In this document: positions 1 to 39,849 of the stretch, piece after piece
Numbering within the stretch: position 1 is the stretch's first letter
Layout: each line of letters starts with the position of its first letter
Source: Deltaproteobacteria bacterium
Lineage (GTDB): Bacteria > Myxococcota_C > UBA6777
Direction of reading: 5' to 3'
Length of the DNA: 39,849 nucleotides
Assembly: GCA_002731275.1 (NCBI GenBank)
Contig: PCBK01000008.1
Location: 9,646-49,494, forward strand
Notes under the pieces: model-generated
Told to the model about the DNA's origin: nothing
Database searches by the model: none
The model's input: the letters and a program-made list of their open reading frames with translations, nothing else
Position numbers and translations under genes: made by a program

Positions 1-1
1 G

Positions 2-904
2 GCGACATACTGTTGTGAGAAGAATGGTTGCCCTGTCAACAGCACTTGTACGGACAATCGCGGCCTCAAAGGGACCTGTCCACAGCCGTGTCAGAGCACG
101 TGTGATTGTCCACAAGGTGTCGCCTGTGTCAACGGTAGCTGTAAGAGTGGTCCGCTGATCGGACAACAATACTGCTGCGAAAATCCAGGCTGCCCAGCCA
201 ATCAATATTGTGTCACCAGACAAGGACGTTACAACCGATGCCCCACCAAGCAATGCAATTCTCCCTGTGATTGCACACAAGGCGAAGACTGCCGCAATGG
301 ACAATGTATCCAAACAAGCCCACCTGTCTATTGCTGCAGCAAAGCAGGATGCCCCTCAGGAGACAGTTGTAAACAAACCAACAACACCTGGAGTACATGT
401 CCGACCAAGCCGGCCTGTAGCACCCCGTGTGATTGTCCACAAGGCCAAGATTGTTACAAAGGGACGTGTGTCAGCGTCTTCCCACAAGTGTACTGCTGTG
501 AAAAGTCCGGATGTCCAGGTGGACAGACCTGCTACGATAGCAAGAACGTCGCCGGACAATGCCCAGGTTCAACGTGCAAGGTGACATGCGACTGCCCCAT
601 CCAGGGACAGACATGTGTGAGAGGCAATTGTGTGTACCTTCAGGGGTTAGGACGTGTTTACTGCTGTGACAAACAATACTGTCCGACAGGGAACAAATGC
701 GAGGACAAACAAGGCGTTCTCAAAACGTGTAAGCAGAAGTCATGTAGTGTCGCTTGTGATTGTGATCAAGGTGAAGATTGCCGCAATGGACAGTGTGTCC
801 TCGTCCAACCTCCCGTGTATTGCTGTAGCAAACTCAGCTGCCCCCAAGGACAAGCCTGCAAAACCAACACCGGTTCATCGTCCTTCTGTGGTAGTGCGCC
901 GTAG
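2..904 (+). CDS. Cysteine-rich tandem-repeat protein, 5' end cut by window edge
   Basis: The frame is open from the window start to the TAG at 902-904, giving 300 codons without the N-terminus. It holds about five and a half tandem units of roughly 55 residues. Each begins YCC, followed by a C-P-x-G-x-x-C stretch, then a CDC-x-QG-x-x-C-x-x-G-x-C stretch. The last unit is cut short, ending CGSAP. The dense, regularly spaced cysteines suggest a secreted or surface protein stabilised by disulfides; similar repeats are common in myxobacterial exported proteins. The signal peptide would lie outside the window, so export is inferred. No enzymatic motif is visible and I cannot assign the repeat to a named family. 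It converges on the gene at 972-1532. Confidence 0.85.
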   Translation, partial: ATYCCEKNGCPVNSTCTDNRGLKGTCPQPCQSTCDCPQGVACVNGSCKSGPLIGQQYCCENPGCPANQYCVTRQGRYNRCPTKQCNSPCDCTQGEDCRNGQCIQTSPPVYCCSKAGCPSGDSCKQTNNTWSTCPTKPACSTPCDCPQGQDCYKGTCVSVFPQVYCCEKSGCPGGQTCYDSKNVAGQCPGSTCKVTCDCPIQGQTCVRGNCVYLQGLGRVYCCDKQYCPTGNKCEDKQGVLKTCKQKSCSVACDCDQGEDCRNGQCVLVQPPVYCCSKLSCPQGQACKTNTGSSSFCGSAP

Positions 905-971
905 AGACAAAAACATCCCCCCACACCTCCGCCCCTCTCTACTAGCCTTCCCCTCTATGTGTCCGTAGACA

Positions 972-1532
972 TCACACCTCTTCGACGATCGCCGTGACCT
1001 GCTTCATACCTTCGAGTTTGTAGTGTGGTAACCCCAAAAAGTAAGGGAAGCCATCCTTCTGTGTGAGCTTCAAGACACCGACAATGTCCTCTGTCTCGGA
1101 CAACTCTTTCTTCACAGGTCGCAGCGCGTCTCCCTTTGCGACAAACATCAACGTCACAGGTGAAGGCGAATCAAACGACACAGAGGACAAACCGTATGAA
1201 GGTATCTCTTGCAGCTTCGCGACATCACTCACGAGCAAATCAAACTCCAAACGAACAACCTTCACCGCTCCACTCTCACGATCACGCTCGACCTCAATCG
1301 TGCCTCTCAGCGGAGACAAGAGTTTTTGGGGCGCCATCATCAAGACTGTCCCTTCAGGTAATGTTGAACGCTCCGCACGAACACCTTCTTTGAGCGTGAT
1401 GTCAATTGTCATGTTTTGTTGCTGTTCCACGAGATCCTCACTGCTATATTGGACCGTCACGGAAAAGCTCCGCTCATATGGGGGAGCTTGTTTCCACGAA
1501 GGTCTCGGGTTTGTTGGTCGACCAAGAAACAT
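972..1532 (-). CDS. Conserved-looking hypothetical protein, possibly a degenerate PilZ-like domain
   Basis: Protein of about 186 residues starting MFLGRP. I chose the ATG at 1532 because an AGGAAG lies five to eight bases before it; an in-frame ATG at 1550 has its purine run touching the start codon. The N-terminal half has an arginine followed by a beta-rich stretch and an L-P-E-G-T turn, loosely like the myxobacterial PilZ-type c-di-GMP-binding fold. The canonical RxxxR and D/NxSxxG motifs are not intact, so binding of c-di-GMP cannot be claimed. There is no signal peptide or membrane segment. It is a single gene between a convergent cysteine-rich gene and a divergent hydrolase gene. Function unknown. 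Confidence 0.6.
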   Translation of the reverse strand: MFLGRPTNPRPSWKQAPPYERSFSVTVQYSSEDLVEQQQNMTIDITLKEGVRAERSTLPEGTVLMMAPQKLLSPLRGTIEVERDRESGAVKVVRLEFDLLVSDVAKLQEIPSYGLSSVSFDSPSPVTLMFVAKGDALRPVKKELSETEDIVGVLKLTQKDGFPYFLGLPHYKLEGMKQVTAIVEEV

Positions 1533-1678
1533 ACACTTCCTATACCACATCCCTGAAGAGATATGTTCAAGACCTATCTCCTTTTCGGTCGCTCTTCAAG
1601 AAATGTTTCCTCAAAGGATCGAGATATGGTACACAAGACCCTCACAGACCACCCTCCTAGCCATGAGGTAACATTCCG

Positions 1679-2650
1679 ATGAATACGAATACAACGCCAG
1701 CTTCTCCCCCAGCACCTATCAAATGGGGGAAATGGTTGTTTGGCTTGTTTCTCACGTACGTCTCTCTTTCACTCATCGTAGGACTCTACTTCTCCCATCT
1801 CCTATTGTACCCCAAGCTACCGCACTGTACGAAAAAGAGTTACTACTACTGCAAGACGCCAAAGGAGCAAAAACTCCCCTTTGCGTCCGTCAGCTTTACA
1901 TCGTCAGATAAGGTCAAGCTACGAGGGTGGTGGATCCCAGCTCCCAAAGACAAACCTTCAAAGCGTGTTGTGATCGTTGTCCACGGACGCGGCGGTGATA
2001 AGCGTGTTGGCATGCGCTACGCCAAAGCCATCCACAACGCAGGTTTCCATCTCTTCGCGTTTGATCTTCGCAACAGTGGAGAGAGTGAAAAAGCATATAA
2101 TTCCATGGGATACCACGAGCAGAAAGATGTGATCGCTGCAGTGACCTACGCGATCAAGGTCAAGAAGATGCAAAATATCGGTGTGTTTGCTTTCTCGATG
2201 GGTGCCTCAACGACGATCCTCGCGATGTCCAAAGATCTACGCATCCAGGCCGCTATCCTCAACGCCAGCTTCGCCAGCGCACGACAAGCCATCAGCGAAC
2301 GAGCACAGGCACTTTACGGATACGCAAGTTACCCATTCCTCCCCGTCTCTTTTTGGTTATACGGAATACGCGGCCAGTTGAAACTCTCCCACACAAACGC
2401 AGAAGATGTCGTAGGCACACTCAAACGACCGCTGCTGTTCATCCACGGTCTGGAGGACAAAGTCGTCCTCCCCCACCACAGCAAACACCTATTCAAACTC
2501 GCTAAGGAACCCAAACAATTGTGGCTCCTCCCGAAAGGCAAGCACGTCAACGCGTGGCAAGTGGATCGCAAACAGGCAGAGGCCCGCGTCGTTCAATTTT
2601 TCAAGACATTTTTGGGGACATCCCAACCGACAACACGTAAGACACCCTAG
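1679..2650 (+). CDS. Membrane-anchored alpha/beta hydrolase
   Basis: 323 residues. A proline-rich N-terminus leads into one hydrophobic segment (about residues 18-43), probably an inner-membrane anchor, followed by an alpha/beta-hydrolase fold. The oxyanion region is VHGRGG (101-106). The nucleophile elbow is F-S-M-G-A with Ser173, the acid is probably Asp260 in HGLED, and the base His289 in GKH. Length and layout match the BEM46/YqkD-type family of membrane-associated serine hydrolases, whose substrates are mostly unknown. The last 12 residues are basic and Thr-rich. The gene ends 20 bp from the convergent GltJ-like gene. Hydrolase fold is near certain; substrate (ester, peptide or thioester) cannot be told from sequence. 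Confidence 0.88.
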   Translation: MNTNTTPASPPAPIKWGKWLFGLFLTYVSLSLIVGLYFSHLLLYPKLPHCTKKSYYYCKTPKEQKLPFASVSFTSSDKVKLRGWWIPAPKDKPSKRVVIVVHGRGGDKRVGMRYAKAIHNAGFHLFAFDLRNSGESEKAYNSMGYHEQKDVIAAVTYAIKVKKMQNIGVFAFSMGASTTILAMSKDLRIQAAILNASFASARQAISERAQALYGYASYPFLPVSFWLYGIRGQLKLSHTNAEDVVGTLKRPLLFIHGLEDKVVLPHHSKHLFKLAKEPKQLWLLPKGKHVNAWQVDRKQAEARVVQFFKTFLGTSQPTTRKTP

Positions 2651-2670
2651 TTGATTGGGTGGAAGGTTTG

Positions 2671-4374
2671 TTAGTTGATCGGACGGAAGGTGAAGGGGAC
2701 TTCGAGGGAGATGGAGGGTGTACCGGAGAAGGAACGAAAGCGCCAGTGACGCGAAGAGCGTTGGATACATCGGACGATCTTCGATGCACGTGGCATATTT
2801 GACTGCACACGAGAGATGGCGACCGCACCATCCTGTGAGATGTTGAGCGTGAGGACGACGCGGCCCTTGCTTACGACGTACTTCAGATACAAGTCATAAC
2901 ATCGACGAACGCTTCCTTGTTTGCGCGCCATCCACATATACAACTCTTTACACATCTTGCGATCGACCCCTTTTGGGCACCCTTCGATCTGTTGTTGTTT
3001 GGCGGGTTTTCCTCTGAGCAGCTCCGCAGGGATCGGAACACCACCACCACCTCGCAAGCTGCTCACGGAGCGTTTGATGGGTTGTGTGCGGATCGTCCGA
3101 ATGCGGATTCTCTTGCGTTGTCTCCTCGCAAAGCGACGTGGCTTTTTGGAAGGCTTCAGCATCGCGACTTTGCTGGGACAGTTGCCCAAGACACGACAAC
3201 GCGCTTCGAGTTGTTCTTTGGTGTACTTGATGGCCTTTTTGGTGCGTGACGTGTTGCTTTTTCCGATGTTTGTTTCGGCCTGTGCACCTGCGACGAGTTG
3301 GTTTTCCTGACGTTTCATCATCAAGAATGCCGCGACCGCACCAAGCAACACAACCGCGACGGCGACCCCAATCCAGACGCCCTTTTTCGATTGGAACGTT
3401 GCGCTCTCTTCGAGGATTTCAAAGTCATCATCCCCAACCATAAACGCGTCGTCTTCTTCTGCTGCGAGCTCCTTCAACTCAGCGATCTCTTCTTTCGAGA
3501 GTTTTTCATTAAGCGAGGGAGGTTGCATGATGTCACGATCGAAAAAGTCACCTTCGAGAGAGTCTTCAAAGGCGTCCTGTGGAGTCGGCTCTGAGACAGA
3601 AGGCTCGGGAAAAACGGGCTCTGGTGTAGATGGTTCGGTGAAGACAGGCTCAGACTTTGCGGATTGCTCTTCAAAGAGGGTGGCAGCAGCTGGCGCGCTA
3701 ACTTGGGGAATCTCTTCGTGGGTGGAGAGTTCTGTTGGTACAGGCTGGCCTCCAAGTTGAGAGAGCGCCTCGTTGACATTTTGTTCGGCAAACTGGATCG
3801 CCTTGAGCGGGTCAAATTGCTGGCCCGGTTGCAAGAATTGCTTGAGCTCGTTGGTCTTTTTAAGGGGCTGCCAATCACGCCAACCGGCTTTCCAGATCAG
3901 GTGCTTTTCTTGGAGGATGCCTTGGGAGATCTTCTCGACCACCTGAGTGCGTGTGAAGGGGCCTTCTTGCTCTCCCCTTGGGGCGATAAACCAGACAGGG
4001 ACTTCGGGTTTTTGTTGTTGGAATTGACTGGCCCAGTCGGTGGAGACACGTGCGATCACCGTACCTTCTTCGTGCTCAGGCTCATCGAATTGTGTCGATT
4101 GGAGACCTGCGCCGCTCTGTGGTCCGTGATGGCTTTTCTGCTGAAATGGATTGGCTGCTCCATAGCCACCATATGAAGGCGCAGTATGATGAGCCTGTTG
4201 GAATGGATTGGCATGTTGGGGAGCTTGTGCGTGTGGTGCTGGTGAAACTTTTTGAGGATCTTTGACAGTGATCGATGATTGGCACTTCTTGCACCTGATC
4301 TTGAGCACCTTCCCTCGGACTTTCTCATCCGAGATTGAGTACTTTGCGTTGCAGTGATGACAGACAAACCGCAT
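2671..4374 (-). CDS. GltJ/AgmX-like protein: zinc ribbon, GYF domain, TM segment, TonB-C-like domain
   Basis: Start ATG at 4374 is preceded by AAGGAG at good spacing; an upstream in-frame start at 4410 would add 12 unsupported residues. The 567-residue protein begins with an MJ0042-type zinc ribbon (Cys5, Cys8, Cys28, Cys31). Then come a Gln/His/Pro-rich linker, a GYF_2 domain (about 126-180, with WF and W-x-x-W), an acidic Glu/Pro/Ser linker, and a single membrane helix (about 333-353). After it lie a basic stretch and a C-terminal AgmX/PglI-type TonB-C-like domain (about 470-567). This order matches GltJ (AgmX) of Myxococcus xanthus, which links cytoplasmic polarity regulators to the envelope part of the gliding motor. 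Many Myxococcota carry paralogues, so a gliding role is inference. It is monocistronic here. Confidence 0.85.
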   Translation of the reverse strand: MRFVCHHCNAKYSISDEKVRGKVLKIRCKKCQSSITVKDPQKVSPAPHAQAPQHANPFQQAHHTAPSYGGYGAANPFQQKSHHGPQSGAGLQSTQFDEPEHEEGTVIARVSTDWASQFQQQKPEVPVWFIAPRGEQEGPFTRTQVVEKISQGILQEKHLIWKAGWRDWQPLKKTNELKQFLQPGQQFDPLKAIQFAEQNVNEALSQLGGQPVPTELSTHEEIPQVSAPAAATLFEEQSAKSEPVFTEPSTPEPVFPEPSVSEPTPQDAFEDSLEGDFFDRDIMQPPSLNEKLSKEEIAELKELAAEEDDAFMVGDDDFEILEESATFQSKKGVWIGVAVAVVLLGAVAAFLMMKRQENQLVAGAQAETNIGKSNTSRTKKAIKYTKEQLEARCRVLGNCPSKVAMLKPSKKPRRFARRQRKRIRIRTIRTQPIKRSVSSLRGGGGVPIPAELLRGKPAKQQQIEGCPKGVDRKMCKELYMWMARKQGSVRRCYDLYLKYVVSKGRVVLTLNISQDGAVAISRVQSNMPRASKIVRCIQRSSRHWRFRSFSGTPSISLEVPFTFRPIN

Positions 4375-4777
4375 CCTCTGTTCTCCTTTTGCTTCTGTAG
4401 CCCACAGCAACCTACCAAAGAGCCCGCTGTTTTTTTTGCGTATATTTTTTACGTATAAACGATATCATTTGGCAAAAGATCGAAAGATTCTCATTCCATG
4501 AGGGTCTTGGTGCTCCTGCACCCATCAACATGCCTCTCAAACCTCACGAAGTTCCAAGCTCGAACACACCCTCCAGATCGTAGCAAAGAATCAACAGGCA
4601 GTGTGGATTGTGTTCTGAGAACATGGCGGGAAAAATATACCTTCCACATAAGGAATGCACTATACAAAGAACCTACATAGAATGCAAGCGCTTCAGCTCG
4701 CCATGTACTCTCTTTGAAGAGTACGGTCTTCTCCTCGGAAAACTTGAGACCGTTGGAGGAAAAAAGCGGCCCAATAT
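4375..4777. other. Intergenic region, about 400 bp, no convincing gene
   Basis: Contains the upstream region of the GltJ-like gene, including a very A+T-rich tract at about 4430-4465 with TATA-like hexamers that could hold its minus-strand promoter. No clean -35/-10 pair can be fixed. The rest shows no hairpin terminator and no convincing ORF. A minus-strand frame running from 5114 to 4491 crosses it, but its composition is arginine/cysteine-rich and it overlaps the better ORF at 4778-5317. Confidence 0.5.
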
Positions 4778-5317
4778 CTATTTGGGCAAAAACTTCCCCA
4801 GCCGGCTTTTTGCGAGACAAGCGCGCTGAAAATCTTCCACCGTGTTGGGACGCTTCTGCTTTAAAATGGAACCCAAATCGACGAACACGTCGTGAGGAAA
4901 TAACTCCTCTTGGGTATGTTTGAGGACGAGCTGCACAGCACAAAGCCACCCTCTCAAGCAAGCAAGAACACGTGCAGACTGTCCATCGACAAGGAACGAA
5001 AGAGTGATCTCCTGTTCGACGATGCTCTCGATCACGACGCCTCCGTGGTCTTCGCTTTGATAAAAACGCGCCGCCTCTCCCTCGAAGATGAGAATCCGCA
5101 CCACAAGGCTCCAAAAGAACCTCTCACCTTCACGATGGTGAAACCGAATAAAAGAGAGCCTCCCCTCAGGTGTCTCGACCGTAGCGTCGGGCTCTGGAGT
5201 GACCAACTCCATCGCTTTGTCGCCAGCACATGTCAACCGATGTGAGGCAAAAAACGCGTCCACATCTCGTAACAACGTCCACGCACAGGGCAAGACTTCT
5301 TCTTTGGCTTCGCTCAT
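4778..5317 (-). CDS. Hypothetical protein downstream of the sct genes, separated from them by the IscB element
   Basis: 179 residues, no signal peptide and no clear membrane helix. It is mixed alpha/beta in character with a hydrophobic C-terminal third. ATG at 5317 is preceded by a GAAAGG about ten bases upstream. The gene lies on the same strand as sctQ-fliO-sctR-sctS. If the IscB element (5340-6963) is removed in silico, its start falls roughly 43 bp after the sctS stop, so it was probably the next gene of that operon. Size and position would fit an export accessory or chaperone, but no family signature is visible and this is inference. A frame-shifted continuation down to 4491 exists but does not look coding. 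Confidence 0.6.
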   Translation of the reverse strand: MSEAKEEVLPCAWTLLRDVDAFFASHRLTCAGDKAMELVTPEPDATVETPEGRLSFIRFHHREGERFFWSLVVRILIFEGEAARFYQSEDHGGVVIESIVEQEITLSFLVDGQSARVLACLRGWLCAVQLVLKHTQEELFPHDVFVDLGSILKQKRPNTVEDFQRACLAKSRLGKFLPK

Positions 5318-5343
5318 CGCATAAAAACCTTTCGTACGCTTAA

Positions 5344-5383
5344 GGCGTGGAGACCCCCTTCTTCAGAGGGGGGAGGAAACGCC
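5344..5383 (-). repeat. Right-end (RE) subterminal hairpin of the IscB element
   Basis: Imperfect stem-loop: GGCGT (5344-5348) pairs with ACGCC (5379-5383), and CCCCCT (5354-5359) pairs with AGGGGG (5367-5372). Such G+C-rich hairpins at the 3' end of IS200/IS605-type elements are recognised by TnpA. The iscB TGA stop (5365-5363) falls inside the loop, so the coding sequence and transposition signal overlap. It could also act as a transcript terminator, although no T-tract follows. Confidence 0.7.
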
Positions 5384-6736
5384 CGTCCTTCTGTTGTAAG
5401 TGTATCCATCTATTTTTTGTAATGTTTTACAATATTTTGCTGCAATTCCTTGTGTCGTTTGTTTTCGCCCTTTGATGTTGAAATTTCCGCTACTTCGGAC
5501 TGCCACTCTACCTTCGTAACTTCCTTGCTTCTTTCCCTTCGTCACCACCGCTTTTACAATGTCTCCTGTCTGGAACCCACCCACTCGCTTTTGCTTCTTT
5601 TTTGCTCCGGTCCTCGGAAATCCAAAACGATCAACTCGACACATCTGCCGACTGCCCCTTCCCATCGCTTTGATTTCCAACACTTCGTGCTGTGTTTCTA
5701 CAAAAACCTGTCTTCCGCTATCACCGATACACATTGCATCAAGCCAATGTTCTTTCGCGTATCCTTGTTGGCTTCGGTTGAACTTCGTCTGCCCGCCGCT
5801 GCCTGTCTCCACCAAAAGACCTGTGCTTTCGAGTCTACGAAGAATCGCAGGCCGAGTCGAATTCACGACAGCTGCCGACCTCAAGGGCTTGTCGGCCTTT
5901 TGGCGAAGCTCCGGAAACCCAAATTCTTCGGCTGTTTGATTGCTCTTCTTTTGATTGCACTTCTCACAGGCCAATGTCAGATTGTCGACCCTGTTGGAGC
6001 CTCCCCTACTTTTGGGTGTCATGTGTTCTACCTGCAGAGGCACATTCTGTTTTCCACAGTATGCACACTTTCTGCCCCATTTATCGAGCAGATACTCTTT
6101 GACCTCGTAACCAAAGAGCGTTCCCTGTTGATATTCGATGCCTTCGACTTCGGGATTGACCAGCTTGTGTGTATCAAAACGGACGTTCTCAACCGAAAGA
6201 CCTGAGATGGGTACCAATGCCCGAAACTTCTGTGTCCAGGACGCGATGTTATCCACTCGACTTTGCAGTGAGGGGGCCAACCATCCCTGGGGTCTTCGTC
6301 GGTTCTCAAAGCGTGCTTTTCGGTAGCGGGTCTTTCGACCTCTACGGGAACGACGGATGTTTCTTCGCTTTTCAAGCGCTTTTTTGATCTGTTCTCCGCG
6401 ATGCTCGAGTTCAGCAGCGAAAATGCAACGTTTTCCACGTTGAAAGTCTGCGACGACAGCAATCCCCGTCTTTTTGGAGCCAGGATCGAACTTGAGGGCG
6501 GCAGGCTGTGTCTGGCCACCCTCACGGTCTTTGAGAATGATGGTGAAGGGAAATCTGCGATAGACAGCAGCACGGCCTTTTCGCATGAGTTCTCTGGCTC
6601 TGGCCGGATGGCAGGGCATCAGAGGCTGTTTGTTTTTGTCGAGGACAAGGACTCTGTTTTGGGCTTGTTGGGTATTTTTTTTCAATCGAGTTACCTCGCG
6701 TTCTGGGAGTCGTCCTTTGGGGAGTTCTCCTGTCAT
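5363..6736 (-). CDS. iscB: IscB RNA-guided HNH/RuvC endonuclease
   Basis: 457 residues from the ATG at 6736 (GAGGAG just upstream). IscB uses an omega RNA guide to cut double-stranded DNA and is the family from which Cas9 derives. Domains in order: PLMP domain (P38-L-M-P41); RuvC-I with Asp84 in FDPGSKKTG; arginine-rich bridge helix (about 124-149); RuvC-II with Glu183 in SVENVRF; HNH domain (about 217-266) with zinc-ligand pairs Cys224/Cys227 and Cys257/Cys260 and catalytic EH (Glu237-His238); RuvC-III with His330 and Asp333 in HWLDAMCIG; then a C-terminal target-interaction region. All key residues are present, so it looks catalytically intact. A longer frame up to 6841 runs into the RNA gene and is not needed. 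The ORF stop lies inside the right-end hairpin. Confidence 0.95.
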   Translation of the reverse strand: MTGELPKGRLPEREVTRLKKNTQQAQNRVLVLDKNKQPLMPCHPARARELMRKGRAAVYRRFPFTIILKDREGGQTQPAALKFDPGSKKTGIAVVADFQRGKRCIFAAELEHRGEQIKKALEKRRNIRRSRRGRKTRYRKARFENRRRPQGWLAPSLQSRVDNIASWTQKFRALVPISGLSVENVRFDTHKLVNPEVEGIEYQQGTLFGYEVKEYLLDKWGRKCAYCGKQNVPLQVEHMTPKSRGGSNRVDNLTLACEKCNQKKSNQTAEEFGFPELRQKADKPLRSAAVVNSTRPAILRRLESTGLLVETGSGGQTKFNRSQQGYAKEHWLDAMCIGDSGRQVFVETQHEVLEIKAMGRGSRQMCRVDRFGFPRTGAKKKQKRVGGFQTGDIVKAVVTKGKKQGSYEGRVAVRSSGNFNIKGRKQTTQGIAAKYCKTLQKIDGYTYNRRTGVSSPL

Positions 6737-6979
6737 GGTCTCCTCGCCAATGTTATGGAGCGGTTTTGATGCAGGTCGCACAGTTTCGACCTCCAAAAAA
6801 CATTTAACGACATGCCGCAGTGCCCAGGACTGGAGAAGCATCCAGGGGTGCCTATGTATTCGCTCCTAACGTAGTTTGAAATCCTCCTTTCGAGTATTCT
6901 CGCTCAGGCTGGTCAACATAGAGACTCTCTCAAGCCTCTCCCTTTAGGGGGAGGTTGTTGACCTGTCCTCTATCCCTGT
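6737..6979 (-). ncRNA. HEARO / omega RNA of IscB with predicted 16-nt guide
   Basis: The segment upstream of iscB has the blocks typical of HEARO RNAs. Read on the minus strand: a P1-like stem GGTCAACA (6963-6956) with TGTTGACC (6918-6911) enclosing a CCTCCCCC..GGGAGAGG hairpin; the conserved CTTGAGAGAG followed by CAGCCTGAG; CTACGTTAGGAGCGA; a GCACCCCTGG..CCAGTCC hairpin; GTCGTTAAATG; and a final GGCGAGGAGACC leading directly into the iscB ATG. In characterised IscB systems the guide is the about 16 nt immediately 5' of the scaffold, here ACAGGGATAGAGGACA (6979-6964), which is flanking host DNA just after sctS. Scaffold identity is based on remembered family motifs; the exact ends are inferred. 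Confidence 0.82.
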
Positions 6980-6983
6980 GTGG

Positions 6984-7250
6984 TCAGCGTATCAACGTTG
7001 GGAAGGTTGTGAGCAGCAGCTCCGTATAACGAATCAAGATGGCACCGATCCAGCCACCAAACACCATCAACGAACCAAACACCGCGACGATCTTGGGGAC
7101 AAAGGTCAATGTTTGTTCCTGGATCTGTGTGGTGGCCTGGAAGATCGAGATCATCAAGCCAACCATCATGCTGATGATGATGGGAGGACCGGAGGCGATC
7201 ATGACCAAAAGGAAGCCTTGGTTGGTCACCTGGATGACATATTCCTTCAT
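6984..7250 (-). CDS. sctS: Type III secretion export apparatus protein SctS (FliQ/YscS family)
   Basis: 88 residues, the usual length for this family, with two hydrophobic helices (about 15-35 and 53-76) joined by the conserved Q-A-x-T-Q-I-Q-E-Q-T-L-x-F-V-P-K loop. SctS forms part of the helical R5S4T1 export gate in the inner membrane with SctR and SctT. It lies 51 bp after sctR on the same strand. Its TGA is at 6986-6984, only about 20 bp from the IscB element. Loop sequence and partner genes favour the non-flagellar family over flagellar FliQ, but the two are hard to separate from one short protein. Confidence 0.88.
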   Translation of the reverse strand: MKEYVIQVTNQGFLLVMIASGPPIIISMMVGLMISIFQATTQIQEQTLTFVPKIVAVFGSLMVFGGWIGAILIRYTELLLTTFPTLIR

Positions 7251-7301
7251 GGGAGTTCTCTCTCGTTAAGGTTGAGTGAATGCGAGGGATATGTCCAAGC
7301 G

Positions 7302-8192
7302 TCATATGTAGCCGATGATCAGACCTCTTGTGATCAGATACCAGCCGTCGACGAGGACAAAGAGCAAGAGTTTAAAGGGTAGCGAAATCGTGGTGGGGGA
7401 GAGCATGTGCATCCCGAGCGCGAGGAGGATGTTCGCGACGACCATGTCCACGACGATAAAGGGCAAGAAGATCAAAAAGCCGATCTGGAAGGCTTCTTTT
7501 AGCTCCGAGATGACAAAGGCCGGGACGACAATGGTGAGGTCGCGACTGGTCACCCCCTTTCGCTGGTTTGGCTTGCGCAGCTGGAGGGCCAACTCGTAAA
7601 ACATCTTTCGATCTTTCATGTGGCTGTGCTTGATCAAAAAGCGACGGATCGGCTCTTTCGCCCGGAAAGCTGCGTTGACGAGCGTTTTGACACTGGCCCT
7701 GGAGAGTAGATTTTTCCCTTTGCCCATCTTCGTCGAGAGCAATTGGTCTGTCTCATCACGTATTTCGAGGCCGACGGGGACCATGACGTAGACCGTCAAG
7801 ATGATCGCGATCCCTGTGATGACCTGTGTCGGAGGGTTTTGCTGTGTTCCAAGCGCGCTACGTACGATCGAGAGGACGACGGCGATCTTGACGAACGAGG
7901 TCACCATAATCAACACAAACGGCAACAGGGCCATCGCGCCGAGGACGACTGTGAGCAGGATGGGGTTTCCTGCGACGCTGTCGCCAAAGTTGATCTCTCC
8001 TGTGGAGAGGCGACGTCCCTTTTGGGCGACGACGTCGCTGATGAAGAACACAAATGGAGCGACGAAGATGAAGAAGAGCAAGCACTTACGCCAGAAGCGC
8101 GCTTTGAGCCTCTCGTCCAACAGGTTACTTGGCGCAGGTGGGTTGTCTGCGGTGTCAGTCTTCTTGCGTCTGTGGAGCAGTCTTTTGACCAT
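7302..8192 (-). CDS. sctR: Type III secretion export apparatus protein SctR (FliP/YscR family)
   Basis: About 296 residues from the ATG at 8192, which has a GAGGT upstream; a GTG codon directly before it at 8195 is an alternative. After a basic N-terminus and a signal-like first hydrophobic segment comes the family signature P-F-V-L-I-M-x-T-S-F-x-K-I with S-A-L-G-T-Q-Q-N-P-P. A soluble loop follows, then the C-terminal helices with S-P-T-T-I-S-L-P-F-K and L-L-L-F-V-L-V-D-G-W. The last motif in this form is characteristic of SctR/YscR rather than FliP. SctR pentamers form the core of the export gate. It overlaps the 3' end of the FliO-like gene by 38 bp, implying translational coupling. Confidence 0.92.
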   Translation of the reverse strand: MVKRLLHRRKKTDTADNPPAPSNLLDERLKARFWRKCLLFFIFVAPFVFFISDVVAQKGRRLSTGEINFGDSVAGNPILLTVVLGAMALLPFVLIMVTSFVKIAVVLSIVRSALGTQQNPPTQVITGIAIILTVYVMVPVGLEIRDETDQLLSTKMGKGKNLLSRASVKTLVNAAFRAKEPIRRFLIKHSHMKDRKMFYELALQLRKPNQRKGVTSRDLTIVVPAFVISELKEAFQIGFLIFLPFIVVDMVVANILLALGMHMLSPTTISLPFKLLLFVLVDGWYLITRGLIIGYI

Positions 8193-9015
8193 CACTGATT
8201 ACCTCAAACTTGGTAGGGATCGCGCTTGGGGACGCTGTGTCGGGCGTTTGTGTTTCTGGTTTTGTTTGCATTCGCTGCCAAAAAGGCCGGGGCTGTGGTT
8301 GGCCCTCTTTCCACGCTTCGACCTCTGCGCTGTCGAGCTGGTGAAGCATGGTGACGCCTTGTTCGTGCGTGGCGATCAAGAAGTATTGACTCCCTGCACC
8401 CACGACCATCAGACCTTTTTGGGGTTCGAGTGAGATGCGATCTTCGATGCTGAGTAACCCCTGGTTGACCTGTCCGGGGAACCCTGCCTGTTTGGAGATC
8501 CAACGCAAGACAGCGTAGATCATGACGACGATGATCCCAAGCGCGAAGAGCATCCCAAACATTTGCACCCATAGCAAGGAGCCACTAGAGAAGAGTTTCA
8601 TCTTGGGGAGCTTGCGAAGGGGTTTGGGCGCCGATTTGCGCAGGGCCAGATCCTCTCCCTGTTTTTTGCGGAAAGAGGGAGGGGGTTCACCATAAGGATC
8701 GGCGAGGCGTTTGATCGTCTCCTTCAATGTCATCGCGCGAGGGGTCGGAGGGAGTGTGCCCTGTGTGGGTCTTGTCGCAGCTCGACCGCGCAAAGACGCA
8801 GCCGAACGTCTCGATGTTGGCGCCTTGGCCATTCGCTTGCTCACATGGGGAGGGAGTGTGCGTGCGGCTTTTTGGGGAGGGCGTGTTGCTGGGCGCTTTG
8901 TTGGCGGTGGTGTTGCGTTGGCTTTTGGTGAATACGCGCTGAACAGGCAAAGCGCGAGGCCCAGCCATACCAGAGAGAGAGGGGAGCGTCCTGTGTGTGC
9001 GTTGAAAGAAATCAC
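8155..9015 (-). CDS. fliO: FliO-like export-gate assembly protein
   Basis: 286 residues with a GTG start at 9015 that overlaps the sctQ stop as GTGA (9015-9012). An N-terminal hydrophobic stretch (about 14-33) resembles a signal peptide. Then follow a long Pro/Arg/Ala-rich low-complexity linker, one strong membrane helix (about 145-168), and a compact domain with L-S-I-E-D-R-I-S-L and a H-E-Q-G-V-T-M-L strand. That TM plus beta-barrel module is typical of FliO, which helps assemble the FliP ring in flagella. Virulence-type T3SSs usually lack FliO, so its presence between sctQ and sctR is notable. The C-terminal 50 residues are again low complexity. Family assignment is good for the core only. 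Confidence 0.68.
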   Translation of the reverse strand: MISFNAHTGRSPLSLVWLGLALCLFSAYSPKANATPPPTKRPATRPPQKAARTLPPHVSKRMAKAPTSRRSAASLRGRAATRPTQGTLPPTPRAMTLKETIKRLADPYGEPPPSFRKKQGEDLALRKSAPKPLRKLPKMKLFSSGSLLWVQMFGMLFALGIIVVMIYAVLRWISKQAGFPGQVNQGLLSIEDRISLEPQKGLMVVGAGSQYFLIATHEQGVTMLHQLDSAEVEAWKEGQPQPRPFWQRMQTKPETQTPDTASPSAIPTKFEVISDGQKTAPQTQED

Positions 9016-10304
9016 TTGTGCAACTCGATGATGCGAATGCCGAGCTGTCCTTCGATCTCGACGAGTTCGCCTTTTCCGAGGAGCTGCCCGTTGACGACGA
9101 GATCGAGTGGGGCGTAAGGAGAGCGGTGCAGCTCCATCACCTGCCCAACGCGCAAATGCATGATATCACGTGCACGGCATTCGACGCGTCCCATCTCGAC
9201 GATCAAAGGCACTGGGACATCACTTAAGACGGGCGCCATCTCTTCTACGTTGTCACCCTCTTCCTCAATCGGTTCGAGTTCTTCGTAATCTTCTTCGTAG
9301 CCTTGCTCATGCTCATCCATACTATATTCGCTCCTGTCGAGAACGCCGTTGACTTCTGGTTCGGCGATATTGATAATTTCACTCAATTGTATGCTGCTGC
9401 GTGGAGAGGAGGGAGTGTCCATGATCCGGCAGCGAAATCCCACACGGGCACGTGGCGAAAATTGAAGCGTCGCTTCTCCTCCCAAGAGACCCTCTGTATG
9501 AAGTCCTGCACTACACTGTTGTAGCAACACGATATCATCTTCTTCAAGTCCGTTGACCTCTGCTTCGCTCAATGCAACCATTCCGATCCGTACACTCGCG
9601 TGAAGGGCAGGGTCCCCGATGCGGTGAAAGCGCTGTCTGATAAAGTCTGGAGGGGGTTGCTGTCCGGGAGGACTTAACGCCATATGTTCCCGCAGAATAC
9701 TCGCTGGAATATAGACGCGCAAGAAGCCGACTTGTCCGATCAAACCGAGTCGTATACCTCGGTGATAAAAACGCTCCGTTGTGGGGATGCTGTCTTGGAT
9801 CTCGTCAAAAGAGAAGGCGATCTTGTCGATACGTAGCTCTCGATCGTGGTCATTGCCCCACGCGAGCTGGATCTGTTGCATGGATTTGAGCAAAAAGAAG
9901 GCGAAGACACCACGTTCGACGTCGGAGAGGGTGCGCGCTGCATGTCGGACATCACCTTGACCTCCGAGCGCTCGATCGACCATCACGCTGATGAGTGTGG
10001 GGTCGAGTTCGAGGATGATCCTTGACTCCATCGGTAACAGCGCGATCTGGACCAACAGTGTTGGCGCGAGACAAAAGCGCGCGAGCTGCTCTGTCGTGAG
10101 AAATTGTTCTTGGGCCGACCAGTCCCAAGCGATCTGGGTTTTGATGTAGCCTTCAAGTGGGCGAAGCGCGTCACTGACCAACCCCGCCGAAAAGATCTCC
10201 GGGGGAAAGGTGTGCGCCAGCGCGTCAAAAAATTCTAGCTCCGCCCTGTCGATGATTGGCAACATCTCAAAGCGATAGGGACGGATCGTTACGTTTCCAT
10301 ACAT
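9012..10304 (-). CDS. sctQ: Type III secretion C-ring protein SctQ (FliM/FliN-like, two SPOA domains)
   Basis: 430 residues, start ATG 10304. The N-terminal two-thirds resembles the FliM/SctQ middle region (conserved L-x-L-x-x-x-L-I-S-V-M-V-D-R-A-L-G-G). A first SPOA-like domain lies at about 235-295. A very acidic linker follows (about 325-360, many Glu in runs), then a clear C-terminal SPOA domain (about 365-430: V-P-L-I-V-E-M-G-R, L-R-V-G-Q-V, N-G-Q-L-L-G-K-G-E-L-V). SctQ builds the cytosolic sorting platform or C-ring that loads substrates onto the export gate. It is the first gene of the sctQ-fliO-sctR-sctS run. The 150 bp between it and the divergent amidase gene must hold promoters for both; no clear -10/-35 pair was fixed. 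Confidence 0.88.
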   Translation of the reverse strand: MYGNVTIRPYRFEMLPIIDRAELEFFDALAHTFPPEIFSAGLVSDALRPLEGYIKTQIAWDWSAQEQFLTTEQLARFCLAPTLLVQIALLPMESRIILELDPTLISVMVDRALGGQGDVRHAARTLSDVERGVFAFFLLKSMQQIQLAWGNDHDRELRIDKIAFSFDEIQDSIPTTERFYHRGIRLGLIGQVGFLRVYIPASILREHMALSPPGQQPPPDFIRQRFHRIGDPALHASVRIGMVALSEAEVNGLEEDDIVLLQQCSAGLHTEGLLGGEATLQFSPRARVGFRCRIMDTPSSPRSSIQLSEIINIAEPEVNGVLDRSEYSMDEHEQGYEEDYEELEPIEEEGDNVEEMAPVLSDVPVPLIVEMGRVECRARDIMHLRVGQVMELHRSPYAPLDLVVNGQLLGKGELVEIEGQLGIRIIELHK

Positions 10305-10454
10305 TCGATGAAAAGACTCCCTCGCGTCGTCACAAAAGTGTGTTATCTACAGCAAACATATCCGAGCTGCCTTGACCAACAGCGCAACTCATGATAGGCA
10401 GTTCACATAAAAAGAACAACTGTTTTTTCCACATCCGGTGGGGGATAGCTCACT

Positions 10455-11288
10455 ATGTCTAGACACTTTTTAATGGCGTGTGTTCAACTTTGTAGCATCA
10501 ACGACCTTCGCGATAACCTCAAACGATGTCGTCATTGGATCCGAGAAGCTGCCAAACGTGAAGTCGAGCTCGTCATGCTCCCCGAAGACTTTGCCTTTTT
10601 AGCAGAAGAAGAGGATGAGAAAAAGGGGCTCCCTGATGCAGACTTCCAATTGATCATCGAAACCATCAGAGAGGAAGCCATCCGTCACGGGATCCACATC
10701 CTCGCAGGTGGCTACCCCGTCCGTGTGGAAGGCTCCGAAAAATTGTACAATCGCGCGACGCTCTTCTCGCCAAAAGGCGAAGAGATCGCTCACTACAATA
10801 AAATCCACCTCTTCGACGCCGATCCCCCTGGCGCACCTCCACTTCGGGAATCCGATGTCATCGCCGGCGGAGACGAAGTCGTCGTCGCACAAACCTCACT
10901 GTGCGATATCGGTATGTCCATCTGCTACGACCTCCGATTCCCTGAACTCTACAGACATATGGCGTTGCAAGGAGCCGATCTGCTAACGGTCCCCGCAGCC
11001 TTTACCCTAACAACGGGCAAAGACCACTGGGAGGTCTTGTTGCGTGCGAGGGCGATCGAGAACCAGTGTTACCTCGCGGCGCCTGCACAATGGGGAAAAC
11101 ATTCCCACAAACGTCACTCTTTTGGTCGCGCGATGATCATCGATCCCTGGGGCACTGTCCTCGCCTGCGCACCCGAAGGCGAAGGCCTCGCGATCGCTGA
11201 ATTTTCCCCCAAAAGAATCGAAGAGGTCCGTGGGATCGTGCCCTGTCGACAACATATCCAACCCTCTTTGTTTTCTCCCAAACAGTAA
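10455..11288 (+). CDS. Nitrilase-superfamily carbon-nitrogen hydrolase (Nit1/NIT2-like omega-amidase)
   Basis: 277 residues, full length for the family. The catalytic triad is complete: Glu44 in L-P-E-D-F, Lys116 in Y-N-K-I-H-L-F-D, and Cys157 in S-I-C-Y-D-L-R-F-P-E. The R-A-R-A-I-E-N-Q motif and the D-P-W-G near the C-terminus are also conserved. The K-I-H-L-F-D and D-L-R-F-P-E forms match the Nit branch, whose members hydrolyse deaminated glutathione or alpha-keto acid amides such as 2-oxoglutaramate. It is cytosolic, with no signal peptide. It is divergent from sctQ and followed 15 bp later by a lipoprotein gene, so the two may be co-transcribed, although no functional link is evident. Family certain, substrate less so. 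Confidence 0.92.
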   Translation: MSRHFLMACVQLCSINDLRDNLKRCRHWIREAAKREVELVMLPEDFAFLAEEEDEKKGLPDADFQLIIETIREEAIRHGIHILAGGYPVRVEGSEKLYNRATLFSPKGEEIAHYNKIHLFDADPPGAPPLRESDVIAGGDEVVVAQTSLCDIGMSICYDLRFPELYRHMALQGADLLTVPAAFTLTTGKDHWEVLLRARAIENQCYLAAPAQWGKHSHKRHSFGRAMIIDPWGTVLACAPEGEGLAIAEFSPKRIEEVRGIVPCRQHIQPSLFSPKQ

Positions 11289-11303
11289 GGCACCACCACC
11301 AAG

Positions 11304-12182
11304 ATGTTCTCTTTGCGACTCCACCCCTTCGCGACCCCTCTACGCGCTCTGAGCTGCTGTTTGGCGTGCTGTCTGTTACTCCTTCAAGGTTGTGATGTCT
11401 ACGACGTGATGAGCTTTAACGAAGCTGCCGCCGGTTTGGGAACCCCTTCTCTGGAGCTCTACCCCGAAAACGCTGCGCGTATGATCAATCGTATTCGCTG
11501 GATGGAGAACGTGATCGAATGGGAATACCAAAAGATCAAGCCCCACAACCTCAGCTTTCTCCTCGCCAAAACAGAGACACAAGTCTCCAAGCCTGCTTGT
11601 TCCCCTAGCTGTCGTAAATGTGAAACGGGAGACATCAACAAAGGATTCATCGACGTCGCCTGTTGGACGAGTAACAAGCTCGGTGGTCAGCTCGAATTGA
11701 TCGTCCCACAGATCGGAACGAGCAGCGGGTACGGTTATGTGCGGTGGCAAGATGTGTGCTCTCCAGCGGATCACTCTTCCAATCAAACGAGCGGTGGGAT
11801 CTGTTACACCGGTGACACTGGATACAACGTCTCGATATCCCAAGAGGACAATCGTTATTACCGAATGGACGTGAATTGGGTCGTACGTCTCAGTGTGCAA
11901 GAAGGCAATGAGAGGGTGATCCGCCTTGATGGATCGGTCGGGGCCGTATACGCACAACGAAGTGGTGCGCCTGTGACCAGACGCACAGCCGTCTACATCG
12001 AAGAAAAGAGCCTCGTGTATCAACGCTTCTCAGGCGGCTTACGTCAAGGAAGTGTCGATATTCTCGCGGCCAATGGTAGTTTTCGATGTACATTTGAGGT
12101 CAAGAGCGAAGGGGAGAGCCTGAACACGACAGGTTCTTGTCAGAGCCTCTCTGGAGGAGAGTCCTTCTCATTTCCACAATAA
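11304..12182 (+). CDS. Predicted lipoprotein of unknown function
   Basis: 292 residues. A basic N-terminus and a hydrophobic, cysteine-containing core end in a lipobox L-L-Q-G-C with Cys30, so it should be processed by signal peptidase II; Asp at +2 would retain it in the inner membrane under E. coli rules. The mature part has a helical first section, a small cysteine cluster (C-S-P-S-C-R-K-C) and a beta-rich remainder. No family is recognised. It starts 15 bp after the amidase gene; only a weak ribosome binding site is visible, consistent with coupling. It ends 51 bp before a convergent TonB-C-like gene. Confidence 0.75.
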   Translation: MFSLRLHPFATPLRALSCCLACCLLLLQGCDVYDVMSFNEAAAGLGTPSLELYPENAARMINRIRWMENVIEWEYQKIKPHNLSFLLAKTETQVSKPACSPSCRKCETGDINKGFIDVACWTSNKLGGQLELIVPQIGTSSGYGYVRWQDVCSPADHSSNQTSGGICYTGDTGYNVSISQEDNRYYRMDVNWVVRLSVQEGNERVIRLDGSVGAVYAQRSGAPVTRRTAVYIEEKSLVYQRFSGGLRQGSVDILAANGSFRCTFEVKSEGESLNTTGSCQSLSGGESFSFPQ

Positions 12183-12233
12183 CGTGTGTACTTGTTGAGC
12201 AGGTGACTTGGGGTTTTTTGGGATTCGGTGGCT

Positions 12234-12722
12234 TTAACGGAAGTAGAGGGGATATTGGAGGCGGATGGGTTTTTTGTTGCTGTGAGCCTTGAAGGTCCAT
12301 TTCGAGACCACACCGAGAACACACTGCTCGATCTCTTTGATCTTCAACTGAGAGCGGAAGATCGTCGCTTTCTCCACTTTCCCATCTTGTTTGATGTAGA
12401 ACTGAATGTTGACGAGCGCGCCTTTTTGTGAGCGTTTTTTCTTGCCTTTGTAGCCAAAGTAACAGTTCTTAAGGGGTTTTTGGCGATCTTTGATCTGAGG
12501 GAACACAAACTTTTCGATGTAAATCGTCTCTTTTGTTGGTCGATAGGGCTTATTTGGCATATCAAGCTTCACGACATTTTTGTTGCCCTTGTGTGGATCT
12601 GGTTTGGGGGGTGGTTGACGCATCATGTACGTTACGACCCCTGTGATGACCGCGACGGCGATCAAGAACGCGATCAGTTTTGGTGTAAGGAGAGGGGATT
12701 CCTCGGATTGTTTTGAGGCCAT
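12234..12722 (-). CDS. Small inner-membrane-anchored protein with TonB-C/AgmX-like C-terminal domain
   Basis: 162 residues. A short charged cytosolic tail is followed by one membrane helix (about 14-33), a Pro/Lys-rich linker (Q-P-P-P-K-P-D-P), and a C-terminal domain with C-Y-F-G-Y-K, V-N-I-Q-F-Y-I-K-Q-D-G-K-V, a cysteine and W-T-F. This pattern resembles the AgmX/PglI C-terminal domain, which is related to TonB-C and is frequent in Myxococcota envelope proteins, including the one at 2671-4374. The two cysteines at similar positions suggest a disulfide. It lies 18 bp after the VKOR-DsbA gene on the same strand (that gene ends at 12741), but upstream transcription would run from it into this one only if shared; the order is VKOR-DsbA first, this gene second. 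Confidence 0.72.
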   Translation of the reverse strand: MASKQSEESPLLTPKLIAFLIAVAVITGVVTYMMRQPPPKPDPHKGNKNVVKLDMPNKPYRPTKETIYIEKFVFPQIKDRQKPLKNCYFGYKGKKKRSQKGALVNIQFYIKQDGKVEKATIFRSQLKIKEIEQCVLGVVSKWTFKAHSNKKPIRLQYPLYFR

Positions 12723-12740
12723 GTTTCTTGACTCCTGGTG

Positions 12741-14066
12741 TTATCTTTTGGGCGCTGGTGCGCTTGTTGCGCGCTTGGGCGTCGGTGTGTTCGTCGTGCG
12801 TTTGGGCGTTGGCGCGGTGCGTGCTGGGGTCTTTGCCTTGGTTGGGGCAGGTGCTCTGGGAGGCGTGCGTGGTGCCGCGGCCTTCTTCGCTTCAGCTGCT
12901 CGCGTTGCGTTCTCAACAGCTGTGATGATCGTCTGTTCAAACTTCTTCATCTCGGACTGTTTGAGTTGCCGTCCGTTCAAATAGAAGTAGGGGGTTCCAC
13001 GCAGCTTGCGTCGGAGGCCTTCATTGACGTCGAGCTTGATCGCAGCCTTTGTCGCAGGGTTGTCCAAACATGATTGGAAGTGGGAGAAGTTGAACTTGAC
13101 GGACTTCAAGCGTGCGAGCATGGCTTCGCGACTTTTGATGCTACGACCCCCTTCTTGATAGAGGATGTCGTTGACCTCCCAAAACTTCCCTTGCTGTCCG
13201 GCACAATGGGCTGCGTAAGAGAACATACAGGCGTGTTTGTGGAAACCACCAGGGTTACACTGCTTGTCGAGTGGGAAGTGTCTGTGGAAGAGTCGGATCT
13301 TATTGGGGTATTTGCGCACGAGTTTGCGCACTCGTGCGTGGAAAAATTTGCAGTATCCACATTCGTAATCAGCGAACTCAACGAGCGTGATAAGGGGCTT
13401 CTCTGCGCCAATCCAAAAGTGTCCATCTTCGTAGCCAGAGTTGAGGCTTGTGCCCGTGCTTGCTTGTGGCTTGGGCGCGACCTCAGTCTTCCAATACTTG
13501 GGATACATCGAGATCCCACCGATCGTGATAAAGCCGAGTATCACCAGCACCGAGATGTTCTTCATCTGCCATCCCAGGTACTCTCCGATTGTTTCGAAGA
13601 CATTGTACTCCGACTGTTTGACCTCGAAGAAAAACAGGATGGGGAGGAGGAGGTTGATGCCGTAAGTGACCATGCAGTAAAGACACATGGAGCCGATGAT
13701 GACCTTGGAGATGATCGCGTAGGCGGCGCTCATCCCAAAGGAGGCGAGAAGGAGCAAAGAGAGCCCACCGTAAAGAGGCGCTGAGCGTTTCTTGGGGTTG
13801 AGTCCTGTGAGCAAAACGAACAAAATGATCAGGTAGCCAAGGATACCCCACGAGGCAACGGGCATCCCGACGAGCAGCGCGTAGCTGCTTTTGGCGACAG
13901 ATTCACAGTTGAGTCCTTTACCAAAGTTACAGGAGCTTTGGTAGGCTGTGTCTGTGTACACTTTGTAATGTAGCCATGCGAGATAACCGGAGGCTGCTGT
14001 GCCTGCGAGGACCAACAAGATCAGAATAGACCAAAGAAAATTCGGCTGTTTGGATTGTTTTGCCAT
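12741..14066 (-). CDS. VKOR-DsbA fusion: disulfide-generating membrane enzyme
   Basis: 441 residues from the ATG at 14066 (in-frame start at 14120 is upstream of it and runs toward the proS terminator). The N-terminal half is a VKOR domain with four to five membrane helices, loop cysteines Cys46 and Cys54, and the quinone-facing CLYC (128-131). A further helix (about 170-187) leads to a periplasmic DsbA-type thioredoxin domain with CGYC (236-239) and the cis-Pro in G-T-P-Y-F-Y. The last 60 residues are Ala/Pro/Thr/Lys low complexity. The fusion would oxidise secreted proteins and pass electrons to quinone, replacing DsbA plus DsbB. The window encodes several cysteine-dense exported proteins that would need such an activity. 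Confidence 0.9.
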   Translation of the reverse strand: MAKQSKQPNFLWSILILLVLAGTAASGYLAWLHYKVYTDTAYQSSCNFGKGLNCESVAKSSYALLVGMPVASWGILGYLIILFVLLTGLNPKKRSAPLYGGLSLLLLASFGMSAAYAIISKVIIGSMCLYCMVTYGINLLLPILFFFEVKQSEYNVFETIGEYLGWQMKNISVLVILGFITIGGISMYPKYWKTEVAPKPQASTGTSLNSGYEDGHFWIGAEKPLITLVEFADYECGYCKFFHARVRKLVRKYPNKIRLFHRHFPLDKQCNPGGFHKHACMFSYAAHCAGQQGKFWEVNDILYQEGGRSIKSREAMLARLKSVKFNFSHFQSCLDNPATKAAIKLDVNEGLRRKLRGTPYFYLNGRQLKQSEMKKFEQTIITAVENATRAAEAKKAAAPRTPPRAPAPTKAKTPARTAPTPKRTTNTPTPKRATSAPAPKR

Positions 14067-14126
14067 GGGACGCTCTCTTGTGTAATCGCCACAAGCGCTT
14101 GTGTGGCGGAACAAATGCATGCAGAT

Positions 14127-14164
14127 AAAAAGAAATCTCCCAAGAGCTTACACACTCTTGGGAG
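14127..14164 (-). terminator. Rho-independent terminator downstream of proS
   Basis: Perfect 10-bp stem CTCCCAAGAG (14137-14146) with CTCTTGGGAG (14155-14164), 8-nt loop. On the minus strand it is followed by a T-rich tract (14136-14127). It ends the proS transcript and separates it from the VKOR-DsbA gene. Confidence 0.85.
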
Positions 14165-14237
14165 GTCTGGTGACACTCTCTATACAACGAACAGGCGTTG
14201 TTTCTTCCGGGAAGTTGGAAGAGGGGTGGAGTGTGTG

Positions 14238-15692
14238 TTAGTAAGCGCGCGCGAAGATCGCGACGCGGTTGGTCTCTTTGCCAGTGTAAAAGCACTTGCC
14301 TTTGGGACCGTCTTGTGCGTCTTGTGGGAAACAACGCACGGTGAACTTGAGGTCTTGCTTGACCTGCTCTTCATCCTCGTTGCTGCCTGCCCAGTGGACT
14401 TTCAAGAAGCCACCCTTGTCTTCCGCCATCTGCTTGAAGGTGTCGTAATCTTCGATGCCTTCGTGTGTATTTTCTTCGCGGAATGCCAAGGCTTGGTCGT
14501 ACAGTCCCTTGTGAACTTTATCGAAGAATTCGTTGACATGTCCGACGAGACCGTCGATGGAGATGTCGAAGACTTTCCCGGCTTTTCCTGGGAGGTGGCG
14601 TTGTGCGATGACGACGCAGTTCTTTTTGACATCGCGAGGTCCGACTTCGATGCGAAGGGGTACACCACGCATCTCCCAGTCGTTGTACTTGAACCCTGGT
14701 GTCAGGTGATCGCGGTCGTCGAGCTTGACACGGATACCAGCCGCGCGCAGCTGCTCGTAGACTTTTTGCGCCACAGGCTCGACCTCTTTGCGTTCTTTTT
14801 CTTTGCGCCAGATGGGGACCACGACAGCCTGGATGGGGGCGACTTTTGGGGGCAGACGCAATCCTTGATCGTCACCGTGTGCCATGATGATCGCACCGAC
14901 AAAGCGTGTACTCACACCCCATGAGGTTGTATACACATATTGTTGCTTGTTGTTCTCATCGAGGTACTGAATGTCAAAGGCCTTCGAGAAGTTTTGTCCG
15001 AGGTAGTGGGAGGTTCCTGACTGGAGGGCCCACGCGTTCCCCATCATCGCTTCGATCGTAAAGGTCTTGAGCGCACCGGCGAAGCGTTCGTTCTCACTCT
15101 TTTCACCGGGGATAACAGGGATGGCGGCGTCGTTGACAGCCATGTCTTCGTAAGCGTGAAGCATCTGGAGAGTCTCTTCCATCGCTTCCTCTTCAGTGGC
15201 GTGGGCTGTGTGTCCCTCTTGCCACAGAAACTCCATCGTGCGAAGGAAGGGACGTGTGCGCATCTCCCAGCGTACGACGTTGGCCCATTGGTTGATCAGC
15301 AAAGGGAGATCCCTGTAGCTCTGGATCCACTTGGAGAAGGTGTGTCCAATGATCGTCTCCGACGTAGGGCGTACGACGAGAGGTTCTTCGAGCTTTTTGC
15401 CACCACCTTGTGTGACGACCGCCAACTCAGGGCTAAAACCTTCAACGTGTTCAGCCTCTTTGGCGATAAAGCTCATGGGGATAAACATGGGGAAATAAGC
15501 GTTCTGGTGACCGGTCTCTTTAAAGCGACGGTCGAGACCTCTCTGGATACCTTCCCAGATGGCGTATCCGTGGGGGCGGATCACCATCGAACCGCGAACG
15601 GGTGAATTTTCGGCGAGCTCTGCTTCTCGCAAGACGTCCAGATACCACTGGCTATAATCCTCTGCACGAGGCGTGATCTTTGAATCAGCCAT
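14238..15692 (-). CDS. proS: Prolyl-tRNA synthetase, archaeal/eukaryotic-type (ProS type 3)
   Basis: 484 residues, the length of the short ProRS form that lacks the bacterial editing insertion. Class II motif 2 is seen in R-P-T-S-E-T and W-E-x-R-T-R-P-F-L-R-T-x-E-F-L-W-Q-E-G-H-T-A-H. The G-T-S-H-x-L-G-Q motif and motif 3 (A-H-G-D-D-Q-G-L-R-L-P-P) are present. The anticodon-binding domain and the C-terminal zinc-type domain end in C-F-Y-T-G-K and a terminal Tyr, as in type 3 enzymes. It charges tRNA-Pro. It is monocistronic, with a strong terminator after it and a 450-bp leader region containing a direct repeat. Start ATG 15692 gives the standard N-terminus. Confidence 0.95.
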   Translation of the reverse strand: MADSKITPRAEDYSQWYLDVLREAELAENSPVRGSMVIRPHGYAIWEGIQRGLDRRFKETGHQNAYFPMFIPMSFIAKEAEHVEGFSPELAVVTQGGGKKLEEPLVVRPTSETIIGHTFSKWIQSYRDLPLLINQWANVVRWEMRTRPFLRTMEFLWQEGHTAHATEEEAMEETLQMLHAYEDMAVNDAAIPVIPGEKSENERFAGALKTFTIEAMMGNAWALQSGTSHYLGQNFSKAFDIQYLDENNKQQYVYTTSWGVSTRFVGAIIMAHGDDQGLRLPPKVAPIQAVVVPIWRKEKERKEVEPVAQKVYEQLRAAGIRVKLDDRDHLTPGFKYNDWEMRGVPLRIEVGPRDVKKNCVVIAQRHLPGKAGKVFDISIDGLVGHVNEFFDKVHKGLYDQALAFREENTHEGIEDYDTFKQMAEDKGGFLKVHWAGSNEDEEQVKQDLKFTVRCFPQDAQDGPKGKCFYTGKETNRVAIFARAY

Positions 15693-15822
15693 GATTCTCT
15701 ATGCTCCATCAAATTGATTGACTTGTTATGTAGGTCTCTATTTCGAGAGAAATGTATCTCAAGCTAGAAAAGAAAATCGCGCGACACGGTTGTTCGCATC
15801 GCTCTGATAGCATTGTTTGGTT

Positions 15823-15975
15823 GAAAAATCAACGATTCTTCGTTTACGGGAGGGGCGGGTGGGGGAGTTGAGGCAAGGTGGTACGCAACTTGTGCTTGGA
15901 GACAAGAAATGAACGGATATTCACAATCTTGTGAGTCATTTTTAACCTCCTGATTCCTTCGAAAAATCAACGATT
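15823..15975. repeat. 15-bp direct repeat pair upstream of proS
   Basis: GAAAAATCAACGATT occurs at 15823-15837 and again at 15961-15975, 123 bp apart end to start, in the proS leader. Each copy is embedded in a different small inverted repeat. It may be a regulator-binding site or remnant of a duplication. Confidence 0.6.
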
Positions 15976-16038
15976 TCGAGAAAACATGTAAGATAATCGT
16001 GTGGGGATGTGCAACGCTTTGTGGCACCGCTACATCAT

Positions 16039-16064
16039 AAAAAAGTGACCTCGTGCTTGAGGTC
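16039..16064 (-). terminator. Orphan terminator-like hairpin on the minus strand
   Basis: Stem GACCTC (16047-16052) with GAGGTC (16059-16064), 6-nt loop. On the minus strand it is followed by AC and six T (16044-16039). No minus-strand gene lies upstream of it; the nearest gene is the divergent TPR gene starting at 16143. Confidence 0.5.
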
Positions 16065-16142
16065 GCGTCAAAGGAGAAGACGAGACGAGCACCAAAAAAG
16101 ATCAATTTGGTGTGATGTTTCACTTGCGAGAGGCACAAAGAG

Positions 16143-16841
16143 TTGAATATTGAAGAACTAAAGTGTGCATTGCAAAACGGCGCGCGTCAGGAGACTGCTC
16201 GACTGATTTCACGTCACTTTGCAGAGAGAAGATGTGTCGAAGGGGCTGTGGGGGATATCCTTCGTGTGTTGTCATTTTGTCCACCAGAAGAAAGAATTTA
16301 CTTACTCCGGCAGAGTATCCAACATGCACCACGTGAGACGGCGTTGTACGTCGAGCTCGTGCGTCATCAATTGCAACAGCAAGAGTATGAACAGGCTGAG
16401 TGGTGGTGGGGGATTGCGATCAAGATCGGCGCCAGGAGCGCTGCGTTGTGGGCGCTTGGTGTTGATGTCGCGTTGGGCAGGTACGATCTGCAGCTCGCCG
16501 AGACAGCGATGGACCGATTCTCACAACTCGCGCCCGAAGATACCAAGACCCTCGCACGTTTGAAGGCCTCTCATGCGTATGCAAAGGGCGTCGAACTGTG
16601 GCAAACAAACAAACGCGATCAGGCGCTCTTTTGGATCCGCAGGGCGATCGTCGACGCACCTCACTGGGAAGAGCCTCGTCTCACCCTCGCTGATTATCTC
16701 AATGAACTTGGTCGTCCCAACAGCGCGATCAAGTACGCTCACTCCACACCTTCTTCTGGTATACCTACACTCCGCTCTATCTCACCAACATCGCCAACAC
16801 ATGCGGTGATCGTTCCTATTGAGTGCGCAGAAATTTCGTAA
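16143..16841 (+). CDS. TPR-like helical repeat protein
   Basis: 232 residues with a TTG start at 16143, preceded by GAGAGG at about nine bases. The protein is almost wholly helical, with degenerate tetratricopeptide units. Examples are A-L-Y-V-E-L-V-R-H-Q-L-Q-Q-Q-E-Y-E-Q-A-E at about 64-83, A-L-W-A-L-G-V-D-V-A-L-G-R-Y-D near 100, and a W-Q-T-N-K-R-D-Q-A-L-F-W unit near 160. The last 35 residues are Ser/Pro/Thr-rich and look disordered. No signal peptide. TPR arrays mediate protein-protein contacts; the partner is unknown. An internal start is possible because TTG is a weak initiator. Confidence 0.68.
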   Translation: MNIEELKCALQNGARQETARLISRHFAERRCVEGAVGDILRVLSFCPPEERIYLLRQSIQHAPRETALYVELVRHQLQQQEYEQAEWWWGIAIKIGARSAALWALGVDVALGRYDLQLAETAMDRFSQLAPEDTKTLARLKASHAYAKGVELWQTNKRDQALFWIRRAIVDAPHWEEPRLTLADYLNELGRPNSAIKYAHSTPSSGIPTLRSISPTSPTHAVIVPIECAEIS

Positions 16842-16925
16842 CGCTTACATGTTTCTCAATGTAGAGGTTTGTTGGGGGCATTTTGTGGGGAGTGGTGTGC
16901 GGTTGTGTTTGAAGCAGGCCGTTGA

Positions 16926-17438
16926 TTATTCGGCTTGTTCAGGGGAGCGGAAGAGTTTGGGATCGAGGAGGAGGATCAGGAACAAGATGGGGAGTGTCCA
17001 GAGCGCCTTGAGGAAGCCAACAGTAGGGATCAAGAGGATGGTGAGCATCCCGATCGCACCGACCATCAGTGTGCGGACATCGATCTCCATGCGGCTGAGG
17101 ATGTCTTGTGCTTGCTCCGCTTCTTCAGGGGAGGGGGAGCCATCGAGGACCTTGATCAGGTGTTTTTGTGCTGCGCGGTAGTTGCCGTTTTCAAAGTGGG
17201 ATTGAGCTTGCATGAAGAGTTTGCTGGTTTTGGATGCTTCTTCATCCTTTGCGCTTTTTTCTTCAGCTTCGTCGTTGTCATCGTCTTCATCGAGAGAAGA
17301 CGCGGCCTCTTTTTCGACTGCTTCTTCCTCGTTGAGGTCCGCCTGCTCTTTTTCTACAGACTCGATGTTTTCAGCGTTCGCCTTTTTTTTCGCTGCGCTT
17401 TTTTTCTTTTTGGTTTTGGTTCTCTTCTTTCTGCTCAT
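16926..17438 (-). CDS. Small membrane protein with charged N-terminus and TPR-like segment
   Basis: 170 residues, ATG at 17438 with AGAGG about nine bases upstream. Residues 1-20 are Lys-rich, followed by a very acidic Glu/Asp stretch to about 70. Then comes a TPR-like helix pair (F-M-Q-A-Q-S-H-F-E-N-G-N-Y-R-A-A-Q-K-H, about 75-110) and a C-terminal hydrophobic hairpin (about 122-160) that should insert in the membrane. The basic/acidic low-complexity N-terminus resembles disordered nucleic-acid- or protein-binding tails. No family recognised. It is transcribed away from rsmH, so the 200-bp gap 17439-17638 holds two divergent promoters. Confidence 0.65.
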   Translation of the reverse strand: MSRKKRTKTKKKKSAAKKKANAENIESVEKEQADLNEEEAVEKEAASSLDEDDDNDEAEEKSAKDEEASKTSKLFMQAQSHFENGNYRAAQKHLIKVLDGSPSPEEAEQAQDILSRMEIDVRTLMVGAIGMLTILLIPTVGFLKALWTLPILFLILLLDPKLFRSPEQAE

Positions 17439-17638
17439 CTATTAAAACCTCTACATTGGGTCTCTACACACTGACAATTCAGGTGGAGATAGGTTTCCTA
17501 CAAATATGATCAGGTGTGGTCTTTAGCACAAAACATAGTAATTGTCAAAGTACAAAAAGCAACACCAAAACGCGTCAAAAAATTGCGCTGGGTTTTGTTT
17601 CTACGCTACATCTTTTTGCACAAAGATAGGAGAGAGAT

Positions 17639-18625
17639 GTGTCTGATACCACAAAAAAGCAACCCATGTTTGAGCCCGACGATTGGCATATCACAGTACT
17701 GCGGGATGAAGCGGTGCAGTGGATGCTCAGCGGAGGCGGTCGTCACTTTGTCGACGGCACACTTGGTGGTGGAGGTCACGCTGAGCTTCTGTTGCGCACA
17801 CGAGAGGATGTCGAGCTGCTTGGGATCGATCGTGATCCTGAAGCTCTCCATCAAGCAACACAGCGATTGCAGTCATTTGGTGAGCGACTGAAGACCTCTC
17901 AAGGCAGCTACGCGACACTCGCGACGCACCTTGAAGCGGTCTCTTTCCCTGAAAAGGTCGACGGGATCCTGCTCGATCTTGGTGTGAACAGTCGTCAACT
18001 CGACGATGGAGAGAGAGGCTTTAGCTTTCGTCATGATGGGCCGCTCGATATGCGCTTTAACAGCGAAGGCTCAGGTCAGACGGCGGCCGATGTCGTCAAC
18101 ACCTACTCTGTAGAAGATCTCGCCAGGATCTTTCGGCGTTGGGGCGAAGAGCCACAAGCCAAGCGAGCCGCGAAGGCGATCGTCGCCTGGCGTGAGACAA
18201 AGCAGCCATTTTCGCGAACATTTGAGCTGAAAGATTGTTTGCACGCAGCCCTGCCTGTCAGACGCAAAAAGAAGGCCAAGCAAGTCGATCCCGCTACCCG
18301 ATGTTTTCAGGCGCTGCGGATCGCGGTGAATGAAGAGCTCGTGCAGCTCGAAACGTTCTTGGAGACGTTCACAGAACATCTCAATGTAGGCGGTCGTATC
18401 GTGATTATTTCCTTCCATTCGTTGGAAGATCGGATGGTGAAGAGGCGCTTTCAAGCGCTCGCAAAGGGCTGTATCTGCCCTCCAGATTTACCGGTTTGTG
18501 GATGTGGTATCGAGCCGAGCTTGCAGATTTTGACGCGCAAGCCCATATGGCCCTCTGACGAAGAGGTCACCCACAACCCAAGGGCTCGTAGCGCCAGGTT
18601 ACGAGCCGCAAAATGTATTATTTAG
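17639..18625 (+). CDS. rsmH: 16S rRNA (cytosine-1402-N4)-methyltransferase RsmH (MraW)
   Basis: 328 residues with GTG start at 17639, AGGAG spaced about seven bases upstream. It methylates C1402 of 16S rRNA using S-adenosylmethionine. Family signatures: H-I-T-V-L-x-x-E-A near the N-terminus, the SAM-binding V-D-G-T-L-G-G-G-G-H, D-L-G-V-N-S-R-Q-L-D and F-S-F-R-x-D-G-P-L-D-M-R, and C-terminal I-S-F-H-S-L-E-D-R and K-P-I-x-P-S-x-x-E. It heads the division cluster rsmH-ftsL-ftsI. The usual partner mraZ is not upstream; an unrelated divergent gene lies there instead. Confidence 0.96.
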   Translation: MSDTTKKQPMFEPDDWHITVLRDEAVQWMLSGGGRHFVDGTLGGGGHAELLLRTREDVELLGIDRDPEALHQATQRLQSFGERLKTSQGSYATLATHLEAVSFPEKVDGILLDLGVNSRQLDDGERGFSFRHDGPLDMRFNSEGSGQTAADVVNTYSVEDLARIFRRWGEEPQAKRAAKAIVAWRETKQPFSRTFELKDCLHAALPVRRKKKAKQVDPATRCFQALRIAVNEELVQLETFLETFTEHLNVGGRIVIISFHSLEDRMVKRRFQALAKGCICPPDLPVCGCGIEPSLQILTRKPIWPSDEEVTHNPRARSARLRAAKCII

Positions 18626-18649
18626 TAGAAGGAAGCATGTGCTCTGAGG

Positions 18650-18673
18650 ATGATGCATAGCGCAATGTCATAA
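18650..18673 (+). promoter_or_regulatory. Candidate 7-codon upstream ORF mimicking the ftsL start
   Basis: ATG ATG CAT AGC GCA ATG TCA TAA (MMHSAMS) preceded by GAGG. It sits between rsmH and ftsL and repeats the 12-bp GATGATGCATAG (18649-18660) found again at the ftsL start (18723-18734, MMHSQDS). It could be a leader peptide that tunes ftsL translation, or a chance duplication. Confidence 0.25.
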
Positions 18674-18723
18674 CGTGTCATCCTTCGAAAACACGCCGGA
18701 AGGCATATGGATAGGTGGTCCCG

Positions 18724-19356
18724 ATGATGCATAGTCAAGATTCTTTTGTAGAGCAAAATGGTAACAACTCCTGGGATGAGGGCATCTTTCAGGAGCTCGA
18801 TCAAAACGATTGGGGCGAGATCGTCTGGAGTGACAATCTCTCCCTCTCCGGAGAAGAGGAGCAGACGCTCTGGAGTGAGCCCGCTGAGTGGGTTGAAGCG
18901 ACAGAGCATATGTCCTTTGAAGACGAAGACGAAGATGATTGGGATGATGAGTGTACGGAATACGAAGAAGCGACGATCTACGCGCCGCGCGCTTCCTCGA
19001 AGGGCAATTTGCTCTTTTGGTCAGGGATCGCGTTGTGTTTGACGATCCTGGCTTCTGCCGCACTCGTCGATATTTGGGCGCAAGGTGAGGCGACCCGACT
19101 GGGCTTCACCTACAGCAAGTCCGTCCAAGAGCTTGAGCGTGTACGTGTTGAACGCAAGCGCCTGAAGATCCGCCTCGCGGCGCTTCGCAATCCCGCAAGA
19201 CTCGTGAAGATCGCACGTCAGGAGCTTGGACTTCGTCAGCCCACACGCTCACAGTTGATCTCCGAAAAGCAAGTCCGCGAACAGATCGAGTTCAAAAAAC
19301 AAGATCGCATTCGCATCGCTCGACGCCCTCAATTGCTCCCGGTGGTGGCCCAATAA
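18724..19356 (+). CDS. ftsL: Cell division protein FtsL-like
   Basis: 210 residues from the ATG at 18724 (AGGTGG five bases upstream; an in-frame GTG at 18715 lacks such a site). FtsL is a small bitopic divisome protein that partners FtsB and FtsQ and activates FtsWI. Here a long, very acidic cytosolic tail (about 1-95, with an E-D-E-D-E-D-D-W-D-D run) precedes one membrane helix (about 98-118). A basic periplasmic coiled coil follows (V-Q-E-L-E-R-V-R-V-E-R-K-R-L) with the typical A-R-L-V-K-I-A-R-Q-E-L-G-L-R motif. Position between rsmH and ftsI and the TM-coiled-coil layout support FtsL. The acidic extension is much longer than in E. coli FtsL (121 residues in total). Confidence 0.85.
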   Translation: MMHSQDSFVEQNGNNSWDEGIFQELDQNDWGEIVWSDNLSLSGEEEQTLWSEPAEWVEATEHMSFEDEDEDDWDDECTEYEEATIYAPRASSKGNLLFWSGIALCLTILASAALVDIWAQGEATRLGFTYSKSVQELERVRVERKRLKIRLAALRNPARLVKIARQELGLRQPTRSQLISEKQVREQIEFKKQDRIRIARRPQLLPVVAQ

Positions 19357-19372
19357 TGTTTTCGCCACTTTT

Positions 19373-19441
19373 GGTCGCTAGATAAACGTCTGAGAGCGCG
19401 AACAATCGCATTCTCAAAGATCGTTTCTCCTTCTAGCGACC
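19373..19441 (+). ncRNA. Structured multi-helix inverted repeat between ftsL and ftsI
   Basis: Four nested paired segments make one long interrupted hairpin. GGTCGCTAG (19373-19381) pairs with CTAGCGACC (19433-19441), AAACG (19384-19388) with CGTTT (19422-19426), TGAGA (19391-19395) with TCTCA (19412-19416), and GCG (19396-19398) with CGC (19407-19409), loop CGAACAAT. No T-tract follows, so it is not a simple terminator. It may be a cis-acting RNA element of the ftsI leader, a processing site or a small RNA. No known family recognised. Confidence 0.5.
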
Positions 19442-19568
19442 TCCTCATCAAGCAGGGCAGTGTATTTACACCGCCTTGAAGCGCAACCTGGAGTGCACGA
19501 AAAGTCCAACCTTATTGGTGGCCTTTGTGATGCCTCCGGGTTTTTTACGTTTGACCCTTTTGGCAGTC

Positions 19569-19599
19569 GGTGGACCCAAACGCTTCACTTGGGCCCACC
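19569..19599 (+). promoter_or_regulatory. Hairpin directly in front of the ftsI start region
   Basis: GGTGGACCCAA (19569-19579) pairs with TTGGGCCCACC (19589-19599) with a single A/C mismatch and a 9-nt loop, and abuts the ATG at 19600. In mRNA it would sequester the region upstream of that ATG, which has no Shine-Dalgarno of its own. Confidence 0.4.
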
Positions 19600-21723
19600 A
19601 TGAGCAGGAGTCTCATCTTGTCCACGAAAAAGAAGACCGCAAAGCAAAAGGCCGCGCAACCCAAAGGCCGCAAGAAAAAGACGCCGACAAACCCGCAAAA
19701 AGCACCTCCTGTTGGGGGGCGGTTGACCATCGTGATGGTCCTCTTTTGTATGGGGTTCTCGCTCCTCGGCTACCGCGCCTTTGTGCTGCAAGTGAAACGC
19801 AGTAAACAATTCCGCGATATGGTGAAAGCCAGCCAGTACACGACGATCCGTCTGCCTGCCAAAAGGGGTGACATCTTCGATCGACACATGACGCCTCTGG
19901 CGATCAGCGTTGAGGTCGACTCGATCAGCGCCAACCCCCGCATGATACGAGATAAACTTCGTGTCGCACGTTCTCTCTCACGGATCCTGAACGTCCCCCG
20001 TGGAAAACTCTTGCTCTTGCTCGCACAAGATCGCTACTTCGTGTGGATCAAACGACATGTCTCTCGCCGAGAAGTTCGCGCCATCCAACGTTTGAAATTG
20101 CGAGGCATTCGCGTCCTTCAGGAGAGCCGTCGCTTCTATCCAAATGGCCATCTCGCCTCTCACCTGCTCGGCTACACCGACCGAGACGGGAAAGGTCTCG
20201 CTGGTGTCGAACGCTTCTTCGACAAGTTGTTGCGTGGAAAGAAACAGGCGATCCGACTCCCTCGTGACCCAAAAGGGCGACGCATCCTTCGCCCTGGACT
20301 GCTTCATGTGAACGGACGCTGGGGCTCCAACGTCGTGCTCACCATCGACAAAGCCATCCAATACATCGCCGAGCGTGAGATCGAAGCGGCGGTCAGAAAG
20401 TGGAAAGCCAAGCGCGGGATCGCGGTCGTGATGAACCCCCAAAATGGCGACTTACTCGGTTTGGCAATGTATCCAGACTTCGATCCCAACCGCTTTCGTG
20501 ACTACAAGACCTCCGTGCGAAACAACGCGGCGATCTCCAACCCCTACGAACCAGGCTCCACGATGAAGGTGATCTCGATGGCGATCGCGCGTCACCTCGG
20601 TCTCGTCCGATGGTCTGAGAAGCTCGACTGTGAGGGCGGTCGCATGAGGATCGGGCGATACACGATCCACGACGATCACCCTCACAAATGGCTGACACCT
20701 GCAGGCGTGATCAAGTATTCGAGTAACATCTGTACGGCCAAGATCGCCAACCGCGTAGGGAAGAAAAGACTCTATACCTACATGCGCAAATTTGGCTTTG
20801 GACAACGCACCAACATCGGCTTGCCCTGGGAGACCCGTGGGATCCTGCACAATTACAAACGCTGGGCCAACATCTCCCTCGCCAACATCGCGTTTGGTCA
20901 AGGTGTCTCTGTGACACCGATCCAGTTGACCGCCGCGATCAGCGCCGTCGCCAACGGTGGAAATTACTACCAACCTCGCCTGTATCGCTCGATTGTAGAC
21001 CGAAAAGGACGAAAGATTCGGGAGTTCCCGCCCCATAAAAAGTATCGTATTATCTCCAAAAAAGCCGCGATCGATGTCATGCACATGATGGAGCTCGTCG
21101 TGAAAAAGGGAGGGACAGGGACCAACGCACATATCAAAAATATCCGCGTCGCAGGGAAAACAGGGACCGCACAAAAGCCACGCGCCAACGGACGTGGCTA
21201 CGGACGGGGAAGGATCGGATCGTTTGTCGGGTTTTTGCCCGCAGAAAATCCCAAGCTCACGATCTTGATCGTGATGGATGAACCACAGGGCTCAAAATAC
21301 GGTGGGACTGTAGCTGCGCCAGCCTTCAAGCGCATCGCACTTGGTTCACTGCGCCAGCTCGGCTACATCCCTGGCGGTCGCGTGCGGTTTAAAGCCATTC
21401 AATTCCCACCTCCAGCAGATGCCGTGAAGAAAGAGCCGAAAAAGGCGGCGCAAAAAGTCCTCGCCAACAACAAAGTGAAGAAGGCCAAAGACAAGAAAAA
21501 CCAATTGGTCCTCGCCGCCGATCACGACGCGCCCAAAAAAACCAAACAGACTCCCAACTTTATGCGCCGTTCATTGCGTGAAGTGATGAGACGTGCGCAG
21601 GCTCTTGGGATCCGTGTGAATCCGATCGGCCGAGGGGTCGCACGTTACCAAAAACCACGACCAGGACAGGCGCTGCCCAAAAATCGCGTCGTCACAGTTG
21701 TCTTCACATCCAAACGCAATTGA
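19600..21723 (+). CDS. ftsI: Penicillin-binding protein, FtsI/SpoVD type with C-terminal PASTA domain
   Basis: 707 residues from ATG 19600. The start is uncertain: GTG 19570 and TTG 19618 are in frame, and only TTG 19618 has a good ribosome binding site (AGGAG at 19605-19609). It is a division transpeptidase that cross-links septal peptidoglycan with FtsW. A Lys-rich cytosolic tail and one membrane helix (about 42-64) precede the PBP dimer domain and the transpeptidase domain. Active-site motifs are S-T-M-K (Ser320), S-S-N (374-376) and K-T-G (520-522). After a Lys/Ala linker comes a PASTA-like domain (about 645-707). PASTA on FtsI is typical of SpoVD/PBP2x-type and many deltaproteobacterial enzymes. 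The cluster stops here; murE does not follow. Confidence 0.95.
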   Translation: MSRSLILSTKKKTAKQKAAQPKGRKKKTPTNPQKAPPVGGRLTIVMVLFCMGFSLLGYRAFVLQVKRSKQFRDMVKASQYTTIRLPAKRGDIFDRHMTPLAISVEVDSISANPRMIRDKLRVARSLSRILNVPRGKLLLLLAQDRYFVWIKRHVSRREVRAIQRLKLRGIRVLQESRRFYPNGHLASHLLGYTDRDGKGLAGVERFFDKLLRGKKQAIRLPRDPKGRRILRPGLLHVNGRWGSNVVLTIDKAIQYIAEREIEAAVRKWKAKRGIAVVMNPQNGDLLGLAMYPDFDPNRFRDYKTSVRNNAAISNPYEPGSTMKVISMAIARHLGLVRWSEKLDCEGGRMRIGRYTIHDDHPHKWLTPAGVIKYSSNICTAKIANRVGKKRLYTYMRKFGFGQRTNIGLPWETRGILHNYKRWANISLANIAFGQGVSVTPIQLTAAISAVANGGNYYQPRLYRSIVDRKGRKIREFPPHKKYRIISKKAAIDVMHMMELVVKKGGTGTNAHIKNIRVAGKTGTAQKPRANGRGYGRGRIGSFVGFLPAENPKLTILIVMDEPQGSKYGGTVAAPAFKRIALGSLRQLGYIPGGRVRFKAIQFPPPADAVKKEPKKAAQKVLANNKVKKAKDKKNQLVLAADHDAPKKTKQTPNFMRRSLREVMRRAQALGIRVNPIGRGVARYQKPRPGQALPKNRVVTVVFTSKRN

Positions 21724-21796
21724 TCGAAAAATAGGGGGATAGGGAGAACGCATAGGGGAGCTGAAGAGGGGATTCTTTGTGAGCTGGTGAGCCGAT

Positions 21797-23527
21797 TTAT
21801 GACTCTGAGGAAAACCAAGAAGCGACGAGTTCAAGTTGGAGGGCGGGGATCGTCAATTTGTTCTTCTTGCGATAACCATTGAGTGTCTGGTGGACCTTGG
21901 TGTGCTTGAGCTCACGCAGCGCTTCCACTGTTTTGAATCCCGCACGAATCACATGCTCTGCCCACTCCTCTGGAACACCGATCTCGACGAACGCTTTGGG
22001 GTTGGGTGGCTCAGGCTTCTTCTCGGGTCTCATCTGTGGGAAGAACAGGACCTCTTGGATCGAATCGTTGTCAGTCAAGAACATGGTCAAACGGTCGATC
22101 CCGATCCCCATACCCGATGTGGGAGGCATCCCAAACTCCAACGCACGCAGGAAGTCTTGATCGATGAACATCGCTTCGTCGTCGCCTTTTTCGGACAACT
22201 TGAGCTGGTCCTCAAAGCGACCACGTTGATCGATTGGGTCGTTCAACTCGGAGTATGCGTTCGCCAACTCTTTTCCATTGACCATCAGCTCAAAGCGCTC
22301 TGTGAGCTCTGGGTTGTCGCGGTGTCGTTTACACAGTGGCGACATCTCGACGGGATAGTCCGTGATGAAGGTGGGTTGGATGTAATTGTGCTCACATTTT
22401 TCGCCGAAGATCTCGTCGATCAGTTTGCCTTTGCCCATGCTCTTGTCTGTCTCGATCTCGAGCTTGTCACAGACTTCGCGCAATTGGGTCTCATCCATCC
22501 CTGTAATGTCGATGCCTGTGTGCTCTTGGATCGCTTCGATCATGGAGACGCGTTTGTAGGGGGCTTTGAAGTCGAGGGTCTTGTCACCGTGTTTGACTTC
22601 AGTTGTGCCGTAAAGATCCATGACGACACGTTCGAGCATCTGCTCGGTGAACTTCATCATCCACTTGTAGTCTTTGTATGCGACATAGATCTCCATGACT
22701 GTAAATTCGGGGTTGTGTGTGCGGTCCATCCCCTCGTTACGGAAGTCCTTTGCGAACTCATAGACACCTTCGAAACCACCGACGATCAGGCGTTTGAGGT
22801 AAAGTTCGTTGGCGATCCGCAGGTAGAGGGGGATGTCGAGCGCGTTGTGATGCGTCATAAAAGGTCGCGCAGCGGCACCACCGGGGATCGGCTGAAGGAT
22901 CGGTGTCTCGACTTCGAGGTATCCCTTCTCGTTGAAAAAGCTGCGCATGGAGTTCATGATCTGTGTGCGTTTGACGAAGGTCTCTTTGACCTTTTCATTG
23001 ACGACGAGATCGACGTAGCGCATACGGTAACGCAGCTCTGGATCGGAGAATGCATCATAGACATTGCCTTCCGAGTCTTTTTTGACGGCTGGAAGGGGAC
23101 GCAATGCTTTTGAGAGGATCGTCAATGTGTGGACTTTGACGGTGACTTCACCAGTCTTTGTACGAAAGACCTCTCCCTCAACGCCGATGAAATCGCCGCG
23201 ATCGAGGAGTTTTTTGAAGACCGTGTTGTACATCGTTTTGTCCTCTTCAGGACACAGCTCATCGCGGTTGAGGTAGAGCTGGATCGAACCCACTGTGTCT
23301 TGGAGGATCGCAAAGGAGGCCTTTCCTTGAACGCGCTTAAACATCAAGCGACCGGCGATCTTCACCTGTTTGAAGTCTTCGCTGTCGTCCTTGTACCCTT
23401 CGAGAATGGCTTTGGTGTTGGTGTTCAGTTCGAACTCTGCAGCTGGAAATGGCTCGATCCCGAGGTCTCGGATTTTCTGCAGGTTGTCTCTGCGGATGAC
23501 TTCTTGTTCACTTAGTTCTGCGTTCAT
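21797..23527 (-). CDS. lysS: Lysyl-tRNA synthetase, class II, with C-terminal extension
   Basis: 576 residues. The N-terminal OB-fold anticodon domain includes G-R-L-M-F-K-R-V-Q-G-K-A-S-F. Class II motif 2 is F-R-N-E-G-M-D-R-T-H-N-P-E-F-T and motif 3 is G-M-G-I-G-I-D-R-L. It charges tRNA-Lys. The catalytic core ends at L-F-F-P-Q-M-R-P, where most bacterial LysRS stop. Here about 75 further residues follow: a proline-rich linker, then a helical module with A-x-x-V-I-R-A-G-F-K-T-V-E-A-L-R-E-L that resembles small helix-hairpin-helix domains. The gene converges on ftsI and is divergent from the acyl-CoA ligase across a 247-bp gap (23528-23774). Confidence 0.95.
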   Translation of the reverse strand: MNAELSEQEVIRRDNLQKIRDLGIEPFPAAEFELNTNTKAILEGYKDDSEDFKQVKIAGRLMFKRVQGKASFAILQDTVGSIQLYLNRDELCPEEDKTMYNTVFKKLLDRGDFIGVEGEVFRTKTGEVTVKVHTLTILSKALRPLPAVKKDSEGNVYDAFSDPELRYRMRYVDLVVNEKVKETFVKRTQIMNSMRSFFNEKGYLEVETPILQPIPGGAAARPFMTHHNALDIPLYLRIANELYLKRLIVGGFEGVYEFAKDFRNEGMDRTHNPEFTVMEIYVAYKDYKWMMKFTEQMLERVVMDLYGTTEVKHGDKTLDFKAPYKRVSMIEAIQEHTGIDITGMDETQLREVCDKLEIETDKSMGKGKLIDEIFGEKCEHNYIQPTFITDYPVEMSPLCKRHRDNPELTERFELMVNGKELANAYSELNDPIDQRGRFEDQLKLSEKGDDEAMFIDQDFLRALEFGMPPTSGMGIGIDRLTMFLTDNDSIQEVLFFPQMRPEKKPEPPNPKAFVEIGVPEEWAEHVIRAGFKTVEALRELKHTKVHQTLNGYRKKNKLTIPALQLELVASWFSSES

Positions 23528-23774
23528 AGGTTCCTTTCCTTGCGGTCGATAGACAACGTCAGTTGATACGCTTCACAATGGGGGACTGAGGCGCCCCGAA
23601 AAGAGTGCATCCTTATAACAGAAGGCACTTCTCTGTGTAAATAGACGCGGGCTTTTCTTTTGGGGTTCTTGTCACTTGTGAAAAATTGTATTTGACCCTT
23701 TTGCGTGAACCACTTATGATAGGTCGCTATCTGAACAATAAAAAACAACTGAACTCTTATGAAAGGGGCCGTTG

Positions 23775-25436
23775 ATGAGTCAACTCCGTTTTCCTTTGGA
23801 TTATGCGTATAAATGGGAAAAAGAATTAGCCAACGAAGTCTACATGACACAGCCCATGGGCGGTGGAAAAGTCGAGACTTACACGTGGAAACGCACACTC
23901 GATGAAGCTCGTCGTATGGCGTCCTACATCGAATCTCTCGGTTTTGAGAAGGGCAGCCGTATTGGCGTCCTCTCCAAAAACTGTGCGCACTTCATCATGT
24001 CGGATCTCGCGATCTGGATGGCTGGTCACGTCTCTGTCGCCTTGTACCCCACACTCAACGCTGACACTGTCGAGTACATCCTCGATCACAGCGGTTGTAA
24101 AATGCTCTTCGTCGGAAAGCTCGACGTCTGGGATTCAATGAAACCCGGCGTCCCCGAAGACATGCCCTGTATCTCCTACCCACTCAGCCCCAAAACGGAC
24201 TTCCCAACTTGGAATGACGTGATCAAGGAGCACGAGCCCATGCAAGGCGAGCCCAAACGTGCCGCCGATGATCTCGCGATCCTCGTTTACACCTCTGGTA
24301 GTACAGGGAAACCCAAGGGCGCGATGCACGATTTCAAAAACCTCGCCGCTGCAGCACGTGGTTTTGATGAGATCTTCCCCATCAAACACAGCGATCGTAT
24401 GCTCTCCTACCTGCCCCTCGCGCACGTCTTTGAGCGTCTCGTCGTTGGGATCGGCTCCCTGGCCTATGGATTCCATGTCTTCTTTGCTGAGTCTCTCGAC
24501 ACCTTCGTACAAGATCTACGTCGGGCACGCCCAACGCTCTTCTTGTCCGTGCCTCGTCTGTGGCTCAAATTCCAACAGGGTGTCTTTAAAAAGATGCCAC
24601 CCAAAAAACTCGATCTCTACCTCAAGATCCCCATCCTCTCCGGGATCGTCAAAAAGAAGGTCCTGCAAAACCTCGGTCTGGCAGACGTTCGCTATGCACT
24701 TAGTGGCTCCGCACCCATCCCACCAGAGCTGATCGACTGGTACCGTCGCCTCGGTCTTGAGCTTCTCGAAGGTTACGGGATGACAGAGAACTTCGCGTAC
24801 TCTCACCTGTCCCTCCCAGGCAAAACCCGCGTCGGATACGTCGGTCACAGTAACCCCGGTGTCGAGACCAAGATCAGCGAAGAGGGCGAAATTCTCGTCA
24901 AAAGTTGTTCGACAATGCTCGGCTATTACCGCCAAGAAGAGATGTCCAAAGAATCCTTCACTGAAGATGGATTCCTCAAAACAGGTGACCGTGGTGAGAT
25001 CGACAGTGATGGACGCTTGCGCATCACCGGTCGCGTCAAAGAGTTGTTCAAAACCAGTAAAGGGAAATATGTCGCGCCTGCGCCGATCGAGAACATCATC
25101 AACTCACACCCTGCAGTGGAGCAGTCCTGTGTTTCAGGTTCTGGACAGCCTAAAGCCTTCGCGGTGTTGATGCTCTCAGAGGCGCTCCGTAACAAAGGCA
25201 AAGAGGCCGCAAAAGCCGAAGTCGAAGGAGATCTCGAAGCTCTCCTGAAGAAGGTCAACTCCGAAGTCGAACACCACGAGCAGCTGCAATTCTTCGTTGT
25301 GGTCAAAGACGAATGGCAGATCGAAAACGGCTTCCTTACCCCCACCATGAAGCTCAAACGCAACGTCATCGAAGACACCTACGAACCTCAAGTTGAAGGT
25401 TGGTACGCGTCCAAGAAGTCCCTCATCTGGGAATAA
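23775..25436 (+). CDS. Long-chain fatty acid-CoA ligase (AMP-forming)
   Basis: 553 residues from the ATG at 23775 with AAAGGGG upstream. ANL superfamily motifs are present: the P-loop Y-T-S-G-S-T-G-K-P-K-G-A-M, Y-L-P-L-A-H-V-F-E-R, G-Y-G-M-T-E-N and T-G-D-R-G-E-I-D-S-D-G. The hinge G-R-V-K-E-L-F-K-T-S-K-G-K-Y-V-A-P includes the catalytic-loop lysine region typical of the FadD15/long-chain branch. It activates fatty acids to acyl-CoA with ATP for lipid synthesis or beta-oxidation. No signal peptide. It appears monocistronic, followed by 155 bp without a clear terminator. Chain-length preference cannot be read from sequence. Confidence 0.94.
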   Translation: MSQLRFPLDYAYKWEKELANEVYMTQPMGGGKVETYTWKRTLDEARRMASYIESLGFEKGSRIGVLSKNCAHFIMSDLAIWMAGHVSVALYPTLNADTVEYILDHSGCKMLFVGKLDVWDSMKPGVPEDMPCISYPLSPKTDFPTWNDVIKEHEPMQGEPKRAADDLAILVYTSGSTGKPKGAMHDFKNLAAAARGFDEIFPIKHSDRMLSYLPLAHVFERLVVGIGSLAYGFHVFFAESLDTFVQDLRRARPTLFLSVPRLWLKFQQGVFKKMPPKKLDLYLKIPILSGIVKKKVLQNLGLADVRYALSGSAPIPPELIDWYRRLGLELLEGYGMTENFAYSHLSLPGKTRVGYVGHSNPGVETKISEEGEILVKSCSTMLGYYRQEEMSKESFTEDGFLKTGDRGEIDSDGRLRITGRVKELFKTSKGKYVAPAPIENIINSHPAVEQSCVSGSGQPKAFAVLMLSEALRNKGKEAAKAEVEGDLEALLKKVNSEVEHHEQLQFFVVVKDEWQIENGFLTPTMKLKRNVIEDTYEPQVEGWYASKKSLIWE

Positions 25437-25591
25437 TTCTCTCGTGCTTCTCCTGCCAATCCGTGCGCCTCTCGCTCTCTTCGTTTGACTGCAACCCCCC
25501 CACAACACAACTTTTCAACAAGTTCGACGAACATCACGTCCGTAGATGATGTGGTCGCTGCTCTTTCTTGAAGAAGGGATAAGATGGATCG

Positions 25592-27142
25592 ATGAGATGT
25601 CTGTATGTTTGGTGTCTTCGTTTTTTTGCGTTCATTGTTTTGTGGACTGTTGGGTGCGGTGGTGACAACAATCACAATCAACACACCATCCCCAAAGGAT
25701 GTGAGTTTTGTGTCGAACGTTGTCTCACTCGTGATGATCCCGCAGTGGGTTCGTGTGTGGCTTGCTTGAACGATCAACAATGTCAGGATCAAACACAGCC
25801 TTCAGCAGTGTGTGTCATCACAACACATTCTTGTACGTGTGGAACGGATCGCGACTGTGCGACGGACAAAGTGTGTGCGGGCGCCAAAGGTTGCGTTGAG
25901 TGCAAAGCAGACACGGATTGCAAAGCGCTCAACAGAGCGTTCTGTGTAGAGAACGTTTGTCGAGCTTGTCAATCCGGGCAGACGAGAGAGTGCAAAGTCA
26001 GTGGGATCTGTGGTGCTGGGATGCAAACATGCCAAACAGATGGTTCATGGGGGGAGTGTAAGGCTCCTGATGGTGTTGCTTGTACAGGACAGCAGCTGTG
26101 TGTTGAAAACAAATGTGTGTGTCGACCTGGAACAGAAGATTGTGGTGGAGCGTGTGTTCTCATCGACTCAAACGCAAAGCATTGTGGGAAATGTGACAAC
26201 GTTTGTGGAGGTGGGAAGCTGTGTGCAGGGGGCAGTTGTGTTGCGAGTTGCCCTGTTGAGCTTCCCGATACTTGTGGTGATGGGTGTGTTGATCTGACAA
26301 ACGATGACCAACATTGTGGAAAGTGCGGTGTGAACTGCGATACAGGACAGATGTGTGTCAACGGAAAGTGCTCGTGCCCACCTGGACAGACTCTCTGTGA
26401 TGGTCATTGTGTCGATATTCAGAACGACTCCCTCCACTGTGGAGCGTGTGGTGCGTCTTGTCAGGCTGGCTTACTTTGTGTGGATGGAAAGTGCGCAGTG
26501 CGTTGTCCAAATGATCGAACGGATACCTGTGGGAGCGCATGTGTCGATCTGCAACACTCCTTTTTTCACTGTGGGGCGTGTGGTCGCGCTTGCGTTCCTG
26601 GACAATCTTGTGTCAAGGGACAGTGTGCGTGTCCTGAAGGTCTGGAGGTCTGCCTCGGTCAATGTACCAACACCAAGACAAATGCACGTCACTGTGGTTC
26701 TTGTGGCAATGTCTGTGGAGAAGGCATGGTGTGTGATGCAGGTGCTTGTGTCAAAGCTTGCGGCACTGCCGGTACACAGGATTGCAAGAGAAGCTGTGTG
26801 GACACGAAGACGTCATTGTTTCACTGTGGTGTGTGTGGAACACGCTGTCAGAGTGGACAGATTTGTAAGGAGGGGAGCTGTGGATGTGAAGATGGATTCG
26901 ATAGCTGCGATGGTTTGTGTGTTGATTTGAAACGCAACAAGCTACATTGTGGTGCGTGTGGTAACACCTGCTCTGGGACGGATGTGTGCGCAGATGGAAA
27001 GTGTGTGTCTGTTTGTCCTTCTCATCTTCCGGACCTTTGTGGGGGCGGATGTGTCGACACACGTGTCGATCATTTGCACTGTGGTGGGTGTGGACAAGCC
27101 TGTGAGACTGGGAAGACGTGCAAAGAGAGTAAGTGTTCTTAG
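25592..27142 (+). CDS. Cysteine-rich lipoprotein with eight Stig1-like repeats
   Basis: 516 residues. A signal sequence ends in T-V-G-C with Cys22 and Gly-Gly following, a relaxed lipobox. An N-terminal section with C-x-x-D-x-D-C motifs is followed by eight tandem units of about 40 residues. Each has G-x-C-V-D-x-x-x-x-x-x-H-C-G-x-C-G-x-x-C-x-x-G-x-x-C-x-x-G-x-C. This is the Stig1-like pattern, known in plants and abundant in secreted proteins of Myxococcota. Cysteine density is extreme and even in number per repeat, pointing to disulfide cross-linking outside the cytoplasm. Its stop codon overlaps by three bases the stop of the convergent metalloprotease gene (27139-29838). Binding or structural role is inferred only. 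Confidence 0.88.
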   Translation: MRCLYVWCLRFFAFIVLWTVGCGGDNNHNQHTIPKGCEFCVERCLTRDDPAVGSCVACLNDQQCQDQTQPSAVCVITTHSCTCGTDRDCATDKVCAGAKGCVECKADTDCKALNRAFCVENVCRACQSGQTRECKVSGICGAGMQTCQTDGSWGECKAPDGVACTGQQLCVENKCVCRPGTEDCGGACVLIDSNAKHCGKCDNVCGGGKLCAGGSCVASCPVELPDTCGDGCVDLTNDDQHCGKCGVNCDTGQMCVNGKCSCPPGQTLCDGHCVDIQNDSLHCGACGASCQAGLLCVDGKCAVRCPNDRTDTCGSACVDLQHSFFHCGACGRACVPGQSCVKGQCACPEGLEVCLGQCTNTKTNARHCGSCGNVCGEGMVCDAGACVKACGTAGTQDCKRSCVDTKTSLFHCGVCGTRCQSGQICKEGSCGCEDGFDSCDGLCVDLKRNKLHCGACGNTCSGTDVCADGKCVSVCPSHLPDLCGGGCVDTRVDHLHCGGCGQACETGKTCKESKCS

Positions 27143-29838
27143 TCATAACGTCTTGAGCGTCGTGCAAGTAAGATAAAGAAGAGTAGAAGAAAGAGGGGCG
27201 TAGAGGAAGGTGGTGTTGTAGATTGACAGCCACAGCCTGGGACGCACTCTTCGCGGCAATTTTTGCCGTCAGCATCGCAGCGTCGAACAAAACCTTGAGG
27301 ACACAGATAGCGTCTGTCGAGGCAAGCATTTTGAAAACAGACTTGTGATGTGTGGCAGGCACAATCAGCCGCACATGAGAAGCAGTTCTCGCCGGCGTTG
27401 AGCTCACAGATTCCATTGCCACATCTGAGATCTTTACAGACACCTTCTGTACATTGTTGGTTGGCTTTGCAGGCACAATCTTTTGCACATGTCTCGCAGT
27501 TCTCGCTGTGCGCTGGGTTACAGACACCATCGCCACATGCGACGATACATTGCCCCGTCACTTCGCAAAATTCTTCTTGTGAACAGCCACAGTCGCTTTT
27601 GCATGTTTGGCAATTTTCGCCATTTTGTGGATGACAGACCCCATCGCCACAGGTAAGACAGACCCCATTCTCGCACGTATCGCCGTTGCATGAACAATCT
27701 TTGGCGCAAGTGCTGCAATTCTCGCCTTGTTGGGTCTCACAGACGCCATTGCCACATAATTGACAGGTGCCCTCCACGCAGGCTTTGGGCGCGGTGCATG
27801 CGCAATCTTGTGCGCAAAGAGCGCAGTTCTCATCAGGATCACAGACACCATTGCCGCAACTTAGACAGGCACCGTTTGTACAGGATTGGGTGGCTGGACA
27901 CTTACAATCTTGTGCACATGATTGACAGTTCTCGCCTCCGTTTGCCTCGCACTTTCCGTCACCACAGACCGCTCTACAAGAAGGGTCGTTACAGATGCAT
28001 ACACCGCCTTTGGTTTTTTCATTCCAGATCTGACAGGTGTATCCACTTTTGCACGGGGCTTGAGGGGTGCGCTCGTTGCACTGGCAGACCCTCTGTCCAT
28101 TGCCGACAGGTGTACACATGCCTCCATTTGCGCAGTTGGGGTCTTTTTCACACGTTGGTATACACGTCCCTCCCCAACTTCCTGGAAAGCTCGGAATGCA
28201 CACGAGCCCGTCTTTACACTGGTCTTTTGTGTTGCACGTCTCATAGGCATTTTGCGAAGGTGCGAGGCGACATACGTAGATATAGGAACCATATTGTCGG
28301 CAGGTCGTTCCTGTTGGGCAACTCGTCGCGTTGTTGGGATCACACGGGAGGATACACGTCCCACCATTTGAGCTGCGTAGGCAGGTGTAGCCTTTTTGAC
28401 AGGGGACGTTCTCATTGCAGTTGTCGAAGTTTCCGCCCCCCTGTGCGTTTTGGCAGAGTCGATTTCGGCAGATCTTTCCGCTCGGACAGTCTGTGTTTTC
28501 CGAGCATGGGCAGAAGAACTCATCGGCAGGTATACAAAGTCGACCTTCTGTGGTGGGTCGGCATTGGTATCCAGTGGGACAAAAAAAGTCACTTGTACAA
28601 GGTTGTAGACATCTCTTTTCGTCTGGACCAATGGAAAAGCATTTGTTGTTATTGCCACACTCTGCGTGTGTTTTGCAGGTCGTGTTACAGGCTTTATCAT
28701 GTGATATGTTTTTGGCCCGACAGACCTTGTCGATACACGTTGTCCCTGATGCGCAGTCCTTGTCCTGTGTGCAGGTGGTTGTTGTGCAGCTTCCGGCGAT
28801 TGGGACACACATCTTTTTGTTGTTGTGTGTGACACAGCGAAAGTCTTCGGGGCAGCAATTGTCTGTGCCTTGGCAGGTTGGGAGACATCGGAAGGTGTCA
28901 TCTGTCTGGACACAAGCTTCATTCCCTTGACAATTGGGAGCGGCTGGGTTGCATGTGCCACAGAGCGTTTGTGTCTTAGGCGCGTTGGCTGTGCAGAGAA
29001 ATTGGCTACATTGATAGCACGTGCCGCATTCTTTGTCTGTTGTGCAGGCTCCTGTGCGTTTTGGGTACATCACACAAATGCCTTGAATGTCGTCTGTGCC
29101 AAGCTTCATCGCTTCACCTGCAGGGCGGGCGCGGTAGTACATGATGGCGCTCTGAAGGTGGGAGTGTGCGAAGCCGATAGAGTGACCGCTTTCGTGTGTG
29201 TTGACCCCTTGCAGGTCAAACTTCTCTTTGAGTTTGCCTTGTATCCCCCAGGAGTAGCGAGGGTTGTAGAACAGATCTCCGTCGACAAATTGGCCTTTTT
29301 CATCTGTCTTTGGTGAGGAGAACGCGAGCGCGCCAGTGGCACCGAGTTGATCCCACTCGGCTTCTGAGGGGAGGTAGATCGTGATGCTGTTGTCGAAGTA
29401 GCTCGGTGGGGCTGTGGTGGTGCCGAGGTATTTGTGCGAGAATGTGCTACATGGTTGCTTCCAGGCATCCCACCCGGCGATCATGGCCTTCTCGATGTCT
29501 TTCTCTGTGAGGGATGTGTATCCACTTTTCCCTGCCATGCCGTTGGTGTTGAGTTTCCATGTGACTGGAAGTTTGGACCAGCGTTGGATATGTGCCCCTT
29601 CGCAATAGTTGTTGGTGATACAATCCTGTGTGAGCGTCGAGGGATCACAACAAGCGCCTCCACCTCCGGAGTTTCCGATGGTTGCACGGCAAGGCGTTCC
29701 GACGCTTTTGCAGCGTCCTTTGGTGAGCAGGGGAAACCACGCATGTGCTGGGAGATGCCATATAAAGAACAAACACATCGACAACAGGATGACAGCCTTA
29801 CGTGTATGCTTTCCCAAAGATGACCTGTACCAAACCAT
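27139..29838 (-). CDS. Matrixin-like zinc metalloprotease with cysteine-rich repeats and MYXO-CTERM tail
   Basis: 899 residues from the ATG at 29838, which has GGAGG eight bases upstream; the earlier in-frame ATG at 29853 overlaps that site. A signal peptide (about 1-33, ending A-H-A) precedes a catalytic domain with the metzincin motif H-E-S-G-H-S-I-G-F-A-H (His215, Glu216, His219, His225) and a nearby S-A-I-M-Y-Y Met-turn. Then come many disulfide-type modules, including six C-G-(N/D)-G-x-C..E-N-C-x-x-C-x-x-D-C-x-C units. The end is C-G-C-Q-S-T followed by a hydrophobic helix and R-R-S-R-R, a MYXO-CTERM surface-sorting tail. It is probably an anchored extracellular protease. It is 55 bp downstream of the Lon-WD40 gene end on the same strand only in the sense of reverse order: this gene lies first in transcription relative to none, and has its own start. 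Confidence 0.9.
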   Translation of the reverse strand: MVWYRSSLGKHTRKAVILLSMCLFFIWHLPAHAWFPLLTKGRCKSVGTPCRATIGNSGGGGACCDPSTLTQDCITNNYCEGAHIQRWSKLPVTWKLNTNGMAGKSGYTSLTEKDIEKAMIAGWDAWKQPCSTFSHKYLGTTTAPPSYFDNSITIYLPSEAEWDQLGATGALAFSSPKTDEKGQFVDGDLFYNPRYSWGIQGKLKEKFDLQGVNTHESGHSIGFAHSHLQSAIMYYRARPAGEAMKLGTDDIQGICVMYPKRTGACTTDKECGTCYQCSQFLCTANAPKTQTLCGTCNPAAPNCQGNEACVQTDDTFRCLPTCQGTDNCCPEDFRCVTHNNKKMCVPIAGSCTTTTCTQDKDCASGTTCIDKVCRAKNISHDKACNTTCKTHAECGNNNKCFSIGPDEKRCLQPCTSDFFCPTGYQCRPTTEGRLCIPADEFFCPCSENTDCPSGKICRNRLCQNAQGGGNFDNCNENVPCQKGYTCLRSSNGGTCILPCDPNNATSCPTGTTCRQYGSYIYVCRLAPSQNAYETCNTKDQCKDGLVCIPSFPGSWGGTCIPTCEKDPNCANGGMCTPVGNGQRVCQCNERTPQAPCKSGYTCQIWNEKTKGGVCICNDPSCRAVCGDGKCEANGGENCQSCAQDCKCPATQSCTNGACLSCGNGVCDPDENCALCAQDCACTAPKACVEGTCQLCGNGVCETQQGENCSTCAKDCSCNGDTCENGVCLTCGDGVCHPQNGENCQTCKSDCGCSQEEFCEVTGQCIVACGDGVCNPAHSENCETCAKDCACKANQQCTEGVCKDLRCGNGICELNAGENCFSCAADCACHTSQVCFQNACLDRRYLCPQGFVRRCDADGKNCREECVPGCGCQSTTPPSSTPLFLLLFFILLARRSRRYD

Positions 29839-29893
29839 CAAACATTCCTCCAAACATTCCTCTTTTTCTGTATTCTTTTTTCGTTTACCGACC

Positions 29894-32065
29894 TTATTTG
29901 CGTCGGTAAAGTGGAATTCGACGATAGATCATGAGCTCTCCGTCAGCGCTTCCGATCGCGATGCGTTTTTGGTGAGATGCATATGTCGCGGCTGTGAGGT
30001 TATATTCGGGAAGGGATATGAGGCCATAAAGACGACCTGAGCAAATATTATACAACCGGAGGCTTTTTCTCTCTACTGCGAGGACGACGCGGCCATCTGG
30101 TGAGATAGAGATGTCACGAAGTGAGCGGGCGTGCAAGAGCGGGGAGGTGAGCGTTTTTCCCGAGCGGACATCCCAGACGCGAAGTGTGTTGTCCACACCT
30201 GCCGTCGCGATATTTTGGCCATCTGAAGACCAGGCCGCAGCTTTGATCCGTTGTGTGTGACCGTGCAATGTCGCGATCTTTCTTCCCTGTCGTGTGTCCC
30301 AGATGTGTCCTCGTCCACGTAACCCTCCGGTCATCACTTTTCGACCGTCAGGGGATAACAATGCAAGGGAAGCCCACTTCCAACGTCCTGGAAAGCTCTG
30401 TCTGTCATGAGGGCTGGCTGCCCAGTGGTAGACAGAGCGGTTGTCGACCGCGAGTAATTGGGCACTGTATGGCAAGAACATGGCGTCAAAGAGGCCACCT
30501 TTTGCGCCTTTGTAGACTGACAGGAGGCGACCTTTCTTAAGTGACCATAGGCGAATGGTTCGATCGCGACTTGTGCTTGCGAGTAAGTGACTGTCCCTTG
30601 AGAAGGTCAGATCCGTGATCGCGAGCTTGTGTCCTTTCAGGGTCCAGACCAGACGACCAGTCCTCGTCGACCAGACACGAATGACTCTGTTTTCGTTTGC
30701 GCTGGCAAGCCACTTTGTGTCTGGAGAGAAGCGTACATGTGTGATCTCGCCGCTCTGATTCCACTTTGTGGGACCGCGAAGTGTGCGTACATATCGCCAA
30801 GCGACAGCTTTGGGGAGCTGTCCTTTTGGATCTCTCGCACGTGCTCTGTTACGTAGGGTTGTACACCGCAATGCTCGGAGGGTTTGGTGGGAGAGTTGCA
30901 GCATCTTTTCGAGCGCACGAGCGTCGAGTGGACCTGGAGAGTCTGTCTGTGATGGGAGCGGAACAGAGGGAGGCAATAACATCGAAGGGGCTTGTGTTTG
31001 TCGTGTGAGCGCTGGCGCTTTGTGTGCGCGCTGTTTTTTGGTCTTCCAGGGACGAAGTCTTCGATGACGTCGTTGGCGCAAAGCTTTTTGTAAGGAGCGT
31101 TCGACGAACAAAGCTCGCTGTCGCAGCTGACTGAGACGTCGCTGCTGAAGTGGTTGAGAGCGCTGACGTTCTTTGAGGTTATGTGAGAGTTGTTTGACAA
31201 GTCGCTGTACCCGATGCAGGAGGACTTCTGTTTGTTTTCTGGAGCGTCGCTCGACGTGTAAGGCTTTGCGTTGGTGGTGAAGCGCCTGATGGACTGAAAA
31301 GTATTGATTGGCCATACTCGCGAGTGCACCGAAGACGAGACAGCATAACATCACCAAAGAGAGCACACTTACGCGACCAGAGGAGCGTATCCATAGAGGA
31401 ATGCTAGGGACAGGAAGTGACCACTCTCTCGTTGGGTGAGGTGTGTCTTTGCGTAGCCAGTGTAAAAAGGAGAGCCACTGCTCTTGTGAGCAACCAAGCC
31501 ATATGATCGTTGGTTTCTCGATAGGTGCGAATGAAGTGAGTCCAGGACGAAAGCGAATCTCCTCGAAGGTCTCGCCGAGCTGTTGACGTAGAGACTCTAT
31601 CTCTGCGTAGTTCCCGACGGATGCGAGGAATACCCCAGGTCCATGTTCTGCGCTGTGTTCCAAAAAGTGTTGGATTTTGGCTTCGATCTCACCGACAGGT
31701 AAGAGGTAGGCGTGGGGAGTCGTTGGATTGAGCTCTGCGGAGGCCCAGATCGTGTGACATGGTTCCCAGTGTTGGAACATGAATGGATCGTGATACCAGA
31801 GCGCTGCAAGGAGCGTCGCGAGGTTGGCTGAAGAGCCTCCACGACTCATCATCGACGTTTGAAAAGAGGGGAGGGTGTGAGGGTGCCAGCGAACGGTTGG
31901 CCAGTCTTCTTCGACGAGGTGTGTTTCGAGCAGATGTTCCCAGCTCATGGAGGCGTTGCGAATCAGGAACGCTTTGGGGAGCGCAGGTGCAGCGCTGTCC
32001 CCACAGAAAACCTCTCCATGTCCGATGGCTTGTGTCCCTTTGGCGCACGGAAAATAGAAACGCAT
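29894..32065 (-). CDS. Lon-like (S16) domain - TM - WD40 propeller fusion protein
   Basis: 723 residues. The N-terminal about 180 residues match the Lon proteolytic fold. R-G-G-S-S-A-N aligns with the Lon D-G-P-S-A-G (candidate Ser79). A-S-A-E-L-N-P..L-L-P-V-G-E-I-E-A-K aligns with T-G-E-I..L-P-I-G-G-L-K-E-K (candidate Lys130). The Ser-Lys spacing is 51 against 43 in E. coli Lon. No AAA+ ATPase module is present. One membrane helix follows (about 228-252), then a Arg/Gln-rich coiled coil (about 265-345), a Pro/Ser linker, and a seven-blade WD40 propeller (about 440-723) with clear R-V-W-D and R-L-W-S ends. Topology places the Lon-like and WD40 parts on opposite sides of the membrane. Protease activity is inference. 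Neighbours are secreted proteins. Confidence 0.75.
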   Translation of the reverse strand: MRFYFPCAKGTQAIGHGEVFCGDSAAPALPKAFLIRNASMSWEHLLETHLVEEDWPTVRWHPHTLPSFQTSMMSRGGSSANLATLLAALWYHDPFMFQHWEPCHTIWASAELNPTTPHAYLLPVGEIEAKIQHFLEHSAEHGPGVFLASVGNYAEIESLRQQLGETFEEIRFRPGLTSFAPIEKPTIIWLGCSQEQWLSFLHWLRKDTPHPTREWSLPVPSIPLWIRSSGRVSVLSLVMLCCLVFGALASMANQYFSVHQALHHQRKALHVERRSRKQTEVLLHRVQRLVKQLSHNLKERQRSQPLQQRRLSQLRQRALFVERSLQKALRQRRHRRLRPWKTKKQRAHKAPALTRQTQAPSMLLPPSVPLPSQTDSPGPLDARALEKMLQLSHQTLRALRCTTLRNRARARDPKGQLPKAVAWRYVRTLRGPTKWNQSGEITHVRFSPDTKWLASANENRVIRVWSTRTGRLVWTLKGHKLAITDLTFSRDSHLLASTSRDRTIRLWSLKKGRLLSVYKGAKGGLFDAMFLPYSAQLLAVDNRSVYHWAASPHDRQSFPGRWKWASLALLSPDGRKVMTGGLRGRGHIWDTRQGRKIATLHGHTQRIKAAAWSSDGQNIATAGVDNTLRVWDVRSGKTLTSPLLHARSLRDISISPDGRVVLAVERKSLRLYNICSGRLYGLISLPEYNLTAATYASHQKRIAIGSADGELMIYRRIPLYRRK

Positions 32066-32228
32066 CGGTCTCTCACACTGCTACGATCTGTTTCCAGATC
32101 TGGACCTTCTCACCTGATTCTATCAAGAAAACCTTTTTCACCGCTCTTTATCATGGATGAGAAGTGCAAACATGTCAAGGTGCTGGGGGGTTTTGTCGGA
32201 TGTCCATGGAGGGAGAAGAGGGGAGGTG

Positions 32229-34184
32229 TTAGGAGCGCTTGGGAGCGCAACGGACACGCTGGAAGGTGAAGAATAAAAGCATCGCGATGATCGGAAGCCA
32301 GGGGATGTCCGATGGTGATGGTGTGCTGCTACAGAGACAGCCTCCGAGCTTGACTTCGAGCTGATCTTCCCCAAAGGCTGGCTCACATGTCTTACTGTTA
32401 TCATCGGCTTTCAGGCACGTTGTCCACTTTCCCTCGCGACAGAGCTGCACACCTTCGCCACATGTCCCTTCACAGGCTTTTTGTAGATCTTCATCCGTCT
32501 TGCCATCGCAGTCATTGTCCAACCCATCACAGATCTCTTCCGTTTTTTGAGGTGGCGTGGCCGCAGAGCAGGTAATCCCGCTTTGATCGTCGTTGCAGAT
32601 ATATTTCCCAAATTGCCGACATGAACCCTCACCTCTGTGGCAGAGTTTGTCTTTGAGTGGCCACAACTCGTCGATTTTTCCGTTACAGTCGTTGTCTTTG
32701 CCATCACAGATCTCTTTGTTTTCTCCTGTCCCTGCGCAATAGACGCCTGTTTTGTCAGCTTTGCACTGGTAGATCCCTTGGACACAAGAGGTCTGGCATG
32801 TGACAGGGGTTTTGCCGAGTTTATCTTTCCAGGGGTCGTCGATCACGCCGTTGCAGTCGTTGTCTTTTCCATCACAGATCTCTTTGATGACCTTGGGAGC
32901 GTTACACGCGCTGAGTTTGCCGTTGGTACAGAATTGCTTTCCTTCGTGACAGTCGTTTTTACAGGCGATACTGAGGGTGTTATCTTTCTTTGTGTCTGGT
33001 GCGTTGTCGATGAAGCCATCACAGTCATCATCTTTACCGTTACACGTTTCCTGTGTTTTGGGGCGACTCTGACAGGCTTGCCAGCGCCCAGCCGAGCAAG
33101 ATTGTGTCCCACACTCACCACAATTACGTTGGAGCGCTTCATCGATCTTTCCATCACAGTCGTCGTCGATGTTGTTGCACGTCTCTACTTTTGCTTTGCC
33201 CACACACGCGCCCCATTTTCCGAAGCGGCAGGTCTGGACACCATCGCCGCAATTGTCTTTGCAAGGTCGTTTGAGAGTGTAGGGTTGTTGATCTCCTGGG
33301 ATATTGTCGATAAATCCGTCACAATCATCATCCTTGTAGTTACAGATCTCTTTGGTGGGGGGGGCATTTGGTGTACACGCTCCCCACTTGCCGTCCGCAC
33401 AGTATTGGTGCGCTGCACAGCGACCAAATGGACAGGCTTGAAGCAGAGGTTTATCACTCCCTTTGACGTTGTCGATCTTTCCGTCACAGTCATCGTCGAG
33501 ACCGTTGCAGACTTCCGAGTTGGTGGTCTTTGTCGAGATCTGTTGCAAGGCCTTGTTGAAGTCTGTCAGTGTTGAGACGACGTGGTAAAGACGTGATGAA
33601 CCTTGGGAGGTCCCACCCCACTTGGCCAGATCGTTGAGACAGACAGGGTTTACGGAGCTACCAAAGCCAATCACGAAGGTCTTGATGTCGTAGACTTCCT
33701 GACCGACAGGGAGCTTGCGGAGCGCGGTTGTCTCTTTCGTTGGACAGGCGTCTGTTGGGGCACCATCGGTGATCAACAGAATGTAATGGGGGCGTTGTCG
33801 TTGTGTGTCTTGTGCGATCGCCTTCTTGAGATACGTGGTCGCTGTGGTCATCGCCAGCTGCATATAGGTCTCTCCGCCTGTTTGTAAGGATGAGAGTGTG
33901 CTCTGGAATGCACTCAAACTCGCGCCAAAGTCGAGCTGGTGTTGGGGAGCATCCGAAAACGTCATCAAGCCAAAGCGGATCTTTTGATCGAACTGTTGGA
34001 CCATCTGCAAAATCCCAGCCTTCGCGTTGTCCCACTTTTGGGATTTTTGCATGCTACCAGACTTATCTAACAGCAAGAGGATATTAGGTGTCGGTGTCTG
34101 ACAGGTGTTGGATTGTGCAAACCCATACGAAGAAAAAAGGCTGATGAACAAAACTGTGATGATCGATATGTATGTCGTTTTCAT
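32229..34184 (-). CDS. Secreted vWA-domain protein with seven MopE-like D-x-D-x-D repeats and MYXO-CTERM-like tail
   Basis: 651 residues from the ATG at 34184 (AAGGAG nine bases upstream). A signal peptide (about 1-24, ending F-A-Q) precedes a von Willebrand A domain with an intact MIDAS (D-K-S-G-S, T in G-G-E-T-Y, D in I-T-D-G-A). After it come seven repeats of the form C-(N/D)-G-x-D-(D/N)-D-C-(D/N)-G-x-I-D, the putative metal-binding motif of MopE-like proteins. Each is separated by a cysteine-bearing stretch with G-x-C-x-x-G-x-W. The C-terminus G-G-C-L-C-S-S-T-P, hydrophobic helix and basic end resemble MYXO-CTERM. It is probably a surface-anchored, calcium-dependent adhesion or scaffold protein; the ligand is unknown. 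Confidence 0.9.
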   Translation of the reverse strand: MKTTYISIITVLFISLFSSYGFAQSNTCQTPTPNILLLLDKSGSMQKSQKWDNAKAGILQMVQQFDQKIRFGLMTFSDAPQHQLDFGASLSAFQSTLSSLQTGGETYMQLAMTTATTYLKKAIAQDTQRQRPHYILLITDGAPTDACPTKETTALRKLPVGQEVYDIKTFVIGFGSSVNPVCLNDLAKWGGTSQGSSRLYHVVSTLTDFNKALQQISTKTTNSEVCNGLDDDCDGKIDNVKGSDKPLLQACPFGRCAAHQYCADGKWGACTPNAPPTKEICNYKDDDCDGFIDNIPGDQQPYTLKRPCKDNCGDGVQTCRFGKWGACVGKAKVETCNNIDDDCDGKIDEALQRNCGECGTQSCSAGRWQACQSRPKTQETCNGKDDDCDGFIDNAPDTKKDNTLSIACKNDCHEGKQFCTNGKLSACNAPKVIKEICDGKDNDCNGVIDDPWKDKLGKTPVTCQTSCVQGIYQCKADKTGVYCAGTGENKEICDGKDNDCNGKIDELWPLKDKLCHRGEGSCRQFGKYICNDDQSGITCSAATPPQKTEEICDGLDNDCDGKTDEDLQKACEGTCGEGVQLCREGKWTTCLKADDNSKTCEPAFGEDQLEVKLGGCLCSSTPSPSDIPWLPIIAMLLFFTFQRVRCAPKRS

Positions 34185-34837
34185 GGCTGGTTCTCCTTCA
34201 CCTCTCCGAGTGTGGGAAAAATGCATGTCTTTCGGATAGAGGGTTGTCTTTTCCACTTATCAAGAAGCGTGCCGTCTTGTATCCCTATATTTCCCCTCAA
34301 ATCGAACCTACAAGTCACTATCTAGAGGTATTTTTTGACACATCTATGACGAGTGAAGCTCTCTTTTACCACACATTTGACTTTTTGCGTTGGTGTGATT
34401 GTTGAATGATTTTATGTGTTTATTCTTGCGTGGGTGGAAATGTACCTATACAGATTTCATATAGACTCACTACGCGTAGAGTTGACTCTTTCGCCAAGTA
34501 TGTTCGAGCTTGAGATCGGGGAAGAGAGCCTATGATACGGGGAGAACGGTGTTGTGATGGTGTCCTTTTTGGAGGGCGAGAATGACCCAGGCCGTTGGAT
34601 AGTATGAGCTTATATAATGGATAGAGCTCTCTGTGGGATGAGGAGGCTTCTCTTGCATAACGATGATGGTGTGATGTGTATGTGTTTGATTTTTATGGTG
34701 TGTTGTGCGTTGGTGTTCTGTGGTATGTCTCTTGAAAAGGGGGAGAGTATCAAGCCAATTTTGCTCTCATGATGAGGGCCTCTATTAGAAACATGCTCAC
34801 TGGATACAAACGACATACGCTGTCAGGAGAAGGAAAC
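34185..34837. other. Intergenic region, about 650 bp, divergent promoters
   Basis: Lies between the divergent vWA/MopE-like gene and the PKD-like lipoprotein gene. It is A+T-rich around 34330-34420. A TATAAT hexamer at 34613-34618 lacks a matching -35. A 10-bp palindrome CTACGCGTAG occurs near 34473. No hairpin terminator, repeat array or convincing ORF was seen. An in-frame ATG at 34769 could extend the lipoprotein but would place 23 residues before its signal peptide. Confidence 0.5.
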
Positions 34838-36454
34838 ATGAACAGAATCAGAAAAGCACTCTTTGTAAGCTGGACTTTGTTGGCATCCCTCGTATTGTGG
34901 GGGTGCGCGTCTGGGATGGAGACGCCTGGTGATGCGATGTTGTTTGTCAAAACACAAGGACTTACACAGGTTTCCAAAGTAAGCGTTGAGATCACTGGTG
35001 TGGGTATTGTGACGCCGATCGTTGAAGACCTTCAGACATCATCACAAGGATGGAATAAGACCATCTCAAATATTCCAGCAGGTAGTAGCCGTACATTTAC
35101 AGCGAGAGCCTACGCTCAAGATGGGACCGTGCTCTTTGAAGGGAGCGCTTCAAACGTCTTGATCGAGTCTGGAAAGACCGCTCAGGTGCTTATTTTACTC
35201 CAACAAACAGAGGCGCCATCGGATTTCCGGAACGCTGCGCCGTTGATGACATCGTTGTCTGCGTCCTCGATGACTGTTAAACCTGGAGAGAGTGTACAGC
35301 TCTCTGCCAGCGCGACAGACGCTGATAACGATACATTGACTTACCTCTGGAGCAGCCCTTCTGGTACATTCTCCGACGCACAGGCCTCGAATACAGTTTG
35401 GACAGCACCAGCACAAGAAGGGAATGTCACTCTTCGTATCGCCGTGGACGATGGAAGAGGTGGTAAGAATGCGCTGACCATCGATATCAATGTTGCTGGA
35501 ACCTCGAACTCTGGTGGGACGAATACTGGGGACGCAGATGTGACTGCGCTGCTCAACCACGCTCCTGCGATTCAATCACTCGGCGCCGAAGAAGGTCGTG
35601 TCGCCGCTGGCGCATCGACAAAGGTCTCAGTCGTCGCGACAGACGCAGATGGCGATCCTCTGACATATAAATGGTCCAGTGGAGATCCCCTCTGTAACGG
35701 AACGTTCGCGAGTGATAACGCTGCCACTGTGACCTGGACTGCCCCTGCGGCGAAACCCTTCTCTGGCTCCTGCACACTCTTCGTCGTCGTTTCCGATAAC
35801 AATGGTGCCAAGCAGAACGGATTCTTGACAATCAACGTTGACGAGCCGACCAACCCTGGAACCACGACACAGCAGGTCAGCTTCAAGACCATGACACAAT
35901 CGGAGATCCAGGCGGCGACAGGGCAGCAAGTGACCTTCAAAGTCGTGATGGAGAATCCTGCAAGTGAGAGCCTTCGATATGTGTGGCGTGCATCTGGTGG
36001 TGCTCTTGGGACGGCTGTTGATAGCAACACACAGAGCGAAGTGAGCTGGACGATGCCCTCCACTGGTGACGCGATGACCATCGACGTCGATGTCGTCCTC
36101 AACGATGGAACGCTGCTCAATCACCAATTCCAAATCATCCGTCAGTCCAGCGCACTTGATAAGACAGCTCCTGTCACAACAAGCACTCCTGGCGATGGCT
36201 TTGGGTTCCACGCAGAATTGGACGTCAAGCTCAAGTGTACCGACTCTGGCGTTGGCTGCAAGCGCATCGTCTACACAACAGATGGCACAACACCGAGCTT
36301 TTCACCTCTGAATGGGACTGTGGTTGTCGGTGACGCTGCGACTGTTCGTCTAACCTCTACGATGCCTTTTGAGCTGTTCGAAGTGCGCTTCGCCTCCGAA
36401 GATAAAGCCGGAAACGTCGAGGCGACAAAGAAAGTGACTTTTCTCTCCTACTAA
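34838..36454 (+). CDS. Lipoprotein with Ig/PKD-like domains and a C-terminal chitobiase-like module
   Basis: 538 residues from the ATG at 34838, with AGGAGAAGG upstream. The signal peptide ends in V-L-W-G-C with Cys23 and Ala at +2, predicting an outer-membrane lipoprotein. The mature region opens with a beta domain (about 30-130). Two or more cadherin/PKD-like units follow, with D-A-D-N-D-T-L-T-Y-x-W-S and D-A-D-G-D-P-L-T-Y-K-W-S calcium-type motifs. A further beta domain and a C-terminal module with Y-T-T-D-G-T-T-P complete it; the last resembles the CHB_HEX_C/chitobiase C-terminal fold. These are binding modules, not catalytic domains. It is a single gene closed by a strong terminator at 36532-36572. 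Confidence 0.85.
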   Translation: MNRIRKALFVSWTLLASLVLWGCASGMETPGDAMLFVKTQGLTQVSKVSVEITGVGIVTPIVEDLQTSSQGWNKTISNIPAGSSRTFTARAYAQDGTVLFEGSASNVLIESGKTAQVLILLQQTEAPSDFRNAAPLMTSLSASSMTVKPGESVQLSASATDADNDTLTYLWSSPSGTFSDAQASNTVWTAPAQEGNVTLRIAVDDGRGGKNALTIDINVAGTSNSGGTNTGDADVTALLNHAPAIQSLGAEEGRVAAGASTKVSVVATDADGDPLTYKWSSGDPLCNGTFASDNAATVTWTAPAAKPFSGSCTLFVVVSDNNGAKQNGFLTINVDEPTNPGTTTQQVSFKTMTQSEIQAATGQQVTFKVVMENPASESLRYVWRASGGALGTAVDSNTQSEVSWTMPSTGDAMTIDVDVVLNDGTLLNHQFQIIRQSSALDKTAPVTTSTPGDGFGFHAELDVKLKCTDSGVGCKRIVYTTDGTTPSFSPLNGTVVVGDAATVRLTSTMPFELFEVRFASEDKAGNVEATKKVTFLSY

Positions 36455-36531
36455 GCTCTTGTGAAAAAAGCCCGCAGCTTTTACACCAAACGCAGCACGC
36501 CACCATCGTAGGTGGTAGACATAGTGGGTGG

Positions 36532-36572
36532 AAAGACCCTCTCCTGGAGACTCAGGAGGGGGTCTTTTTTTT
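36532..36572 (+). terminator. Strong rho-independent terminator after the PKD-like lipoprotein
   Basis: A 12-bp stem, AGACCCTCTCCT (36534-36545) with AGGAGGGGGTCT (36554-36565; one G-T pair), 8-nt loop, followed by eight T (36565-36572). A smaller CCACC..GGTGG hairpin lies just upstream near 36500-36515. Confidence 0.92.
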
Positions 36573-36821
36573 GGGGGATTTGCGGGGCGATTCAAAAGAG
36601 GGTCACCATTGAGAGACCAAACGTGGGGGGGTGATCAAAACGAAAACATGCCTGATGTTGAACATTTTTGGGGATTGAATGATGGCTGAACATAATTGCA
36701 GTTTGATGCGCTGGTGGTCTTCTAGTTTTATGTTACTGCTTGTGATTTTTACGTGGTGGGATCCAGGGGGGAGATTGGCATGTTGTATTTTTGGGGAGAA
36801 AAGAAGTCATTTGAAGTTCAG
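36573..36821. other. Non-coding stretch between terminator and parB-like gene
   Basis: About 250 bp with no convincing ORF. Near its end (about 36791-36820) is a sequence with AAGTCATTTGAAGTTCA. It recurs imperfectly as AAGTCATCATTTGAAGTCCA near 38654-38673, so the two may be remnants of one repeated element flanking the parB-like gene and its neighbour. Confidence 0.4.
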
Positions 36822-36843
36822 AAAATGACATCGATGTCATTTT
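36822..36843. repeat. Perfect 22-bp palindrome abutting the parB-like stop codon
   Basis: AAAATGACATCGATGTCATTTT is an exact inverted repeat with no spacer. It begins one base after the TAA (36846-36844) of the parB-like gene. It could be a protein-binding site (operator or partition-type site) or a bidirectional terminator stem with A/T tracts on both sides. Confidence 0.65.
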
Positions 36844-37725
36844 TTATTTGAGAAGCGTAAGTAAGCTCTCTAGTTCTTTGCGGATGTTCTTCTTTTCTGT
36901 CTTGGATAGCGAGTTCATTTTGAGATGTCGTCTGGGGATGACGACCTTTTGTTCGGTCTCGTTGTATTGGTAGAATGTGGTCTTTTGGGTGGGTGTTTCA
37001 TCTGCGATGAGTTTTTTGAGGGTGCTGACGCTGAGTTTTTCTTCTGCGATTCGGTTGATCCAATGTTCGAGGTCCAGCTTGGCGTTCTTTGCGAGGAGGG
37101 TCATGAGTGTGATGGCGTGTGTGGCTTTGATACGTTCTGTGGAGAGGGCATCTTGTAGGAGCTCTGGAAATTCTGTGAGGCTTTGTAAGCGTGAGAGTTG
37201 GCGTTTACCTACGTTAAAGATGGTGATGAGTTCTTCGAAGTCGTATCCCATGTCTTTGTATTTGACGACCGCGTAGCCTCTATCTAGATCCGTGTATGTC
37301 CGACGAGCTTCATTTTCTATTAAGGAGACTTTGAACGCGAGTTTGTCATCTGATAGATCTTCCCTGATGATAGCTGAAATCTTATCCCATCCGAGACGCT
37401 GGATGGACGTGTATCGTCGAAATCCAGAGACGATCTGGTACATATCTTTTTGTGTGGGGTGGGGGCGTAGGATGATGGGGATTTGGAGACCGTGCTCTTG
37501 AATATTTTTTTCGAGTGAGTTGGTTCTGAGTTGGTTTCTACATTGGAATGTTTTGTCGTCGATAGCGATCCTGGAGAGGGGAACGTGGACGATTTCTTGT
37601 CGATCGGTGAGGACGTTTTTCTCTTGTATTGGCGCTTTGTGTGGTTGTGTTGAAGCCCCTGTCTTCTTTCTATTTTTGGAACCTTTGGGACGTCCTGGTT
37701 TTCGCGGCGTGTGCTTTGTGTTCAT
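36844..37725 (-). CDS. ParB/RepB/Spo0J-family protein with AT-hook-like N-terminus
   Basis: 293 residues. The basic N-terminus has P-R-K-P-G-R-P-K-G-S-K-N-R-K-K, an AT-hook-like DNA-binding tail. Then comes the ParB N-terminal (CTPase-type) domain: V-P-L-S-R-I-A-I-D, N-S-L-x-x-N-I-Q-E-H-G-L-Q-x-P-I-I-L-R-P and I-V-S-G-F-R-R-Y-T-S. The usual G-E-R-R is G-F-R-R. A helix-turn-helix region lies around 170-215 (F-N-V-G-K-R-Q-L-S-R-L-Q). It is solitary, with no parA beside it, and sits among A+T-rich sequence with a truncated transposase-like ORF, so it may belong to an integrated or decayed mobile element or act as a transcriptional regulator. Start ATG 37725 has AAGGAG upstream. Confidence 0.85.
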   Translation of the reverse strand: MNTKHTPRKPGRPKGSKNRKKTGASTQPHKAPIQEKNVLTDRQEIVHVPLSRIAIDDKTFQCRNQLRTNSLEKNIQEHGLQIPIILRPHPTQKDMYQIVSGFRRYTSIQRLGWDKISAIIREDLSDDKLAFKVSLIENEARRTYTDLDRGYAVVKYKDMGYDFEELITIFNVGKRQLSRLQSLTEFPELLQDALSTERIKATHAITLMTLLAKNAKLDLEHWINRIAEEKLSVSTLKKLIADETPTQKTTFYQYNETEQKVVIPRRHLKMNSLSKTEKKNIRKELESLLTLLK

Positions 37726-37885
37726 TGTATGTCTCCTTGTTTTAGTGTGTGTTTTATTTTTGGTTTATTTTGATGAATTCGTCAAGGAGATTTCTTTTTT
37801 GGAGGTGTCAGGGGTGATGGAGGGGACTTTGGATGGAGCTCTGGTTGAGGAGTTCATTTCGTTCCGCTCCGAGAAGTAAGAGCGA

Positions 37886-38434
37886 ATGTGGCTACTTCTC
37901 GCCCTACACTTCTGCTACATCACCACGTCCGAATACAACACAGCGCAACTCTTCTGCATGCTCACAGGGATGATTGACAGAAAACATTGCACAACTTACA
38001 ATACGCCAGCAAAACAACAATCATGGATAGGGGATATCATATTGCAAGGAATCATCTTTACGAAAACAAGCGAAGAGATCAAATCTGCCATCAAGCATAG
38101 AGTTCAGGCTCTTCAAGCTCGACTCGACAGAAGAAACCAAACACTCGATGAAATCATAGGGAACCAACAAAAAGTACGCTCTTATATGATACGCTCGTCT
38201 GTGAGCAACTATTCTCATGGAAGAGAAAGTACAAGAAAGATCTTCTCATCAGAGCATATTCCTTTGGAAGAGGTGCAAGAGATTAACAAGCTGTGTCAAC
38301 GGATATATGAACTTGAGAGTGAGATCTACCGCCTCAAACTCGTATCAACGCACCTCAAAAGTGGAGAAAATCATCGATTGCAACTACAAGAACTCGTATT
38401 TTATGGGTTTCAAGCAGATGAACAAACGGCCTAA
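37886..38434 (+). CDS. Hypothetical coiled-coil protein
   Basis: 182 residues, ATG at 37886 with only a weak purine-rich site. An in-frame ATG at 37970 (MIDRKH) would drop an unlikely hydrophobic N-terminus and may be the true start. The remainder is helical and charged, with heptad-like stretches (A-I-K-H-R-V-Q-A-L-Q-A-R-L-D-R-R and I-N-K-L-C-Q-R-I-Y-E-L-E-S-E-I-Y-R-L-K-L). No family recognised. It is divergent from the parB-like gene, in the A+T-rich tail of the window. Confidence 0.5.
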   Translation: MWLLLALHFCYITTSEYNTAQLFCMLTGMIDRKHCTTYNTPAKQQSWIGDIILQGIIFTKTSEEIKSAIKHRVQALQARLDRRNQTLDEIIGNQQKVRSYMIRSSVSNYSHGRESTRKIFSSEHIPLEEVQEINKLCQRIYELESEIYRLKLVSTHLKSGENHRLQLQELVFYGFQADEQTA

Positions 38435-38887
38435 GGAGGTGCCGAGTTGCGTATTATGGTAAAGAAGAGTGATAGAGGGGGAGCCGCAAGTTGCGCAATT
38501 CGCAAACATTGGAGGTTTGAGACGAGCAAGTCGGGAAGTCAATGTGATGACTATCACTATGTTCAGTGACACGGTGTCACCCCAAATATTCGAGAGAAGT
38601 GCTTTGGGGGTGGAGATGAGTACCTGTCTGTCAGGGGGTTGGGGTGTTTTGAGAAGTCATCATTTGAAGTCCACAACCGTAGAGGAGTTGTACGGGCAAA
38701 AGGTAAGGAGTCTCAAGTTCTTGAAGAATTTGGGTGACCTAGTCTTTTGAGAGTACCACAGGGAGTCGCCTGGATTTTCTGGCTTGTAGGGCATCTACAG
38801 GGCTCGATAGGTCGTGTTTTAGAACTTCGTTATACAAAAACAAGATTGCGTGAAGGTACTCTTCAACCCATCTTTTCTTCTGTATTT
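38435..38887. other. Non-coding or decayed region, about 450 bp, with a 15-bp palindrome
   Basis: Contains an inverted repeat GTGACAC-G-GTGTCAC at 38566-38580, the imperfect copy of AAGTCATTTGAAGTTCA mentioned above (about 38654-38673), and a short frame of 93 codons (38469-38750) without coding character. On the minus strand, the sequence just below 38888 can be read in a shifted frame for about 45 codons, suggesting decay of the transposase-like ORF. Confidence 0.4.
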
Positions 38888-39544
38888 TCAGGACTTTTGT
38901 CTTTCCTTGGTCTCTTTTTTGACCAGTTCAGCAGTTCGCAGAAAACAGCCATCGAGTTCGACGATCATTTCGTCTACACCAGGTCTATCGTGCTCGTTTT
39001 GTTCAAAGTCATTTTGAGTTTGGACAAGTCTTGTATCCACGTACTCCTGGGCTTCTACTCCCATTTTCAAAGTGAATCTTCGCAAGGCAGAAGTGGATGG
39101 TTCCCAACCATAGTGCTCTGTAAATCTTTGTGTTGCATGAGAAAAAAACTCTTCAATGCCAAAGTCCACAAGTGCCTTTTGTAAAGCAGGAGTATATGTA
39201 TGAGCCGGAACCTTCAGACACTCAGCAAGAGGCTTGACTCCCATCTTTCTCTTTTTATCCCATAAATAGGGAGACTTGAGCTTGAGCGAACCATACAAGA
39301 AGTGAAAAGGAACTTCAGAAGAACGATGGGGGCGGAGTCCTTGTTCTTTGAGTTCGTTGACTTTTTCGGAAACAAGTTCTTCGGAGATCGTCACCACGAT
39401 TTGTTTGGCAACTTCGGCAAAGATCATCCTCAAAACGGAATCTATCTTCAAAAGCAGGGTGTTGTGTTCTTCATTGATGAGGCATTTGGAAGAAAGGAGT
39501 TGACCGATTTGTTCGATGGCTTCAGCATATTGTTCAACAGACAT
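38888..39544 (-). pseudogene. Truncated transposase-like ORF (ISKra4/UPF0236-like N-terminal half)
   Basis: 218 residues, ATG 39544. The middle part has S-P-Y-L-W-D-K-K, P-L-A-E-C-L, P-A-L-Q-K-A-L-V-D-F-G-I-E-E-F-F and F-T-E-H-Y-G-W-E-P-S, a pattern I associate with the N-terminal region of ISKra4-type and related transposases. The C-terminus reaches M-I-V-E-L-D-G-C-F, where the first catalytic Asp would lie, then stops after a Lys/Glu-rich stretch. The rest of the catalytic domain is missing. A frame-shifted continuation of about 45 codons follows but carries no recognisable catalytic motif. No terminal inverted repeats were found. Family assignment is from memory and tentative. Confidence 0.45.
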
Positions 39545-39616
39545 GATTACATCCTTGTTTTTTTATAGTTATTTAAGGAATGTTCTCATGTCTCGTTTTT
39601 CTTCGCTTGCTTCAGA

Positions 39617-39849
39617 TCAAATCAACACCTTTTGAACGCACCCTGGTGTAAAGAAGAAGGTGACAATTTTCTCGTTTGAGTCTATGATAAGAAGATTGTC
39701 TTTTATTTGAAAACCGATCATGGTTGGAGAACGATATGAGTTCAGCGTCGTTGGTTTTACTCTCTGCGGCAGTGTCGATTGCATTTGTCCATACGTTGGT
39801 GGGTGTTGATCACTCAAGAATATACCAAAGACGACGAATCTGAGCAGTA
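39617..39849 (-). CDS. C-terminal end of an unknown protein, cut by the window edge
   Basis: The minus frame is open from the window end to the TGA... stop at 39619-39617, giving 76 residues. It looks like the tail of a longer soluble protein, with alternating hydrophobic strands (M-I-G-F-Q-I-K-D-N-L-L-I-I-D) and no membrane segment. No family recognised; codon use is A+T-rich like its neighbours. A chance ORF is possible. Confidence 0.3.
   Translation of the reverse strand, partial: LLRFVVFGIFLSDQHPPTYGQMQSTLPQRVKPTTLNSYRSPTMIGFQIKDNLLIIDSNEKIVTFFFTPGCVQKVLI

What the first reader, a model, noticed from the sequence alone, without database searches (positions are those of the whole stretch)
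5340..6963. Intact IscB element inserted inside a type III secretion gene run
A complete IscB (all RuvC and HNH catalytic residues present) with its HEARO/omega RNA and right-end hairpin sits co-directionally between sctS and the next gene. Removing it leaves about 43 bp between the two genes, so the element seems to have landed in an intergenic gap of an export operon. It could be co-transcribed with the sct genes and may now affect downstream expression.
Basis: partly seen in the sequence, partly recalled or inferred. Interest (0 to 1): 0.7.

Follow-up and report, generated by a model that had tools for sequence, protein, structure and literature searches.

The report
IscB element docked on start codon
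This is a complete IscB mobile element, a relative of the ancestor of Cas9, lying exactly between a gene's ribosome-binding site and its start codon in a secretion-gene cluster; the same docking on ATGA/GTGA start codons recurs across many hosts and is shown by clean empty sites in sister species.

Summary
Confirmed, with three corrections. (1) A full HEARO/omega RNA (120 bits) and an intact IscB are present. A 99.8% identical second copy in the same genome sets the ends at 5318-6962 (1,645 bp), not 5340-6963. (2) The element does not sit in a neutral gap. It lies between a Shine-Dalgarno-like GAGGA and an ATGA whose ATG is the start codon of the next gene. (3) The next gene in the window (179 aa) is not the native neighbour. 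Relatives have sctS-sctT-sctU. Here sctT-sctU lie to the right of the second copy, on contig C35. The flanks of the two copies have therefore been exchanged, by recombination or by an assembly misjoin; the data cannot say which. Docking on start codons is general: all six right ends in this genome, and 34 of 46 elements from many hosts, against 9-20% for random ATGA/GTGA sites. Sister species G002 is empty at 10 comparable G004 sites, with ATGA/GTGA at the junction in 9, and 8 of those start long ORFs. Many right ends carry a Shine-Dalgarno-like motif, but not all. The element is a new member of a known kind; the start-codon rule is the interesting part.

The parts
5318..6962 (-). complete IscB/HEARO element, 1,645 bp, no target-site duplication
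   Evidence: 99.8% identical second copy at G000:C35 (L008 8412-10056) shares exactly this stretch plus ATGA
6732..6962 (-). HEARO (omega) RNA; left end at 6962 (GTCAAC)
   Evidence: RF02033, 120 bits, E=2e-24, model 1-211
5363..6736 (-). iscB coding sequence, 457 aa, likely start ATG 6736; the frame stays open upstream to 6841 but that part lies in the RNA
   Evidence: Pfam RRXRR, HNH; alignment of four copies; PDB relatives TbaIscB, OgeuIscB
5344..5384 (-). right-end hairpin GGGCGTTTCCTCCCCCC...GGGGGTCTCCACGCC
   Evidence: same two-tier hairpin at the right ends of copies in many hosts
5328..5333 (-). GAAAGG, Shine-Dalgarno-like motif inside the right end, 10 nt before the start codon
   Evidence: sequence; AAAGG or GGAGG in all right ends of this genome
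5314..5317 (-). ATGA at the right junction: inferred target and TAM, with ATG the start codon of the downstream gene
   Evidence: pairwise boundary; empty sites with ATGA/GTGA at the junction in sister species
6963..6983 (-). left flank CCACACAGGGATAGAGGACAG: holds the displaced Shine-Dalgarno-like GAGGA; its 3' part is the expected omega RNA guide (inferred)
   Evidence: sequence; same spacing in joined flanks
4778..5317 (-). downstream gene, 179 aa, no Pfam family, no relative in 60 genomes; starts at the junction; not the native neighbour of sctS
   Evidence: sctT found beside the C35 copy
6984..7250 (-). sctS / FliQ
   Evidence: Bac_export_3 E=7.8e-29
7302..8195 (-). sctR / FliP
   Evidence: FliP E=2e-68
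8155..9015 (-). FliO-like
   Evidence: PF04347 E=1.4e-9
9012..10304 (-). SctQ/FliM-FliN-like C-ring protein
   Evidence: FliMN_C E=3.7e-20

Best explanation
An autonomous IscB/HEARO element, without its own TnpA, inserted immediately 5' of the ATGA that begins sctT, between its Shine-Dalgarno-like leader and its ATG, in an sctQ-fliO-sctR-sctS-sctT-sctU cluster (shown by ends, gene order and empty sites of the same family). The left flank becomes the guide at the 5' end of the omega RNA and the retained NTGA is the TAM, so IscB-omega RNA would cut the empty site and favour return or retention of the element (inferred from the family's biochemistry). Because insertion splits leader from start codon, the right end must supply translation initiation for the downstream gene; here it carries GAAAGG 10 nt before the ATG, and iscB ends 48 nt before it, so the host gene probably stays translated as part of the element's mRNA (inferred). 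Later the flanks of two near-identical copies were exchanged, by recombination or by a misjoin in assembly, so that sctS and sctT now lie on different contigs.
For: HEARO and IscB. Ends. Native order sctS-sctT-sctU in three same-family relatives; sctT and sctU beside the C35 copy, with the sctT N-terminus aligning from the junction ATG. Six of six right ends in this genome abut start codons of ORFs of 179-794 aa. Survey: 34 of 46 start-like against 8.8% of random ATGA/GTGA sites and 19.6% of non-genic ones; 23 of 29 when boundaries come from pairwise divergence. Empty sites in G002 for ten G004 insertions; nine have ATGA/GTGA at the junction (two after a 1-4 nt offset) and eight of these open ORFs of 257-500 aa, including tpiA (by eye). 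Shine-Dalgarno-like core in 28 of 49 unique right ends against 6.4 in shuffles. IsrB, a close relative, has an NTGA TAM: PMC9581776.
Against: No direct empty sctS-sctT site at nucleotide level in a close relative; family members are too diverged between the genes. Right ends in the same-family genomes G002/G004 lack a Shine-Dalgarno motif (CCTTAAAAACG|ATGA), as do about a third of the surveyed ones, so a built-in ribosome-binding site is not universal. Some insertions are not at start codons (L170, L239/L262). Junctions in the survey were curated by hand with NTGA in mind, and related right ends are not independent. No activity, TAM or expression was measured.
Confidence: 0.8

Rival explanations
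1. The window's sctS-IscB-179 aa junction is an assembly misjoin at a 1.65-kb near-identical repeat; the true chromosome has sctS-IscB-sctT and another IscB in front of the 179-aa gene.
For: Gene order in relatives. Contigs C108, C111 and C119 of the same assembly break inside IscB copies, so the assembler struggled with them. The two copies are identical over the 990 bp nearest the right end, so short reads could not phase them. A similar flank exchange appears between G002 (L294) and G004 (L296/L297) copies.
Against: Real recombination between repeats gives the same picture. GC skew relative to the element has the same sign in three of the four arms and is near zero in the fourth, so it does not discriminate.
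Confidence: 0.55
2. Real homologous recombination between two IscB copies (for example a symmetric inversion) exchanged their flanks.
For: 99.8% identical 1.65-kb repeats are good substrates; three of the four arms have the same skew sign relative to the element, as expected for copies on opposite replichores.
Against: No independent support; splitting an export operon would need each half to find a promoter.
Confidence: 0.4
3. The start-codon pattern only reflects a short NTGA target plus purifying selection against insertions inside genes, with no adaptation of the right end to translation.
For: Interior insertions exist (L170, L239/L262); right ends without a Shine-Dalgarno motif exist.
Against: Start-like sites are 19.6% of non-genic ATGA/GTGA sites but 34 of 43 non-interior insertions (p about 7e-17). 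Different families carry different Shine-Dalgarno cores at similar spacing, and seven long open frames end in a stop codon formed at the junction.
Confidence: 0.35
4. Vertically fixed, domesticated iscB serving the secretion cluster.
For: Intact ORF inside the cluster.
Against: Absent from the sct cluster of all relatives examined; near-identical copy elsewhere.
Confidence: 0.03

Closest known systems
IscB / OMEGA elements (e.g. OgeuIscB, TbaIscB, OrufIscB)
   Same: PLMP, RuvC and HNH architecture, HEARO/omega RNA at the left end, about 460-aa protein
   Different: Here the target is read from natural empty sites as NTGA at start codons; OrufIscB uses NTAAA (PMC13180657)
HEARO elements (Rfam RF02033; HEARO nucleases of PMC9755519)
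   Same: Full covariance match; only a few reported HEARO nucleases have TnpA nearby, and none was found in this copy
   Different: From memory, the original HEARO description reported integration at ATGA/GTGA; I could not read it. The start-codon and Shine-Dalgarno aspects are what this work adds to that recollection
IsrB (DtIsrB)
   Same: TAM NTGA, with ATGA and TTGA cleaved (PMC9581776), matching the junction tetranucleotide here
   Different: IsrB lacks HNH; this protein has it
IS200/IS605 elements with TnpB
   Same: Subterminal hairpins, no target-site duplication, and a guide taken from the flank with the TAM being the insertion motif (PMC11870625)
   Different: No Y1 transposase in the element; the conserved target tetranucleotide lies on the right-hand side

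Membership tests
IscB (OMEGA nuclease) | RuvC (RRXRR) and HNH domains with catalytic motifs, PLMP motif | tested here: met
IscB (OMEGA nuclease) | adjacent omega/HEARO RNA upstream of the ORF | tested here: met
IscB (OMEGA nuclease) | RNA-guided cleavage with TAM | not testable with these tools
   TAM inferred from natural sites only
IS200/IS605-type transposon | Y1 TnpA transposase in the element | tested here: not met
   none in 5318-6962; four Y1_Tnp genes elsewhere in the genome without matching ends nearby
IS200/IS605-type transposon | hairpin end, no target-site duplication, fixed target motif | tested here: met
Type III secretion / flagellar export cluster | SctQ, R, S, T, U genes in order | tested here: met
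   in relatives; in this genome split at IscB between C13 and C35
Type III secretion / flagellar export cluster | non-flagellar rather than flagellar | tested here: inconclusive
   no flagellin found, but a FliO-like gene is present; genome 94.65% complete

The most novel reading that the evidence does not exclude
IscB/HEARO elements are start-codon-docking elements. Their NTGA TAM and target is at once a start codon and, through the embedded TGA, a stop codon. They insert between Shine-Dalgarno and start codon, and they keep the host gene translated either with a Shine-Dalgarno motif carried in the right end or by running iscB into the junction so that the target supplies a stop/start overlap. 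This would let them dock on essential genes such as tpiA, fusA or hisD.
Probability: 0.5. Interest if true: 0.65.

Novelty: new member of a known kind. Interest (0 to 1): 0.45.

Why it matters
It ties three separate facts together: the NTGA TAM of this nuclease group, the HEARO insertion site, and translation start codons. That gives a simple, testable account of how a transposase-poor element can settle in front of essential genes without killing the host. It also warns that metagenome assemblies can exchange gene neighbourhoods at IscB repeats, which matters for anyone reading operons or natural guides from such contigs.

Tried and rejected
Search for the 179-aa downstream gene in 60 genomes: no relative. 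Searches with the GGDEF-type neighbour and the zinc-ribbon neighbour to test the native adjacency of the exchanged flanks: family-wide paralogues, uninformative. GC skew to separate misjoin from inversion: not decisive. A second empty copy of the sctS site in the same genome: none exact; the filled site itself is among the best partial matches. Automatic right-end finder: too strict and sometimes wrong, replaced by pairwise boundaries and hand curation. Matching Y1 transposase ends to the element: nothing. The primary papers on IscB (2021) and HEARO (2009) are not in the library.

Full report
What is there. The window's minus strand carries, in reading order, a SctQ/FliM-like gene (10304-9012), a FliO-like gene (9015-8155), sctR (8195-7302), sctS (7250-6984), then an IscB element and a 179-aa gene (5317-4778). 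Rfam gives one hit in the whole window at the curated threshold: HEARO RF02033 at 6962-6732, 120 bits, complete model. The protein has Pfam RRXRR and HNH, aligns with three other copies of the same genome through the PLMP, RuvC and HNH motifs, and its solved relatives include TbaIscB and OgeuIscB.

Ends of the element. The same genome (G000, 10.75 Mb, 200 contigs; the window is C13:9646-49494) has seven HEARO matches, five over the cut-off. One, on contig C35, is a 99.8% identical copy (three differences, at window 6731, 6596 and 6308). Identity starts at 6962 and stops after ...AAAGGTTTTTATGCG|ATGA. The element is therefore 5318-6962, 1,645 bp, with ATGA (5317-5314) at the right junction and no duplication.

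The junction is a start codon. The ATG of that ATGA is the start of the 179-aa ORF, and the 21-nt leader left behind the sctS stop codon, CCACACAGGGATAGAGGACAG, has a Shine-Dalgarno-like GAGGA just before the insertion point. All six right ends found in this genome abut the start codon of a long ORF: 179, 280 (sctT), 182, 794, 437 and 257 aa.

The neighbours were exchanged. In three relatives of the same family, sctS is followed directly by sctT and sctU. In this genome the gene to the right of the C35 copy is sctT, followed by sctU, and its N-terminus (MTEIAKALEGINMSQG...) lines up by eye, without a gap, with that of relatives (MEELSRIVNNLNLSEP...) from the junction ATG. The native site was thus sctS-leader|ATGA-sctT. 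Contigs C108, C111 and C119 break inside IscB copies, so a misjoin is plausible, and recombination is equally compatible; GC skew does not decide. A like exchange is seen between same-genus genomes: G002 L294 and G004 L296 share the right flank but not the left, and the left flank of L294 is found in G004 on another contig, L297.

Generality. IscB relatives from Blastocatellia, Nitrospiraceae, cyanobacteria and viral contigs, and HEARO copies of eleven of those genomes, show the same two-tier right-end hairpin followed by ATGA or GTGA. I curated 57 right junctions. In 34 of 46 with both flanks, the NTG opens an ORF of at least 60 aa and the joined left flank has an in-frame stop within 40 codons. 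Random ATGA/GTGA sites in the same flanks do so in 8.8% of cases, and non-genic ones coincide with gene starts in 19.6%. Using only junctions whose boundary came from pairwise divergence, 23 of 29 qualify. The curation was by eye and looked for NTGA, so the share of ATGA among the 57 is partly by construction; the start-codon excess and the pairwise subset are the sounder numbers. Examples by reading frame (my identification, not a database search) are an elongation factor G (L169), a histidinol dehydrogenase (L202) and an ABC ATPase (L172).

Empty sites. G002 and G004 are of one genus and carry 7 and 16 HEARO matches (the first listing gives all matches at E up to 0.001). Left flanks of eleven G004 insertions were searched in G002. 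Ten have an orthologous place without the element there. At the insertion point G002 has ATGA exactly in seven, ATGA after a 4-nt repeat difference in one, GTGA after one base in one, and ATGG in one. Eight of the nine ATGA/GTGA sites open ORFs of 257-500 aa, one of them triosephosphate isomerase (MTSRKALIAGNWKMF, by eye). The ninth lies inside a gene. Several have clear Shine-Dalgarno sequences just before the junction (AAGGAGGAACTTCG|ATGA, GGAGGATGGAGAGGC|ATGA). This shows at base level that elements of this family go in between leader and start codon and that the NTGA lies directly to the right. Two G002 insertions looked up in G004 are less clean: one reads ACGA where the filled site has ATGA and is inside a gene, and one has extra sequence.

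How it probably works. Shown: docking site, ends, orientation. From the literature: IsrB, a close relative, needs an NTGA TAM on the 3' side (PMC9581776); for the TnpB analogue the guide records the flank, the TAM equals the insertion motif, and cutting of the empty site drives retention and spread (PMC11870625). Inferred: IscB here does the same with the left flank as guide and NTGA as TAM. Who moves the element is open; it has no transposase, and four Y1 transposases elsewhere in the genome show no matching ends.

Effect on the host gene. Splitting leader from start codon should weaken or silence the gene unless the right end replaces the leader. In the window the right end carries GAAAGG 10 nt before the ATG. 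Over 49 unique right ends, 28 hold a four-base Shine-Dalgarno core at a suitable distance against 6.4 in shuffles, and mean pairing energy with the anti-Shine-Dalgarno is -5.74 against -2.87 kcal/mol. In seven of the 57 an open frame of at least 250 codons (IscB where the protein was aligned) ends with a stop codon formed at the junction, which would couple its translation to the host gene. Against this, right ends of G002/G004 and many in Microcoleaceae lack such a motif. I regard a carried ribosome-binding site as likely for the window element and common, but not a rule.

Novelty. The element is an ordinary new member of the IscB/HEARO kind. That HEARO inserts at ATGA/GTGA is, from memory, already reported; I could not open that paper. 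I found no paper in the library linking IscB with start codons as insertion sites or with Shine-Dalgarno sequences, but the library lacks most subscription journals.

Noticed in passing
L165, L170, L176, L178, L179, L180, L192, L194, L196, L199, L207, L209, L162 (G061, G062, G070): HEARO-only elements of about 370-540 nt without iscB, with the same left and right ends and the same ATGA junctions: non-autonomous derivatives, apparently numerous in some cyanobacteria.
   Followed up: partly
L294 (G002:C172), L296 (G004:C14), L297 (G004:C211): Two IscB copies in same-genus genomes share the right flank but have different left flanks; another case of flank exchange or misjoin at an IscB copy.
   Followed up: partly
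L052, L202, L087, L088, L089, L105, C119 copy (L010:9427): An open frame of at least 250 codons has no stop codon of its own inside the element and ends with a TGA formed at the junction with the target, giving a stop/start overlap with the host gene.
   Followed up: partly
window 10304-6984: Secretion/flagellar export cluster with a FliO-like gene in a genome where no flagellin was found.
   Followed up: partly
L013 6768 (G000:C84): Degenerate HEARO copy (30.7 bits) with an intact left end, a decayed relic.
   Followed up: no
G002/L292 versus G004/L290: Insertion inside a coding sequence 14 codons after its start, where the filled site reads ATGA and the empty one ACGA; the filled gene could restart in frame at the junction ATG.
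   Followed up: no
window 25592-27142, 27139-29853 and 32229-34256: Large cysteine-rich repeat proteins, two of them ending in a hydrophobic stretch and a basic tail as in surface-sorted proteins (by eye).
   Followed up: no
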